Shown here one piece after another: positions 1 to 64,000 of a stretch of 64,000 nucleotides of DNA (position 1 is the stretch's first letter; each line of letters starts with the position of its first letter). A program made the position numbers and the translations under genes. The DNA is from an uncultured Pelagibacteraceae bacterium. Lineage in GTDB: Bacteria > Pseudomonadota > Alphaproteobacteria > Pelagibacterales > Pelagibacteraceae. The notes under the pieces are model-generated. The model saw only the letters and a program-made list of their open reading frames with translations, made no database searches and was not told the origin of the DNA. Location: NCBI GenBank assembly GCA_902576335.1, contig CACGVC010000001.1:62001-126000 (forward strand), written 5' to 3'.

Positions 1-2
1 TC

Positions 3-407
3 ATAGGATCAATAATTGGATTAGTGCTTGTTTACTTTGTTAGATTCTATTCACTTGCATACAATGGGATAAAGTCAGGGTATGAAAAAATTAATATTGC
101 AGTTGATGAAAGTGCGTACTTACTTGGTTACTCAAAAAGAAAAACATTTACGAATATTCACGTTCCTTTTTTGAGAAATTCTTTGTTATTCATTATTATT
201 TTAGTTTCACTTGAAATCATAAGAGAATTACCAATAACATTGATTTTAAGACCCTTTAATTTTGAAACTTTTGCGACAACTGCTTATATTTCTGCATCAG
301 AAGACTTACTTGAAGCTGCAGCTGTACCATCATTATTTTTAATTTTAATTGCATCCTTTTTTATTATAATTGCATCCAAATATATTTTGAGAGAAAACAA
401 TGAATAA
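3..407 (+). CDS. Fe(III)-type ABC transporter permease, C-terminal part (truncated by window start)
   Basis: Frame stays open to the window edge upstream of the listed GTG at 24. Binding-protein-dependent permease features (YSKRKTFTNIHVPFLRNSL, RELPITLILRPFNFETFATTAY). Overlaps the downstream ATPase. Confidence 0.8.
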   Translation: MGSIIGLVLVYFVRFYSLAYNGIKSGYEKINIAVDESAYLLGYSKRKTFTNIHVPFLRNSLLFIIILVSLEIIRELPITLILRPFNFETFATTAYISASEDLLEAAAVPSLFLILIASFFIIIASKYILRENNE

Positions 408-1458
408 TTTCTTTGAGGTAAAAAATGTTGACTTTGTTGCTGGAGGTAAAACAAAAGTAAGAAACATGTCTTTTGCAATTGAAAATGAGGGTGATGTTAT
501 ATGTCTACTTGGTCCCTCGGGAATAGGCAAAACAACTATATTAAGGACAATTGCTGGGTTACAAAAGATTAAAAATGGATCTATTGAGCTTAAAGGTAAA
601 ACAATATCCTCTAGTGATGTGAATGTTGAGCCTGAGGATAGAAATATTTCTTTAGCTTTCCAAGAGAATAGTTTGTTTCCACATTATACAGTAGAAAAAA
701 ATATTTTATTGGGTTTAGAAAAAAATAAAGGAAAAAAAGAAAAGCAAATTGATTTAAAGGAAATTTTAGATTTATTAGATCTTTCTAATATATTAAAACA
801 GTACCCTCACCAAATTAGTGCTGGCGAGGCCCAGAGAACATCTTTAGCAAGAACTTTGCTTACTCAACCTGATCTACTATTGCTTGATGAACCTTTGTCT
901 AATGTTGATCAAAGTTTTAAAGAGGAAATTCAAATTAGGTTAAAAAAAATTCTAAAAACTTTAAAAATCTCAACAATAATTGTGACTCATGATTCCTACG
1001 AGGCTTTTTATTTAGGCTCAAAATGTGGAATTATTTTTGATCAAGAACTTAGACAGTTTGATGACCCTTACAAACTGTATCACCTTCCAAATTCAACAGA
1101 AGTGGTGAATTTTTTAAATAGAGGAGTCTTGATACCAGCAGAAGTAACAAGCCCCAAAAGTTTAGAAAATAAAGACCTTGGGACTATTACAGGAAATTTT
1201 GTCAAACCTTTTCCAATTGGTTCAAATGTTCAGTTATTAGTTCAACCAGAAGACTTGCATCATGATGATCAAAGTAATTTAAAATTAGAAGTTGTTGATA
1301 GAAAATTTAGAGGAACAAACTTTATTTATACTTTAAAGACACCCAGCAATAGATTAATTCCGGTATTTGTTCACTCTCATCATATTCATCAACATGAAGT
1401 TAGTGAAAAATTTGGGATTAAAAGACCAATTCATATTGATCATATAGTTTGCTTCTAA
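400..1458 (+). CDS. ABC transporter ATP-binding protein, FbpC/PotA-like (iron)
   Basis: Walker A GPSGIGKTT, signature SAGEAQRTSLART, Walker B LLLLDEPLS, C-terminal TOBE-like region; overlaps the permease. Confidence 0.85.
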   Translation: MNNFFEVKNVDFVAGGKTKVRNMSFAIENEGDVICLLGPSGIGKTTILRTIAGLQKIKNGSIELKGKTISSSDVNVEPEDRNISLAFQENSLFPHYTVEKNILLGLEKNKGKKEKQIDLKEILDLLDLSNILKQYPHQISAGEAQRTSLARTLLTQPDLLLLDEPLSNVDQSFKEEIQIRLKKILKTLKISTIIVTHDSYEAFYLGSKCGIIFDQELRQFDDPYKLYHLPNSTEVVNFLNRGVLIPAEVTSPKSLENKDLGTITGNFVKPFPIGSNVQLLVQPEDLHHDDQSNLKLEVVDRKFRGTNFIYTLKTPSNRLIPVFVHSHHIHQHEVSEKFGIKRPIHIDHIVCF

Positions 1459-1476
1459 TAAAAACCTTTTAGAAAA

Positions 1477-2169
1477 ATGAAAAGTAACTTAAAAGTTTTT
1501 TTAAAGGGAATTATTGATGTAAGCCCACTGATGATACCGGTTGTTCCCTTTGGTTTAATTTTTGGAGTTCTTGCTATTGATGTTGGATTTACTCCAATTG
1601 AAACAATGGCAATGTCTTTAATTATTTTTGGTGGCGCTTCTCAGATAGTTTTATTGCAATTATTTTCTGGTGGTGCATCTTCTTTAGTAATAATTAGCTC
1701 AGTCGGTGCAGTGAATTCCAGACATTTACTTTACGGAGCTGTCGTATCAGAGCATTTGTCAGATTTGAAGTTGATTTGGAAGATTATTATATCCTATTTT
1801 TTAATCGATCAGGCATTTGCAATTTCAAATGAATATTTAAAAAAGAATAAGGACCATAATAGATACTTTCACTTGATAGGTGGAGGAGCTACTTGTTGGG
1901 TAATTTGGCAATCGACCACATTTTTAGGAATTATACTTGGAGCAGCAATTCCAGAAAAACTTGGACTAAGTTTTGCAGTTCCTTTAACATTTTTAGCTTT
2001 ATTGGTTAATGACTTTAGAAAATTTATAAATGTGATTGTAATAATTATTTCAGGTTTGGTAGCGACTTTGGGATATAATTATATTCCTTTTAAAGCTTAC
2101 GTTATTGTTGCAGCTCTAGCAGGATTATTCACTGCAATGATATTAACAAGGAAAAATAAAAAAGCATGA
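1477..2169 (+). CDS. azlC: AzlC family branched-chain amino acid export permease
   Basis: AzlC-like sequence (IPVVPFGLIFGVLAIDVGF, FGGASQIVLLQL) followed by an overlapping AzlD-like ORF. Confidence 0.8.
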   Translation: MKSNLKVFLKGIIDVSPLMIPVVPFGLIFGVLAIDVGFTPIETMAMSLIIFGGASQIVLLQLFSGGASSLVIISSVGAVNSRHLLYGAVVSEHLSDLKLIWKIIISYFLIDQAFAISNEYLKKNKDHNRYFHLIGGGATCWVIWQSTTFLGIILGAAIPEKLGLSFAVPLTFLALLVNDFRKFINVIVIIISGLVATLGYNYIPFKAYVIVAALAGLFTAMILTRKNKKA

Positions 2170-2480
2170 GCAACTGGGCATTAATTTTATATTGTGGATT
2201 GATTACTTATTTAACAAGGTTTTCTATGATAGCTTTAATTAAAAAGGAAATGTTCAATGATAGAATTAGAGAGATATTATCATTTGTGCCATCTGCAATA
2301 TTTCCTGCAATAATCTTTCCAGCTATTTTCATTAATGACAAAGGATTAATTGATATAGATGATAATCCAAAGATATTGGCCGCAATAATTGCAATGTTTA
2401 TTGGTATTTTCTCCAGAAGTATAATTGCGACAATATTTTCAGGATTAGCATCTTATTGGTTTTTAATATTTGTTGTATAA
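2166..2480 (+). CDS. azlD: AzlD domain-containing protein
   Basis: 104 aa multi-TM protein, 4 bp overlap with azlC, TYLTRFSMIALIKK. Confidence 0.75.
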   Translation: MSNWALILYCGLITYLTRFSMIALIKKEMFNDRIREILSFVPSAIFPAIIFPAIFINDKGLIDIDDNPKILAAIIAMFIGIFSRSIIATIFSGLASYWFLIFVV

Positions 2481-2486
2481 ACAATT

Positions 2487-2855
2487 ATGAAAAAGTTTTT
2501 AATCTTCTGTTTTCTTTTATTAGCATTCAATGTTAATGCCATGGAAAAGGAAACAACTTTTAAAAAAGAATTATTTAATAAAGCACAATCTGAGGGCAAG
2601 GTTGTAGTAGTGAGCTCTTGGATTAAGTATTGTCCTTCTTGCGCAAGTCAAATGAAAGTTTTGCAAAAAGCAAAAAATGATTTTGATAATATTGAATATT
2701 TTGCATTTGATGTAACAAATAGAGAAATTTCTGACATGTTTAATGTGCAATATCAAACAACTCTTCTGATTTTCAAAAATAATAAAGAAGTTTATAGAAG
2801 TATTGGAGAAATTAAAAAAGAAGCAATTTACAAAGCTCTTAAATCCTCAATTTAA
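2487..2855 (+). CDS. Secreted thioredoxin-fold protein
   Basis: Signal peptide; CPSC in a thioredoxin context (SSWIKYCPSCASQM). Confidence 0.7.
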   Translation: MKKFLIFCFLLLAFNVNAMEKETTFKKELFNKAQSEGKVVVVSSWIKYCPSCASQMKVLQKAKNDFDNIEYFAFDVTNREISDMFNVQYQTTLLIFKNNKEVYRSIGEIKKEAIYKALKSSI

Positions 2856-2856
2856 T

Positions 2857-3537
2857 TTAAGCACCCAGTTTAATATTTCTTGAAACATTTGCCTCAAGTT
2901 GATCTGGTTTTTTTAGACCTAAATTATTCATGATTTCGATATACTGATCTTTGCTATCAACTTGTAATCTAGGGTTATTTTTTCTTTCTTTTCCAATTGT
3001 GCTAAATTTTTCACCTTTATAGTCATGAGCGGGGTAAAGAAGAGTTTCATCTGGTAATTTTAGGAGTTTATTAAATATGGAGTTATAAGAGTCTATAGCA
3101 TTTCCATTTTGAAAATCTGTTCTACCTGTCCCATTTATCAACAAAGTGTCACCAGAAAATAGATAGTTATCCATCAGAAAACTATAGCTATCTGAAGTAT
3201 GTCCAGGTGTATACATAGCTCTTAATTTGATGTTATCTAAATTAATATACTCATCATCTTTAACTCTGATTTCAACCGTATCAGCCGGAGTATGATCGCC
3301 CATTATTCTAGAGCATTTTGTAATGTCTTTCAATTTTGAGGCACCAGTTACGTGATCCGCATGTATATGAGTATCAATAACTTTGACAAGTTTTAAATTA
3401 AGCTCTTTTAATAAATTTACATATTTATTTACATTTTCTATTACAGGATCAATAATTAAAGCCTCTCTACCTTGCCCAGAAGAAATAAGATATGTGTATG
3501 TTGATGATCTATTGTCGAATAATTGTTTAAAAATCAT
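2857..3537 (-). CDS. MBL-fold metallo-hydrolase (ETHE1/persulfide dioxygenase or glyoxalase II-like)
   Basis: THIHADHVTGA, YTPGHTSDS, SGDTLLINGTGRTDFQ. Confidence 0.8.
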   Translation of the reverse strand: MIFKQLFDNRSSTYTYLISSGQGREALIIDPVIENVNKYVNLLKELNLKLVKVIDTHIHADHVTGASKLKDITKCSRIMGDHTPADTVEIRVKDDEYINLDNIKLRAMYTPGHTSDSYSFLMDNYLFSGDTLLINGTGRTDFQNGNAIDSYNSIFNKLLKLPDETLLYPAHDYKGEKFSTIGKERKNNPRLQVDSKDQYIEIMNNLGLKKPDQLEANVSRNIKLGA

Positions 3538-3607
3538 TAATTTACATTATCATACATGTATAATTTGACCCATTGTTAAAATTGTGAAAATTAATATTTA
3601 TTCAACT

Positions 3608-4111
3608 ATGAAACAGATCATAACATTATTCATTTTAGTACTTTATTGCTTACCATCTTTTGCTGACAAAAATATGAAAATTGGTTCGAAAGGAAAAGAA
3701 GATGATATTAACCGAATCATAAAAGTAAAGATGTATGATAATTATTATGAACCTAGTTCTTTTCAAATTAAAGCAGGTGAAACAATAAAGTTCGAAGTTG
3801 AAAATGTGGGTGAGTTAGTCCACGAATTTAATATAGCAAATAAAATGATGCACATGAAGCATCAGCCTGAAATGGAAAAAATGGTTGAAAATGAAATACT
3901 TTTAGCTGATTCAATTGATAAAGAGAAAATGAAAAAAATGGCAAAAATGGATAAAGCCATGGGTCATTCACATAGCAATAGTGTTTTGTTAGCACCAAAA
4001 GAAAAGAAAGATATCATTTGGAAATTTGATAATGCTGTAAATATTGAAATTGCATGCAACGTGCCAGGTCATTATCAAGTTGGAATGATTGCTAAAGTTG
4101 ATATAAACTAA
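3608..4111 (+). CDS. Periplasmic cupredoxin-domain protein with Met/His-rich insert
   Basis: Signal peptide MKQIITLFILVLYCLPSFA; cupredoxin pattern (AGETIKFEVENVGELVHEF, CNVPGHYQVGM). ATG at 3608 preferred to the listed GTG at 3584. Confidence 0.75.
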   Translation: MKQIITLFILVLYCLPSFADKNMKIGSKGKEDDINRIIKVKMYDNYYEPSSFQIKAGETIKFEVENVGELVHEFNIANKMMHMKHQPEMEKMVENEILLADSIDKEKMKKMAKMDKAMGHSHSNSVLLAPKEKKDIIWKFDNAVNIEIACNVPGHYQVGMIAKVDIN

Positions 4112-4115
4112 TTCA

Positions 4116-4562
4116 ATGGACAATGCAGTCAAAGCCAATTTTAATTGGTCGTGTAAACATACATGGAAAAGAAGTGCTAAAAACACTGGTTGGTGTTTAT
4201 TGGGTTGTGCAATTGGTGATTTTGGTACTATTTTATTTTTTCAACTAACTAAGATTCCATTCCCAGTTATGGGAATAATGACTTTAGCTATCATCAACGG
4301 ACTAATTACAAGTATTATTTTAGAGACAATAATCTTAATGCGACAAAGTTTTGATTTTTCTAAAGCATTAAAAACAGCAATGGGAATGAGTTTTATATCA
4401 ATGATAAGTATGGAGATCATGATGAATTTGACTGATTACTTTTTAACAGGTGGCGCAATTCTTACTTGGTGGGTAGTTCCAATTATGCTCTTAGTTGGGT
4501 TCTTAACACCTTGGCCTTATAATTATTGGAGACTAAAAAAATTTAGTATTGCGTGTCATTAA
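4116..4562 (+). CDS. DUF4396-like membrane protein
   Basis: Multi-TM protein beginning WSCKHTWKRSAKNTGWCLLGCAIGDFGTILFFQ, which resembles DUF4396. Confidence 0.65.
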   Translation: MDNAVKANFNWSCKHTWKRSAKNTGWCLLGCAIGDFGTILFFQLTKIPFPVMGIMTLAIINGLITSIILETIILMRQSFDFSKALKTAMGMSFISMISMEIMMNLTDYFLTGGAILTWWVVPIMLLVGFLTPWPYNYWRLKKFSIACH

Positions 4563-5260
4563 AAAATTGGGACAACAAAACTTGGCTTTCATCATCGTCT
4601 TATATTAAATCATTTAATAATTTTTTATTAAAACAAGTTAAATTAAATAAAAACAGTCAGATTTTAGATATTGGTTGTGGTAGGGGTAAGATACTAGGAA
4701 GCTTGTCATCAAAGTTAAGCTTAAAGAGAAAATCTATAGGTATAGATATAGAAAATCACAATGATAGGGATAAAAGAATAATTTTTAAAAAAATTGATGC
4801 ACTTAAATTTTTAAAAAAGAATAAAAAAACATTTGATCTAATTTTAGTAAAACAAACTATTCATCTTTTTAAAATTAAAGATATTAAGACTATACTTAAA
4901 TTGTCGAAAACATTGTTAAATCCAAACGGTAAAATTATTATTTTTACTCTGGATCCCATTAATAACGAAATTCCAACATTTTCGATTATGAAAAAAAAGC
5001 TTAAAAAAGCGTTAATAAGAGACAAGAAAATTATTAAATCAATTTCATACTCATTCAAAGGAAAAATCGTTAGAGGGTTTAGTTATAAAGTTAAAATTTC
5101 AAAGAAAAAATATATGGAAATGGTAAATAGCAAATATATATCGGTGTTGTTAGGGATGAGCCATAAGCTAATATCTAGTGGTTTAAATGAAATAAAGAAA
5201 AAGTATAAAAAACAAATATCTTTTCAAGATAAATTGATTTGTCTAGTTTTGAATAGATAA
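4553..5260 (+). CDS. Class I SAM-dependent methyltransferase
   Basis: Motif I ILDIGCGRGKILGSL; SAM-binding Rossmann pattern. GTG start. Confidence 0.75.
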   Translation: MSLKNWDNKTWLSSSSYIKSFNNFLLKQVKLNKNSQILDIGCGRGKILGSLSSKLSLKRKSIGIDIENHNDRDKRIIFKKIDALKFLKKNKKTFDLILVKQTIHLFKIKDIKTILKLSKTLLNPNGKIIIFTLDPINNEIPTFSIMKKKLKKALIRDKKIIKSISYSFKGKIVRGFSYKVKISKKKYMEMVNSKYISVLLGMSHKLISSGLNEIKKKYKKQISFQDKLICLVLNR

Positions 5261-5274
5261 ATTAACAAAAAAAT

Positions 5275-5320
5275 TTAGGGGTTTGCTCTCTAGTTAATTA
5301 ACCAAAAGAGCAGCCCCTAA
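5275..5320 (-). terminator. Intrinsic terminator
   Basis: Minus strand TTAGGGGcTGCTCT...AGAGCAaACCCCTAA followed by ATTTTTTT. Confidence 0.65.
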
Positions 5321-5397
5321 TTTGCCGTTCTGGCATTTAAGTCCGAATGGACTTTATATTTTTTATTTACGTTTTTATGAAGTACGAAAATACCCAG

Positions 5398-5424
5398 CTA
5401 AGTATCAGGTGGTGTTTGATTCAT
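5398..5424 (-). CDS. Possible 8-aa leader peptide MNQTPPDT*
   Basis: AAGGAGG SD (5433-5439) 8 nt before ATG; ATG AAT CAA ACA CCA CCT GAT ACT TAG. Confidence 0.35.
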   Translation of the reverse strand: MNQTPPDT

Positions 5425-5461
5425 TAAAGCTACCTCCTTAATTAAAGATTAAATTTTGATC

Positions 5462-5520
5462 AGGTTGTATTCAATAAATTTATTTAAATTTTCTGAAAAT
5501 ATATTTCTTGAATACAACCT
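5462..5520. repeat. 13-bp perfect inverted repeat
   Basis: AGGTTGTATTCAA (5462-5474) and TTGAATACAACCT (5508-5520), 33-nt loop. Confidence 0.8.
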
Positions 5521-5614
5521 AGGTATTTAATAATATTCCGGCATCTAAAATAATTTCACTTATTAATAGAAAATTTTTATTTGCATAAATATTGAGAATA
5601 GTTAAAATTTTAAT

Positions 5615-5794
5615 GTGAAATATATTAATGGAATAGTAAAATTATTCTTAAGTTTATTAGTCTCTACCATAATTATTTATGCAATCAATATAGTTGCTGG
5701 ATTTGCTGGAGCGGATTATTCTTTCACCCATGGTGAAACTTTTGTCATTTGGATATTAATGGCAATATTAGTGAATAATTGTTTTAATAAATAA
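5615..5794 (+). CDS. Small (59 aa) membrane protein, GTG start
   Basis: Open frame KYINGIVKLFLSLLVSTIIIYAINIVAGFAGADYSFTHGETFVIWILMAILVNNCFNK*, two hydrophobic segments; below the ORF-track length cutoff. Confidence 0.5.
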   Translation: MKYINGIVKLFLSLLVSTIIIYAINIVAGFAGADYSFTHGETFVIWILMAILVNNCFNK

Positions 5795-5795
5795 T

Positions 5796-6896
5796 TTATA
5801 TATTAAATTTTCTTTTTAGATGCTTAATTTTTCCTTCAGTACTATCATAATCTATATAACAACCTTGAAGAAATCTATTACCCTCATTAGCATTAAAGGA
5901 TGTCCTTCCATGAAGAAGTCGATAATTATCCATCATTAATAGATCTCCGGGAAGAAGTTTAAATTCAATTCTATATTTGCTCGAATTATACAATTCAGAA
6001 ATTTTATTTCTTGCCTTATAGTAAACATCTAATTTGTTTTTATCAATTAATGGAACAAAATCTAACCTTGGGCTAAATCTAACTTGTTTAAAATTCTTAT
6101 TTTCATCTAATTCAATCATCTCAGCCCAATTCTCTAGTATTACATCCTTATCTATAAATTGGTATTTTACCTTCACCTCAGTTAAAATTTTATAATATTC
6201 AGGATATTTTTCTTTTAATTCCTCTGTAACTGTAAAGCCATCTACCAAAGTAGAATGTCCACCTTCAACTGCATTTTCAATGCAATGTAATATTTGAATA
6301 CATGGAACAGGATTTCTATAAGGATTATCAGTATGAGGTGCTAAAGGCAAAGATGTATAAGCTAAATCATTAGGATTGGGTTTTGATTTTACATTAAAGA
6401 ATTCACCAAAATTTGTTCTCCTTATACTACCTATAGAATTTGCGAATTTTACTAAGAAATTGTTTTCTGTCGGCACATTTTTGAAAATAATGAAACCATA
6501 TTTATAGAAACTTATTAAAGCTTCATACATTATTTTTTCTTCAAATATATTTTCACTGAACTGAAAATTATTCAGATTTTTTAAAGAAGAGTCCCACTTA
6601 GTTTTTTTGATAAATTTTATATCATTAATACCAGAATATTCTTCAAAGATACTTTGAATTGATATTTTTGTTTCAACTCCATCATTAAATGAAATCTCTA
6701 AAAATTTGTCAGTTAAATTAACTTTATTAATTTCAATATTTTGATTGAGCGTTGTTGGATCAAATAATCTTTGCTTGGTACCTTTATCAACAAAATCTAC
6801 GCCGTTCACTCTTTCTCTCAACCAGAATGGGTGTATTTCTTTTTTTAATCCTTGATTTTCAAAAAAAACTTTATTATCTGAAAGTTCAATTTTCAT
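5796..6896 (-). CDS. Gamma-butyrobetaine hydroxylase-like TauD/TfdA-family dioxygenase
   Basis: N-terminal DUF971-like domain (IHPFWLRERV), Fe/2OG motif HTDNPYRNPVP with distal MMDNYRLLHGRTSF. Confidence 0.8.
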   Translation of the reverse strand: MKIELSDNKVFFENQGLKKEIHPFWLRERVNGVDFVDKGTKQRLFDPTTLNQNIEINKVNLTDKFLEISFNDGVETKISIQSIFEEYSGINDIKFIKKTKWDSSLKNLNNFQFSENIFEEKIMYEALISFYKYGFIIFKNVPTENNFLVKFANSIGSIRRTNFGEFFNVKSKPNPNDLAYTSLPLAPHTDNPYRNPVPCIQILHCIENAVEGGHSTLVDGFTVTEELKEKYPEYYKILTEVKVKYQFIDKDVILENWAEMIELDENKNFKQVRFSPRLDFVPLIDKNKLDVYYKARNKISELYNSSKYRIEFKLLPGDLLMMDNYRLLHGRTSFNANEGNRFLQGCYIDYDSTEGKIKHLKRKFNI

Positions 6897-6961
6897 AATG
6901 ATTCTTATGATTATTTAAAATTTTACTTTAATCAATACAAATTAGATTGTATTAGTCTCTT

Positions 6962-7768
6962 GTGATTAAATTAAAATCTTCAGAATATAAAAAATACTCT
7001 AAATTTCTTAACAATTTAGCAAATAAACTTACTAGATTTTATTTCTTAAAATTAAACAAGCCCTTTAAAGTTTCAAATAAGTTAAAGGGCACAGGTTATG
7101 ACCCTGTTACTAACGCAGATATAGCTTTTGAAAAATTTATAAGAAAAGAGATTAGTAATAAATTTCCCACTCATCAAATTATAGGTGAAGAATTTAAAAA
7201 TAAAAAAACTAAAAGTGATTTTTCCTGGGTTATTGACCCAATAGATGGCACACGATCTTTAGTTATAGGTAACCCAACTTGGAGTAACCTCATTTCACTA
7301 AATTTCAAAGGAATACCAATTTTAGGTCTTGCTAATTTTCCAGTTTTAAAAAAATATTATTTTAACGAAACAGACAAATTTGCTTTTGTGTGTGAAAATG
7401 GAAATAAAAAAAGACTAAAAGTGAATAAAAAAGCAACTTTCGCAAATATGAAATTGTCGGCTGCATTTCATGGTAGTTTATCTTTAAACCAACAAAAAAA
7501 AATACCACAAATATTAAAACGAATGCAATTTCCATGTGCTGATGCTCTGAGTTATTCTCATTTTGCTGAAGGAAAAATAGATATTGTAATTCAATGTGGA
7601 AATAAAATTTGGGATATTCATGCTTTAATTCCTATAATTAGAGCGGCCGAAGGAGTAGTTACCACATGGAAAAATGAGGATGCAAAAAAAGCAGGAAATA
7701 TTATTTGTGCGCCGAACAAAAAACTTCATAAAAGAATAGTGAAAATATTAAAACCTGTGGCTAAGTAG
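6962..7768 (+). CDS. Inositol monophosphatase family (HisN-like histidinol-phosphatase)
   Basis: DPVTNADIAFE, IIGEEF, WVIDPIDGTRSLVIGNPTW, IWDIHALIPIIRAAEG. Confidence 0.8.
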   Translation: MIKLKSSEYKKYSKFLNNLANKLTRFYFLKLNKPFKVSNKLKGTGYDPVTNADIAFEKFIRKEISNKFPTHQIIGEEFKNKKTKSDFSWVIDPIDGTRSLVIGNPTWSNLISLNFKGIPILGLANFPVLKKYYFNETDKFAFVCENGNKKRLKVNKKATFANMKLSAAFHGSLSLNQQKKIPQILKRMQFPCADALSYSHFAEGKIDIVIQCGNKIWDIHALIPIIRAAEGVVTTWKNEDAKKAGNIICAPNKKLHKRIVKILKPVAK

Positions 7769-8096
7769 CCTTGCCAAGTGTATTGAGTAAAATTACACCA
7801 ACAACAATTAATGCTATTCCTATAATTCCATAGAGATTTGGGATTTGATTGTATTTAAATACGCCAAATAAAGTAACTGCAGTAATAGTTAATCCACCAT
7901 ATGTTGCATAAGTGAAACCAATAGGAATGATATTCATTGCTTTAGATAAACAAAAAATACAAGCAATTATTGATATTACACAAAAAATTGTTGGGCCGAT
8001 ATTCGTAAATCCATTAGTTGATTTTAAAAAACCATTCGAAGTTATGCCTAAGATAATTGCCAATAGAAGAAATATATATCCAGATAAATTACTCAT
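7761..8096 (-). CDS. Small multidrug resistance (SMR/EmrE-like) transporter
   Basis: 111 aa, four TM segments, IPIGFTYATYGGLTITAVTLFG. Confidence 0.7.
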   Translation of the reverse strand: MSNLSGYIFLLLAIILGITSNGFLKSTNGFTNIGPTIFCVISIIACIFCLSKAMNIIPIGFTYATYGGLTITAVTLFGVFKYNQIPNLYGIIGIALIVVGVILLNTLGKAT

Positions 8097-8110
8097 AACT
8101 TAAGTTATGT

Positions 8111-8332
8111 CTATTTAGTTATTTTATCCACAAATTTTTCAACTATAGGAGCTACAATCGTTGTCGCAACTAATGCAACTGGCAAACTTACTGACCAAGC
8201 TTTAAAAAATCTCTTATAATAGAGTTCATCATAACCTGTGTTAATATATGTAATTATAAGTGTCATGATCAAACTCATGCCAAGACCCATAAAAAATATA
8301 AATATTAATTTTGAATATTTTTTTGGAAACAT
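8111..8332 (-). CDS. DUF2798-like small membrane protein
   Basis: 73 aa, two TMs, FFKAWSVSLPVALVATTIVAPIVEKFVDK. Confidence 0.55.
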   Translation of the reverse strand: MFPKKYSKLIFIFFMGLGMSLIMTLIITYINTGYDELYYKRFFKAWSVSLPVALVATTIVAPIVEKFVDKITK

Positions 8333-8338
8333 AGAAAA

Positions 8339-8557
8339 TTATAAATCAAAAATTAAAAAATAAAAATAAATTACCCATAAAAAACAAGCTGCCATCGTTA
8401 CAAAAATTATTGTTACTCCAGTAGCTGTCTCATTTTTGTATTTTTTATTTACCTCTTTTCGCCATTTTTTTGGATAAAGTGGGATAGTCAATGCGTAGAT
8501 GATTAAAAAAACATCAAGTGCAGTTATAGCTATACAAATAAAAAGTAATTGACTCAC
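8339..8557 (-). CDS. Small membrane protein of unknown function
   Basis: 72 aa ORF with two hydrophobic segments, tightly packed in the minus-strand operon. Confidence 0.5.
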   Translation of the reverse strand: MSQLLFICIAITALDVFLIIYALTIPLYPKKWRKEVNKKYKNETATGVTIIFVTMAACFLWVIYFYFLIFDL

Positions 8558-8878
8558 CTATTTTGGCATTGGAGTGGCGCCAGTCTCTAAACTTATAATT
8601 TTTCCATCTTTGTATTTATAAACTGCCATTACTGCCTCAACATTTCCGTCATTGAATCTAACTATTGAATGGTGAACTCCAATTTCATCATTTTCATAGA
8701 CCACTCTAGCTTTATCTTGGTTTATATCACCGCTCATTGCCCATTTTATAACATCAGCTTTACCTATGGTGCTTCCTGATTTATGCATTGTAAATTTGAA
8801 ATCATCATGCAAAAGTTCATTCATAGTAGTTTCGTCTTTTTTATCTATTGCATCAGTATATTTTTTTAATATCGACAT
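8558..8878 (-). CDS. NTF2/SnoaL-like protein
   Basis: LKKYTDAIDKKDETTMNELLHDDFKF, typical NTF2-like start. Confidence 0.65.
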   Translation of the reverse strand: MSILKKYTDAIDKKDETTMNELLHDDFKFTMHKSGSTIGKADVIKWAMSGDINQDKARVVYENDEIGVHHSIVRFNDGNVEAVMAVYKYKDGKIISLETGATPMPK

Positions 8879-8879
8879 C

Positions 8880-9167
8880 TTATACTCCTTTAATAATTAT
8901 TCCGTTGCCTATTGAGTTCTTTAAACGGATTTGTTTTATTGGTTTATATTTCTCAGAGTTATACCATTCTAAAGCTTTTTCGTAACTTGGAAATTTAATA
9001 ACAACTGTTCTAGGATAAGTCCAAGTGCCTTCAATTATCGTAGTTTCACCAGCTTTGACAACATATTCTCCACCATACATCTTAACGATCGGTTTTACTT
9101 TTTCTATGTATTCTTTGTACTGCTCGGGTTTTTTTATTTCTATATTGAATATCGCGAACCCAGACAT
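8880..9167 (-). CDS. DUF1330 family protein
   Basis: FAIFNIEIKKPEQYKEYIEKVKPIVKMYGGEYVVKAG..., EKALEWYNSEKYKPIKQIR. Confidence 0.75.
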   Translation of the reverse strand: MSGFAIFNIEIKKPEQYKEYIEKVKPIVKMYGGEYVVKAGETTIIEGTWTYPRTVVIKFPSYEKALEWYNSEKYKPIKQIRLKNSIGNGIIIKGV

Positions 9168-9583
9168 TAAATATATATCTTATCAGATAAACCGTAAATT
9201 AAAATTGCACTCATCAATGTGAATACAAATGGTGCAATAATACCTTCGTTTGTAGTTTTCTCATTTACTCCAGTTTTATTTATTTTAATCGAATAAAAAT
9301 TACATAAAAAAATACATAAATTATTTATGAAAACTAAATTTAAGAATCCCCATGTATTTTCTAAACCACCAGGTCTTATAAAACCCACATATATAGACAT
9401 CAAAAAGACAGCAAGCATGAATGCACCAGCCATTCTAATCATTATTGCTCCACTGGGATCTATGCCAAATTTTTCCATAAAGTTTTTAGTACCAAAAATG
9501 GTTTGAAAAGCGTAAACACCAACGCCAATAAAATGAACTAAATAAATTATTAAATAAAATATCCCATTAAATTTTTCTATCAT
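9167..9583 (-). CDS. Small membrane protein of unknown function
   Basis: 138 aa with four hydrophobic segments; 1-bp overlap with next gene. Confidence 0.55.
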   Translation of the reverse strand: MIEKFNGIFYLIIYLVHFIGVGVYAFQTIFGTKNFMEKFGIDPSGAIMIRMAGAFMLAVFLMSIYVGFIRPGGLENTWGFLNLVFINNLCIFLCNFYSIKINKTGVNEKTTNEGIIAPFVFTLMSAILIYGLSDKIYI

Positions 9584-9592
9584 TTTGTCTCC

Positions 9593-9907
9593 TTAATCGT
9601 TGAATACCATTCTCATTTCGTCTTGTATTGTACCTTCTTTAAAAACACCCTTCATTTTTTTTTGAAGTTCAATAAATTTAGGATCAGCAGACATATTCTG
9701 ATCATTTTCAAAAGCTTTGTCTGTAAACTGTTCTCCAACTAAAGTTTCTCTAACTGTTCTAGGATTTCCACCAATTTGAAAAGAAAAATAAACTTCATGA
9801 TCAGGATAATGTTTTTTTCTTACTTCAGCTAAACCTTTAGAAATTTCCATGGCCTCACCAAGTTTATCATCATAAACACCGATAGTTCTTGTGTAGATTG
9901 CTTTCAT
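9593..9907 (-). CDS. Small cytoplasmic protein, probable dimeric alpha/beta-barrel
   Basis: ATG at 9907 has SD AAGGAG; listed start at 9949 overlaps the upstream gene. MKAIYTRTIGVYDDKLGEAMEISKGLAEVRKK. Confidence 0.6.
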   Translation of the reverse strand: MKAIYTRTIGVYDDKLGEAMEISKGLAEVRKKHYPDHEVYFSFQIGGNPRTVRETLVGEQFTDKAFENDQNMSADPKFIELQKKMKGVFKEGTIQDEMRMVFND

Positions 9908-9935
9908 TTTTACTCCTTTTTTAATTAGCTGAGTT

Positions 9936-10223
9936 TTAATGCCCCTCAACTAAAACTAGATGAGCTTTGGCCGCTAATTCTCTAACCGCTTTAGCAGCTT
10001 GATATTTTTCTGACTCATAGAATTTACGAGCAGCATCAATGCTTTCAAATTCAATTAATACAACAGTACCTAAATTTTCACCTTCTCTTACGTCAGGACT
10101 GGGTTCACGAACAAGAACTTTGCCACCGTGCTCTCCAATAGTTGGTCCGGACATTTGTTTAAACTTTTTCATACCTTCTTTATCGTGTTCTTTAAGATGT
10201 GCTATCAAATATCCTTTGCTCAT
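9936..10223 (-). CDS. DUF1330 family protein (second copy)
   Basis: GYLIAHLKEHDKEGMKKFKQMSGPTIGEHGGKVLVRE, DAARKFYESEKYQAAKAVR. Confidence 0.75.
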   Translation of the reverse strand: MSKGYLIAHLKEHDKEGMKKFKQMSGPTIGEHGGKVLVREPSPDVREGENLGTVVLIEFESIDAARKFYESEKYQAAKAVRELAAKAHLVLVEGH

Positions 10224-10274
10224 AATTTTCTTCTTTATTAAATTAATATAAAGATTGCTTAATAAATCTTCCTC

Positions 10275-10562
10275 TTAAGCGTTATAGTCCATTACTTGGT
10301 CAGTGCACTCAGTAAATTTATGAGGTTCAAAGAAGTCGTTCATTTGACCTAATTGATTATTAATATCTGCCTCACTATTAGCTTTCCACCAGCAAAACAT
10401 TTGCATTGTATCACCAGGTGTATTCCAGGTCATTTGACATGCAGCTTTATCACTGGTCATTGATTTAATAATATCCTCCATTTTCATTGAGGCTACTGTT
10501 TCGCTAAATTTATCTTTCATTTCTTTAGATTTGAAAGTGTGAGTTACCATATAGTTTTTCAT
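10275..10562 (-). CDS. Small protein of unknown function
   Basis: 95 aa; SD AAGGAG; MKNYMVTHTFKSKEMKDKFSETV. Confidence 0.55.
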   Translation of the reverse strand: MKNYMVTHTFKSKEMKDKFSETVASMKMEDIIKSMTSDKAACQMTWNTPGDTMQMFCWWKANSEADINNQLGQMNDFFEPHKFTECTDQVMDYNA

Positions 10563-10577
10563 TTTTCTCCTTTGTGT

Positions 10578-10784
10578 TTAGCTTTTAAATAAAGCAAGAG
10601 CTTCATTCAAAAGTTTTTCAGACTTAGCATGATCACCATTATTATGGGCATCCATACCTTGATCTTTAAGTTCTTGAGCTTTTTTAATCTTTTCATCAAT
10701 ATTTTTAGCTAACATCGGACATGAACCTGCATATGCTGAGCTAACAAATAAGACCAAACAAAGCGTTAACATTATTTTTTTCAT
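10578..10784 (-). CDS. Small secreted protein, helical (TPR-like)
   Basis: Signal peptide MKKIMLTLCLVLFVSSAYA; DAHNNGDHAKSEKLLNEALALFKS. Confidence 0.55.
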   Translation of the reverse strand: MKKIMLTLCLVLFVSSAYAGSCPMLAKNIDEKIKKAQELKDQGMDAHNNGDHAKSEKLLNEALALFKS

Positions 10785-10793
10785 TTTTTCTCC

Positions 10794-11084
10794 TTATAAA
10801 TTTACTTCAGATAGTTCATATAATTTAGCGCTCTCTACACATTCTGCGTAAATAGCCTTCGCGGTAGGATTATTCCCAGTTACAAATTCTTTCATTCCAG
10901 CTTCATTATGAACATTCACTTTAAATAACATCCCACTTTTATCTGGAATCATGGCTCCAACAGTTTTTTCTGGATAGGCAACACTTTTTCTAACACCCAT
11001 CCCTTCATCTGATTGCATCCATCCCATGAAAGTTTCTAATTTACCCTCTTTAAGTTTAAGGAATACTAACATTTCTTTTTCCAT
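10794..11084 (-). CDS. Small protein of unknown function, possible dimeric alpha/beta-barrel
   Basis: 96 aa; SD AAGGAG; MEKEMLVFLKLKEGKLETFMGWMQS. Confidence 0.55.
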   Translation of the reverse strand: MEKEMLVFLKLKEGKLETFMGWMQSDEGMGVRKSVAYPEKTVGAMIPDKSGMLFKVNVHNEAGMKEFVTGNNPTAKAIYAECVESAKLYELSEVNL

Positions 11085-11100
11085 TTTTTCTCCTTTTAAA

Positions 11101-11472
11101 TTAATACAAAGTCTGAACTACTTTTTTAACTCTTTCAGCTCCATTCGGAACTAAAGCTTCAACAAATGTATGACATTTTTCAGTTTTAGCTTTGTCGTAT
11201 TTTGAACCGTAATGTTTATCTACAGCTTTATTTACTCCTTCATCCCATTCTTTTTCTGGAATACCAATTTCAAGAGCATACATTTTTAAAACTTTTACTG
11301 TTGAAATAGATTTTTCTTTCATGCCATATTCAAATTTTTCACCAGATGGTAAAAAGTAATTTGCCATATAAATTCCAACACAATCCCAAGCTTTAGATTT
11401 ATCTTCATTACTCATATCTGCGTAAGCAGAAGTAAAAGCAAAAAAAGACAAGATTAAAATTATTTTCTTCAT
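11101..11472 (-). CDS. Secreted protein of unknown function
   Basis: Signal peptide MKKIILILSFFAFTSAYA; 123 aa. Confidence 0.6.
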   Translation of the reverse strand: MKKIILILSFFAFTSAYADMSNEDKSKAWDCVGIYMANYFLPSGEKFEYGMKEKSISTVKVLKMYALEIGIPEKEWDEGVNKAVDKHYGSKYDKAKTEKCHTFVEALVPNGAERVKKVVQTLY

Positions 11473-11504
11473 AGAACCTCAAAGTTAATTATTTTAACTT
11501 AAAA

Positions 11505-11524
11505 ATGTAACTGTTTTGTTACAT
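11505..11524 (-). terminator. Weak cysK terminator or operator palindrome
   Basis: ATGTAAC-(6 nt)-GTTACAT with minus-strand TTTT after it, between cysK and the next operon. Confidence 0.4.
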
Positions 11525-11539
11525 GCCTGATATGCGATA

Positions 11540-12541
11540 TTATAACCAGCTAGGTACAGGTAAGTTTTTTTCCTTTAAAAATGATTTATTAAACATCTTA
11601 GAGTTGTATTTATCTGATTTATCACAAAGAATAGTTACGATTGTTTTTCCTGGCCCAAGTTCTTTTCCAAGTCTAATTGCACCAGCGATATTTATTCCAC
11701 AACTTGTTCCTAAACTTAGCCCTTCATTTTGAATTAGGTCATAAAGTATGGGCAATGCTTCGTGATCGTCAATGGAATATGCATCATCAATTTTTGCGTT
11801 CTCAAAATTTTTTGTTATTCTACTTGAGCCAATCCCTTCAGTAATTGATCCACCTTCAGATTTTAATTCACCGTTTTTAATATAATTATAAAGTGCTGAT
11901 CCTTTAGGATCGGAAAGATAAATTTTAACATTTTTATTCTTTTCTTTTAAAGCATTACTTACACCAGAAATTGTACCACCTGTTCCAGATGAACAAACAA
12001 AACCATCAACTTTACCTTCAGTTTGTTCCCAAATTTCCTTTCCTGTTCCTTCATAATGTCCTTTAGCATTAGCAACATTATCGAATTGATTGGCCCAGAC
12101 AACACCATTATTATTAGTTGGTCTTAACTCATCTGCTAGACGTCCAGCAATCTTAACAAAATTATTTTCGTCTTTATATGGCTTTGCAGGGACTAATCTT
12201 AATTCTGCCCCTAGATTTTTTATTGTATCTTTTTTTTCTTGAGTTTGATTATCATTCATTACAATTATTGTTTTATAACCAAGTGAATTCCCTATCAAAC
12301 CTAATCCAATTCCGGTATTACCCGCAGTACCTTCAACAACAATACCACCTTTAGAAATTAATTTTTTTTCTTGTGCGTCTTTAAGTAATGAGAGCGCAGC
12401 TCTATCTTTGACAGACCCGCCAGGATTCATAAATTCTGCTTTACCATAAATGTTACATCCTGTTAATTCAGAGGCAGCTTTAAGTTTGATTAATGGAGTA
12501 TTACCAATTGAATCAATAAATGTATTTCTAATATGAACCAT
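11540..12541 (-). CDS. cysK: Cysteine synthase A
   Basis: IGNTPLIKL, NPGGSVKDRAAL, EGTAGNTGIGLG, SSGTGGTISGVS. Confidence 0.85.
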   Translation of the reverse strand: MVHIRNTFIDSIGNTPLIKLKAASELTGCNIYGKAEFMNPGGSVKDRAALSLLKDAQEKKLISKGGIVVEGTAGNTGIGLGLIGNSLGYKTIIVMNDNQTQEKKDTIKNLGAELRLVPAKPYKDENNFVKIAGRLADELRPTNNNGVVWANQFDNVANAKGHYEGTGKEIWEQTEGKVDGFVCSSGTGGTISGVSNALKEKNKNVKIYLSDPKGSALYNYIKNGELKSEGGSITEGIGSSRITKNFENAKIDDAYSIDDHEALPILYDLIQNEGLSLGTSCGINIAGAIRLGKELGPGKTIVTILCDKSDKYNSKMFNKSFLKEKNLPVPSWL

Positions 12542-13110
12542 TAATCTTCTTTATTATCAGTAACAGCGTAAGGCTTAAATCCTCGTGTAGCATCCCCAAT
12601 TTTTTTTGCAGGATTACCAGCCATTATAGATTTTTCTGGAACATCTTTGGTTACAACTGCGTTAGCACCAATCAAAGAATTTTTTCCAATAACAACAGGT
12701 CCTAGGATTTGAGCACCTGAACCTACCACTACATTTTCTTCTAAGGTAGGATGCCTTTTTGAATTCCTTTGTTCATTTGTATTAATGCTTGGAGATGTCC
12801 CTCCAAGAGTAACATTATGATAGATTGTTACGTTATCGCTTATTTCAGATGTTTCGCCAATGACTACACCCATACCATGATCAATAAATAAATTTTTTCC
12901 AATTTTTGCCTTTGGATGAATTTCAATTCCTGTGAAAAATCTTGATAATTGTGAAATAATTCTTGCTACTAAATCAAACTTTGCAATTGCAAAAAAATTT
13001 GCAATTCTGTGAAAAAATATCGCCTTTACTCCTGGATAAGTTAATATTAAACTTAATTTAGATTTTGCCGCAGGGTCACGGTCGATTATAGATTGTAAAA
13101 ATTCATTCAT
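12541..13110 (-). CDS. cysE: Serine O-acetyltransferase
   Basis: Left-handed beta-helix; [30 protein letters not shown]; overlaps cysK. Confidence 0.85.
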
Positions 13111-13177
13111 GTTGTATTTATCGTGTCTGTAGATTTAGTTTATATAGTTATTTTAAAAGATATTTAAAGGATTTATT

Positions 13178-13588
13178 ATGTACAAAAATACTAATTGTTT
13201 TCATTTAGCTATACCATGTGGTGATTTAGAAACTGCTAAAAAATTTTATAGTGAAACTCTTGGATGTAGCTTAAGTAATTCTGAAAAAGAATGGGCTGAT
13301 GTAGATTTTTGGGGAAATGAATTAACCCTTCATGCTAGTGATCACAAACTTAGCAATGAAAGACACGATGTTGATATGGGTAATGTCTCAGTTCCTCACT
13401 TCGGTGTTCATTTATCAAGAAAAGATTTTGATGCTTTGAAACAAAGATTAAAAGATAAAGGGGCAAAATACTATGATGAGCCTTATCTTAGATTTAAAGG
13501 CACAAAGTACGAGCAAGAAACATTTTTTGTTAAAGATCCAAACGAAAATATTTTGGAAATAAAAACATTAACAGCAAATCCTGAATAA
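13178..13588 (+). CDS. VOC family (glyoxalase-like) protein
   Basis: FHLAIPCGDLETAKKFYSETLGC, FFVKDPNENILEIKT. Confidence 0.8.
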   Translation: MYKNTNCFHLAIPCGDLETAKKFYSETLGCSLSNSEKEWADVDFWGNELTLHASDHKLSNERHDVDMGNVSVPHFGVHLSRKDFDALKQRLKDKGAKYYDEPYLRFKGTKYEQETFFVKDPNENILEIKTLTANPE

Positions 13589-13616
13589 TCTTAATCATAT
13601 TACACCAAGGTGTGAA

Positions 13617-14078
13617 ATGACTTACAGAAGAAATTTATTAAAAATTATTGGTTTATCTTTTGTGTCATTGATTCTGTATCCATATAAGTTGGTACTTTCA
13701 GAGACAAAAAAAATAATAAATCAGAACCTTACCAGTAAACAAAAAGAAATTATGTTTAATGAGGGCACTGAAAGACCATTTACCAGCGAACTTCTACAAG
13801 AGAAAAGAAAAGGCTTTTATCATTGTGCGAATTGTGGAAACAAATTATTTTCCTCAGAGGCTAAATTCGATAGCGGCACTGGTTGGCCGTCATTTAGTGA
13901 AGCTTTACCAGGGGCTTTTAAAACAAAAGTGGATTATTCATTTGGTATGAAAAGGATCGAGTATCATTGTGCAAAGTGTGGGGTCCATCATGGACACGTT
14001 TTTGACGATGGCCCAAGCTCAACCGGTAAAAGATTTTGTAATAATGGGTTGTGTTTACTATTTATCCCTGCAACTTGA
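13617..14078 (+). CDS. msrB: Peptide-methionine (R)-S-oxide reductase, exported
   Basis: FDSGTGWPSF, CxxC pairs (HCANCGN, HCAKCGV), GKRFCNNGLCL; N-terminal hydrophobic leader after RR. Confidence 0.85.
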   Translation: MTYRRNLLKIIGLSFVSLILYPYKLVLSETKKIINQNLTSKQKEIMFNEGTERPFTSELLQEKRKGFYHCANCGNKLFSSEAKFDSGTGWPSFSEALPGAFKTKVDYSFGMKRIEYHCAKCGVHHGHVFDDGPSSTGKRFCNNGLCLLFIPAT

Positions 14079-14137
14079 TAATCATTTTTATTTTCTAAAG
14101 ATTTAAAGTAAGTTCAGAACATTCAAATATCTATATT

Positions 14138-14746
14138 ATGGAATTTGCCTTATTAGGTTTTTTTACAGGGTTAAGTCTTATATTAGCTATTGGTGCTCAA
14201 AATGTTTTTGTCATAGAACAAGGTCTAAAAAAACAACATATCTTTTTAGTTTGTTTTATTTGTTCTATATCTGATTTTATTTTAATATTTTTAGGAATAT
14301 TTCTTTTTCATTATTTTACGCAATATTTTACTGCAACTGTAGAGTTAATCTTTAACATTTTGTTAATTATTTTTTTAATTCATTTTATATATTCAAAACT
14401 AAAATCCTTAAATTCAATAGTAAGTTTTAATGATAGAGTTCCTGAAATCTCAAAATTAAATGTTTTTATAAAAACACTTGGTTTTACTTATTTAAATCCA
14501 CATGTTTACTCTGATACTGTATTTTTTTTAGGAAATTTTTCTAAAAGTTTTATTTTAAAACAAAAAATATTATTCGGAGCTGGAGCTTCAATAGCATCCT
14601 TGCTATTCTTTTTTACTATTGGTTATTTATCTAAATATTTATCTCAATATGCTCAGAGTTTAAAAGTGTGGAAAACAATAAATATTTTTATTATTAGTTT
14701 TATGAGTCTACTTACAATTTTTGTTATAATGGAAACTATTAATTAG
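14138..14746 (+). CDS. LysE/ArgO family amino acid exporter
   Basis: GLSLILAIGAQNVFVIEQGL, LNPHVYSDTV. Confidence 0.8.
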   Translation: MEFALLGFFTGLSLILAIGAQNVFVIEQGLKKQHIFLVCFICSISDFILIFLGIFLFHYFTQYFTATVELIFNILLIIFLIHFIYSKLKSLNSIVSFNDRVPEISKLNVFIKTLGFTYLNPHVYSDTVFFLGNFSKSFILKQKILFGAGASIASLLFFFTIGYLSKYLSQYAQSLKVWKTINIFIISFMSLLTIFVIMETIN

Positions 14747-16025
14747 AATATCCATATTTTTTTAATCTTACATCACCAGTTCTTGCATGAGCTTCCATTC
14801 CCTCATATCTTGATATTCTTGCTGCAGCAGCTCCAACTAATTCAGTAGATTCTTTTGTCATTCTTTGAAAACTTAAAGTTTTAATAAATTTACCAACAAA
14901 TAAACCACCAGTATATTTACCAGCTCCTTTAGTTGGTAAAATATGATTTGTACCTGAACATTTATCTCCATAGGCAACTGTAGTTTCTTCCCCTACAAAT
15001 AACGATCCATAATTTGTTAATCGTTCATAAAACCATTTTAAATTTTCTGTTTGAACTTCTAAATGTTCTGGAGCGTATTCATCGCTAATCTTAACAATTT
15101 CTTCATCAGTATCGCAAAGAATTACTTCACCATAATCTCTCCAAGCTGCTTCTGCACTCTTTCTAGGAACTTCGGGTAATTCTGAAATTAATTCTGGAAC
15201 TCTTTTTAACACTTTCTCAGCTAAGTCTTTACTTGTTGTGTATAACCAACATGGAGAATTATAGCCATGTTCTGCCTGACCTACTAAGTCTACAGCAACT
15301 ATCTCTGGATCAGCTTTTGCATCAGCAATTATTCCAATTTCAGTTGGACCCGCAAATAAATCTATTCCCACTTTGCCATATAAAATTCTTTTCGCTTCAG
15401 CTACAAACTGGTTTCCCGGACCAACAATGATGTCTGCTGGAGGGTTTTTAAATAATCCATTAGTCATCGCAGCAATCGCTGGAACACCACCTAAGTTCAA
15501 TATTACATCTGCTCCACAGAGATCAGCAGTGTAGACAATAGCAGGGTGAGCACCAACATTTTCTTTTGGAGGGCTACATGCAATTATATTTTTAACACCG
15601 GCAACTTTAGCTGTAGTAACACTCATAACAGCAGAAGCGATATGAGCATATCTTCCACCTGGTATGTAACAACCAGCAGTATTAACTGGGACTAATTTTT
15701 GACCTGCATACAAACCATCAGACAATTCAACCTCAAAGTCTTGTCCATAATTTTTAAGTTGAGCTTCAGCAAATTTTCTTACTCGATCAAAAGAAAATTG
15801 GATATCATCTATAGTTTTTTGATCTAAAGTTTTTTTAATTTCTTCAATTCTTTCTTTTGAAACAATTATTTCCCCATCGTACTTGTCAAACTTTTTTGTT
15901 AAATCAATGCAACCTTGTTCTTTTGTAGTTTCAATGTCTTTTAATAAATTTTGAACTATTCCTGTTGTCTTATTGTCATCTGTTGATGAAGTTTTTGGAG
16001 ATTTTTTTAGATACGTAATAGCCAT
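14739..16025 (-). CDS. Histidinol dehydrogenase family; probable HpsN-like sulfopropanediol dehydrogenase
   Basis: HisD fold (GPGNQFVAEAKR, DLFAGPTEIGIIAD, GQAEHGYNSP) with C-terminus EGMEAHARTGDVRLKKYG; sits at the end of a tau-type operon. Confidence 0.7.
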   Translation of the reverse strand: MAITYLKKSPKTSSTDDNKTTGIVQNLLKDIETTKEQGCIDLTKKFDKYDGEIIVSKERIEEIKKTLDQKTIDDIQFSFDRVRKFAEAQLKNYGQDFEVELSDGLYAGQKLVPVNTAGCYIPGGRYAHIASAVMSVTTAKVAGVKNIIACSPPKENVGAHPAIVYTADLCGADVILNLGGVPAIAAMTNGLFKNPPADIIVGPGNQFVAEAKRILYGKVGIDLFAGPTEIGIIADAKADPEIVAVDLVGQAEHGYNSPCWLYTTSKDLAEKVLKRVPELISELPEVPRKSAEAAWRDYGEVILCDTDEEIVKISDEYAPEHLEVQTENLKWFYERLTNYGSLFVGEETTVAYGDKCSGTNHILPTKGAGKYTGGLFVGKFIKTLSFQRMTKESTELVGAAAARISRYEGMEAHARTGDVRLKKYGYSN

Positions 16026-16086
16026 ATTATTTGTTTACTATAGTTGAATTATTTAAGACAATTTCAATTTTATTGCAATCAAACAA

Positions 16087-16998
16087 TTAATCTAAAGCAA
16101 CGACGGCAGCAGCAATAGATGCTAATCTTGCGGGAGCATCATCAGAACGACTGGTTATTACTACTGGAACTTTACCTCCAACAACTACACCTGCCGCACA
16201 CGCTCCACAAAAGTATATTAGCATTTTTACTAATCCATTTCCCGTTTCAACACTTGGAACCAGTAATACATCAGCCATACCAGCTACACTATTTTGTATT
16301 CCTTTAATAGCAGCAGATTTTTTTGAGATACTATTATCAAATGCTAGCGGACCGAAAACATCGGCATTTAAATTTTCTTTTTTAGCTAATTTAGTTAATT
16401 CTTCAGCCTCTTTCGAACTTGGAACACTATCTAAAACTTCTTCAGTAGCAGATAATATTGCGACCTTAGGTTTTTCAATACCAATTCTATTGGAAAAATT
16501 TATAACATTTTTAAGAATATGTAATTTTGTTTTTACATTAGGTAAAACATTCAATGCTCCATCAGTAATTATTAAAGGTTTATCCTCTTTTCCTAAAGTC
16601 ATATGCCAAATATGACTTAATCTGGTTTTTCCAAGTAAACCATATTCTCTTTTCAAAACTTCTTTCATTAGAATGTCAGTATGAATATGGCCTTTAACAA
16701 TAATTTTGATCTTTTGTTCGTTTGCAAGTTTTGCAGCAATGATGGCTGTATTGTTTTCAATAGGTTCATGAATTATCTCATAATTTGAGATATCCCATTT
16801 TAAATCTTGTGCACACTTATTTATTTCTTTTTCATCACCTATAAAAATTGGCTCAATTAGATTTTCTCTAACAGCATCTTGCACCGACTGCATAGGAAGA
16901 GGTTTTCCTGCATTAACAATCCCTGCTTTAACACCTTTCTTTTTATGAGCAACGTTGAGCAAGTTATCAGGACAAATAATTTCTTTTTTGGACAGCAT
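16087..16998 (-). CDS. Phosphate acetyl/butyryltransferase family protein
   Basis: PTA/PTB fold: TDGALNVLPNVKTKLHILKN, FGPLAFDNSISKKSA, ADVLLVPSVETGNGLVKML. Confidence 0.75.
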   Translation of the reverse strand: MLSKKEIICPDNLLNVAHKKKGVKAGIVNAGKPLPMQSVQDAVRENLIEPIFIGDEKEINKCAQDLKWDISNYEIIHEPIENNTAIIAAKLANEQKIKIIVKGHIHTDILMKEVLKREYGLLGKTRLSHIWHMTLGKEDKPLIITDGALNVLPNVKTKLHILKNVINFSNRIGIEKPKVAILSATEEVLDSVPSSKEAEELTKLAKKENLNADVFGPLAFDNSISKKSAAIKGIQNSVAGMADVLLVPSVETGNGLVKMLIYFCGACAAGVVVGGKVPVVITSRSDDAPARLASIAAAVVALD

Positions 16999-17000
16999 GA

Positions 17001-18020
17001 CTATTTTTTTAAATCTACTAAATCTTTTTTGATAATTTTTGACAATTTGATTTCTTTTTTTACGTTCATTCTAAACCTTTTATCTTTATTTTGACCAGGA
17101 TACATTATTTCTTTCACTCCTTTTATTTTAGGCAATCTTTTAATCGTTTTAATATTATTCTTAATTCTTGAGGCATAATTTTTGACAAATAAGTTTGTTT
17201 TAAATGTGATAAACAAATGTCCAATATTTTGTGGACCTGAAAAATCATCAAAAGGATCCTTAACCTTACCTGCATGATTTCCACCAGTTAAAACACCACT
17301 AAGAATATCTACCATCCACGCTAAACCCGAACCCCTAAAACCTGCAATAGGTAATTGAACTCCGTAAAGAGCCTTTTTTGCATTCGTTGTAGGTTTACCA
17401 AATTTATCTAATGCAACACCTTTTGGTATTTTTTGATTATTTCTAGCTGCAAATCTAATTTTTCCTCTATTAATTTTTGCAATAGCTGTGTCTAATATAA
17501 AAGGTACCTTTGCTCCAGTTGGAGAACCAAAACATATGGGATTAGTTCCAAACAAACTTTTTTTTGCACCATAAGGAGCGATTGCTGGTGGAGCATTAGT
17601 ATAAATCATAGTGATTAAATTTTTTTTGACTGCTTGCTCAGCGTAATAACCAGACAATCCATAGTGACCACTATTTTTTACCGCCACTAAACCGATACCT
17701 GTTTTTTTGGCACATTCGATTGCTTTTCTAATCGCAAGATCAGCTGCAACGAAGCCAATACTATTATCAGCATCAATGTGAGCTATCGATTGAGATATTT
17801 TTTTAACTTTTATTCTAGGTTTTGGATTAATAACTTTTTTAGATATTCTTTCACAATACATTCTTAATCTAGAAAGACCATGACCATAAGCACCGACTAA
17901 CTCGGCATTAATCAAAGCATTAGCTGAAATAACAGCATGTGGATTACTTAATCCGTGATTTTTAAAAATTTTAATGACTTCTTTTTTAAGATTTTCTGTT
18001 TTCAAATTAGCCTTTTCCAC
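17001..18020 (-). CDS. Ldh family (malate/lactate/sulfolactate) dehydrogenase
   Basis: NALINAELVGAYGHGLSRL, GIGLVAVKNSGHYGLSGYYAEQA, YTNAPPAIAPYGAKKSLFGTNPI. Confidence 0.8.
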   Translation of the reverse strand: MEKANLKTENLKKEVIKIFKNHGLSNPHAVISANALINAELVGAYGHGLSRLRMYCERISKKVINPKPRIKVKKISQSIAHIDADNSIGFVAADLAIRKAIECAKKTGIGLVAVKNSGHYGLSGYYAEQAVKKNLITMIYTNAPPAIAPYGAKKSLFGTNPICFGSPTGAKVPFILDTAIAKINRGKIRFAARNNQKIPKGVALDKFGKPTTNAKKALYGVQLPIAGFRGSGLAWMVDILSGVLTGGNHAGKVKDPFDDFSGPQNIGHLFITFKTNLFVKNYASRIKNNIKTIKRLPKIKGVKEIMYPGQNKDKRFRMNVKKEIKLSKIIKKDLVDLKK

Positions 18021-19932
18021 GCCATGGTATTGTTTTGTCTATTATTTTTCTCAAGGTGACATCAAATAATAAACCAAGCATTCCCATTATAAATATAGTG
18101 ATCCAAATAACTTCATATTGGAAATATTTTTTAGCAACGTTTTCAACAAATCCTATGCCGGTTGTTCCAGCTAAAAACTCAGCTGCAACTAAAGTTCCCC
18201 AACACATACCGACAGCAACTCTTATTCCAGTAAGTATTTCTGGTAAAGAATTTGGGAAAATTACATATCTTAAAATTTGTTTTTTGGATGCACCGAGTGA
18301 GTGAGCTGCGTGAATTTTTGATAACTGAGTACCAGAGGCACCAGCTCTTGCAGAAATAATCATGATTGATAATGAGACCATAAATAATAAGAAAACTTTC
18401 CCGGTATTATCAATTCCTAAGACTGAAATAATTAAAGGAGCCCAAGCTAGAGGGGGAACAGGTCTATAAAGCTCAATTAATGGATCAAAAAAACCTTTAG
18501 CAAATCTATTTAATCCCATAAATAATCCAAGCGGCACACCAATTAATATTCCAAACACTAATCCTAAAAATACTCTTAAAAATGAATCCCAAATATGACC
18601 ATAAGGCACTGGTACTTTAAATAGCTTAAAGTCTCCTGTTACTAATTTTAAAACTTGGCCTTTAAAATTTTGTTTAACAATTCCATCTTGTGTGTGAACT
18701 GGGTATTCACCAGGTAAAATATCAGCTATCCAATCTGGTAAAATAAAACCAATCATTTTACTAACATCAACTAGTTCTATCCATAGAAGAGGAATTTCTT
18801 TATAACCTACACTCGGTTTAAGCATAAGCATAAACTTATCAAATGTATCTGACGGCTTTGGTAGCCATCTACCAGATCCTTGTTCTGAACAGCTTGGCCC
18901 ACTTGCAACAATAGTGCCAGCTGGAAATAAAAATATATCTACAAATCTCAATCCCCCTTGAGCTTCTTTTTGGGCAACATCAAAATTGATAATTGCATTT
19001 TGCATTTCGTTTAACGCATTGGGTGGATATATACTTGCAAATTCTATTCGTCGTGCAATTTTAACAATATCTTTAGCGTAAGTTGAAGCTACTTCTTGAG
19101 TATCATCTAAATTTTTTCGATAAGCTTTGATCTCATCTTTGAGCTCTTTTATTTTATCTTTAAATTGAGGATTATGATTTCTTAACTTAAAGAATTCATC
19201 ACTAATAATTTGTAATTCTTTTGCGGCAGCATCAAATTTTAAACCTCTTTTAGTCTCTGGAACCAAAGGTACTTCGATAGTATTTTCTATAGACCCCGTT
19301 CCAGACTGAACCTTTATAATTCCCCAATCTCCTTGTTCACTTACTGCTTTAAGTCTTTGGTTTGCCTCTTGCTCTGTTTCAAAAGGATATTCAGGTTTTC
19401 TAAAATTTTCAGTTAATAAGTTAATCTTACCAGTAATGCTATCTATTTTAAATTTCGTCTCATTTTCAATTAAATCTTCATTAGTTAATAAAGGAATTAG
19501 TTGAATAGTTTTGTTTATAAATTCAGTGAGCTCTGTTTTTTGTTGTGAATTTAGATCTTCAGAAAATTTGATTTCATTTAAAGTTGCTTTAAGATTTTTA
19601 TTTTCTTTCTTAATTTGAGCAGTACTTTTGAATTCTCGTTCCTCTATTGGAAATTGATATTTTAAACCTAATAAAGAATCGTTAACTTTTGCTACTTGGC
19701 ATAGTTCATTAGCAGATTTTGGGTAAAAACCTTTTGCAATATCCCAAGAATAGTAAAGCCATACCAATAATAGAAAGCTGCTTCCGACTATAATCCAATG
19801 AGTACCACCTCTTGCTCTTTCAGGATTTCCAAAAACAGCATCAACTTTTTCAGTTTTAATTAATCTTCTTCCATAGAGAATACAGCCAATAACTGCAAAA
19901 AAAATTAAAAAGGTGACTATTTGAGTTAACAT
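18007..19932 (-). CDS. TauC-like ABC permease with long N-terminal extension
   Basis: C-terminal permease (YGHIWDSFLRVFLGLVFGILIGVPLGLFMGLNR; AAHSLGASKKQILRYVIFPNSLPEILTG); about 440 aa N-terminal to it. Confidence 0.8.
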   Translation of the reverse strand: MLTQIVTFLIFFAVIGCILYGRRLIKTEKVDAVFGNPERARGGTHWIIVGSSFLLLVWLYYSWDIAKGFYPKSANELCQVAKVNDSLLGLKYQFPIEEREFKSTAQIKKENKNLKATLNEIKFSEDLNSQQKTELTEFINKTIQLIPLLTNEDLIENETKFKIDSITGKINLLTENFRKPEYPFETEQEANQRLKAVSEQGDWGIIKVQSGTGSIENTIEVPLVPETKRGLKFDAAAKELQIISDEFFKLRNHNPQFKDKIKELKDEIKAYRKNLDDTQEVASTYAKDIVKIARRIEFASIYPPNALNEMQNAIINFDVAQKEAQGGLRFVDIFLFPAGTIVASGPSCSEQGSGRWLPKPSDTFDKFMLMLKPSVGYKEIPLLWIELVDVSKMIGFILPDWIADILPGEYPVHTQDGIVKQNFKGQVLKLVTGDFKLFKVPVPYGHIWDSFLRVFLGLVFGILIGVPLGLFMGLNRFAKGFFDPLIELYRPVPPLAWAPLIISVLGIDNTGKVFLLFMVSLSIMIISARAGASGTQLSKIHAAHSLGASKKQILRYVIFPNSLPEILTGIRVAVGMCWGTLVAAEFLAGTTGIGFVENVAKKYFQYEVIWITIFIMGMLGLLFDVTLRKIIDKTIPWRGKG

Positions 19933-20730
19933 TTAATTATCTTTCCCCATAATTTCTTCTTCCATATTCCAAATCATCTCTAATATTTCTTCTCGTTTCG
20001 CTGAAAAATCTTTGTTCTTTTTAATTTCTCTTAGATCTTCTTTCAGTCCCATTGAGGCAAATGGAAGATTGTATTCTTTATGAATTCGCCCTGGACGAGG
20101 TGCCATAACATATAATCTTTCACCAAGTAAAAGAGCTTCCTCAACTGAGTGGGTGATTAAAATAATTGTTTTCCCTGTCTCTTTCCAAATTTTCAAAACA
20201 AGAGACTGCATTTTTTCTCTTGTTAATGCATCAAGAGCTCCTAAAGGTTCATCCATTAAAATTAGGTCAGGATCATTAATCAAACATCTTGCAAGAGCAA
20301 CTCTTTGCTGCATACCACCAGAAAGTTGATAGGTTGGAGTATTACCAAAACCTTTTAAGCCAACTATTTCTAACCATTCATCAACTTTTTTTTGAGTTTC
20401 AATTGGATCTTTTTTTTTCATTCTTAAACCAAAGTTGACATTTTCTGCAACTGTTAACCACTCAAACAAAGCACCTTGTTGAAAAACCATACCTCTCTCT
20501 ACACCTGGTCCATCAATCTCTTTACTATTTAAAGTAATACTTCCGGAAGTTGGTCGAATAAATCCTGCTGTAATATTTAATAAGGTTGTTTTTCCACAAC
20601 CTGATGGTCCAAGAACTGTTAAAAGCTCTCCTTTTTTAAGAGTAAAATTTAAATCTTTTAAAGCGTGAACAGTTTCTCCTTTCGGAGTTTTAAAAATCAT
20701 ATTAAGATTTTGAGAAACTAGATCACTCAT
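19933..20730 (-). CDS. TauB-like (nitrate/sulfonate/taurine) ABC ATPase
   Basis: GPSGCGKTTLLNITAGF, LSGGMQQRVALARCL, LILMDEPLGALD. Confidence 0.85.
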   Translation of the reverse strand: MSDLVSQNLNMIFKTPKGETVHALKDLNFTLKKGELLTVLGPSGCGKTTLLNITAGFIRPTSGSITLNSKEIDGPGVERGMVFQQGALFEWLTVAENVNFGLRMKKKDPIETQKKVDEWLEIVGLKGFGNTPTYQLSGGMQQRVALARCLINDPDLILMDEPLGALDALTREKMQSLVLKIWKETGKTIILITHSVEEALLLGERLYVMAPRPGRIHKEYNLPFASMGLKEDLREIKKNKDFSAKREEILEMIWNMEEEIMGKDN

Positions 20731-20762
20731 CTATTCACTTTATATTAAAATTTATAGTAAAA

Positions 20763-20800
20763 AAATAGGCACCAATTTAATAAAAAATTGGCGCCTATTT
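20763..20800 (-). terminator. Stem-loop between tauA-like and tauB-like genes
   Basis: Minus strand AAATAGGCGCCAATTT...AAATTGGTGCCTATTTTTTT; one G.U wobble. Confidence 0.7.
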
Positions 20801-20820
20801 AAATTTTAATTACCTTAAAA

Positions 20821-21762
20821 TTACAAAGGTAAGAAACTCGTATCTACGTTTCCTCTTGGTGTTCCCATTCCTTTTAGGAATGCATCAAGATTCCCACTTT
20901 CCATAGAACTTTTTGTTTCCTCTGGAGTTAGAAATTTGAAACCACTTAAAGTTTCTTTCATGTCAGGAATTTTCATTTCTGAAGCTTTTGACATTGCGTT
21001 CATATCGCTTTTACCAGCTCTATATCTTGCATTAGCTTCATGAGTCACCTCAATGAAAGTTCTTAACATTCCTGGGTTTTCCTTCATGAACTTTGTAGTT
21101 ACTGAAGTAATATCGATCCCTAGGATACCTGCATCTCTAGCTTCTTGAACTGTTAGCAATCTAGATCCAACTGCAACAGCAGCTTTGATAGAATTACCAC
21201 CAAACAAACATGCCATTACAACATCACCACTTACTAAAGCAGCAGCACCTTCTTCAGGGTCCATTTGAATGATATCCATTTTTTTTCTATCCGCTCCAAC
21301 AACTTTCATACTTTCATCAAAAACATATTCCGCCATTGTCCCAAGTGGAACAGCAACTTTTTTACCTTCTAATTCAGTTGCATTCGCTTTTGTAATTCCA
21401 GATGCATTAGATGTAACACAAGTTGTTCCTCCCATTCCGTATTCCATTGCAATATCAACTAATTTGATAGGTGCTTTAGATTTTACAGCGTTAATAAATG
21501 GAACTAAACCTTGAGAGTAAGAAATATCTATATCTCCTGCTAACATCGCATCAGTCATAGCACCACCATTAGTAAAGTTAGTCCACTTTACAGGAACCCC
21601 TAGAGCTTTTGCGAAGTTTTTCTTCATCATGTCCTCTAGATTTGGACTTGGCCACTCTAAGAAGTAAGCAACCCTAACTTCATTAGCTGCTGAATTAGCA
21701 ACTGATATTGAAAGATTTAGAGCTACAAAACATCCAAGAATAAAACTAATTATTTTTTTCAT
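20821..21762 (-). CDS. TauA-like ABC substrate-binding protein
   Basis: Signal peptide; EVRVAYFLEWPSPN, GGAMTDAMLAGDIDISYSQGLVPFINA. Confidence 0.8.
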   Translation of the reverse strand: MKKIISFILGCFVALNLSISVANSAANEVRVAYFLEWPSPNLEDMMKKNFAKALGVPVKWTNFTNGGAMTDAMLAGDIDISYSQGLVPFINAVKSKAPIKLVDIAMEYGMGGTTCVTSNASGITKANATELEGKKVAVPLGTMAEYVFDESMKVVGADRKKMDIIQMDPEEGAAALVSGDVVMACLFGGNSIKAAVAVGSRLLTVQEARDAGILGIDITSVTTKFMKENPGMLRTFIEVTHEANARYRAGKSDMNAMSKASEMKIPDMKETLSGFKFLTPEETKSSMESGNLDAFLKGMGTPRGNVDTSFLPL

Positions 21763-21849
21763 TTATGCCTCTTCTTTGTTTATTTATATGTTCCAATTTT
21801 AAGATTAATTTGACCTATATGTAAAACAAAAAAATGATCATTATAGTTA

Positions 21850-21866
21850 CACAACTTTAAGTTGTG
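21850..21866. promoter_or_regulatory. Operator-like palindrome in divergent intergenic region
   Basis: CACAACTT-T-AAGTTGTG, 8-bp perfect arms. Confidence 0.5.
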
Positions 21867-21936
21867 ACATTATTTTGGTGGTTAATTTCTATTAATTAGT
21901 CTAAGGATTTAACTATTAAACATTTTAAATTTATTT

Positions 21937-23283
21937 ATGAGCTCAGAAAAAAGAACGTCAGTGCCTAATTCACTCAATGAACATTGGATGCCATTTACAT
22001 CTAATAAGGATTTTAAAGAAAATCCAAAATTGATTGTTGAGGCAAAAGGTGTTTATTTAAAAAATCATCATGGCAAAACACAAATTGATGCAAGCTCAGG
22101 ATTATTCTGTAATCCATTGGGACATGGAAGAAAAGAAATTATCGAAGCAATAACAAATCAATTAAACACTCTTGATTATTGTCAGCCGTTTCAACAAGGA
22201 TTTGGTGGTTCATTTGAATTAGCAACAAGAATTTCAAAACACACTCCAGGAAATTTAAATAAAATTTTTTATACGATATGTGGATCTACTGCAGTAGAAA
22301 CTGCAATAAAGATTAGTATTGCATATCATAAAGCAAGAGGTGAGGGACAAAGGTTTAGATTTGTTGGAAGAGAACGTGCTTATCATGGAATGAATATCGG
22401 TGCAACATCAGTAGGTGGTATGATCAATAACGTTAAAGCGTATGCAAGTGTATTGATGCCAGGTGTTGTTCACATGAGACACACACATTTAGATGAACAT
22501 AAATTTATTTCAGGTCAACCTGAAACAGGAGCTGAGATTGCAAATGACCTAGAGAGAATTTGCACTAATTTTGGCTCTGAAAATATCGCAGCTTGTATTG
22601 TAGAACCTATTGCTGGTTCAACAGGAACGTTAGTGCCGCCGGTTGGATATTTGCAAAGACTAAGAGAACTTTGTGATAAACATAAAATACTTTTGATTTT
22701 TGATGAAGTTATCACGGGTTGGGGAAGAACTGGTTCAGCTTTTGGAGCTCAAGAGTTTGGTGTGACACCTGATATAATGACGATGGCAAAAGCAACAACT
22801 AATGGAATAGTTCCTTTTGGTGTGGTTGCTTGTAAAGAAGAAATTTACGATGCAGTGATGGATAATTCTCCAAAAGGTGCAATAGAATTATTTCATGGCT
22901 ATACATACTCTGGAATTCCAGTTTCAGTAGCTGCAGCGTTAGCTGTTCAAGATATTTTTGAGAAAGAAGATATTTTTAACAGAGCGAAAGAACTTGCTCC
23001 TTATTTCCAAGAAGGTCTGTTTTCTCTAAAAGACATCGATGTAGTGGATAATATTAGAGGTTATGGAATGATGGGTGGTATAGATATTAAAACCGATGGT
23101 AGACCTGGTAAAGCAGGTTTAGCTACTTTCAAACATTGTTACGATGCAGGAGTAAACTTCAAAGCTACTGGTGATTGTTTAATTATAGCACCAATGTTTA
23201 TTTGTGAAAAAAAACACATTGATGAAATCATAGAAAAACTAAGAACTGGAATTACTAATTACGCAAAGAGTAAAAAGAATTAA
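21937..23283 (+). CDS. Class III omega-amino acid:pyruvate aminotransferase (taurine-pyruvate type)
   Basis: LNEHWMPFTSNKDF, PLP region LLIFDEVITGWGRTGSAFGAQEFGVTPDIMTMAKATTNG. Confidence 0.8.
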   Translation: MSSEKRTSVPNSLNEHWMPFTSNKDFKENPKLIVEAKGVYLKNHHGKTQIDASSGLFCNPLGHGRKEIIEAITNQLNTLDYCQPFQQGFGGSFELATRISKHTPGNLNKIFYTICGSTAVETAIKISIAYHKARGEGQRFRFVGRERAYHGMNIGATSVGGMINNVKAYASVLMPGVVHMRHTHLDEHKFISGQPETGAEIANDLERICTNFGSENIAACIVEPIAGSTGTLVPPVGYLQRLRELCDKHKILLIFDEVITGWGRTGSAFGAQEFGVTPDIMTMAKATTNGIVPFGVVACKEEIYDAVMDNSPKGAIELFHGYTYSGIPVSVAAALAVQDIFEKEDIFNRAKELAPYFQEGLFSLKDIDVVDNIRGYGMMGGIDIKTDGRPGKAGLATFKHCYDAGVNFKATGDCLIIAPMFICEKKHIDEIIEKLRTGITNYAKSKKN

Positions 23284-23292
23284 ATTTCGTTA

Positions 23293-24411
23293 ATGAGAAT
23301 TGGCGTACCTAAAGAAATAAAACCTCAAGAAAATAGAATTGGCCTGACACCTGACAGTGTTAAAACTTTGGTTTCAGAGGGTCATGAAGTTTTAGTTGAA
23401 AATAATGGAGGCTTTGAAGCAGGTTTCGATAATGATCAGTACAAAAATGCTGGAGCAAAAATTATAGAAAAAGCTAGTGATATTTTTAATGATGCTGAGA
23501 TAATTGTTAAAGTTAAAGAACCTCAAAAAGTTGAGGTTGAAATGATTAGGGAAAATCAAATTGTTTATACCTACTTACATTTAGCGGCCGCAAAGGAATT
23601 AACAGAGGGTTTAGTAAAATCAAAAAGTATTAATATTGCCTACGAAACTATTACAGATGATAATGGAAGACTTCCTTTACTGGCACCTATGAGTGCTGTA
23701 GCTGGACGTATGTCAGTTCAAGCAGGAGCACATTGTTTAGAAAAAAATCAAAAAGGTAGGGGAGTTTTATTAGGGGGAGCTCCAGGCGGTGAACCCGCAA
23801 ATGTTTTAATTTTAGGTGGAGGTGTTGTTGGTGAAAATGCTGCAACAATAGCAACTGGTATGAAAGCAAAAGTTCATGTTGTAGATAAATCAGAAGCAAG
23901 ACTAAAACAATTAGTTGAAATGTTTGGAGACAAAATTATTCCAGAACAAAGTGACAAAATAGATTTAAAAAAGTTAGTAGCTGAAGCTGACTTAATAGTA
24001 GGTGGGGTCTTAATCCCAGGAGCAGAGGCACCAAAATTAGTCACTAAAGATATGCTTAAATTAATGAAAAGAGGTTCTGTAATTGTTGATGTTGCTATAG
24101 ATCAAGGTGGATGTGTAGAAACAAGTAAACCCACAACATTTAATGATCCAACTTTTATAGTGGATAATGTCGTTCATTATTGTGTAGCGAACATGCCAGG
24201 TGGAGTTCCAAGAACTTCGACTATTGCATTAAATAGAGCAACACTTCCATATTTAATAAAATTAGCTAACAAAGGTTATCAAAAAGCTCTTGGTGAAGAT
24301 AAAAACTTTCTAGCAGGATTAAATGTTCACAAGGGTCATGTGACGTATAAAGCGGTTGCAGATATTTTTGGGCATGAATATGTTAATCCGGGAGATGCAA
24401 TTAATAACTAA
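23293..24411 (+). CDS. ald: Alanine dehydrogenase
   Basis: [65 protein letters not shown]. Confidence 0.9.
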   Translation: MRIGVPKEIKPQENRIGLTPDSVKTLVSEGHEVLVENNGGFEAGFDNDQYKNAGAKIIEKASDIFNDAEIIVKVKEPQKVEVEMIRENQIVYTYLHLAAAKELTEGLVKSKSINIAYETITDDNGRLPLLAPMSAVAGRMSVQAGAHCLEKNQKGRGVLLGGAPGGEPANVLILGGGVVGENAATIATGMKAKVHVVDKSEARLKQLVEMFGDKIIPEQSDKIDLKKLVAEADLIVGGVLIPGAEAPKLVTKDMLKLMKRGSVIVDVAIDQGGCVETSKPTTFNDPTFIVDNVVHYCVANMPGGVPRTSTIALNRATLPYLIKLANKGYQKALGEDKNFLAGLNVHKGHVTYKAVADIFGHEYVNPGDAINN

Positions 24412-24415
24412 TTAG

Positions 24416-26860
24416 ATGGAAAAAAAACTTCCAAGTAGCACAAAAGTTGTTGTGATAGGAGGTGGGGTAGTAGGTTGCTCTGTTGCTTATCATTTAGCTA
24501 AATTCGGTTGGAAAGACACAATACTCTTAGAAAGAGATCAATTAACGTCAGGCACAACTTGGCATGCGGCAGGTTTAGTAAGTCAGTTGGGTCCAACTGC
24601 AGCTGTCACAAAAATTAGAAAATATACTTTAGATTTATATAAAGAGCTTGAAAAAAAAGTTGATCATTCTGCAGGTTTAAGATTAAACGGAGCACTTTCG
24701 ATCGCTCAAAATAAAGGAAGATGGCAAGAACTTCAAAGACAAGCAACGACCGCACAACTTTACGATGTTGACGTAAGAATTTTAGATAAGGATCAAATCA
24801 AAAAAGATTATCCCATAATCAATACAGATGAAGTTATAGGAGGAATTTTAATGCCAGGTGATGGTGCTGCAGATCCTTCAGGTGTTACCCATATGTTAGC
24901 TAAAGCAGCAAGAATGGAGGGTGCACAAATTTTTGAAAAGTCACCGGTTGAAGAAATTTTAACTAAAGATGGAAAAATTTCTGGAGTTAAAGTCAAAGGC
25001 CAAAAAATTGAATGTGAATATATTGTTTTAGCCTCAGGTATGTGGTCAAGGCAAATAGGAGAAAAAGCTGGTGTTAGTATTCCATTGTATCCAGCAGAAC
25101 ATTTTTACATTATTACTGAACCAATTAAAAATTTATCTAAAACATTACCAGTTGTTAGAGATTTTGATAATCGAACTTATATAAAAGAAGATGCAGGAAA
25201 AATACTAGTTGGAATTTTTGAAGGGAATTCATTTCCTGCCTGGAATAAAACTAATAAAGTTCCAGAAGATTTTTCCTTTGGTGAGTTTCAAGAAAATTTT
25301 GAACATTTTGAACCTTATTTAGCTTCAGCAATTAAAAGATTTCCAATTTTAGAAACTGCTGGAATTAGAAAATTTTTTTCAGGACCAGAATCTTTCACGC
25401 CTGATACCAACACATTATTAGGAGAAGTACCTGAGATTAAGAATTTTTTTGTATGTTGTGGTTTAAATAGTATCGGAATAGGCAGTGGCGGTGGTGTTGG
25501 TAAGGTTACAGCAGAATGGTTGATGAATGGTCATATTAATGAAGATATTTTTAGTTATGATATAAAAAGATTTCAAAAATTTCATTCAGATTTAGGTTTT
25601 ATAAAAAAAAGAATTACAGAGTCATTAGGAGATTTGTATGGAATGCATTGGCCATTTAAACAGCATAAAACTTCCAGAGATATAAAAAAACTTCCACATC
25701 ATGATAATTTAAAAAGCTTTGGAGCATGTTTTGGTGTTTCGGGTGGATATGAAAGACCTATGTGGTTTGCACTAGATGGTGAAAAGGCGGAGTATGAATA
25801 TAGTTATAACTATCAAAGTTGGTATCCCTCAGCTGAGTATGAAACTAATAATACTTTAAAAAATGTTGGCTTATTTGATCTAACTCCTTTTTCAAAGTTC
25901 GAAATAAAATCTGATAAAGCCCATCAAGAATTACAAAGAATTTGCACTGCAAATATTAAAAAAGAAGTTGGTAAATGTACCTATACTCATATGTTAAACT
26001 CAGATGGAGGTATTGAGACTGATTTAACTATAGTAACGATAGATGAAAACCATTTTAGAATAATTAGTTCTGCCGCAACAAGAGAAAGAGACAAGCATCA
26101 CATCAAAAAACATTTAAATAAAGATATTGAATTGAAAGATGTAACTGATGATTATTGTGTTTTTGGTTTATTTGGACCAAAAAGCAGAAATCTTTTAAGT
26201 TCATTAAGTAAAGATAATTTTGATAATGGAAATTTCAAATTTGGAACAGCAAAATTTATTTCAATCGAGGATATTAAAATTTGGACACAGAGATTGTCTT
26301 ATGTTGGGGAGTTAGGATATGAACTTTACGTTGAAGCCAAAGATGCGAAAAATATTTATGAATTGATTATAGAAAAAGGTAAAAATTTTAATCTTTCAAA
26401 TTGTGGTATGCACGCAATGGATATTATGCGAATGGAGAGTGGTTTTCTACATTGGGGACACGATATTTCGCCTGAGGAAAATCAATATCAAGCAGGCTTA
26501 TCTTTTACAATCAGTAATAAAAAAAATGTAGATTTTATTGGTAAGTCAGCTCTTGAAAAAATTAATAATAAGAAGATCAAAACAAGATTTGCTATGTTTA
26601 CTTTAAAAGATAGTAAACCTGGAGAACCACTATTACTTCATGATGAGCCTATTTATTTAGAAGATAAGATAATAGGTAGATCAACTTCAGGAAATTACTC
26701 TTTTAACTTTAAGAAAAATCTGACTTTTGGTTACATCAAAAACGATTTTTCCAATGCAAAATTGAAAGATAGTAAATTATTTATCGAGGTTGAGAAAAAG
26801 AAATACGAAATTGAATTGATTAATAAACCATTAAAACAGACAAATTTTAAGACAAATTAA
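24416..26860 (+). CDS. Dimethylglycine/sarcosine dehydrogenase-like FAD oxidoreductase with GcvT domain
   Basis: VVVIGGGVVGCSVAYHLAKFGWKD, GTTWHAAGLV; C-terminal GcvT-like RLSYVGELGYELYVEA. Confidence 0.85.
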   Translation: MEKKLPSSTKVVVIGGGVVGCSVAYHLAKFGWKDTILLERDQLTSGTTWHAAGLVSQLGPTAAVTKIRKYTLDLYKELEKKVDHSAGLRLNGALSIAQNKGRWQELQRQATTAQLYDVDVRILDKDQIKKDYPIINTDEVIGGILMPGDGAADPSGVTHMLAKAARMEGAQIFEKSPVEEILTKDGKISGVKVKGQKIECEYIVLASGMWSRQIGEKAGVSIPLYPAEHFYIITEPIKNLSKTLPVVRDFDNRTYIKEDAGKILVGIFEGNSFPAWNKTNKVPEDFSFGEFQENFEHFEPYLASAIKRFPILETAGIRKFFSGPESFTPDTNTLLGEVPEIKNFFVCCGLNSIGIGSGGGVGKVTAEWLMNGHINEDIFSYDIKRFQKFHSDLGFIKKRITESLGDLYGMHWPFKQHKTSRDIKKLPHHDNLKSFGACFGVSGGYERPMWFALDGEKAEYEYSYNYQSWYPSAEYETNNTLKNVGLFDLTPFSKFEIKSDKAHQELQRICTANIKKEVGKCTYTHMLNSDGGIETDLTIVTIDENHFRIISSAATRERDKHHIKKHLNKDIELKDVTDDYCVFGLFGPKSRNLLSSLSKDNFDNGNFKFGTAKFISIEDIKIWTQRLSYVGELGYELYVEAKDAKNIYELIIEKGKNFNLSNCGMHAMDIMRMESGFLHWGHDISPEENQYQAGLSFTISNKKNVDFIGKSALEKINNKKIKTRFAMFTLKDSKPGEPLLLHDEPIYLEDKIIGRSTSGNYSFNFKKNLTFGYIKNDFSNAKLKDSKLFIEVEKKKYEIELINKPLKQTNFKTN

Positions 26861-27708
26861 ACTTTATTTTTTAAAAGAAACACAAATATAAAGCCAGTGA
26901 TGTACATAATCAAAGCATATGCAGCTGTTGGAGTTATGTAGACTATATCTGTACCGAATATTTGTGTAGAAACAAATATTGCTAAAGTACCATTTTGTAA
27001 TCCACATTCTAAAGCAATACATTTTTGTTGCTTTATTCCTGAGGCAAAAGTTTTACCAAGGTAATAGGCCACAATCATCATTGTTATATTCAGAATAAAA
27101 GTAATAAAGCCTGCTTGTATTAAAAAATCTAAAAAACTTTCTCTTTCTTCGTAAAATGCAGCAATAAAAAAAATAACAAATAATACTATATTAAGTTTTT
27201 CAAATATTTGAATTTTTGAGTTTACAAAATTTTCAGCAAATTTTCTTATAATCATTCCCAAGATAACCGGAATTGTTACAACCAAAAACATTTTTAGTGC
27301 TATACCAGTCATTGAAATGTTTTGAGAAATATCTGTAATTCCAAGTAAATCAGCAGATATAAAAATTATAAGAGGAACAGTAATAATAGAAATTAAACTG
27401 ATTATAGCCGTTAAAGTAATAGATAAAGCGACATCTCCATTGGCAAATTTTGTTAATATATTAGATGTAACTCCACCTGGTGCAGCAGCGATAATCATAA
27501 CTCCAATTGCTATTTCAGGTGGTACTTTTAAAATAACAATTAATAAATAAGCAATTAATGGAAGGATGATTAATTGAGAAATAAAACCTACAAAAAAATC
27601 TTTTCGATTTTTTAATACTCTCGTAAAATCTTCAACTTTTAAACCTAAACCTAAACCCAACATTATTAATGCCAGTATGATAGGTGCTATTTTTGTAACT
27701 ATCTCCAT
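26857..27708 (-). CDS. Bile acid:sodium symporter family transporter
   Basis: IAAAPGGVTSNILTKFANGDVALSITLTA; C-terminal ECGLQNGTLA. Confidence 0.8.
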   Translation of the reverse strand: MEIVTKIAPIILALIMLGLGLGLKVEDFTRVLKNRKDFFVGFISQLIILPLIAYLLIVILKVPPEIAIGVMIIAAAPGGVTSNILTKFANGDVALSITLTAIISLISIITVPLIIFISADLLGITDISQNISMTGIALKMFLVVTIPVILGMIIRKFAENFVNSKIQIFEKLNIVLFVIFFIAAFYEERESFLDFLIQAGFITFILNITMMIVAYYLGKTFASGIKQQKCIALECGLQNGTLAIFVSTQIFGTDIVYITPTAAYALIMYITGFIFVFLLKNKV

Positions 27709-27752
27709 AACCCCTCTGTAAAATAGTATTACAAATACAGCTTATTTAAGAT

Positions 27753-28730
27753 TTATGAAATTGCAATTAAATTTAAAATTCTTGTTATAAATTTTGATTT
27801 TTCCTTAAAAAAATCTAATTGGTAATTTAGAATCTCGTCCCTGTTATTTCCTGTTAGAAAATATTGTTTTTTATCATTAACTTTTAAATTTCCTTTTTTA
27901 ATCAAAAATTTACATTTTCTTATAACTGTTGCTCTTGGAATATTTGTCATTTCTGAAATAGACATAGCACTTAAACCTGGTTTGGTTAGCTGAAGAGGAT
28001 TAGTAAATGTATCATCAACAAAATGTTTGTTATCTCTATTTATAGAAAAGTCTCTTGGAAATGTTTTTGTATTTAATGCTTGATGCATCATAATTGTCCC
28101 AATGACATGAACGGTCGTCAAGTCGTTAAACATTTTTTGATAACCAACAATCCATGGAATTTGCATTCTGTAATACCATCTCCAACATAATGTAAAATTT
28201 TTTTTGATCAATTTTTCTAAATCGTTTTTGTCAATTTTTTTAAAGAATAATTTTTCTTTATTTAAAAGTTCCCCAACTCTAAAGAGATATTTTGAAGTCA
28301 GTGGTATTTGATTTATAGGTTTAACATAAAAATAAGCAGACCCATCAATTATAACTTGTTTTTTTTTTCTCTTTATAACGCCTAGTTTTTCTAGTTCTAA
28401 AACTTTACGTCTTAAGGTTTCTTTTGGTAAATTAAGTTTTTCACACAATTCTGAGATACTAAACTCATTTATTTGTAAATTATCTTTTGCATAAAATTGA
28501 TCGTATGTTTGTGTAATATTAACTTGATGGTAAAAATTTAAAGTTTTTTCGACTAAAGAAATTATTATTAAGAATTTTAAATGATCTTGAAAAGACGTGT
28601 AGATTCCATTAATCCAATTCCACTGATGTGTTATCCAATCTGTACCAAGAGCTTCATAGTTTTGTAGAATACAATTATAAACTTGATCCTCTGAAAGTGT
28701 TTTTGAAAAATCTATTTGTTTAGCTTCCAT
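27753..28730 (-). CDS. Transcriptional regulator with two winged-HTH-like segments
   Basis: FSISELCEKLNLPKETLRRKVLELEKLGVIKRKKK and MSISEMTNIPRATVIRKCKFLIKKGNLKV. Confidence 0.65.
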   Translation of the reverse strand: MEAKQIDFSKTLSEDQVYNCILQNYEALGTDWITHQWNWINGIYTSFQDHLKFLIIISLVEKTLNFYHQVNITQTYDQFYAKDNLQINEFSISELCEKLNLPKETLRRKVLELEKLGVIKRKKKQVIIDGSAYFYVKPINQIPLTSKYLFRVGELLNKEKLFFKKIDKNDLEKLIKKNFTLCWRWYYRMQIPWIVGYQKMFNDLTTVHVIGTIMMHQALNTKTFPRDFSINRDNKHFVDDTFTNPLQLTKPGLSAMSISEMTNIPRATVIRKCKFLIKKGNLKVNDKKQYFLTGNNRDEILNYQLDFFKEKSKFITRILNLIAIS

Positions 28731-28751
28731 AAATTAAAATTAGATATTAAT

Positions 28752-28797
28752 GACCCAAATTGAACACATGTCAACTAAATACAGACCCATATTGGAC
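28752..28797. promoter_or_regulatory. Two 14-bp direct repeats, 32 bp apart
   Basis: GACCCAAATTGAAC (28752-28765) and GACCCATATTGGAC (28784-28797), 12/14 identical. Confidence 0.5.
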
Positions 28798-28843
28798 TTT
28801 TTTGTAAATTGAAAAAAATTACACTTTATGATTTATAGGCGGA

Positions 28844-29056
28844 ATGAAGAATGAAGGCTCTACAGATTTAAATACTAAAATCGAGATCCCGAATGACTTC
28901 AATGAAGCTGGAGATCCTTTAAAAAGAAGAGTTGATATCAACATTTTAAAATCAAAACTTCAAGAGAATGAGAGTAGAGAGTTCAAAAAAAATCTTATCA
29001 TTTTAATATTTCTATTTACAATGTTGGGAGTTTTAGGGATTAACCTCTCGTTATGA
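28844..29056 (+). CDS. Small tail-anchored membrane protein, unknown
   Basis: 70 aa, single C-terminal TM, overlaps the next ORF by 4 bp. Confidence 0.5.
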   Translation: MKNEGSTDLNTKIEIPNDFNEAGDPLKRRVDINILKSKLQENESREFKKNLIILIFLFTMLGVLGINLSL

Positions 29057-29304
29057 TGAAATTTGCAAATATGAGTTTTTCGTGGTTAAATAAGACTATG
29101 AAAAGTTCTGGTTTTAATGTCAGAGAAAAGTTGGTTGAAAAGTATCTCGTAAAAGACAATCCAAAAAGTCAATCTAAAAGTACGAATATAAATGTTTTGC
29201 TAAATAGAGTAAGGGCTGAAAAAAAAAGTGAGAGTATGAAAAAAATATATTTTTCTGCTGTAGCTTCTACTGGTTTAGTATTGTTTGGACTTCTGATTTT
29301 CTAA
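29053..29304 (+). CDS. Small tail-anchored membrane protein, unknown
   Basis: 83 aa, single C-terminal TM. Confidence 0.5.
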   Translation: MMKFANMSFSWLNKTMKSSGFNVREKLVEKYLVKDNPKSQSKSTNINVLLNRVRAEKKSESMKKIYFSAVASTGLVLFGLLIF

Positions 29305-29307
29305 AAT

Positions 29308-30342
29308 TTATTTTGTAAAAGTTTCATTAAACTGATTGCTTACTCTTACAAACGTTGTGCATTTACTCAGTTGTTTTAAAGATGGTGCACCCACATATGT
29401 ACAGCTGCTTCTAACACCACCAAGAATATTTAAAATGGTCTCATTAATTTTTCCTCGGTAATTTATCTTAACAGATCTGCCTTCGCTACTTCTATAATTA
29501 GAAAGACCTCCATAATGCTTTTTATTAGCAACCTCCGAACTTGAACCATAAAATTCTATATATTTTGAACCATTTTTTTTTATTATTTTTCCACCCCCTT
29601 CATCATGGCCTGCCAACATACCACCCAGCATGACAAAATCAGCACCTCCACCAAAACCTTTTGCAACATCACCAGGACAAGTACAACCTCCATCCGCAAT
29701 AATATGTGCTCCTAAACCATGCGCAGCATCTGCACATTCAATTACCGCACTTAATTGAGGGTAACCAACTCCTGTTTGTATTCTAGTAGTACATACACTT
29801 CCCGGACCAATGCCAACTTTTACAATATCAGCACCACTTAAAACTAACTCTTGTGTCATGTCTGCAGTAACTACGTTTCCTGCAATAATAGTTTTCGTTG
29901 GATATTTGTCTCTAACTGATTTTATGAAATTAGTAAAATGCTCTGTATATCCATTAGCTACATCTATACATATAAATTTAAAAAAACTAAATTCTTTTAA
30001 TACTTTATCCAAGTTACGAAAATCCTCTTTTTTGATGCCAACACTTAATGCTATGTTTTGATAAATTTTCTTTATATTTTTATTTTGTTTAATTTTTTTA
30101 ACATCATGTTGTTTAGTTAGACATGTAATCATTCCATGCTCATTTAATTTTTCAGCTATACTAAGTTCTCCAACACCATCCATATTTGCAGCGATTATTG
30201 GAATTCCTGACCATTCATTTTTACTATATTTAAAACGATAAGTTCTTAATAGATTTACATCTTTACGACTTTTTAATGTGCTTCTTTTAGGTCTAAATAA
30301 GACATCAGAGTAGTCTAATTTAAGCTCTTCTTCTATTCTCAT
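29308..30342 (-). CDS. guaC: GMP reductase / IMPDH-family protein
   Basis: [48 protein letters not shown]. Confidence 0.85.
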
Positions 30343-30358
30343 TAAGTGAAAGATAACT

Positions 30359-30377
30359 TTGATATTCGAAATATCAA
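30359..30377. promoter_or_regulatory. Operator-like palindrome between guaC and divergent surface-protein gene
   Basis: TTGATATT-CGA-AATATCAA. Confidence 0.4.
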
Positions 30378-30435
30378 TTATATTATTAGTTGAAAAAAAT
30401 ACTTTTAGTGGATAATTAACACTTATTTTAGGTAA

Positions 30436-32565
30436 ATGATTAGATACGTTTTATTTATATTTTTCTTTTTTGTATTTAGCTCAAATTCATTTGGTTTTAT
30501 AACATTTAAACAATCAAAAGATATTTCTTCAGACGCAACAGGCCTTAGACAAATAAATTTTAAACCTGATGGAACAATTATGTATGTAACCAATCGTGAA
30601 AATGATGATACATCCGTAGTTGATAGTGTAATACAATATTCTTTAAGCACACCATTTGATATTAGTACCGCAACTCTAACCTCTTCAACTACATTAACAA
30701 ATATAGATAAACCTCACGCAATACATTTTAAACCAGATGGAAAGGTTATGTATGTTATAGACAATGGATCTCTTACTGTCGAACAATACAATTTAACTAC
30801 TGCTTGGGATACCTCTTCATTGGTTTATGACAATAATTTTACTGTATCAAATGAGAATCAACTTAGATCATTAGCTTTTAAATATGATGGAACCAAAATG
30901 TACGTAACTGGTAATGAAACAGAGGTAATACAACAGTTTACTTTATCTGTTCCTTGGGATGTAACAAGTGCAACAAAAGACTCAACTGAATCTCCTTCTT
31001 TAAGCGCCAAAGAAGACAAGGTAAGAAGTATCCAATTTAATTCAGATGGAACTATATTTTATATAGGTGGCAATGATACAGACTCTATTCATAAATACAC
31101 TCTATCAACTCCTTGGGACGTAAGTACATTAGAATTTTCTCAGTCATATTCATTTAGTGCACAAGTTTCATCAGCTGGCAATTCAATTATGGCAGGTTTT
31201 ATTTTTACAGCCAATTTTACAAAATTATATATTACTCAAGATACAGACTCCAGACAAAGTCAGACAGGTGTAAATACTATATATGAATATAGCGTGGCTT
31301 GTGCTGGAACTATAACTTGTCTTGATGCATCAACTAATGGTGATGTAAAAGCTATCATTGAAGCCAATGTAGAGTCAGCTAAGCGTATTATTCAAAGCAA
31401 CACCCTTCCAATATTTCATAGAATGGAATGGTTAAGAAGACATAAAAATAAAGATAACCTTTCTAATTTGAATGCTGAAATTGATTTTACAAATCAAACA
31501 GTTGCAAAATTTGCTAGTGCTCTAAAGTCTTTGAAAAGAGAAAAGGATCGTTCTTACAATAGTGATGATTGGTTTGAATGGAGTGAGGGAAGAATTGTCT
31601 TGGGAAATAAGCATGCTAGAAATATGTCTTCTAGAGATTTTCATAACCTAGGTGTTTCAATAGGTGCTGATAGAATTAATAAAGAAGATAGAGATAAAAT
31701 GTATGGTTATGTTTTTCAGTATGGAACAGATGTCATTCACATTGGTGGTAATGGCACAAAAGTAAATACTGATGTTTACAGCTTAGCTCTTTATGAAACA
31801 AAACTTAGAGATAATCAAATTTTCACAGATGGTATTATTGGTATCAGTCATCTTGATATTGGGCATAGAAGAGTAATTAATGGAAATATGTTAAGAGGCG
31901 ACAGAGAAGGACAACAAATATTTGGTTCAATTAATTTTGGAAAAAGAATTATAGATGAGAAATTTAATTTAAATCCAGGAATTAAATTAGATCTTGGATA
32001 CACTAAACTCAAAATATTGAGGGAACAAACTACAATAGGTAATAGTCTTGCAGACGCATTAATATATAAAGATCAAGAAATTAAAACTGCGATTGCAACA
32101 ATTGGAATTCTTTTTGATAGGACAGACGAACAAGGTGATACAATTATAAATCATCATGGAAGATTAGAATATGTTGGAGATCTAAGCTCATCTTCTGATG
32201 CAGAGTTTTATTTTGTGAACAATCCAAGCACATTATATAATTACACATCAAGTAACAAATCAGAACATAACTACAGAGTTGGTTATGGTATTGATACAAC
32301 TTCAGTTTCTGGATGGTCAACAGTGGTAAATTTTGAAAGATTTGGCGCTAGAGGCAAAGGTCATAGCAATGAACTTTATTTATCTGTAGGATATGTACCA
32401 ATTGATGGAATTAAATATGCATTTAAAATAAATGATTTTAAAAATGCTGGATTAGAATTTACTAGAGAAGTGAATGATTTAGATTTAAAGATTGTTACAA
32501 ATTATGATTTTTTAAGTGTTACACCTAATTACAATGCAAATATTTCAATAAGCAATAGCTTTTAA
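30436..32565 (+). CDS. Beta-propeller passenger / autotransporter-like outer-membrane protein
   Basis: Signal peptide; repeated F(K/N)xDGTxxYxxxxxxxxIxQYxLSTPWD(V/I)S units; C-terminal beta-rich half ending ANISISNSF. Confidence 0.65.
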
Positions 32566-32623
32566 TATTTCTTTAGTGTTTGAAAGAAAAAATAAAAGTA
32601 GTATATATCAAAAATAACTTAAT

Positions 32624-32700
32624 GGCGGGGTAGCTCAGTTGGTTAGAGCGCAGGACTCATAAGCCTGAGGTCAGTGGTTCGATCCCACTTCCCGCTACCA
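32624..32700 (+). tRNA. tRNA with CAT anticodon (elongator Met most likely)
   Basis: 77-nt cloverleaf: GGCGGGG acceptor, GCTC-AGTTGGTTA-GAGC D-arm, CTCATAA anticodon loop, AGTGG-TTCGATC-CCACT T-arm, encoded CCA; one A/G mismatch closing the anticodon stem. Confidence 0.9.
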
Positions 32701-32705
32701 TTTAA

Positions 32706-33743
32706 ATGAAAAAAATTCTTTCTGTAATTGGTATATGTTTAACATTTGTTTTGTTGACTGACTTATTATTTGGGGCTTATTTATTAAAATTTACCCCTAA
32801 AAAGATCGATCATACAACTATTCACAATGTTTACGATCATGATTTAAAAAAAAGTTTCAAAGTAAATTTAGAATGGTCCCCCGGAGAAACATATCTTTTT
32901 TGTTCTAATAAAAATTCATTTAGAACTTTTTGTGATAAGATGGATTTTGATTCAAAAGAATTTGATATAGCATTCATAGGAGATAGTTTTACAGAAGGTG
33001 TTGGGGTTGATTACGAAGATACTTTTGTTGGAAGAATTGAAAATAAATTTGACAATTTAAAGATTGCTAATTTAGGTGTTGTATCTTATTCGCCATCAAT
33101 TTATTTTACTAAGTTAAGATATTTATTAGAAAATGGTTACAAATTCAAAAGAGTAATCATTTATTTTGATATTAGCGATATACATGACGATAATAGAAAA
33201 TACAGATTAATAGATAACAAAATAAGTAGAAAAAAATCAGTAATTTTATCTAATATCCAAAGAACCCTAAAATCATCTTTTCCATTTTTGGCATATTCAT
33301 CAAAAGTATTGAAGAATGATGTATTTAAAAAAACAGATGTAATAAATAAATGTACTTATCTAGATTTCTGTCATGAAAAAAGTTCGTGGACTTTTAACAA
33401 TAAGTTTTTTGGAGATAAAGAAATTAGTAAATCAATAGAATTTATGGAAATGACATATAAACTTTTACAGAAAAATGATATTAAAATGTCAGTTGGAATT
33501 TATCCTTGGCCAGCTCAAATTTTGTACGATAATAGTCAATCGAAGATTGTTAAATTAATGAATAATTTTTGTGTAAACAAATGTGAGTTTTTCTTTAACA
33601 ATTTTCCTGATTTCTTTAATGAAATTACTTTTATTGAAAAAAAAAAAATTATTTCTAAGTATTATATTAAAGGCGATGTACATTTTAATTCTTTAGGTAA
33701 TGAAAAAATATTTCAAAATTTTGTAAAGACCTTTAAAAATTAA
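32706..33743 (+). CDS. SGNH/GDSL hydrolase-like protein
   Basis: IAFIGDSFTEGVGVDYEDTFVGRIE; C-terminal KGDVHFNSLGNEKI. Confidence 0.65.
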   Translation: MKKILSVIGICLTFVLLTDLLFGAYLLKFTPKKIDHTTIHNVYDHDLKKSFKVNLEWSPGETYLFCSNKNSFRTFCDKMDFDSKEFDIAFIGDSFTEGVGVDYEDTFVGRIENKFDNLKIANLGVVSYSPSIYFTKLRYLLENGYKFKRVIIYFDISDIHDDNRKYRLIDNKISRKKSVILSNIQRTLKSSFPFLAYSSKVLKNDVFKKTDVINKCTYLDFCHEKSSWTFNNKFFGDKEISKSIEFMEMTYKLLQKNDIKMSVGIYPWPAQILYDNSQSKIVKLMNNFCVNKCEFFFNNFPDFFNEITFIEKKKIISKYYIKGDVHFNSLGNEKIFQNFVKTFKN

Positions 33744-34267
33744 TGTCCAGGAAATTCTATTAAATTTTCAACTTTAAAACCTTTATCTTCAAGCTTTTTG
33801 CATCCATCCAAATCAAATAAATTTATAACAAAAATAAATGCTGCAACATTAGCATCTGACATCTTAATTAACTTAGCAGCAGCTTCAGCTGTTCCCCCAG
33901 TAGCAATTAAATCATCAATGATTAAAACATTATCATTTTTTTCAAAAGAGTCCTTGTGGACTTCAATTGTAGCTGTTCCATATTCTAACTCGAAATCAAC
34001 TGAGTGAACTTCTGCAGGAAGTTTATTTTTCTTTCTAAGCATAATAAAAGGTTTTTTTAAAATAAATGAGACTGCTGAAGCAAAAACAAATCCTCGAGAC
34101 TCAATTGCAGCGATCTTATCAAAATCATATTTTTTAGACCTTTCAACTATTTGACTAATTGCTTCAGCGAATGCGTCTTTGTCTTTAATTAGTGTAGTAA
34201 TATCTCTAAAAAGAATCCCCTTTTTTGGATAGTCTTGAATAGATCTTATAAAATCTTTTAAATTCAT
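33740..34267 (-). CDS. apt: Adenine phosphoribosyltransferase
   Basis: IRSIQDYPKKGILFRDITTLI, AAIESRGFVFASA, VLIIDDLIATGGTAEAAAKL. Confidence 0.9.
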   Translation of the reverse strand: MNLKDFIRSIQDYPKKGILFRDITTLIKDKDAFAEAISQIVERSKKYDFDKIAAIESRGFVFASAVSFILKKPFIMLRKKNKLPAEVHSVDFELEYGTATIEVHKDSFEKNDNVLIIDDLIATGGTAEAAAKLIKMSDANVAAFIFVINLFDLDGCKKLEDKGFKVENLIEFPGH

Positions 34268-34308
34268 AATAAGTAATTATTGAAGTATAAATAATTTATA
34301 TTTTAAAC

Positions 34309-35181
34309 ATGACAAGAAATAAATTAGCAATAATTGGTGGAAGCGGTCTATATGATGTAGAGGAATTCACTGACAGGGAATTAATAGATTTGAATACTCC
34401 CTGGGGTGAGCCATCTGATCAAATTTTAAAAACTATTTATAAAAATAAAGAAGTTTATTTCTTACCAAGACATGGAAGAGGACATTTCATTTCACCTTCA
34501 AAAATTAACTTTAGAGCTAATATTGATGCACTGAAACAATTAGGGGTTACAGATATCGTATCTGTTTCAGCTGTCGGTTCATTGAAAGAGGATTTACCTC
34601 CCGGAAAGTTTGTAATAGTAGATCAATTTATAGATAGAACTTTTTCAAGAGTAAAAACATTTTTTGACAATGAAATAGTTGCACATGTTTCTATGGCTCA
34701 CCCAACATCTAGCGGTTTGATGAACGCATGTGAAGAGGCAATTAAAAAAGAAAAAATAGAATATCAAAGAGGTGGAACTTATGTGGTTATGGAGGGTCCG
34801 CAATTTTCAACTTTAGCAGAGTCAAATCTATATAGATCTTGGAAAGCAGATGTAATTGGAATGACTAATATGCCAGAGGCAAAATTAGCAAGAGAGGCAG
34901 AGATAAGATATGCGTCAGTTTCTATGGTTACAGATTATGACTGCTGGCATCCAGATCATGAAAATGTTGATGTTCAACAAGTAATAAAAGTTTTGTTAGG
35001 TAATGCAGCGAAAGCAAAAAATATGATTAAAAACTTAATAGAAAACTTTGAAAATCACATTGATCCTATGGATCCAACCAATAATTGTTTAGATGTTGCA
35101 ATTATTACAGCACCTGAAAAAAGAACAAAAAAAACAATAGAAAAACTTAAAACTGTTGCTGGTAGAGTTTTAAATCAATGA
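34309..35181 (+). CDS. mtnP: S-methyl-5'-thioadenosine phosphorylase
   Basis: LAIIGGSGLYDVEEF, FLPRHGRGHFISPSKINFRANI, GTYVVMEGPQFSTLAES. Confidence 0.9.
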   Translation: MTRNKLAIIGGSGLYDVEEFTDRELIDLNTPWGEPSDQILKTIYKNKEVYFLPRHGRGHFISPSKINFRANIDALKQLGVTDIVSVSAVGSLKEDLPPGKFVIVDQFIDRTFSRVKTFFDNEIVAHVSMAHPTSSGLMNACEEAIKKEKIEYQRGGTYVVMEGPQFSTLAESNLYRSWKADVIGMTNMPEAKLAREAEIRYASVSMVTDYDCWHPDHENVDVQQVIKVLLGNAAKAKNMIKNLIENFENHIDPMDPTNNCLDVAIITAPEKRTKKTIEKLKTVAGRVLNQ

Positions 35182-36248
35182 GAATAGAAGGAAAAGAATA
35201 TCGTACTATTTGGTTTGAAAATAATGTCGTAAAAATTATTGATCAAACAAAACTTCCACACCAATTTATTATAAAAGACCTTAAAACAGTTAAGGACTCA
35301 ATAAATGCGATTAAGGTGATGGAAGTAAGAGGCGCACCTTTAATAGGTGCTACAGCAGCTTATGGAATGGTTTTAGCTATAATTGAAACTAATGACCAGT
35401 CATTTTTAAAGAAATCTGCAGAAGATTTAATTAGTTCAAGACCAACAGCAATAAATTTAAAGTGGGCTGTTGATAGAATGATGAATAAATTATCAGGAGT
35501 TAATAGCGATAAAATCTTAGAAATAGCCTTGAATGAAGCAAAAGATATATGTGAAGAGGATGTAAAATTTTGTGAAAATATAGGATTAAATGGACTAAAA
35601 ATAATAGAGGAAATTTATAATAAAAAAAAAGATACAGTTAATATATTAACTCATTGTAATGCAGGTTGGCTTGCAACAATAAATTGGGGGACCGCAACTT
35701 CTCCAATCTATCACGCACACAAAAAAGGAATTCCTGTTCATGTATGGGCAGATGAAACCAGACCAAGAAATCAAGGGGCAAATCTTACATCTTATGAATT
35801 AAATGAAGAAGGAATTGAAAATACTATCATTGCAGATAATACAGGTGGCATATTAATGCAAAGAGGTGAAGTTGATATGTGCATTGTTGGAACAGACAGA
35901 ACTCTAGCCAATGGAGATGTTTGTAATAAAGTCGGAACTTATCTTAAAGCTTTAGCAGCTCATGACAATAAGATTCCTTTTTATGTTGCATTACCAAGTT
36001 CAACAATTGACTGGAATATAAAAGACCACAAAGATATCCCGATAGAAGAGAGAAATTCGGATGAATTATCTCATATTGAAGGTTTAGATGAAAAAGGAGA
36101 TATAAAAAAAATACAAATTTATCCAACAAAAAGTAAAGCTATGAATTTAGCTTTTGATGTAACCCCAGCAAAATATGTAACAGGCTTAATCACTGAAAAA
36201 GGAGTATGTGAAGCATCTGAAAAAGGACTTAAAGAATTGTTTAAATGA
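35178..36248 (+). CDS. mtnA: S-methyl-5-thioribose-1-phosphate isomerase
   Basis: MEVRGAPLIGATAAYGM, ILTHCNAGWLAT, VWADETRPRNQGA. Confidence 0.9.
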   Translation: MRIEGKEYRTIWFENNVVKIIDQTKLPHQFIIKDLKTVKDSINAIKVMEVRGAPLIGATAAYGMVLAIIETNDQSFLKKSAEDLISSRPTAINLKWAVDRMMNKLSGVNSDKILEIALNEAKDICEEDVKFCENIGLNGLKIIEEIYNKKKDTVNILTHCNAGWLATINWGTATSPIYHAHKKGIPVHVWADETRPRNQGANLTSYELNEEGIENTIIADNTGGILMQRGEVDMCIVGTDRTLANGDVCNKVGTYLKALAAHDNKIPFYVALPSSTIDWNIKDHKDIPIEERNSDELSHIEGLDEKGDIKKIQIYPTKSKAMNLAFDVTPAKYVTGLITEKGVCEASEKGLKELFK

Positions 36249-36901
36249 AAAATTTAGATCAAAGAAATCAGGTTATTGAATATTCGTTAAAATTAAATTC
36301 TACAAATCTTTCACCTCTTAGATCAGGTAATATATCATTGAGAGGAATAGAGAATGATAAAGATGGATATTTAATTACTCCATCAGGAAAAAAATATGAA
36401 ACACTTAAAGCTGAAGATATTGTTTTTATGGGTTTAAATGAAGAAGAAGAAAAAAACAATTCAACTAACAAACCATCATCTGAATGGAGATTTCATAGAG
36501 ATATTTATAAAAATAAAAAAGAGGCACAGGCAATTGTTCATGCTCATTCTCCACACGCAACAGCTGTATCTTCACATGGAAAACCTATTCCACCATTTCA
36601 TTATATGATCGCTCTAGCTGGCGGAGATAACATTAAATGTGCTGAATACGCTACTTTTGGAACAGAGGAATTATCCAAAAATGTTATCAAAGCTTTAGAA
36701 AATAGATATGCCTGTTTAATGTCTAATCACGGCCAGGTTGCTTTTGGAAAAAATTTAGAGGATGCATTTGAACTTGCACAAGAGATAGAAAATATTTGTC
36801 ATCAATACACTATTGCTTTAAAACTAGGACAACCTAAGATACTTTCATTTGAAGAAATGAAAAAAGTTTTAGATAAGGCTAAAAACTATAAAAAAGGGTA
36901 A
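36245..36901 (+). CDS. Class II aldolase, FucA/Ald2-like
   Basis: SGNISLRG, LITPSGKKYETL, PSSEWRFHRDIY, IVHAHSPHATAVS, HYMIALAGGDNIKCAEYATFGTEELS; overlaps mtnA by 4 bp. Confidence 0.8.
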   Translation: MKNLDQRNQVIEYSLKLNSTNLSPLRSGNISLRGIENDKDGYLITPSGKKYETLKAEDIVFMGLNEEEEKNNSTNKPSSEWRFHRDIYKNKKEAQAIVHAHSPHATAVSSHGKPIPPFHYMIALAGGDNIKCAEYATFGTEELSKNVIKALENRYACLMSNHGQVAFGKNLEDAFELAQEIENICHQYTIALKLGQPKILSFEEMKKVLDKAKNYKKG

Positions 36902-36902
36902 G

Positions 36903-37943
36903 ATGATTAAAGTTGGGGAGCATATTACTTTAGATATTATAGGTACTACAAAAGAGTACGATCCTTCAGTTTATGAGAAAGTTATACATAAAATAGCTAA
37001 AGCAGCCAATGTAACTATTTTGAATATTTCAAAATATAAATTTGAACCTCAGGGTTTTACTATTTTAGCTTTATTGGCTGAAAGTCATATTAGTTTTCAT
37101 ACATTTCCAGAAAATGGAATAATTAGTTTTGATTTTTTCACCTGTGGGAAAATAAGTCCATCAGTAGCAATTGATATTGTCAAAAAAGAATTTGAACATA
37201 AACGTATTGTTAAAAAAGAATTTAATAGAGATACTAGATCTCTTTACCACGATATTTATAGTTCATCAGGATTACAAAAATCATATGTTGTAAATGAAGT
37301 TTTAGAAGACTTTAAATCAAAAGTTGGTCAACACATTGAAATTTTAGAATTAGAGCAATTTGGAAAATCTTTATTTATTGATGGTGAAATACAAGTGGCG
37401 GCATCAGATGAACATTTCTATAGTTCAACTTTTGTTGGAGCAGGTCTGAAGTTGAATAAAAAAAATGAAAGAGCAGCAATAATTGGTGGTGGTGATGGTG
37501 GTGTTGCAAGAGAATGTATTTCAAAAAAATTTAACTTTATAGATTGGTATGAATTAGATCCAGAAGTTGTAGAAGTTTGTAATAAACATCTTGGTGATAT
37601 TGGAAAAAAAACTACAGAAAAAAATTCTGTAAAATGTGTTTGGGGAGATGCCTTTGAAAGTATAAAGACAGTGAACGAAGATACATATGATCATATTTTT
37701 GTTGATTTAAATGATGACCAGTTTTGCATAGATCTAGCCGCTAAAAATATGGACTCTTTAGTAAGAATACTCAAGCCTAAAGGTGTTATTAGTGCACAAG
37801 TTGGAAGTCAGGATAAAAAACCTCTGCAAGTTGAAAATTGGCTGAATGTATTCAACCATCATTTTGGAAATACTAATTTATCTAGAGTTTACATACCTAG
37901 TTTTGATTGTTCTTGGAATTTTTCTTCATCAATAAATCATTAA
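36903..37943 (+). CDS. Fusion of AdoMet decarboxylase (SpeD-like) and spermidine synthase-like (SpeE) domains
   Basis: N-terminal LLAESHISFHTFPENGIISFDFFTCG (SpeD self-processing site) and C-terminal AAIIGGGDGGVARE (SpeE) in one ORF. Confidence 0.85.
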   Translation: MIKVGEHITLDIIGTTKEYDPSVYEKVIHKIAKAANVTILNISKYKFEPQGFTILALLAESHISFHTFPENGIISFDFFTCGKISPSVAIDIVKKEFEHKRIVKKEFNRDTRSLYHDIYSSSGLQKSYVVNEVLEDFKSKVGQHIEILELEQFGKSLFIDGEIQVAASDEHFYSSTFVGAGLKLNKKNERAAIIGGGDGGVARECISKKFNFIDWYELDPEVVEVCNKHLGDIGKKTTEKNSVKCVWGDAFESIKTVNEDTYDHIFVDLNDDQFCIDLAAKNMDSLVRILKPKGVISAQVGSQDKKPLQVENWLNVFNHHFGNTNLSRVYIPSFDCSWNFSSSINH

Positions 37944-38002
37944 TTTTTCTTTTTAATATCCATAATCTGTGAAATAATATTTTTTTACTAAAGGAGATAA
38001 TA

Positions 38003-38830
38003 ATGAATATATTTAAAAAAACTATTTTTTCAGTTTTACTTTCTTTATTGGTAATAGGAAATGTTAATGCTGATAAAATAAGGATTGGAACAGAGGGTGC
38101 CTATCCTCCATGGAACTCAAAAAATGAAGCAGGTAAGTTAATAGGTTTCGAAGTTGAATTAGCTTACACGCTATGTAGATACATCGGACAACAGTGTGTG
38201 ATAGTTGAGCAAGATTGGGATGGAATGATTCCAGCTTTAATCATGAGAAAGTTTGATGCAATAATGGCAGGTATGTCAATTACTGCAGAAAGACAAAAAG
38301 CTATTAGCTTTTCTCAAGGATATGCAGATGAAGTTGCATCTTTAGCAGTCATGAAAGGATCTAACCTAGAAGGTCTAGATACATCTGCTGGGATAAATCT
38401 TACTAAACCAAATGCTGCAGCTAAAAAAGATCTTAAAACACTTACTGCTGCATTAGCAGGTAAAACTGTTTGTGTACAAACTGCTACAATTCACCAAAAC
38501 TTTTTAGACTCTGGTGATGTAGGAAAAGTAAATGTGAGAACTTATAAGACACAAGATGAAGTTAACTTAGACTTAGCATCTGGAAGATGTGATGCTGCAT
38601 TAGCTGCAGCAGTAGCATTTAGTGACTATGTAGAAAAATCTGGTAAGCCAGTTGTTTTAACTGGACCAACTTTTTCAGGCGGTGCTTTTGGAAATGGTGT
38701 TGGGGTAGGTATTAGAAAAGATGATACTGAACTTTTAAAAAAGTTTAATGCTGCAATTAATAAAGCAAGAAAGAACGGAGATATTAGTAGAATAGCCACT
38801 AAATGGTTCGGTTTTGACGCTTCTATGTAA
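38003..38830 (+). CDS. Amino-acid (Lys/Arg/His type) ABC substrate-binding protein
   Basis: Signal peptide; IRIGTEGAYPPWNSKNEAGKLIGFEVELAYTLC. Confidence 0.85.
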   Translation: MNIFKKTIFSVLLSLLVIGNVNADKIRIGTEGAYPPWNSKNEAGKLIGFEVELAYTLCRYIGQQCVIVEQDWDGMIPALIMRKFDAIMAGMSITAERQKAISFSQGYADEVASLAVMKGSNLEGLDTSAGINLTKPNAAAKKDLKTLTAALAGKTVCVQTATIHQNFLDSGDVGKVNVRTYKTQDEVNLDLASGRCDAALAAAVAFSDYVEKSGKPVVLTGPTFSGGAFGNGVGVGIRKDDTELLKKFNAAINKARKNGDISRIATKWFGFDASM

Positions 38831-38843
38831 TTAAATTTTAGGT

Positions 38844-38870
38844 TTGGCGACTATCATGTATAGTCGCCAA
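38844..38870 (+). terminator. Stem-loop between SBP and permease genes (RNA stabiliser or attenuator)
   Basis: TTGGCGACTAT-catgt-ATAGTCGCCAA, 11-bp perfect stem; no U-tract. Confidence 0.6.
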
Positions 38871-38875
38871 TCTAT

Positions 38876-39568
38876 ATGGAACTTCTAGCTTTTGGAGATA
38901 CTGGTTGGGGCGATGAGTTATTTCGTGCAACTGTAATGACCATAGCTGTTTCAATAACAGCAATGTTAATCGGTTTTAGTTTCGCTGCAATTTTCACTCC
39001 TTTAAAATTATCAAAATTTAAGTCTCTAAATTTAATTGCTAATATTTATACAACAGTTATTAGAGGTGTCCCTGAATTATTAGTTATTTATCTTTTCTTT
39101 TTTGGTGGAAGCGGAGCGATAATGTTTGTTGCTTCAATGTTTGGATACAATGAATACATTGAGATTAATGCGTTTGTTACAGGCTCATTTGCTATTGGTA
39201 TAATATCTGGTGCTTATTCGACTGAAATTTTTAGAGGGGCAATTCAATCGATTGATAAAGGTCAATTTGAGGCTGCAAAAGTTTTGGGATTTAGTAAATT
39301 TAAACAGTTTTATAAAATTATTATTCCTCAAATGTTAAGACTCGCCATACCAAATTTAAGTAATGTTTGGCAAATTACACTAAAAGATACATCTTTAATC
39401 TCTGTAACAGGTTTAGTTGAAATAATGAGACAATCTTACATTGCTGCTGGCTCTACAAGAGATCCATTATTCTTTTATTCATTCGCTGCCGTTTTATATT
39501 TATTGCTTACTTTTATAAGTATGAAGTTAATTAATAAATTAGAAGTTAAGTACAGTAGAGGGTATTGA
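38876..39568 (+). CDS. Amino-acid ABC transporter permease (HisQ-like)
   Basis: TVIRGVPELLVIYLFFFGG, GAIQSIDKGQFEAAKVLGFSKFKQFYKIIIPQ. Confidence 0.85.
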   Translation: MELLAFGDTGWGDELFRATVMTIAVSITAMLIGFSFAAIFTPLKLSKFKSLNLIANIYTTVIRGVPELLVIYLFFFGGSGAIMFVASMFGYNEYIEINAFVTGSFAIGIISGAYSTEIFRGAIQSIDKGQFEAAKVLGFSKFKQFYKIIIPQMLRLAIPNLSNVWQITLKDTSLISVTGLVEIMRQSYIAAGSTRDPLFFYSFAAVLYLLLTFISMKLINKLEVKYSRGY

Positions 39569-40239
39569 TGGATTTTGAATTAATGATCAATAGTTTTCCG
39601 AAGCTACTAAATGCTGCAGTAGTAACTTTGAAACTTTTGTCAGTTTCTTTAATCGTTGGGTTATTTATTGGATTATTATTTGCAATTTTAAGATTAAATA
39701 AAAATATTTTTATCAATAAATTCGCATATGGATATTCATATGTATTTAGAGGAACTCCATTATTGGTTCAAATATTTATTATATATTTCGGCTTAGGTCA
39801 GATAGAGTCTTTAAGATCTTCTTTTTTGTGGGTAATACTCAAAGAACCTTACTGGTGTGCAATTATTGCTTTTGCGTTAAATACTGGCGCTTATACTTCT
39901 GAAATTTTAAGGTCTGCTTTTCAAACAATTAAGCCAGGCATAATTGAAGCTGGAAAAAGTTTAGGTATATCTAATAAAATTATATTCTATAAAGTTCAAA
40001 TTCCTATAGCTATTAGACAATCTCTTCCCGCATATGGGAATGAAATAATACTAATGCTTAAAGGTACCTCGTTAGCAAGCACAGTTACATTGATGGATTT
40101 AACGGGCGTAGCAAAATATATAATTTCTACTACCTTTAAACCAATTGAGGTCTTTATAGTTGCAGGCGGAATTTACTTATTTATGACTTTTATAATTCAT
40201 AATTTAATAAAGTTTTTGGAAAAAAAATATAGCTACTAA
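39565..40239 (+). CDS. Amino-acid ABC transporter permease (HisM-like)
   Basis: YVFRGTPLLVQIFIIYFGLGQ, EAGKSLGISNKIIFYKVQIPIA. Confidence 0.85.
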   Translation: MMDFELMINSFPKLLNAAVVTLKLLSVSLIVGLFIGLLFAILRLNKNIFINKFAYGYSYVFRGTPLLVQIFIIYFGLGQIESLRSSFLWVILKEPYWCAIIAFALNTGAYTSEILRSAFQTIKPGIIEAGKSLGISNKIIFYKVQIPIAIRQSLPAYGNEIILMLKGTSLASTVTLMDLTGVAKYIISTTFKPIEVFIVAGGIYLFMTFIIHNLIKFLEKKYSY

Positions 40240-40625
40240 TATTTTGTATATTCTTTAATTTCTTTGATTTTTGAGCCAGTATGATTATTAATTTCTAATT
40301 TAATTTTTGCACGATCATCATTTAAGAAGTGAACATTTCTTGAAAGTTTAATAAATTTTTCTCCAAAATCCTTTTCTTTTTCACATAATCTTTTTTCATC
40401 TTCAATTAACCAAAGTTTTGAATTTATTTCTTTTAGTGATTGATAAAGTTTCTCAAGTTTTTCATCAGACTTTACATTTTTTTCTAATTGATCTTTTAAA
40501 ACAGAATGTTCGTTGTTTATAAATTTTAGCTTTTCAGTGTCTTTGATTTTTTCTTGCTTAATCTCTAAAATTGAAACTTTGTCTAAAAGTTCTCCAATTG
40601 AAACCTCGACTATAATTTTATTCAT
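40236..40625 (-). CDS. DUF6165-like protein
   Basis: VEVSIGELLDKVSILEIKQEKIKD. Confidence 0.6.
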   Translation of the reverse strand: MNKIIVEVSIGELLDKVSILEIKQEKIKDTEKLKFINNEHSVLKDQLEKNVKSDEKLEKLYQSLKEINSKLWLIEDEKRLCEKEKDFGEKFIKLSRNVHFLNDDRAKIKLEINNHTGSKIKEIKEYTKY

Positions 40626-40657
40626 AAAATTTAATACTGTGCTATCTTGTTATAAAT

Positions 40658-41596
40658 ATGTCTAATATTTTAATTATTAAACACGGATCATTAGGAGATA
40701 TAGCTCAAGCTAGCGGTGCTATTCAAGACATATCTGAAAATCATAAAAATGACCAAATATATCTTCTGACAACAAAACCCTATTTTGAATTATTTAAGAA
40801 AAACCCTTTTGTAAACGGGGTGATCTTAGACAAGAGATTACCAAAATATAATTTAATTTATTTATATTTTCTAATGAGAGAGCTTAAGAAGTATAATTTT
40901 TCAAGGGTGTTTGATCTTCAAAATTCATCAAGAACTTCTTTTTATAAGAGTATACTTTTTCCAAAAGCTAATAAAGATACTTGGTCCAGTACTAAAACAA
41001 CTTTACCAGCAGAAACAAATAAGGAAAATTTTGATAAGTATTCAGTATTAGATAGGTTTGATTATCAATTAAAAGAGTCTGGATTGAATACTATTAATAC
41101 ACTTGAACCTAATTTTAGTTGGGCTTGTTCTGAAATTAATAAAATAAAAAGTAAATATGATTTGCAAAAATATATTTTATTATTTCCTTTTTGTTCTCCA
41201 CATCTATCTGTAAAAAAATGGCCTTATTACAATGAATTAATTAAATTGATAAAAGATAAGTTTGGCACAGAGTACAAAGTTGTTACTGCGCCTGGCCCTG
41301 ATGAAATTGATGATGCTAGAAAATTTGATGCCGTAAGTGTTCTTGATAATGATAAAGCATTAAATTTATCTCAGTTAACATCCCTCATCAAAGAGAGCTC
41401 TTTTATTATTGCTAACGATACTGGTCCAGCTCATATAGCTGCTCATATTGCAGCAAAAGGTTTAACTTTGTTTGGTGGACATACTACTGCTTATAAAGTT
41501 AGTATTGAAAGAGAAAATTTTAGAGCAATACAGGTAACAGATTTGAGTAATCTTAGTGCCAATAAAGTTTTTGAGAGAATGTTAAACTTATTATAA
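40658..41596 (+). CDS. Glycosyltransferase family 9 (heptosyltransferase-like)
   Basis: ILIIKHGSLGDIAQASGAI, FIIANDTGPAHIAAHI. Confidence 0.8.
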   Translation: MSNILIIKHGSLGDIAQASGAIQDISENHKNDQIYLLTTKPYFELFKKNPFVNGVILDKRLPKYNLIYLYFLMRELKKYNFSRVFDLQNSSRTSFYKSILFPKANKDTWSSTKTTLPAETNKENFDKYSVLDRFDYQLKESGLNTINTLEPNFSWACSEINKIKSKYDLQKYILLFPFCSPHLSVKKWPYYNELIKLIKDKFGTEYKVVTAPGPDEIDDARKFDAVSVLDNDKALNLSQLTSLIKESSFIIANDTGPAHIAAHIAAKGLTLFGGHTTAYKVSIERENFRAIQVTDLSNLSANKVFERMLNLL

Positions 41597-42670
41597 TATT
41601 TTTTTATACTCTTCTATTGTGTTAGACCAATCAAATTTAGAGGAATATTCTTTTGCATTTTTACCAAGCTCAGAATATTTTTTGTTCTCTAACATTGTAT
41701 TTAAGGACGAATAAATATCTTCTAGCTCATTTCCATCACAAATTAATCCTGTTGTATCATGCTTGATAGCATCCGAGGCACCTCCATCTTTACCACCCAA
41801 GGAAGCAACACCATACTGAGCGGCCTCTACGTATGCCATTCCAAATCCTTCAACAGACTTTTTGTGAATAATTGATGGCATTACAAAGATATTTGATTTT
41901 GCTATTAAAGCATTTTTTAAATCATCACTAATTTCTTTGAAAAACATTACTTGTGAACTTAAATTAAGCTCTTTTACTAAATCTTTAATATTTTTTTCCT
42001 CATCACCATAACCTATACAAATATAGACTATATCTGGATAAATTTGTTTTAAGTTTCTTAAAGCCATTAATACTTTTTCATGATTTTTCCTTTTATCAAA
42101 TCTTGAGACAGTAATTAAGCGTGGTGTTTTTATTTTGAGTAAACTTTCAACTTTATCTAAAGATTTTTTATTTAGGACTTTAGGAGGATTTACTCCAGGA
42201 TTTATAACAATAATTTTTTCAGGATTTAAGCCAATATTAATAGCTAGGTTCTTAGTATATTCAGAGTTAGCAATTATTTTTTCGACTTTATCAAACACTC
42301 TTATAATTCTTTTATTTTGGTAGCTATCTTTTGGATGATTAATTTCTTTACCGTGTATCAGACAATATTTTTTTTTATTAGATTTAATTAATTCTAAGCT
42401 TTTCCAATGGTCAGCTATAATTCCTTGAACTTTATTATCTTTGAGAAACTCATTAATTAATTGGGCTTTTCTAATTTTTCTTAAAAATTTAAGACCACCG
42501 ACTCTTTCAATAGAAAAATTTACGTCTTCATCAAATTCTTTGTGATTTTCATAATAATCAGCAAAAACTTTAATCATAAAGTTTTTTGACATCTCTCGTG
42601 CGAGACCCCACATTAAACTTTGCATTCCGCCAATTTCTGGTGGAAAAGATCTTGTAGCGATTAAATACAT
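41591..42670 (-). CDS. Glycosyltransferase family 4
   Basis: RSFPPEIGGMQSLMWGLA, LITVSRFDKRKNHEKVLMAL, EGFGMAYVEAAQYG. Confidence 0.85.
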   Translation of the reverse strand: MYLIATRSFPPEIGGMQSLMWGLAREMSKNFMIKVFADYYENHKEFDEDVNFSIERVGGLKFLRKIRKAQLINEFLKDNKVQGIIADHWKSLELIKSNKKKYCLIHGKEINHPKDSYQNKRIIRVFDKVEKIIANSEYTKNLAINIGLNPEKIIVINPGVNPPKVLNKKSLDKVESLLKIKTPRLITVSRFDKRKNHEKVLMALRNLKQIYPDIVYICIGYGDEEKNIKDLVKELNLSSQVMFFKEISDDLKNALIAKSNIFVMPSIIHKKSVEGFGMAYVEAAQYGVASLGGKDGGASDAIKHDTTGLICDGNELEDIYSSLNTMLENKKYSELGKNAKEYSSKFDWSNTIEEYKKIL

Positions 42671-43224
42671 TAATTAGTTTTCCACTTAATACCACAGCCA
42701 GCACTCGGGACTTGACTCTCTGGCCCTTTGCCAGTTTCAGCTATTAGTCTCATAGCTTTCAGGAGGTCACTATCCCCATCTCTTACAGGAATTAAGTTTT
42801 TTAATTCTCTTAGTCTGCCTCTATATTGAAGCTCCAAGTTTTTATTATAGCCAAAAAAGTCAGGCGTGCACACCGCATCATAAGTTTTAGCGACTTCTTG
42901 TGAGTCATCACTTAAATAAGGAAAGCTAAATTGATTTTTTTTGGCAAATTCGATCATATTATCAAAAGAATCCTCCGGATAATTTTCTGCATCATTTGCA
43001 CATATAGCTACTGAATTAATACCTATATCTTTTAAGTTATTACAATCATCAACGATATCTTTAGTCACTGCTTTCACGTATGGGCAGTGGTTGCAAATGA
43101 ACATTATTAAAGTTCCGTTTTCTCCTTTAATGTCATTTAGAGTAATAATTTTATTTTCTGTAGATTTTAACCTAAAGTCGTAAGCCTTTTGGCCGAAATC
43201 ACATATTGGAGTTTGTATTGGCAT
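42670..43224 (-). CDS. Thioredoxin-like redoxin family protein
   Basis: LIMFICNHCPYVKAV, PDFFGYNKNLELQYRGRL. Confidence 0.75.
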   Translation of the reverse strand: MPIQTPICDFGQKAYDFRLKSTENKIITLNDIKGENGTLIMFICNHCPYVKAVTKDIVDDCNNLKDIGINSVAICANDAENYPEDSFDNMIEFAKKNQFSFPYLSDDSQEVAKTYDAVCTPDFFGYNKNLELQYRGRLRELKNLIPVRDGDSDLLKAMRLIAETGKGPESQVPSAGCGIKWKTN

Positions 43225-43244
43225 AATGTAATAATATATAAATT

Positions 43245-43757
43245 ATGTTTTACGATTTAAAAGATAAAAAACCAAAAAACTCTGGCGAAAATTGGGTAGC
43301 TCCAAATGCTGTAGTCATCGGTGATGTTACTTTAGAAAAAAATACTAGTGTCTGGTTTAATGCAACCTTAAGAGGCGATATTGAAAATATTCATATAGGT
43401 GAGGGATCAAACGTTCAAGATGGATGTGTTCTGCATACAGACCCAGGCTGTCCTTTAAAAGTTGGAAAAGATGTAACTGTTGGTCATTTAGTTATGCTTC
43501 ATGGATGTACAGTAGGAGATAATAGTTTGATAGGCATCGGTGCGGTGATTCTAAATAATGCTAAGATCGGTAAAAATTGTATTATAGGTGCAAAAGCTTT
43601 GATCACAGAAAACAAAGTAATTCCTGATAATTCATTAGTCGTTGGTTCACCAGGTAAGGTTGTAAGAGAAGTGACAGAAGAAGAAAAAAAAGCAGTATTT
43701 GAAAATACAAAGCACTATCAAGACAATTGGAAAAAATATTCTCGATCAATTTTCTAA
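43245..43757 (+). CDS. Gamma-carbonic anhydrase family protein
   Basis: Hexapeptide repeats; [33 protein letters not shown]. Confidence 0.85.
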
Positions 43758-43765
43758 TTATTTAC

Positions 43766-45163
43766 ATGAGTTTTTTTAAGAAATTTTTTTTTACAGTAAT
43801 ATTATCTATATTTTTTATTGCAGAGTCTTTTGCTGAGATAACTTACTTACAAATCTTAAAAGATCCAACAGATTTAAGATTAAATCTTCAGTATGCAAAA
43901 GAGCAAGAGTCTAAGGGCCGGTTTAAAGCTGTAATAGCGACTTTAGAAAGACTGAACGCTTTGTATCCAAACAATATAGATTTAAAACTCTATTTATTAT
44001 CGATTTCAATTAAAACTGATAGCACAGAAAAAACCTTGAACTTGATTAGCAAAATTCAATCTAGTGATCAAATATCTGATGAAATCAAAAAGAAAGTTGA
44101 ACAAATTTTTGATGATATGAATAAGAAAAAAATAGATAAAGAAATAATCGAAAAGAAAAAAGAAAGAAAAAAAGCTCAACTAGCCTCCAAAAAAAAACAA
44201 CCTGAGCAAACAAGTCCTTGGACTTGGTACGCTGAGTTGAGCTATACTAACATGCTTAATTCAAATATTTCTAGTATCTCAGACTCTAAAACACAATTTT
44301 CAGGTGGAAGTATTATTGCGATGACAGGTGTTGAGGGTGACAATTTAACAACGTTAAAAAATGGGTGGGGGGCAATCTATCAAATAAATTCCTCATCTAA
44401 TCTGTCTTTATATTCCAGTCATTCAACCTCAGAACAGAATAGAGCAACATCAGATGAAAATGATACTCAAACATTTTCAGCTACATATAGCAAATTTTTA
44501 GCAAATAATACCGTAACATCAACTTTCTCGTTCACTGATTTAAATACAAGAAGAGCTGCAGATACACTTACTAGAAATATTTCACTAGATAATAGATATT
44601 TTTTTAATGATAAAATAAAATTTTTAACTGGTATAAATCTTGGAACTTCAGAAGGAAATCAAAACCCCTCAAACTTAACTAAAAGAAACAGTAATACTAG
44701 AAAAAAAGGTTTGGTATTTGGACCAGAATATTATTTTACCCCACAACATAATTTTAAATTGAAATATGCGTTAACTGGTACAGATGCTATAGCTGATTAT
44801 AATTCATTGGAAGATGAAACGATTTCTGCATCTTACGCAAAAAACTTTAAATTTGGAAATTTAGGATTAACATATTCACTTTCAGATAAAAAATACAAGG
44901 AGCCAGATACAGTATTAATTCATCCTTATATAAGTAGAAAAGACGATAGCAAAACAATGACTATCAGTTTCAGTGGTAACCTAAACCAATTGTTTTCATC
45001 ACAAAATTTTTTCCCAGTTTCAGAAAAACTTGGAAACTTCTTAAATACAATAAGTTATAGTACTTCATGGTCAGAAACTCGATCAGAAAGCAGCCTTTTA
45101 CAATACAATTATAAAAAAGAATCTTTTACATTTGGATTAACAAAAAGAACTTATTTTCAATGA
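43766..45163 (+). CDS. TPR-containing outer-membrane beta-barrel protein
   Basis: Internal ATG before signal peptide MSFFKKFFFTVILSIFFIAESFA; N-terminal TPR-like helices; C-terminal beta-barrel-like strands. Confidence 0.6.
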   Translation: MSFFKKFFFTVILSIFFIAESFAEITYLQILKDPTDLRLNLQYAKEQESKGRFKAVIATLERLNALYPNNIDLKLYLLSISIKTDSTEKTLNLISKIQSSDQISDEIKKKVEQIFDDMNKKKIDKEIIEKKKERKKAQLASKKKQPEQTSPWTWYAELSYTNMLNSNISSISDSKTQFSGGSIIAMTGVEGDNLTTLKNGWGAIYQINSSSNLSLYSSHSTSEQNRATSDENDTQTFSATYSKFLANNTVTSTFSFTDLNTRRAADTLTRNISLDNRYFFNDKIKFLTGINLGTSEGNQNPSNLTKRNSNTRKKGLVFGPEYYFTPQHNFKLKYALTGTDAIADYNSLEDETISASYAKNFKFGNLGLTYSLSDKKYKEPDTVLIHPYISRKDDSKTMTISFSGNLNQLFSSQNFFPVSEKLGNFLNTISYSTSWSETRSESSLLQYNYKKESFTFGLTKRTYFQ

Positions 45164-45191
45164 TTTATATTATGTTAAAGTATTACTTTTA

Positions 45192-48179
45192 ATGAAATTC
45201 TTTTTTAAAACACTAATAATTTTTATATTTGCCACACAATCATTTGCGTCCTCTGAACAGATAGGAGTGATTGGCTTTGTGATCGGTAACGTTTTTAATC
45301 AAAAAGGAGAGGAGTTAAAAGTAGGTGACCCAATATATTTTGGTGACACCATTAGTGCCAGTGATGGAGCAAAATCACAACTTTTATTTATAGACGAAAC
45401 AGTAATGACAATTGGCTCAGATACTAAATTAAAAATTGATGATTTTATTTTCGATCCCTCAGCAAATGATGGTAAACTTTTAGCTTCAATTATAGCCGGA
45501 AGTGTAAAAATTCTTTCAGGAAAAATTAGTGAAATAAATCCAGCCAATTTAGAGGTAAAAACTCCTTCGGGTACAATTGGTTCTAGAGGAACTGAATTTA
45601 AAGCTTCAGTTGATCCATTGACCACTCAAAGTAAAATTTTACTTGTAGGCCCTGGACCAAATAATTCATTAAATTTAAGAGCAGGAGCTGTTGAGGTATC
45701 AAATGAATTGGGAACAGTTACTTTGGACCAACCATATTTATTCACTGAGTTAACAGAAAACAGAGCTCCGACAGATGCAGTGGTTATTCCTCAAGCTGAA
45801 TTAAAAATTTTTCAAAAATTAGAGGTTGAGCCTGAAAAATCAGTTGCTCAATTATCTGTTGATGAACCGAATACTGATGAAGAAAATTCTGAAACAGCTG
45901 AAGATAATACTGAGGAAGAAAATATTACAATAGTTGAGAATGATAATTTACAAGAGGATGCAACAGAGGAATTAATTTTAACTGATGAGGCTGAAATAAA
46001 TTCAATAATTAAAGATGAAATTTTTACTGATGACCAAAGTGAGGGTGACTTAGTTGTTGAAACACTAGTTGCAGCATTAGCAAAAGATGATGGTGGCATT
46101 ACTGCTCAAATGTTAGGAAAATCTTTCTTAAGTAGTGGAAATGATATTAGACCAGATTTAGATTTACCTGAAGGTATGAGTTTAAACTCAGAGGAAGCCA
46201 ACACTTTTATAGAAGAAAAAGCAATGCAGGAAATAGAAAAAGTAATGTTAGTGAGTGCGAGAGTGAAGAATGTAGAATATGTCCCCACTAAATTTAATCA
46301 GTTAAGTGGTTTTGATGACATTAGAGTTCCAATTTTAAATGATGAAACAGGTGATGTTGTTTTTCTTGATATGGGTAATATAGATTTTAAACCCCAAGTT
46401 TTACCAGCCAATTTTAATGAAGATCAACCTCAATTACTACCTAGAATACCAGAACAGTTATTTCTTAAAGGTGGTGATGAAAACGTATTTATAGACTTTG
46501 ATGAAGGTCAATTTGTTGAAACAGTATTTGACCCTGAAATCGAAATACTGGATCAAAAATATCAAGCAGCCGTTAATGCAGGTGCTACTCAAGATGAAAT
46601 AGAGGAAATATTTATTGAAATGGATGAAATCATGCAAAAAGCTGATGAGTCTATGGTTACTATAAATATGGAGAGTATGGAAAATCAAATTATACCTGCA
46701 GGTTTAAATATGGATTTTTTAACTGCAGAAGAGTTTGTAAAGGAACAAGATAGTTTTTTATTTAGTACAGATGTTTATACTGAGTCTTGGGAACAGGCAG
46801 AAGAGGGAAAAGTAGCTATTTTTAAAATAGATGGTTCAGTTGATTATGTAGATCAAGAAGATGCAAATACTGCATGGGAAGAAGCTGATAAAGCTTATGA
46901 ACAAGAGTTTGCCGAAGCTTTTCCTGAGATTTATCAAGCAGAAAAAAAAGCAGAAGCTTTAATGGCAAAAGCAGATGCTCAGGCAGAAGAACTATTTTTA
47001 AATATTGATCAATTAATTCAATCAGGGGCTTCAGATGAAGAAATAGAGGAAGCGTTTATAAAAGTTGATGCTGAATTAAGTCAAGCTTATTTCGAGGTTG
47101 ATGCAGCATTTGAGGAAGTAATGCTAGTTGAAATGAAAACCGATGTATTAATGATGGCAGAAGAAGCTGCAAGTTTAAAGTTCGAAGTAAATAATGCTAA
47201 AAAGACTGGTATGCTCAACGGTAAGGAATTGTCAGAAGCAGAGATAAAAGAGTTTGAAGAAGAAGTGAAATTTTTAGAATTGGAGGTTGAGAATACTAAA
47301 GAAAACTATCTAGAAGAGGTAAAATTTGTAAATCAAGTTTTAGACATTAGACAAGCTGATATGCAAATGGAATTTGAAACTCCAGAAATAGATTTTCAAT
47401 TAGCTTCATTAGATATTGAACAAAATTTACAGATACAAGAAGCACAAATTCAAGAAGAACAAGGATTGCAACAAGAATTTCAAGCAATAGAAATGTTTTA
47501 TATTGAGCCAGTTCAGCCTCTAGGTTTCTTTGAAGAGCCAGAACGTCAGATTGATGCTGTACAACAACAAAATACAATAAGTGCTGGTACCACTACATAT
47601 GCAGATTTAAACACACAATCAAGTGGAGTAGCTACTTATTTGGGGAATGCAACAAATTTAACTGTTACTTCAGCTGCAAGTAATGCAGTCGTAGCATCAA
47701 CAGTTGGTTCAGTTGTTGGAAATTTTGCGCCAATTCATCAAATAAATTATTCAACAAGAACATTAAGTCAGGGTGCAATAATTACTGTCAATGCTTTAGG
47801 TCGGAACACAACATTAAGACTTTCCAATTTAAATAAAACACATAGTTATTCTTCTAGTGATACCGGAAGCGTTAAACCTAGCGTTGCTTATACAGTAAAT
47901 GCTGCAGGCGCAGGTACCGAAGTTAATTCTAGTTTGACATCAACCGTTACAAATGATGTTACAACAGGAAATACATATTTAGAACCTTTATTAAATCCAG
48001 CTAATACTAATTATTTAGTTACAGTTTCATCAGAGGCAACAAACACAGCTGGAACTGCTGCAAAATCAATACAAACGACAGTTACAGTCGAGTCTGATGG
48101 TGGTGTGGGAGGTGATACTAATAGAGCTTCAGGAACCGATAATGGTGTTGATGCAGTTATTCTTATTCCTGGAGGATAA
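45192..48179 (+). CDS. Large secreted FecR-domain protein, acidic
   Basis: Signal peptide; FecR-like GDTISASDGAKSQLLFIDETVMTIGSDTKLKID...TPSGTIGSRGTEF; long Glu/Asp-rich middle. Confidence 0.75.
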   Translation: MKFFFKTLIIFIFATQSFASSEQIGVIGFVIGNVFNQKGEELKVGDPIYFGDTISASDGAKSQLLFIDETVMTIGSDTKLKIDDFIFDPSANDGKLLASIIAGSVKILSGKISEINPANLEVKTPSGTIGSRGTEFKASVDPLTTQSKILLVGPGPNNSLNLRAGAVEVSNELGTVTLDQPYLFTELTENRAPTDAVVIPQAELKIFQKLEVEPEKSVAQLSVDEPNTDEENSETAEDNTEEENITIVENDNLQEDATEELILTDEAEINSIIKDEIFTDDQSEGDLVVETLVAALAKDDGGITAQMLGKSFLSSGNDIRPDLDLPEGMSLNSEEANTFIEEKAMQEIEKVMLVSARVKNVEYVPTKFNQLSGFDDIRVPILNDETGDVVFLDMGNIDFKPQVLPANFNEDQPQLLPRIPEQLFLKGGDENVFIDFDEGQFVETVFDPEIEILDQKYQAAVNAGATQDEIEEIFIEMDEIMQKADESMVTINMESMENQIIPAGLNMDFLTAEEFVKEQDSFLFSTDVYTESWEQAEEGKVAIFKIDGSVDYVDQEDANTAWEEADKAYEQEFAEAFPEIYQAEKKAEALMAKADAQAEELFLNIDQLIQSGASDEEIEEAFIKVDAELSQAYFEVDAAFEEVMLVEMKTDVLMMAEEAASLKFEVNNAKKTGMLNGKELSEAEIKEFEEEVKFLELEVENTKENYLEEVKFVNQVLDIRQADMQMEFETPEIDFQLASLDIEQNLQIQEAQIQEEQGLQQEFQAIEMFYIEPVQPLGFFEEPERQIDAVQQQNTISAGTTTYADLNTQSSGVATYLGNATNLTVTSAASNAVVASTVGSVVGNFAPIHQINYSTRTLSQGAIITVNALGRNTTLRLSNLNKTHSYSSSDTGSVKPSVAYTVNAAGAGTEVNSSLTSTVTNDVTTGNTYLEPLLNPANTNYLVTVSSEATNTAGTAAKSIQTTVTVESDGGVGGDTNRASGTDNGVDAVILIPGG

Positions 48180-48214
48180 GTTAATTATTTATTGAAAGAA
48201 GGATTTAATTTTTT

Positions 48215-48655
48215 ATGCCAACTTACACAGTAACAAACTCAAACTTTAATTTATCTTCAAAACAACAGAAGAATTTAGCAGAAGGAATAACCAAAGTTCA
48301 TAATGTTGTAACTGGAGCCAATACTTATTTCGCTCAAGTAATTTTTAATAAAACTAAAAAAGACAATCATTTTATGGGAGGAAAGAAAGTTAAGGAGCCC
48401 TCATTATTTCTACTTGGTCAAATTAGAGCTGGAAGATCAAAAGAGGTAAAAGATAAGTTAATTTCAGACCTAAAAGATATTTTGGTTAAATATTCAAAAT
48501 TAGATGAAACACAAGTTTGGGTTTATATAGTTGATTTACCACCATCACAAATGATTGAATATGGTGCAGTTTTACCAGAGTCAGGTAAAGAGAAAGAATG
48601 GTTTGCAAGTTTACCAGGCAAATTAAAGAAAAAATTATCAGCTATTGAGAGTTAA
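48215..48655 (+). CDS. Tautomerase-like protein
   Basis: MPTYTV N-terminus with Pro1; LGQIRAGRSKEVKDKLISDL. Confidence 0.6.
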   Translation: MPTYTVTNSNFNLSSKQQKNLAEGITKVHNVVTGANTYFAQVIFNKTKKDNHFMGGKKVKEPSLFLLGQIRAGRSKEVKDKLISDLKDILVKYSKLDETQVWVYIVDLPPSQMIEYGAVLPESGKEKEWFASLPGKLKKKLSAIES

Positions 48656-48656
48656 T

Positions 48657-49256
48657 TTAGGGAACTAACCAGTCCATTTTATTAGTTTCTAAATCAAACT
48701 TAGCTCTTCGATGTCCTTTTGCTGCAAGATAAAGCCATTCAATAGATTTAATTTTACATTTAATTACAGTGAAATTTTTATAACCTTCCTCACTTTGTTC
48801 CATTGTGTAATCAAAATCTTCTAATTTAGATATCATTCCAGAAGTTGGGTTTTCTGAGGTAGTTCCAGGGGGGCTATCAGTTAAATAACAACGTCTACTT
48901 ATATGCTGAGTTTTCTTCCATGACTCTTCAGTTGTAGAATTTTGATTATTAACTTCACATTCTACTTTTACTCTTAATTGTATCTTTTCTTCTTTATCGT
49001 AGAAAACTAGAGAGGCATTCTTATTTTTTTTTAGAATATCGACTTTAGGAGATCTTAAGTCTGTATGAAATTGTAATAGATTGCTTGCTCTATCTGATTT
49101 ACGTAAAACAACAATTCTTCCATCTACTTCATCTTGATGAGCACAAATAAAGACAGGAATTCTAAATGGCGAAGCTCTATTAGTCACTGCATCATCTAAC
49201 ATTGACCAATACTTATTTTGAATTTCAGCTAAATCTTCATAGTATGCTGGTTGCAT
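48657..49256 (-). CDS. Pyridoxamine 5'-phosphate oxidase-family FMN-binding protein
   Basis: FICAHQDEVDGRIVVLRKSDRASNLLQFHTDLRSPKV. Confidence 0.7.
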   Translation of the reverse strand: MQPAYYEDLAEIQNKYWSMLDDAVTNRASPFRIPVFICAHQDEVDGRIVVLRKSDRASNLLQFHTDLRSPKVDILKKNKNASLVFYDKEEKIQLRVKVECEVNNQNSTTEESWKKTQHISRRCYLTDSPPGTTSENPTSGMISKLEDFDYTMEQSEEGYKNFTVIKCKIKSIEWLYLAAKGHRRAKFDLETNKMDWLVP

Positions 49257-49259
49257 ACA

Positions 49260-50129
49260 TTACTTTCTAAATCTTTTAATTAAACTTGATGTATCCCAAC
49301 GATTACCCCCCATGGCTTGAACTTCTCCATAGTACTTATCAACAAGTTCAGTAACAGGTAATAGTGAGCCATTATTTTTTGCTTCATCCATTGCAATTTT
49401 TAAATCTTTTCTCATCCAATCGACTGCAAAACCAAAATCAAACTTATCATCTATCATTGTCTTGTATCTATTTTCCATTTGCCAGGATTGAGCTGCACCT
49501 TTTGAAATAACTTCAATTACATCTTCCATATTCAGTCTAGCTTTCATACCAAAGTTAATTGCTTCAGATAAACCTTGAACTAAACCAGCAATACAAATTT
49601 GATTAACCATTTTGGCAAGTTGTCCATTGCCAGCACTACCCAGTAGTTTCATCTTTTTACTGTAGCAATCAATTTTATCTTTTGCTTTATCAAAATCAGC
49701 TTGATCACCACCGATCATTACTGTTAGTGCGCCATTCTCTGCACCAGCTTGCCCTCCAGATACAGGTGCATCTAATGCGCCAAAACCATTTTTTTTTGCG
49801 TAATCGTAAATCTCTCTTGCAATAGTTGCAGAGGCAGTTGTGTTATCAATGTAAACAGCGCCTTTTTTAATTGTTTTGAAAGCACCGCTGTCACCAAAAG
49901 TTACTTCTCTTAAATCATTATCATTTCCAACGCAGGTAAAAATATATTCTGCATCTTTAGCTGCGTCAGCTGGAGTTTCTGCCATTTTACCTTTGTATTC
50001 ACTAATCCATTTTTCTGCTTTTGATTTTGTTCGATTAAAAACAGTTACATTGTGTCCACCTTTTGATATATAACCAGCCATTGGATATCCCATGACACCG
50101 AGACCTATGAAAGCAACATTACAACTCAT
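49260..50129 (-). CDS. 3-hydroxyisobutyrate dehydrogenase-family oxidoreductase
   Basis: VAFIGLGVMGYPMAGYI, DAPVSGGQAGAENGALTVMIGG. Confidence 0.85.
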   Translation of the reverse strand: MSCNVAFIGLGVMGYPMAGYISKGGHNVTVFNRTKSKAEKWISEYKGKMAETPADAAKDAEYIFTCVGNDNDLREVTFGDSGAFKTIKKGAVYIDNTTASATIAREIYDYAKKNGFGALDAPVSGGQAGAENGALTVMIGGDQADFDKAKDKIDCYSKKMKLLGSAGNGQLAKMVNQICIAGLVQGLSEAINFGMKARLNMEDVIEVISKGAAQSWQMENRYKTMIDDKFDFGFAVDWMRKDLKIAMDEAKNNGSLLPVTELVDKYYGEVQAMGGNRWDTSSLIKRFRK

Positions 50130-50137
50130 AATTTTTT

Positions 50138-51346
50138 ATGTTTAATAGTTTAAGTTTAAAAGTAATTATATTTGGATTTATTTTTACATTTTTTTCTAGT
50201 TTTGGACAGAGTTTTTTTTTAGGTTTGTTTAATTCCAGTATTAGAGAAACACTTTCTATCACTCACGGACAATTTGGCTCAATATATGCATCAGCTACTT
50301 TATTAAGCAGTTTTCTTTTAATTTGGGTTGGAAAAAAAATTGATGATATCAATATTTTTCGATTTGCATTTTATGTTACTCTACTCTTAGCATTTTCATG
50401 TTTCTTTTTTTCAAAAATATCTTCAATAATTTTTTTATTCATAGCTGTTTTTTTGATGAGATTTTCTGGACAAGGATTAATGTCTCACACTGCAACCACA
50501 ACAATTACAAGGTATTTTACAAAATCTAGGGGGAAAGCCTTAAGTTTAGGTTGGTTTGGTCTTTCAACAGCTGAATTTATTCTACCTGTATTAATTGTTT
50601 ATTTACTTTCAATTACAGCCTGGCAGAATATTTGGATATCTATTTCAATTTTAGTTTTGATTTTTTTACCTTTGGTATCATTTTTTTTAATTAAAAAATT
50701 GGATTTTGATACGAGAGAACAAGTAGACCCAACTGACTCTGAAATAAAAGAAATTAAACAATGGAAAAGAATTGAGGTTATAAAAGATTACAGATTTTAT
50801 ATTGTATGTTTAAATATGTTAGCAATGCCGTGGATTGCGACTGGTGTATTTGTTTATCAGTCTTTCATTACTGAAGCTAAGGAGTGGGGTTCTTTTGTTA
50901 TTGCCCAATCATTTATGGTGTATTCAATATTATCTGTACTCACTTTATTAGGATCTGGATTTCTAATCGATAAATTTACTAGCAGAAAACTTTTAATCTT
51001 TATGAATATACCTTTGTTAATTTCTACTTTAGTTTTATTTTATTTTAATAATCCAATAACATCTTTTATTTTTCTTGGATTAATAGGTATTTCTAATGGT
51101 TTAGCCAATGTTCTAGGTTCATCAACATGGGCTGAAATTTATGGTGTAAAATTTATTGGCTCAATTAAAGCTCTAACTACAGCTTTAATGGTTTTTTCCA
51201 CTGCTTTTGGAACAGCTTTATTCGGTTTTTTGATAGATAGAGGCTTTTCTATTGAGCAAATTGCTATGGTTTCATTTGTTTATATTTTAATCTCCTTGAT
51301 CTTATTATTTTTTATAAGAAATAAGCTAAATCCACAATATACATAA
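50138..51346 (+). CDS. MFS transporter
   Basis: About 12 hydrophobic segments; SLSITHGQFGSIYASATL, GLANVLGSSTWAEIYG. Confidence 0.8.
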   Translation: MFNSLSLKVIIFGFIFTFFSSFGQSFFLGLFNSSIRETLSITHGQFGSIYASATLLSSFLLIWVGKKIDDINIFRFAFYVTLLLAFSCFFFSKISSIIFLFIAVFLMRFSGQGLMSHTATTTITRYFTKSRGKALSLGWFGLSTAEFILPVLIVYLLSITAWQNIWISISILVLIFLPLVSFFLIKKLDFDTREQVDPTDSEIKEIKQWKRIEVIKDYRFYIVCLNMLAMPWIATGVFVYQSFITEAKEWGSFVIAQSFMVYSILSVLTLLGSGFLIDKFTSRKLLIFMNIPLLISTLVLFYFNNPITSFIFLGLIGISNGLANVLGSSTWAEIYGVKFIGSIKALTTALMVFSTAFGTALFGFLIDRGFSIEQIAMVSFVYILISLILLFFIRNKLNPQYT

Positions 51347-51390
51347 AAAATCCCCTTGATTTTTTTTTAGCCACTGTATAGATACTGCGC

Positions 51391-51924
51391 ATGGCTAGAG
51401 TTACCGTTGAAGATTGTATCGATAAAGTTGAAAGTCCCTATGAGCTTGTATTAGTTGCAAAAGAAAGAGCAACTCAATTAAACTCTGGTATTGAGCCAAC
51501 TTTAGATAGAGATAATGATAAAAATACAGTTATTTCACTCAGAGAAATAGCTGAAGAAAATATTAAAGTTTCAGATTTAAGTGAGAGTGCAATCTATAAA
51601 TTGAGAAAACATGTAGAGCAAGTCGATGATGGAACGGAAGATGATGAAGAAGTGGGTGATGATTTTGAAAGTTTATACAAAGGTGAAATTTCAAAAAGTG
51701 GTGCTCCCATATTACCATCAAAGAGAGCTAGAAAAGCTCCAGAAAAAATTCAAGTTTCAAAAGATGATTTAGCCGAACTTTCTCAAACAGCTAGTCCCGA
51801 TGTAGACTCTCAACCATCAGAGGAAACAGAAAGCGATTCTGATGATGTTTCTCTTGATGAAGTTTCAGAAGTTGAAGAGCAGGTAAGTCAGCAAGATACT
51901 GAGTCTTCTGAAGAAAATAGTTAA
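51391..51924 (+). CDS. rpoZ: RNA polymerase omega subunit with acidic C-terminal extension
   Basis: [33 protein letters not shown]; about 100 aa acidic tail. Confidence 0.85.
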
Positions 51925-53066
51925 TTATTAAATTCTTCTAAAATTTTTTGTCGATGCTCATCCAAATCAGGAATATCACCTCTAGTCTTTTCATCCTTAT
52001 ATGATGACATTTTGATTGGGTTTCCAGCTAATTTGAAATCCCCCACAACTTTATGAAAAGCTTTTACGATCATGTTTCTTGACTCTATCTGAGGATTTTC
52101 AACAGCCTCTTTTATATTAAAAATTGGACCACATGGAATTTTATCTTTTTCCATTTCTTTAACCCACTCATCAGTTTTTTTGGCAGATAATTTATCTTCC
52201 AAAATTTTTTTAAGCTCATCCATATTTTTAGCTCTAGATGAATTATTTGAAAATTTTGGATTTTGATTTACTTCACTTATTTTTAAGACATTGCATAGTT
52301 TTTCAAATAATTTATCATTGCCTGCTGCAATTATTATATAACTATCTTTTGTCTTGAAGGCTTCAAATGGAGCAATTGATGGATGACGTGATCCCATCGG
52401 TTTTGGAATTTCATTCTTTGAGAGATATCGTGCGATAGCATTTTCTAGAATAGCTATTTGACAATCAAGCATCGATACATCTATGTACATTCCTTTGCCA
52501 GTTTTTTGTCTATCATAAAGAGCAGCGTTAATTCCAATAGTAGTAAAAAGTCCTGCAGTTATATCTCCTATAGATGTTCCAACTCTTGTAGGTTCAGAAT
52601 TTGGTTGACCAGTTACACTCATCAATCCTCCCATACCTTGTACTACCATGTCGTAAGCTGGTAACTCTTTAAGTGGACCTGTTTGACCAAATCCTGAAGC
52701 TGAAGCATAAATTAGTTTGGGATATTTTTTGGACACATCCTTCCAGCCATAACCCCATTTTTCTAAAGTTCCTGGTTTAAAATTTTCGACTAAAATATCT
52801 GCTTTAGATAAAATTTTATCAAAAATTTTTTTATCCTCTGCATTTTTTAAATTGAGAGCAATACTTTCTTTACCCCTATTTAAAGACATAAAATAAGCAG
52901 AGTAATCTTTTATAAATGGTCCAAAATTTCTTGAGTCATCTCCGATTTCTGGAGCTTCAACTTTTATCACCCTTGCACCTAAATCTGATAATATCATTGT
53001 ACAATAAGGCCCAACTAATACTCTCGTTAAATCAACAACTAAAAGGTTTTTTAAAGGTCCATCCAT
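51921..53066 (-). CDS. CaiB/BaiF family CoA-transferase
   Basis: [44 protein letters not shown]. Confidence 0.85.
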
Positions 53067-53162
53067 AAATATAGTTTTATATTAAGTGCTTTTACTGACT
53101 TGACTCTTATTAATAAGTTCACTTTAATTGAATTATTAAAAATAACAATAGAGGGAAAAATA

Positions 53163-54173
53163 ATGTTAAAAAAAATATCTTTATACTTAACTTCATTAGT
53201 TTTCGTTTTCACAACTATTGGTTCTGCTTTTGCTGTAACTTTAAAAGCAAGTCACCAATGGCCAGGAACACCGAGAGCTGATGGATCTTTTGACCCACGT
53301 CATGAAATGGTGCAAATCATTGCTGACGAAGTCAAAAAAGCAAATGTTGGAATAGATATAAGAATTTATCCAGCTAAATCATTATACAAACCAAAAGAAC
53401 AGTGGAAACCAATGACAACAGGTCAGTTGGATATTTCTGCTTTTCCATTAGCATATGCATCTAAATTCCACCCAGAATTTGACGCAACTCTAATGCCAGG
53501 AACAGTTAAAAATCATGACCATGCATTGAGATTTAATAAAGGTCCAATGATGACTGAGATTAAAAAAATTATTAATGACGCTGGTGTTGTAGTTTTGTCT
53601 GATGCTTGGTTAGGTGGCGGTTTTGCATCAAAAACAAAATGTATCAAAAACCCTAGCGATGCAAAAGGTCAAGTTATGAGAGCTGCAGGTAAAGCATTTA
53701 ACCAAATGTTAGAGGCAGCAGGAGCAGGTATACAAAGTATGCCATCATCTGAGATTTACACAGGTCTACAAACTGGTGTACTAACAGGTGCTAACACGAG
53801 TTCAGGAAGTTTTGTAAGTTACAAAATTTATGAACAAGTTTCATGTGCAACTCCTCCAGGAAAATTTGGTTTATGGTTCATGTACGAACCGATCTTAATG
53901 TCGAAAAAGTCTTATGATGCTTTAAATTCTAAGCAACAAAAAGCTTTAATGAAAGCTGGTAAAGTTGCCGAGAAATACATGACAGCTCAAGTAGAAAACT
54001 TAGATAAAAAGTTTGAAGATGCTTATAAAGCTGCTGGTGTAAAATTGGTATACATGGATGCAAAAGACCATGCTGCATGGGTAGAGATTGCTAAAAAATC
54101 TTCTCATAAAGCATTTGCTGATAAAGTTCCAGGTGGCGATAAACTGATGGAAATGGCTTTAGCAGTTAAATAA
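53163..54173 (+). CDS. TRAP transporter substrate-binding protein (DctP)
   Basis: Internal ATG before signal peptide; LKASHQWPGTPRADGSFDPRHEMVQIIADEVKKA. Confidence 0.8.
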   Translation: MLKKISLYLTSLVFVFTTIGSAFAVTLKASHQWPGTPRADGSFDPRHEMVQIIADEVKKANVGIDIRIYPAKSLYKPKEQWKPMTTGQLDISAFPLAYASKFHPEFDATLMPGTVKNHDHALRFNKGPMMTEIKKIINDAGVVVLSDAWLGGGFASKTKCIKNPSDAKGQVMRAAGKAFNQMLEAAGAGIQSMPSSEIYTGLQTGVLTGANTSSGSFVSYKIYEQVSCATPPGKFGLWFMYEPILMSKKSYDALNSKQQKALMKAGKVAEKYMTAQVENLDKKFEDAYKAAGVKLVYMDAKDHAAWVEIAKKSSHKAFADKVPGGDKLMEMALAVK

Positions 54174-54187
54174 AATAATATATAAAG

Positions 54188-54223
54188 AACCCCTATTTAC
54201 TCTTATTAAATAGGGGTTTTTTT
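54188..54223 (+). terminator. Intrinsic terminator between dctP and dctQ
   Basis: AACCCCTATTT-(9 nt)-AAATAGGGGTT then TTTTT; next ATG at 54224. Confidence 0.75.
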
Positions 54224-54718
54224 ATGAAAAAAAAATATCTACAACTTTGTGACTATATAGCTAAAGCATGTGGTGCATTCGCTGTATTGGCATTGCTTTT
54301 ATCAATTTTGGTAATTGTTGAGCTTGTTTTTGAAAGATATTTTTTTCAAAGAGCAATTACATGGCAGACAGAACTCGTTACCATGTTATTGGTTGCCTCA
54401 ACTTTTATAGGAAGTGTATACGTTTTAAGTGAAAAAGCTCATGTTAGTATGGAATGGATTTATGACTTTTTATCAAAAAAAAATATAATTAGATTAAAAA
54501 TTTTTACATCATCAATAAGTTTACTTTTTTTCTTAATTTTATTTTATTTTGGATTTTTAATGTTTGAGGAAGCATTTACTAAAAATTATTCAACAGGAAC
54601 TGTTTGGGATCCACCACTTTGGATACCATATTCGTCAATGATGTTGGGAGCTTTGTTAATGATATTACAATATATAGCAGAAATTATAAAATTAACTGAT
54701 GACAAGGATTTTAAATAA
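54224..54718 (+). CDS. TRAP transporter small permease (DctQ)
   Basis: Four TM; ITWQTELVTMLLVASTFIGSVYVLSEKAHVSMEW. Confidence 0.8.
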   Translation: MKKKYLQLCDYIAKACGAFAVLALLLSILVIVELVFERYFFQRAITWQTELVTMLLVASTFIGSVYVLSEKAHVSMEWIYDFLSKKNIIRLKIFTSSISLLFFLILFYFGFLMFEEAFTKNYSTGTVWDPPLWIPYSSMMLGALLMILQYIAEIIKLTDDKDFK

Positions 54719-56050
54719 ATGGATCCACTGATTATAGCATTAATTGTTGCAGTATTTACTTTATTGGTACTTTTTTCTGGAATTCCAATTGCTTTTGGTT
54801 TGAGTTTTGTTTCGATTGCTTTGTTAGTAACATTTGAGGGAGTTCAAATGCTTGACGTATTTGCTGAAACATTTTTTGCAGGATTAAATTCTTTTGTTTT
54901 ACTTTCCATACCAATGTTTATTTTAATGGGAATGGCTGTTGCCAATTCTCCTGCAGGAAAAGATTTATATACAGGTTTGGATAGATGGCTTTGGAGAGTA
55001 CCAGGTGGATTAGTAATTTCTAATATTGGTGCTTGTTCAATTTTTGCAGCTTTAAGTGGATCTAGCCCTGCAACTTGTGCAGCAATTGGAACAATGGGAA
55101 TACCTGAAATGAGGAAAAGAGGGTACTCTGACCAAATCGCAACTGGAACTATTGCAGCTGGAGGAACCCTAGGAGTTTTAATTCCTCCTAGTATTGTTTT
55201 AATTGTTTATGGAATTGCAACAGGTACATCAATAGGTAGATTATTTTTATGCGGTCTTGTACCTGGTTTCATGTTAGCAGGTATGTTTGCAATTTGGGCT
55301 CTTATTCATAGTTATTTCATTGATAAAGATGCTGCAAAAGCTCTGAGAAATAGAGTGAGACCAACTTTAAAGGAAAAACTTGAAGTATTACCAAGAATTC
55401 TTCCTTTCTTAGCTATCATTGCCGGTGTTTTGTATGTTCTTTATGGAGGGGTTGCAACACCATCTGAGGCATCTGGAGTAGGAGCATTTTTAGTTTTTGT
55501 ATTGATTGCAGTAGTTTACAAAATTTATCAACCTAGCAAAATATGGAACATTGTTAAAGTTTCAATGAAAGAAAGTGTCATGATAATGTTTATCATTGCT
55601 GCATCATATCTTTTTGCTTTTACTCTCTCACAACTCTATGTAACTCAATCTTTAGCACAGAGCATGGTTGAATTAAGTTCAAACAAATGGGTTGTGTTCA
55701 TTTTAATAAACATATTTCTTTTAATAGCTGGTTTCTTTTTACCACCAGTCGCAGTTATCGTAATGACTTCAGCTATATTATTACCAGTAATTACTACTTT
55801 AGGGTTTGATCCATATTGGTTTGCAATAGTGTTTACAATCAATATGGAGATTGGCTTAATTACACCGCCAGTTGGATTAAATCTTTATATTATAAAAGGA
55901 ATTACCCCAGACGTTAGTTTGTCAGAAATTTTAAAAGGGTCTATACCATTCATGATAATTATGGCTTTAGCTATAGTAATTTTATGTATTTTTCCTGAGA
56001 TTGTTACATGGTTACCTGATAAAATAATGGGTAAGGACCTTGGATTCTAA
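54719..56050 (+). CDS. TRAP transporter large permease (DctM)
   Basis: SIPMFILMGMAVANSPAGKDLY, LSGSSPATCAAIGTMGIPEM, ITPPVGLNLY. Confidence 0.9.
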   Translation: MDPLIIALIVAVFTLLVLFSGIPIAFGLSFVSIALLVTFEGVQMLDVFAETFFAGLNSFVLLSIPMFILMGMAVANSPAGKDLYTGLDRWLWRVPGGLVISNIGACSIFAALSGSSPATCAAIGTMGIPEMRKRGYSDQIATGTIAAGGTLGVLIPPSIVLIVYGIATGTSIGRLFLCGLVPGFMLAGMFAIWALIHSYFIDKDAAKALRNRVRPTLKEKLEVLPRILPFLAIIAGVLYVLYGGVATPSEASGVGAFLVFVLIAVVYKIYQPSKIWNIVKVSMKESVMIMFIIAASYLFAFTLSQLYVTQSLAQSMVELSSNKWVVFILINIFLLIAGFFLPPVAVIVMTSAILLPVITTLGFDPYWFAIVFTINMEIGLITPPVGLNLYIIKGITPDVSLSEILKGSIPFMIIMALAIVILCIFPEIVTWLPDKIMGKDLGF

Positions 56051-57044
56051 AAAAGAAATAAATAGAAAAATATCAGTTGCTCCAATGATGGATTGCACTG
56101 ATAGACACGATCGTTTCTTCTTAAGACTGATGAGTAAAAATGTAATGCTCTATACTGAAATGGTAGCTACAAAATCAGCAATTCATGGTGATAGAAAAAA
56201 AATCTTGTCTTTCAGTCCTGAGGAAAAACCTCTGGCTTTACAAGTTGGTGGTTCCAATAAGGATGAACTAGCAGAAGTTGCTAAAATCGGAGAAGACATG
56301 GGGTATGACGAAATAAATATTAACCTTGGATGTCCTAGCAAAAAAGTTCAAAAAAACAAATTTGGCGCATGTTTAATGAAAGAACCAGAGTTAGTAGCTG
56401 AGTGTATACACGCAATGGTAAGTGCTTGTAAAATTCCAGTAACTGCCAAAACTCGTATTGGTTTTGATGATGTAGAAGATTTTGATTATCTGAATAATTT
56501 TATTAGACAAATGAGAGATGCAGGAGCAAAAACATTTATTTTGCATGCAAGAAAAGCAATGCTAAGTGGATTATCTCCAAAACAAAATTTGAATATTCCA
56601 AAGTTAAACTACGATATGGTTTACAAAATTAAAAAAGAAAATACAAATTTAGAAATTATAATTAATGGAGGCATAACCAAAGTAAGTGAAATAAAAGATC
56701 ATTTAAATTATTGCGATGGTGTCATGATTGGCAGATCTATTTATCAAAACCCATATTCTCTCGTTGAAATAGAAAAAGAAATTTTTAATGTCGACAATAG
56801 CCCTACAAGAGAAGAAGTTGTTCAAAAACTTTTGGAGTATTTAGATAAAGAAGTTAAAGAGGGTACCAAAGTTAATCACATAATGAGACACACAGTTGGA
56901 CTATATCATGGTCAAGTTGGATCTAAAGAATGGAAAAGGTATTTAAGTGATAATATGATGGCAAGAGACTCTGATTTTCAAAAAGCAAAACATATTATGA
57001 CTATTGTTCAAAATAATGAAAAAGCAAATCAAACAAGTCGGTAA
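56040..57044 (+). CDS. dusA: tRNA-dihydrouridine synthase A
   Basis: ISVAPMMDCTDRHDRFFLRLMS, INLGCPSKKVQKNKFGACLM. TTG start at 56040. Confidence 0.9.
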   Translation: MDSKKEINRKISVAPMMDCTDRHDRFFLRLMSKNVMLYTEMVATKSAIHGDRKKILSFSPEEKPLALQVGGSNKDELAEVAKIGEDMGYDEININLGCPSKKVQKNKFGACLMKEPELVAECIHAMVSACKIPVTAKTRIGFDDVEDFDYLNNFIRQMRDAGAKTFILHARKAMLSGLSPKQNLNIPKLNYDMVYKIKKENTNLEIIINGGITKVSEIKDHLNYCDGVMIGRSIYQNPYSLVEIEKEIFNVDNSPTREEVVQKLLEYLDKEVKEGTKVNHIMRHTVGLYHGQVGSKEWKRYLSDNMMARDSDFQKAKHIMTIVQNNEKANQTSR

Positions 57045-57880
57045 TGGAAATAATAGATTTAAGTGAATTAATAAATTTATTATTAGTCTTGGGTGTTGCA
57101 GCAGCAGTCGCAGGTTTTTTAGCTGGCTTACTAGGTGTTGGTGGAGGAATTATTATGGTTCCTGCTTTATACTATGCTTTCACGGTTTTAGATTTTGATA
57201 TTATAACAAGAATGCATTTATCAGTTGGTACCTCTTTAGCAATAATAATTCCAACATCTATTATTTCTACAAAAACACATATGGAATATGATGCAGTGGA
57301 TTTTAAAATGGTAAAATCATTTGGTATTTTTATTTTATTTGGAGTAATTGCTGGAACTTTTTTAGCTGTGAACTTGAAAACTGCAGCGTTAGTTTTATTC
57401 TTTTCTATATTTGCTTTTATTGTAGGTTTATTTTTTATTTTTTTGAGAGAAAAACTTCTCGAAAATCCAAAAGAGATTTCTGATTTAGTAAAAAATATTT
57501 CTGGTATTGTGATAGGTTTTATCTCAGTGCCTCTTGGAATTGGTGGTGGTTCATTAATGGTGCCTTTTATGAGAACATTTGGTTATGATATCAGAAAATC
57601 CATTGGAACAGCCGCTGCAGTAGGTTTTTTGATCGCTGTGAGCGGTAGCATAACAATGATTTTAGGGGGTAAAATAATCAATAATGTAAGCACTCCTTTT
57701 AGTATTGGTTACATAAACTTATTAGGTTTTCTGGTTTTTGTACCAGTAACAACTGTCATGGCTCGTTTAGGCGCAAAAGCAGTTTATAGAATTGATAAAA
57801 AATTATTAAGTAAAATTTTTGGAACTTTTTTAATTATAGTGTCTATTAGATCGTTTATTGAGTATCTAAATATTAGTTAA
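57044..57880 (+). CDS. TauE/SafE family sulfite exporter
   Basis: GFLAGLLGVGGGIIMVPALYY duplicated as SVPLGIGGGSLMVPFMRTFG. Confidence 0.8.
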   Translation: MEIIDLSELINLLLVLGVAAAVAGFLAGLLGVGGGIIMVPALYYAFTVLDFDIITRMHLSVGTSLAIIIPTSIISTKTHMEYDAVDFKMVKSFGIFILFGVIAGTFLAVNLKTAALVLFFSIFAFIVGLFFIFLREKLLENPKEISDLVKNISGIVIGFISVPLGIGGGSLMVPFMRTFGYDIRKSIGTAAAVGFLIAVSGSITMILGGKIINNVSTPFSIGYINLLGFLVFVPVTTVMARLGAKAVYRIDKKLLSKIFGTFLIIVSIRSFIEYLNIS

Positions 57881-57882
57881 AA

Positions 57883-58089
57883 TTAATTTTGATCAGTGCC
57901 CCATTTAATTTTATTCCAAATTCTCTCGTGAAAATAGTAGAAAAAAAGTGGTACTATCGATCCAACTCCTAATATTCCTGCGACTTTAAAAGAACCAGTA
58001 AAAATATATCCAAACAACATCCAGTATACAAATATAAGAAATCTCCAAGAAAAAGTTTTTGCAACTGATCTTATCTTTTTGTCTGCCAT
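57883..58089 (-). CDS. DUF2061-like membrane protein
   Basis: RSVAKTFSWRFLIFVYWMLFGYIFTG; FFYYFHERIWNKIKWG. Confidence 0.75.
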   Translation of the reverse strand: MADKKIRSVAKTFSWRFLIFVYWMLFGYIFTGSFKVAGILGVGSIVPLFFYYFHERIWNKIKWGTDQN

Positions 58090-58110
58090 TTAACTGTATT
58101 AAATTCTTAT

Positions 58111-58153
58111 TTAAAGATGGGGCAGGGGTGGTTTCAGTCTCCCTCTACCACCC
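58111..58153 (-). ncRNA. Candidate pseudoknot-like 5' leader of the DUF2061 gene
   Basis: Minus strand GGGTGGT-(AGAGGGAGACTGAA)-ACCACCC-CTG-CCCCATCT; loop AGAGGG can pair with CCC(ca)TCT. Confidence 0.35.
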
Positions 58154-58240
58154 TTAATAAAACTTTATTTGATTCTTAAAAAAACACAAAACTCGTAATA
58201 ATTGAATTTATTAGTTGTTGATAAATAGATTAAAGAAAGA

Positions 58241-59695
58241 TTATAATTTTTGGTCGTATTCACCAATTTTACCAGTTTTTTGTAATAATTGATCAATAAA
58301 TTCAAATATTTTTTTCTTTCTTTCATCAGAAGTTGGGCTCTCAGTAACAACCACTAGCGAAGGTTTATTTGATGAAGCTCTAATTAAGCCCCAGGATCCA
58401 TCATTAAATGAAAATCTTACTCCATTTACAGTAATAATTTCTGTTATTTCTTGTTGGTCAATTTTAGTTTTATTATTTTTTATATTTTCGATTTCCTTTA
58501 CAAGTTGATTTACTACCTCATACTTTTCATTATCTTTGCAAAACGGAGCCATTGTAGGTGATTGAAATGTTTTTGGTAACTCATCCATTATTTCACTAAT
58601 TTTTCTATTATCGTTATCAAGTAAGTGACACACTTGGATGGCTGAATTGATACCATCATCATATCCATACCCTAGAGGTTGATTAAAAAAGAAATGCCCA
58701 CTTTTCTCAAAACCGGCTAGCGCTTTCTCATTATGAACTTTTCTTTTAATATGGGAATGACCTGTCTTCCAATAAATCGTTTGGCATTGATTATCTTTTA
58801 ATATTTTGTCGTTAGAATATAAGCCTGTTGATTTGACATCTACAATGAATTTAGAATTTTTATGAGTGTTAGAAAGATTTCTTGCAATTAAAAGACCAAT
58901 TTTATCTGAAAATATTTCATTTCCTTTATCATCTATCACTCCTAATCTATCACCATCCCCATCAAAACCAAAACCAATATCGGCATTATTTTCTTTTACA
59001 AATTTTGATATTTCGTGAAGCATTTCTAGATCTTCTGGATTTGGATTATATTTTGGAAATGTCCAATCTAATTTACAGTCTAATTCAATTACATCACAAC
59101 CTATTCCCCTTAAAATATCAGGTGCAAAAATACCTGCAGTACCGTTTCCACATGCAACAACAGCCTTTATTTTTTTTTTAATTTTATTTTTTTTTATTAA
59201 ATCGTTTTTATATATTTGTTGAAAATTGCATATTTGCTTTTCACTTCCACTACCTGTCGAAAAGCTTTGATTCAACGTAATTTCTTTTAATTCTTTCATC
59301 TCATCTGGTGCGTGAGTTAATCCCTTTTTGATACCCATTTTTACACCAGTCCAACCATTTTCGTTATGGCTGGCAGTTATCATTGCAACTGCATCTGAGT
59401 TTAAATTAAATTGAGCAAAATAGACCATTGGAGATAATGATAATCCTACATCTTCGACATTACACCCTGTTGAAATAAGGCCCTTCTTAAATGCTTTCTT
59501 AATATCTTCACTGTAAGATCTATAATCATGACCCACTATTACTCTCGGATTATTTTTTTTTGTGTGTTCAATAATTTGTGACCCGAATCCTTTCCCTAGA
59601 TTCGTCATTCCATCCAAATTTATGTCTTTCTCATACAACCATCTGGCATCATATTCTCTAAATCCATAAGGACTTATTTTTAAATTTTCAGACAT
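58241..59695 (-). CDS. Phosphomannomutase/phosphoglucomutase
   Basis: FREYDARWLYEKD, MITASHNENGWTGVKMG, GFGFDGDGDRLGVID. Confidence 0.9.
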   Translation of the reverse strand: MSENLKISPYGFREYDARWLYEKDINLDGMTNLGKGFGSQIIEHTKKNNPRVIVGHDYRSYSEDIKKAFKKGLISTGCNVEDVGLSLSPMVYFAQFNLNSDAVAMITASHNENGWTGVKMGIKKGLTHAPDEMKELKEITLNQSFSTGSGSEKQICNFQQIYKNDLIKKNKIKKKIKAVVACGNGTAGIFAPDILRGIGCDVIELDCKLDWTFPKYNPNPEDLEMLHEISKFVKENNADIGFGFDGDGDRLGVIDDKGNEIFSDKIGLLIARNLSNTHKNSKFIVDVKSTGLYSNDKILKDNQCQTIYWKTGHSHIKRKVHNEKALAGFEKSGHFFFNQPLGYGYDDGINSAIQVCHLLDNDNRKISEIMDELPKTFQSPTMAPFCKDNEKYEVVNQLVKEIENIKNNKTKIDQQEITEIITVNGVRFSFNDGSWGLIRASSNKPSLVVVTESPTSDERKKKIFEFIDQLLQKTGKIGEYDQKL

Positions 59696-59776
59696 AATTG
59701 TTAATTACTTACATTTTTTTGGATTTTTTTATTGATATTTTTTTTACCACGTTCTATAAATGTTCTATTGATTTGT

Positions 59777-59823
59777 TGTTTATATAGTATATTAACACCA
59801 AGCGCACACAACATATAGTTGTT
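59777..59823 (+). promoter_or_regulatory. Two NrdR-box-like elements upstream of nrdA
   Basis: ACAACATATAGTTGTT (59808-59823) and weaker TGTTTATATAGTATAT (59777-59792); ATATAG cores 31 bp apart. Confidence 0.5.
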
Positions 59824-59856
59824 TTCGTTAAAATAACAAATATAATACTTTAATTT

Positions 59857-61797
59857 ATGAATAAAATAGTATCGCTAGCAATTAAGAAAGCTGTCTCTGA
59901 ATATAACCCCAAGGTTGAAAAAGTTGAAAGTGATAACAGGCCTGATTTATTCTCGCTTAACTATGAAACTGAGCTTTTTCAAAATGATAGAGGCATCATA
60001 ATCAAAATTGACAGATCCAGAGATGTAAATCTTACTGATTTTGGAAAAGCAACTTTAAAAGATAGATATCTTGGCCATAACGAGTCTTTTCAAGATTTGT
60101 TTGCGAGAGTTGCTAGCACTTATGCTGATGATAATTTGCATGCTCAAAGAATTTACAACTACATAAGTAAATTATGGTTTATGCCAGCAACACCTGTTTT
60201 ATCGAATGGCGGTACAAAAAGAGGTTTGCCTATTTCATGTTTTCTTAATGAGGCTTCTGATAGTCTTGGAGGTATACTTGACCTTTGGAGCGAAAATGTT
60301 TGGTTAGCTGCAAAAGGTGGTGGTATTGGTAGTTACTGGGGAAATTTAAGATCTATCGGAGAAAAAATTGGTAAAGTAGGAAAAACTTCCGGAATTATTC
60401 CTTTCATAAAAGTTATGGACTCTTTAACTATGGCAATAAGTCAAGGTTCATTAAGAAGAGGGTCCGCAGCCTGCTATCTCCCGATTGATCATCCTGAGAT
60501 TGAGGAATTTATGGAAATGAGAAGACCAACTGGTGGTGATCCAAATAGAAAAGCTCTTAATTTACATCATGGTGTTTTGGTTACAGATGCATTTATGAGA
60601 GCAGTTGAAAATGATGAAGAATGGGCATTGAAAAGTCCAGCCGATGGATCCATTCAACAAACAATTTCTGCAAGAAATTTATGGATAAGATTATTAACAG
60701 CTCGGATTGAAACTGGAGAACCTTATATTATCTACATTGATACTGTTAATAGACAAATTCCACAACATCATAAGCTTGCAAACTTAACAGTTAAAACATC
60801 CAACCTTTGCAGCGAAATAACTTTACCAACAGGTATAGACAAAGATGGAAGAGACAGAACAGCTGTTTGTTGTTTGTCTTCTTTAAATTTAGAAAAATAT
60901 GATGAGTGGAAAGACGATCCAAACATGATTGCAGATGTAATGAGATTTTTAGATAATGTTTTATCTGATTTTATTAATAAAGCTCCAGATCAATTCAAAG
61001 ATGCTAAATATTCTGCAGAAAGAGAAAGAAGTGTTGGTCTTGGTGTAATGGGTTTTCACTCTTTCTTACAGAAGAAAAGAATTCCACTTGAATCAGTAAT
61101 GGCAAAATCTTGGAATAAAAAAATATTCAAACAAATTGATGAACAAGTCAATCAAGCCTCAAAAGATTTGGCGGAGGAAAGAGGTGCTTGTCCAGATGCA
61201 GCTGAGTATGGTTACATGGAAAGATTTTCAAATAAAACTGCGATAGCTCCAACTGCATCAATTTCAATTATTTGTGGAGGTGCCTCACCTGGGGTTGAAC
61301 CAATTGCAGCCAATAGTTATACGCATAAAACTTTGTCGGGTTCTTTTAATGTAAGAAATAGATATCTTGAAGAAATACTTGAAAGTCACGGTAAAAATGA
61401 TGATGAAACTTGGTCGACAATTACTACAAATCAAGGTTCAGTTTCTCACCTAGACTTTTTAACTGATCTTGAAAAAGATGTTTTCAAAACTGCATTTGAG
61501 TTAAATCAAAAATGGATTATTGAATTAAGTGGAGATCGAACTCCATATATTTCTCAAGCACAATCAGTTAATTTATTTTTGCCAGCAGATGTTCATAAAA
61601 AAGAATTACATAGAATTCATTTTGATGCATGGAAAAAAGGTCTTAAAAGCCTTTATTATTGCAGATCGAAATCAATTCAAAGAGCTGAAAATATCAATAA
61701 TGCTAACTCAACTGATATTACAGCCAATGTATATAAATCAATAAAACAACAATCTAACGATCAACCAGAATACGAGGAGTGTTTATCATGTCAGTAG
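59857..61797 (+). CDS. nrdA: Ribonucleoside-diphosphate reductase alpha subunit
   Basis: MPATPVLSNGGTKRGLPISCF, SLRRGSAACYLPI, C-terminal CLSC redox pair. Confidence 0.9.
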   Translation: MNKIVSLAIKKAVSEYNPKVEKVESDNRPDLFSLNYETELFQNDRGIIIKIDRSRDVNLTDFGKATLKDRYLGHNESFQDLFARVASTYADDNLHAQRIYNYISKLWFMPATPVLSNGGTKRGLPISCFLNEASDSLGGILDLWSENVWLAAKGGGIGSYWGNLRSIGEKIGKVGKTSGIIPFIKVMDSLTMAISQGSLRRGSAACYLPIDHPEIEEFMEMRRPTGGDPNRKALNLHHGVLVTDAFMRAVENDEEWALKSPADGSIQQTISARNLWIRLLTARIETGEPYIIYIDTVNRQIPQHHKLANLTVKTSNLCSEITLPTGIDKDGRDRTAVCCLSSLNLEKYDEWKDDPNMIADVMRFLDNVLSDFINKAPDQFKDAKYSAERERSVGLGVMGFHSFLQKKRIPLESVMAKSWNKKIFKQIDEQVNQASKDLAEERGACPDAAEYGYMERFSNKTAIAPTASISIICGGASPGVEPIAANSYTHKTLSGSFNVRNRYLEEILESHGKNDDETWSTITTNQGSVSHLDFLTDLEKDVFKTAFELNQKWIIELSGDRTPYISQAQSVNLFLPADVHKKELHRIHFDAWKKGLKSLYYCRSKSIQRAENINNANSTDITANVYKSIKQQSNDQPEYEECLSCQ

Positions 61798-62804
61798 CAG
61801 AAAAAACTAAGACGGAAAAAAAAGAAATTTTACAACCAAAAAAGATGGGTTTATTAGTAGAAAATCCCGTATACAAACCATTTAGATATCCATGGTGTTA
61901 TGATGCATGGTTAACTCAGCAAAGAATTCACTGGTTACCAGAAGAGGTGCCACTAGGTGACGATGTACGAGATTGGCAAAAAAATTTATCACAACCTGAA
62001 AAAAATTTGGTCACTCAAATATTTAGATTTTTCACTCAAGCAGATGTTGAGGTTAACAACTGTTATTTAAGACACTACACAACAGTATTTAAACCAACAG
62101 AAGTATTAATGATGATGACAGCTTTTGCAGCGATGGAAACAGTTCACGTAGCTGCGTACTCACACTTATTAGATACAATCGGAATGCCTGAGTCAGAATA
62201 TTCAGCTTTTATGAAGTACAAGGAGATGAAAGATAAATATGATTACATGCAAGGTTTTAATGTAAATTCGAAAGAAGATATTGCAAAGACTGTTGCAGTT
62301 TTTAGTGCTTTTACAGAAGGTTTACAATTATTTGCTAGTTTCGCAATTCTTTTAAATTTTCCAAGACATAACAAATTAAAAGGAATGGGACAGATAGTAA
62401 CCTGGTCTGTTAGAGATGAAACTCTTCATTGCAACTCGATGATTAGAATTTTTAAAGAGTTTATTAAAGAAAACCCAGAAATTTGGACACCAAAATTAAA
62501 AAAAGAACTTTATGAAGCTTGCAGAACAATCGTTGAGCATGAAGATGCTTTTATAGATTTAGCTTTTGAAATGGGTCCAATGGAAGGTTTAACTGCACAA
62601 GAAGTTAAGGACTATATTAGATTTATAGGTAATAGAAGATTGGTCCAATTAGGATTAGAGCCAATTTATGATGTAGAAAAAAATCCACTTGGATGGCTTG
62701 ACACAATGCTTAACGCTGTTGAGCACATGAACTTCTTTGAAGGTCGTGCTACAGAGTATTCTAAAGCATCAACTCAAGGGACTTGGGTTGAAGCTTTTAG
62801 TTAA
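61788..62804 (+). CDS. nrdB: Ribonucleotide reductase beta subunit
   Basis: METVHVAAYSHLLDTIG (E..H...Y), RDETLHCNSMIRIF. ATG at 61788 preferred to the listed TTG-type start at 61779. Confidence 0.9.
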   Translation: MSVAEKTKTEKKEILQPKKMGLLVENPVYKPFRYPWCYDAWLTQQRIHWLPEEVPLGDDVRDWQKNLSQPEKNLVTQIFRFFTQADVEVNNCYLRHYTTVFKPTEVLMMMTAFAAMETVHVAAYSHLLDTIGMPESEYSAFMKYKEMKDKYDYMQGFNVNSKEDIAKTVAVFSAFTEGLQLFASFAILLNFPRHNKLKGMGQIVTWSVRDETLHCNSMIRIFKEFIKENPEIWTPKLKKELYEACRTIVEHEDAFIDLAFEMGPMEGLTAQEVKDYIRFIGNRRLVQLGLEPIYDVEKNPLGWLDTMLNAVEHMNFFEGRATEYSKASTQGTWVEAFS

Positions 62805-62855
62805 TTTTTAAATAAATTACTAGATAGATCGCCATAATTTATCTAATATGGCTAG

Positions 62856-63104
62856 ATGATTGTGTCGCCTTGCATAAGTATTTGCAAAACAGATCCTGTA
62901 ACAGGTTTTTGTTATGGGTGTGGAAGGACCAATAAAGAAAAAAAAAATTGGAAACTCAGTGAAACCACTGATGAATGGAAGAAAAAAAATCTTATAGAAA
63001 TTAAAAGTAGACTTAATGGTTGGCAATTAAATAGCTTTGAGGATTCATATAAAAATAAAGTTGAAAACGGTATTTCTCTTTTTAAAAAAGAAATACTTAA
63101 ATAA
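62856..63104 (+). CDS. DUF1289 family protein
   Basis: SPCISICKTDPVTGFCYGCGRTNKE. Confidence 0.8.
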   Translation: MIVSPCISICKTDPVTGFCYGCGRTNKEKKNWKLSETTDEWKKKNLIEIKSRLNGWQLNSFEDSYKNKVENGISLFKKEILK

Positions 63105-63131
63105 ATCATTATTAACTTAATTAAATAATTA

Positions 63132-63758
63132 ATGAAATATAAGAAATATTTTAGGAAAACAAGCCTTAAACAAAAAGGCCATGGAGATTTCCTTTTAGAC
63201 GAAGTTAGAAAAGAACAACCTAAAATTTTTTTAGAGATAGGAGTTTTTCATGGAGTTACTGCGCGAAATATTTGTGAATTACTTTATCAAACTCATAAAA
63301 ATGATTTTAAATATATAGGGCTGGATTTATTTGCAGAAAATGAAGAAAATAAAAATGAGGTTATACCTAATAATACATTTAACAACCCTTTAAAAAAAAT
63401 TTATTTTAAATATATTAAAAAACAAAATCCATATAGTCTTGAAGCCGTAAAAGATTTATTAAAAAAATTTGAAAATAATGTTCATTTAATTCAAGGAAAT
63501 TCAAACAAAGTTTTGGAAAAAATTGACATGAGTAAAATAGATTATGTTTTTTTAGATGGGGGTCATGAATATAATACTGTTAAGAACGATTTGGATAACT
63601 GCATTGAAGTTATAAAAAAAGGTGGAACTGTTTTATGCGATGACTATAATTTAGGCTCAGCACCAGGTGTTAAAAGAGCAATTGATGAATTTGTAAAAAA
63701 AAATCAATTAAATGTTGAGATACTTTGTGAAAATCGATTTGCTAAAATTCAAAAATAA
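63132..63758 (+). CDS. Class I SAM methyltransferase-like protein
   Basis: FLEIGVFHGVTARNICELL, YVFLDGGHEYNTVKNDLDNC, LCDDYN. Confidence 0.75.
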   Translation: MKYKKYFRKTSLKQKGHGDFLLDEVRKEQPKIFLEIGVFHGVTARNICELLYQTHKNDFKYIGLDLFAENEENKNEVIPNNTFNNPLKKIYFKYIKKQNPYSLEAVKDLLKKFENNVHLIQGNSNKVLEKIDMSKIDYVFLDGGHEYNTVKNDLDNCIEVIKKGGTVLCDDYNLGSAPGVKRAIDEFVKKNQLNVEILCENRFAKIQK

Positions 63759-63762
63759 AAAA

Positions 63763-64000
63763 TTATCTTTGATTTAATTGTAGAACTTTTCTGTGTTTAT
63801 TACCTTTATAGCTCGCCAATGGTCTAATTAGTTTATTTGCTGCATGCTGTTCCATTATATGTGCCGACCATCCTGTAATTCTAGAAATTACAAATATTGG
63901 TGTAAAAAAATCTGTATCAAAACCCATTAAATGATACGTTGGTCCAGTGGGATAATCTACATTAGGGTGTATGTTTTTTTTATCAATCATAACTCTTTCA
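63763..64000 (-). CDS. Citrate synthase-family enzyme, C-terminal part (truncated by window end)
   Basis: NVDYPTGPTYHLMGFDTDFFTPIFVISRITGWSAHIMEQ; frame open to the window edge. Confidence 0.85.
   Translation of the reverse strand, partial: ERVMIDKKNIHPNVDYPTGPTYHLMGFDTDFFTPIFVISRITGWSAHIMEQHAANKLIRPLASYKGNKHRKVLQLNQR

Follow-up and report, generated by a model that had tools for sequence, protein, structure and literature searches.

The question raised by this locus is whether a compact group of features on the minus strand of the window, which is the whole 64-kb stretch of DNA that was analysed, constitutes a gene in its own right and, if so, what its product might do. Read directly from the window sequence, the element consists of an inverted repeat, the sequence AAGGAGG, a mini-ORF, three hairpins and a T7 tract (Table 1). 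These features had been listed in an earlier sequence-only reading of the same DNA, and all of them are present at their minus-strand sites. The Shine-Dalgarno sequence is separated from the ATG by 8 nt. A methyltransferase gene on the plus strand ends at position 5260 and is convergent with the element, which bears out the earlier remark that no ORF lies downstream on the minus strand.

Table 1. Positions of the element's features and of its divergent neighbour within the window.
Feature	Position	Strand	Basis or remark
Inverted repeat, distal arm AGGTTGTATTCAA	5508-5520	minus	Sequence; the plus strand reads TTGAATACAACCT, the would-be -35 region of a divergent promoter
Inverted repeat, proximal arm TTGAATACAACCT	5462-5474	minus	Sequence; 13-bp perfect match to the distal arm
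-35 hexamer TTGAAT	5469-5474	minus	Within the proximal arm; promoter pattern kept in relatives
-10 hexamer TAATCT	5446-5451	minus	17 bp 3' of the -35; promoter pattern kept in relatives
Shine-Dalgarno AAGGAGG	5433-5439	minus	Predicted 5' end of the RNA; mostly NNGGAGG in relatives
Mini-ORF MNQTPPDT*, 8 aa (ATG AAT CAA ACA CCA CCT GAT ACT TAG)	5424-5398	minus	In-frame ATG and conserved C-terminus; excess of third-position substitutions
Hairpin 1, AAGTCC-ATTC-GGACTT	5354-5339	minus	Covariation across relatives
Hairpin 2, TGCC-AGAAC-GGCA	5335-5323	minus	In most relatives; sequence mostly invariant
Hairpin 3, GC-rich, GGGG-(internal loop)-GCUC ... GAGC-AAA-CCCC	5320-5275	minus	Covariation across relatives
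T7 tract 3' of hairpin 3	5273-5267	minus	Terminator-like in the window genome; not conserved across relatives
Divergent 59-aa membrane-protein-like ORF, GTG start	5615-5794	plus	Common neighbour in relatives, dispensable to the element; no Pfam match

The sequence AAGGAGG is depleted on both strands of the window, where dinucleotide shuffles predict 5.4 occurrences, and the single one seen belongs to this element. The pattern formed by AAGGAGG, an ATG, 3-9 codons and a stop is also seen once, against 0.4 expected by chance per window. Thus, the association of a strong Shine-Dalgarno with a short frame is by itself unsurprising, and conservation has to decide whether the element is real. The predicted RNA without the inverted repeat folds 3.9 SD below dinucleotide shuffles, and the sequence that includes the repeat folds 6.1 SD below shuffles.

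A DNA search of relatives identifies eight genomes of this genus with clear homologues. An exact 18-mer search of 387 genomes of the class returned only one further homologue, again from the window's own genus; that criterion was too strict, and covariance models were used instead. The first model (R1) finds one copy in each of 147 of the 398 genomes of the order, and the widened models find one copy per genome in 130 of 297 genomes (R2) and in 82 of 155 genomes of the order (R3). The comparison across SAR11 genomes that had been proposed from the window alone thus reveals a conserved element, which R3 detects in 80 of 152 near-complete genomes of the order and which occurs in four genera (three by R3, plus g281 by R1 and R2). 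About half of the near-complete genomes carry no detectable copy, and the element is therefore dispensable. When R3 is run over 388 genomes of the class, matches occur only in the SAR11 family and in none of the 383 other genomes, and the 80 named records among the matches listed are all Pelagibacteraceae or Pelagibacterales. The six weak R3 matches that were inspected in same-genus genomes without a copy showed no element. These comparisons indicate that SAR11 (Pelagibacteraceae) carries the element as a free-standing RNA gene in single copy. One copy, L078 (G548:C6:25787-25936), looks decayed, as its promoter, Shine-Dalgarno and start codon are lost and its hairpins are partly kept.

A promoter of the form TTGANN-16..18-TANNNT, scored within the last 55 nt 5' of the Shine-Dalgarno, is found in 95.5% of 133 distinct upstream regions, while only 4.7% of shuffles contain it. 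Across relatives, 5-9 nt separate the end of the -10 from the Shine-Dalgarno (13 nt in three cases), and the RNA should therefore start at the Shine-Dalgarno or a few bases from it. The sequence-only reading envisaged a transcript of about 250 nt. A length of about 170 nt is predicted instead, because the proximal arm of the inverted repeat holds the -35 and the repeat is therefore upstream promoter DNA; as a segment of the RNA it was rejected. In 144 of 153 instances the core of the distal arm, GGTTGNATTCAA, occurs no more than 130 nt upstream, and this arm is also kept in lineages that have no near divergent gene (L252 and L249). The repeat looks like two divergent -35 elements placed about 45 bp apart. 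The sequence TTGAATACAAC was considered as a genome-wide regulon motif and rejected, as it has 1-5 copies per genome, near the reversed-pattern control.

At the 3' end, the GC-rich hairpin 3 and the T7 tract have the form of a Rho-independent terminator in the window genome. Only 61 of 125 homologues have a strong U-tract (at least five T in 8 nt) after hairpin 3, and the terminator proposed earlier is therefore retained for the window genome but not as a trait of the family.

Covariation supports the secondary structure model at hairpins 1 and 3. In a model-fitted alignment of 43 sequences (A7), 97.5% of the cells are paired, versus 44-71% when partners are slid one or two columns either way (63-71% for one column). 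Two-sided changes are present at 11 of the 17 pairs, and in 500 column shuffles no case equals the real alignment. An independent MAFFT alignment (A5) gives similar values, with 96.8% paired and two-sided changes at 10 of 17 pairs. Within A7, hairpin 1 is paired in 100% of cells and has two-sided changes at four of its five pairs, while hairpin 3 is paired in 96-97% of cells and has such changes at 7 of 12 pairs. Hairpin 2 is found in most relatives and is nearly invariant, so that there is little opportunity to observe covariation. Of the three hairpins for which a covariation test had been proposed, the first and third are therefore seen to covary by comparison, and the second gains little support. 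The linker and the hairpin loops are not conserved in sequence. In nearly all members, a pairing could form between the GGAGG of the Shine-Dalgarno and the CCnCC of the Pro-Pro codons; both sides are otherwise constrained and hardly vary, and we consider this pairing a possibility only.

All 135 distinct instances in a set gathered by a pattern that fixes PDT-stop carry an in-frame ATG 3' of the Shine-Dalgarno (for example MNQTPPDT, MLILSPPDT, MLRITPPDT, MKTPPDT and MNLSPPDT). The mini-ORF is 6-9 aa long across relatives, a range that excludes the following tally of 45 hits, in which some ORFs have an internal Met. Among these representative model hits, for which the peptide ending was used only for ORF placement, 45 of 45 have an in-frame ATG after the Shine-Dalgarno and a frame ending M-x(n)-P-[DE]-[TI]-stop, comprising 35 PPDT, 5 PPET, 3 LPDT and 2 PPEI endings. 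Only the last 3-4 residues are kept; the start of the peptide and its length are free to vary. On a tree derived from the downstream sequence only (about 120 columns), the last four sense codons need a minimum of 19 changes at their four third positions versus 3 at the eight first and second positions. The chance that at least 19 of 22 changes fall in one third of the sites is about 4e-7, a figure that assumes equal rates and is drawn from related sequences. This excess recurs in distant clades, and the stop codons TAG, TAA and TGA interchange among relatives. An Asp-to-Glu change in the motif is present in two genera: g280 has ATG TCA CCA CCT GAA ACT TGA, which encodes the 6-aa peptide MSPPET, and g5 has MSPPEI. 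The third-position excess, the conserved C-terminus and the stop interchange suggest that the 8-codon ORF with its PPD, singled out earlier in the window, is translated, and they show that selection acts on its amino acids. There is one clade (L074-L077, from G574, G683, G716 and G649) in which the mini-ORF ends in LPDT and has one proline, probably because of an in-frame 6-nt deletion.

The promoter inverted repeat is among the longest invariant stretches, as would be expected if conservation acted only on DNA, whether as regulatory DNA or through neutral drift between close genomes, and if the RNA and the ORF were incidental. However, compensatory pair changes, codon periodicity, the interchange of stop codons and a layout common to four genera make this explanation extremely improbable.

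The same codon pattern bears on whether the element might be a plain base-pairing small RNA, in which target mRNAs would be bound by the C-rich CCnCCUGAYAC segment or by the hairpin loops, and the frame would serve only for ribosome protection. Such an RNA would fit a stand-alone gene with its own promoter and a strong 3' hairpin. In addition, CCnCCU is complementary to Shine-Dalgarno-like sequences, and many alphaproteobacterial sRNAs use C-rich anti-Shine-Dalgarno motifs. We nevertheless regard a plain base-pairing RNA as unlikely: conservation tracks codons, with third positions free inside the would-be seed and the amino acids kept, PPDT is replaced by PPET or PPEI in other genera, and neither the linker nor the loops are conserved in sequence.

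Perhaps the RNA is instead a minimal mRNA whose active product is the 6-9-residue peptide (or fMet-peptide), with the hairpins acting as a stabilizing 3' UTR and terminator. The strong Shine-Dalgarno at the 5' end, the coding selection at the C-terminus and the lack of a conserved antisense-like seed agree with this proposal, which we judge improbable given that only the last 3-4 residues are kept in a peptide whose remaining residues and length vary freely, and that hairpins 1 and 3 covary beyond the needs of a simple terminator.

The genomic neighbourhood offers a further constraint. Across 127 distinct loci, the next downstream gene is convergent in nearly every case. These genes come from many unrelated families, which by their sequences include methyltransferase, cytochrome-like, aminotransferase-like, symporter-like and FolD-like genes among others. 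The upstream gene is also variable, and there is no obligatory partner gene. Members of cluster C0, the 59-aa ORF of Table 1 for which there is no Pfam match, are the nearest upstream neighbour, in divergent orientation, in 53 of the 127 loci; this conserved ORF falls just short of the 60-aa cut applied to the ORF list. A co-oriented downstream neighbour is found only in L260 and a few other loci. In L260 (G573, 1220-1426) this neighbour, located just downstream of the element, encodes a protein of 68 aa (MKK...SAYAGSCPM.AKN...) that looks secreted and has no Pfam match, and a homologue is present in the window at 10578-10784 on the minus strand, 5 kb from the element.

Since the neighbours are variable and convergent, the element does not appear to be the leader of a downstream gene, but rather a stand-alone RNA. 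Its own promoter and these neighbours mark it, by sequence, as an independent transcription unit. The self-contained RNA gene proposed by the sequence-only reading is therefore upheld by conservation in relatives, by the promoter and by the lack of a dependent neighbour. A stalling leader peptide in the usual sense, also proposed there, is disfavoured, because the almost always convergent and lineage-specific neighbours leave it no gene to control. The succession of a mini-ORF, hairpins and a terminator-like hairpin does resemble leader-peptide attenuators, in which case stalling on the mini-ORF would control whether transcription continues beyond hairpin 3 into a neighbouring gene or antisense to it. 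Given the convergent neighbours from many unrelated families and a U-tract that is not conserved, we find such a cis-acting attenuator or terminator very unlikely.

There may be a second form of the element in another family of the order (G037-G060), where R3 gives one weak match (G039, E = 8.6e-4), the only weak match that proved informative. A DNA search finds the related element in 17 of the 24 genomes of this family with E below 1e-8. Its layout (L300-L316) comprises an invariant GTGGAGGTTAAAAAG followed by a 5-6-codon Pro-Pro frame inside a hairpin, together with covarying hairpins and a canonical terminator, and in several genomes it is flanked by the inverted repeat CCACGTTATCATCA / TGATGATAACGTGG. 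The peptides are MNPPA, MNPPT, MVPPTI, MVPPTV and, from a TTG start, MTPPTL, wherein the Leu codon varies among TTG, CTC and CTG. The copy in G045 has no early stop. We tentatively consider this second form to be homologous to the window element.

The conserved peptide ending suggests a role for ribosome pausing. In E. coli without EF-P, PPD occurs only at PPX sites that pause and PPE is likewise listed with the strong pauses, and most PPX sites do not pause (PMC4140641). EF-P is encoded in the window genome. PPD or PPE is conserved in the four genera, one clade has LPDT, and the candidate from the second family has PPT or PPA. The significance attached earlier to PPD as an EF-P-dependent pausing context thus stands insofar as PPD and PPE belong to the motifs at which E. 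coli ribosomes pause when EF-P is missing (PMC4140641). The LPDT clade, with its one proline, is the main argument against a strict need for Pro-Pro, and strong Pro-Pro pausing cannot be strictly required. This clade is a useful natural test of the Pro-Pro requirement.

The sequence of events that we consider most likely is as follows. The element's own sigma70-type promoter would transcribe an RNA of about 170 nt whose 5' end all but coincides with the Shine-Dalgarno. There a ribosome would load, make a 6-9-residue peptide ending in Pro-Pro-Asp/Glu-Thr, and stop about 40 nt before hairpin 1. Slow decoding of Pro-Pro-Asp/Glu, dependent on EF-P, or slow termination might then hold the ribosome on the 5' end, where it would protect the RNA and separate the Shine-Dalgarno from the CCnCC Pro-Pro codons with which it could otherwise pair. 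The amount or the fold of the RNA would in this way report on translation, and the RNA could act in trans via its 3' hairpins or a putative partner. The trans-acting role is a guess, and the most likely one because nothing lies in cis.

We therefore favour, with slightly less than even confidence, a small RNA, dual-function or ribosome-coupled, whose stability, folding or activity is set by a 5'-end pause at Pro-Pro-Asp/Glu; here the pausing, the ribosome-coupled folding and the trans-acting output are what we infer. The label of dual-function sRNA, suggested when the window alone had been read, remains the best one for a conserved stand-alone gene with a mini-ORF under coding selection. A more specific proposal, which is possible though rather doubtful, is that the element is a SAR11 RNA sensor of translation. 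Its input would be the decoding speed of a 6-9-codon frame ending PP[DE][TI], and limiting EF-P, slow termination or amino-acid supply would pause a ribosome at the 5' end, which would decide the stability of the RNA and its trans-active fold. In the second family of the order there may be a related version with 5-6 codons and Pro-Pro. If this sensor proposal is true, the mini-ORF would rank with the shortest conserved frames known from bacteria.

At the gathering threshold of Rfam 15, the window has a single match, a tRNA at 32624, and at relaxed thresholds the best matches at the element locus are unrelated families far below threshold; the Rfam check suggested earlier thus matched the element to no family. 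In HTCC1062 the element is located at 762687-762859 on the minus strand, within the intergenic region 762678-763012 between SAR11_0785 and qacH; in genome G449 it spans 673,873-674,031, also on the minus strand. Table 1 of Meyer et al. 2009 includes the HTCC1062 region but assigns no RNA to it, and its 76 BLAST hits fall short of their cut of 200 (PMC2704228). Their structured RNAs of 'Cand. Pelagibacter ubique' comprise the rpsB, rpsL, ffh, SAM-V, rhtB, pntA, bablM and SAR11_0636 elements, and while these motifs are likewise SAR11 structured RNAs, none of those named sits at this locus (PMC2704228). The covariance model now covers the region that was flagged in 2009 and left blank. None of the openly readable papers found on SAR11 small RNAs describes the element, and it could be an unnamed entry in lists of putative sRNAs.

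SAR11 are among the commonest marine bacteria. Their genomes are streamlined and have few transcription regulators (PMC13198564), and their median intergenic spacer is 3 nt (PMC5069961). Such genomes would probably not keep a structured intergenic RNA of about 170 nt, with its own promoter, unless it were of use. In this family a very short frame, whose coding is backed by evolutionary evidence, is joined to a structured RNA without a downstream gene, which makes a single ribosome pause on a stand-alone RNA directly testable as a bacterial signal.

Comparison with known systems helps to place the element, which we file as new, of the dual-function or peptide-coding small RNA kind, with a putative function. 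It shares with the EF-P-dependent PPX pauses the PPD and PPE motifs, which are strong in an efp deletion, and a polar A-site residue (PMC4140641). However, known pauses of this class lie inside ordinary proteins (PMC4140641), whereas in the element the motif makes up essentially all that is conserved of the ORF and the pause is a presumed one. The element also has features in common with stalling leader peptides, namely a very short ORF, a conserved C-terminal motif by the stop and hairpins that follow. Leader peptides of this kind include TnaC, MgtL, ErmCL and SpeFL, from which the element differs by having no conserved downstream gene and a neighbour that is almost always convergent. Dual-function or peptide-coding bacterial sRNAs include SgrS/SgrT, Spot 42/SpfP, AzuCR and RNAIII. 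Like these, the element appears to be a small transcript that stands alone, is driven by its own promoter and combines a 3' hairpin with a short ORF on which coding selection acts. Its ORF is far shorter than theirs (6-9 codons) and differs further in its location at the extreme 5' end, its near-perfect Shine-Dalgarno and its conserved Pro-Pro-Asp/Glu end.
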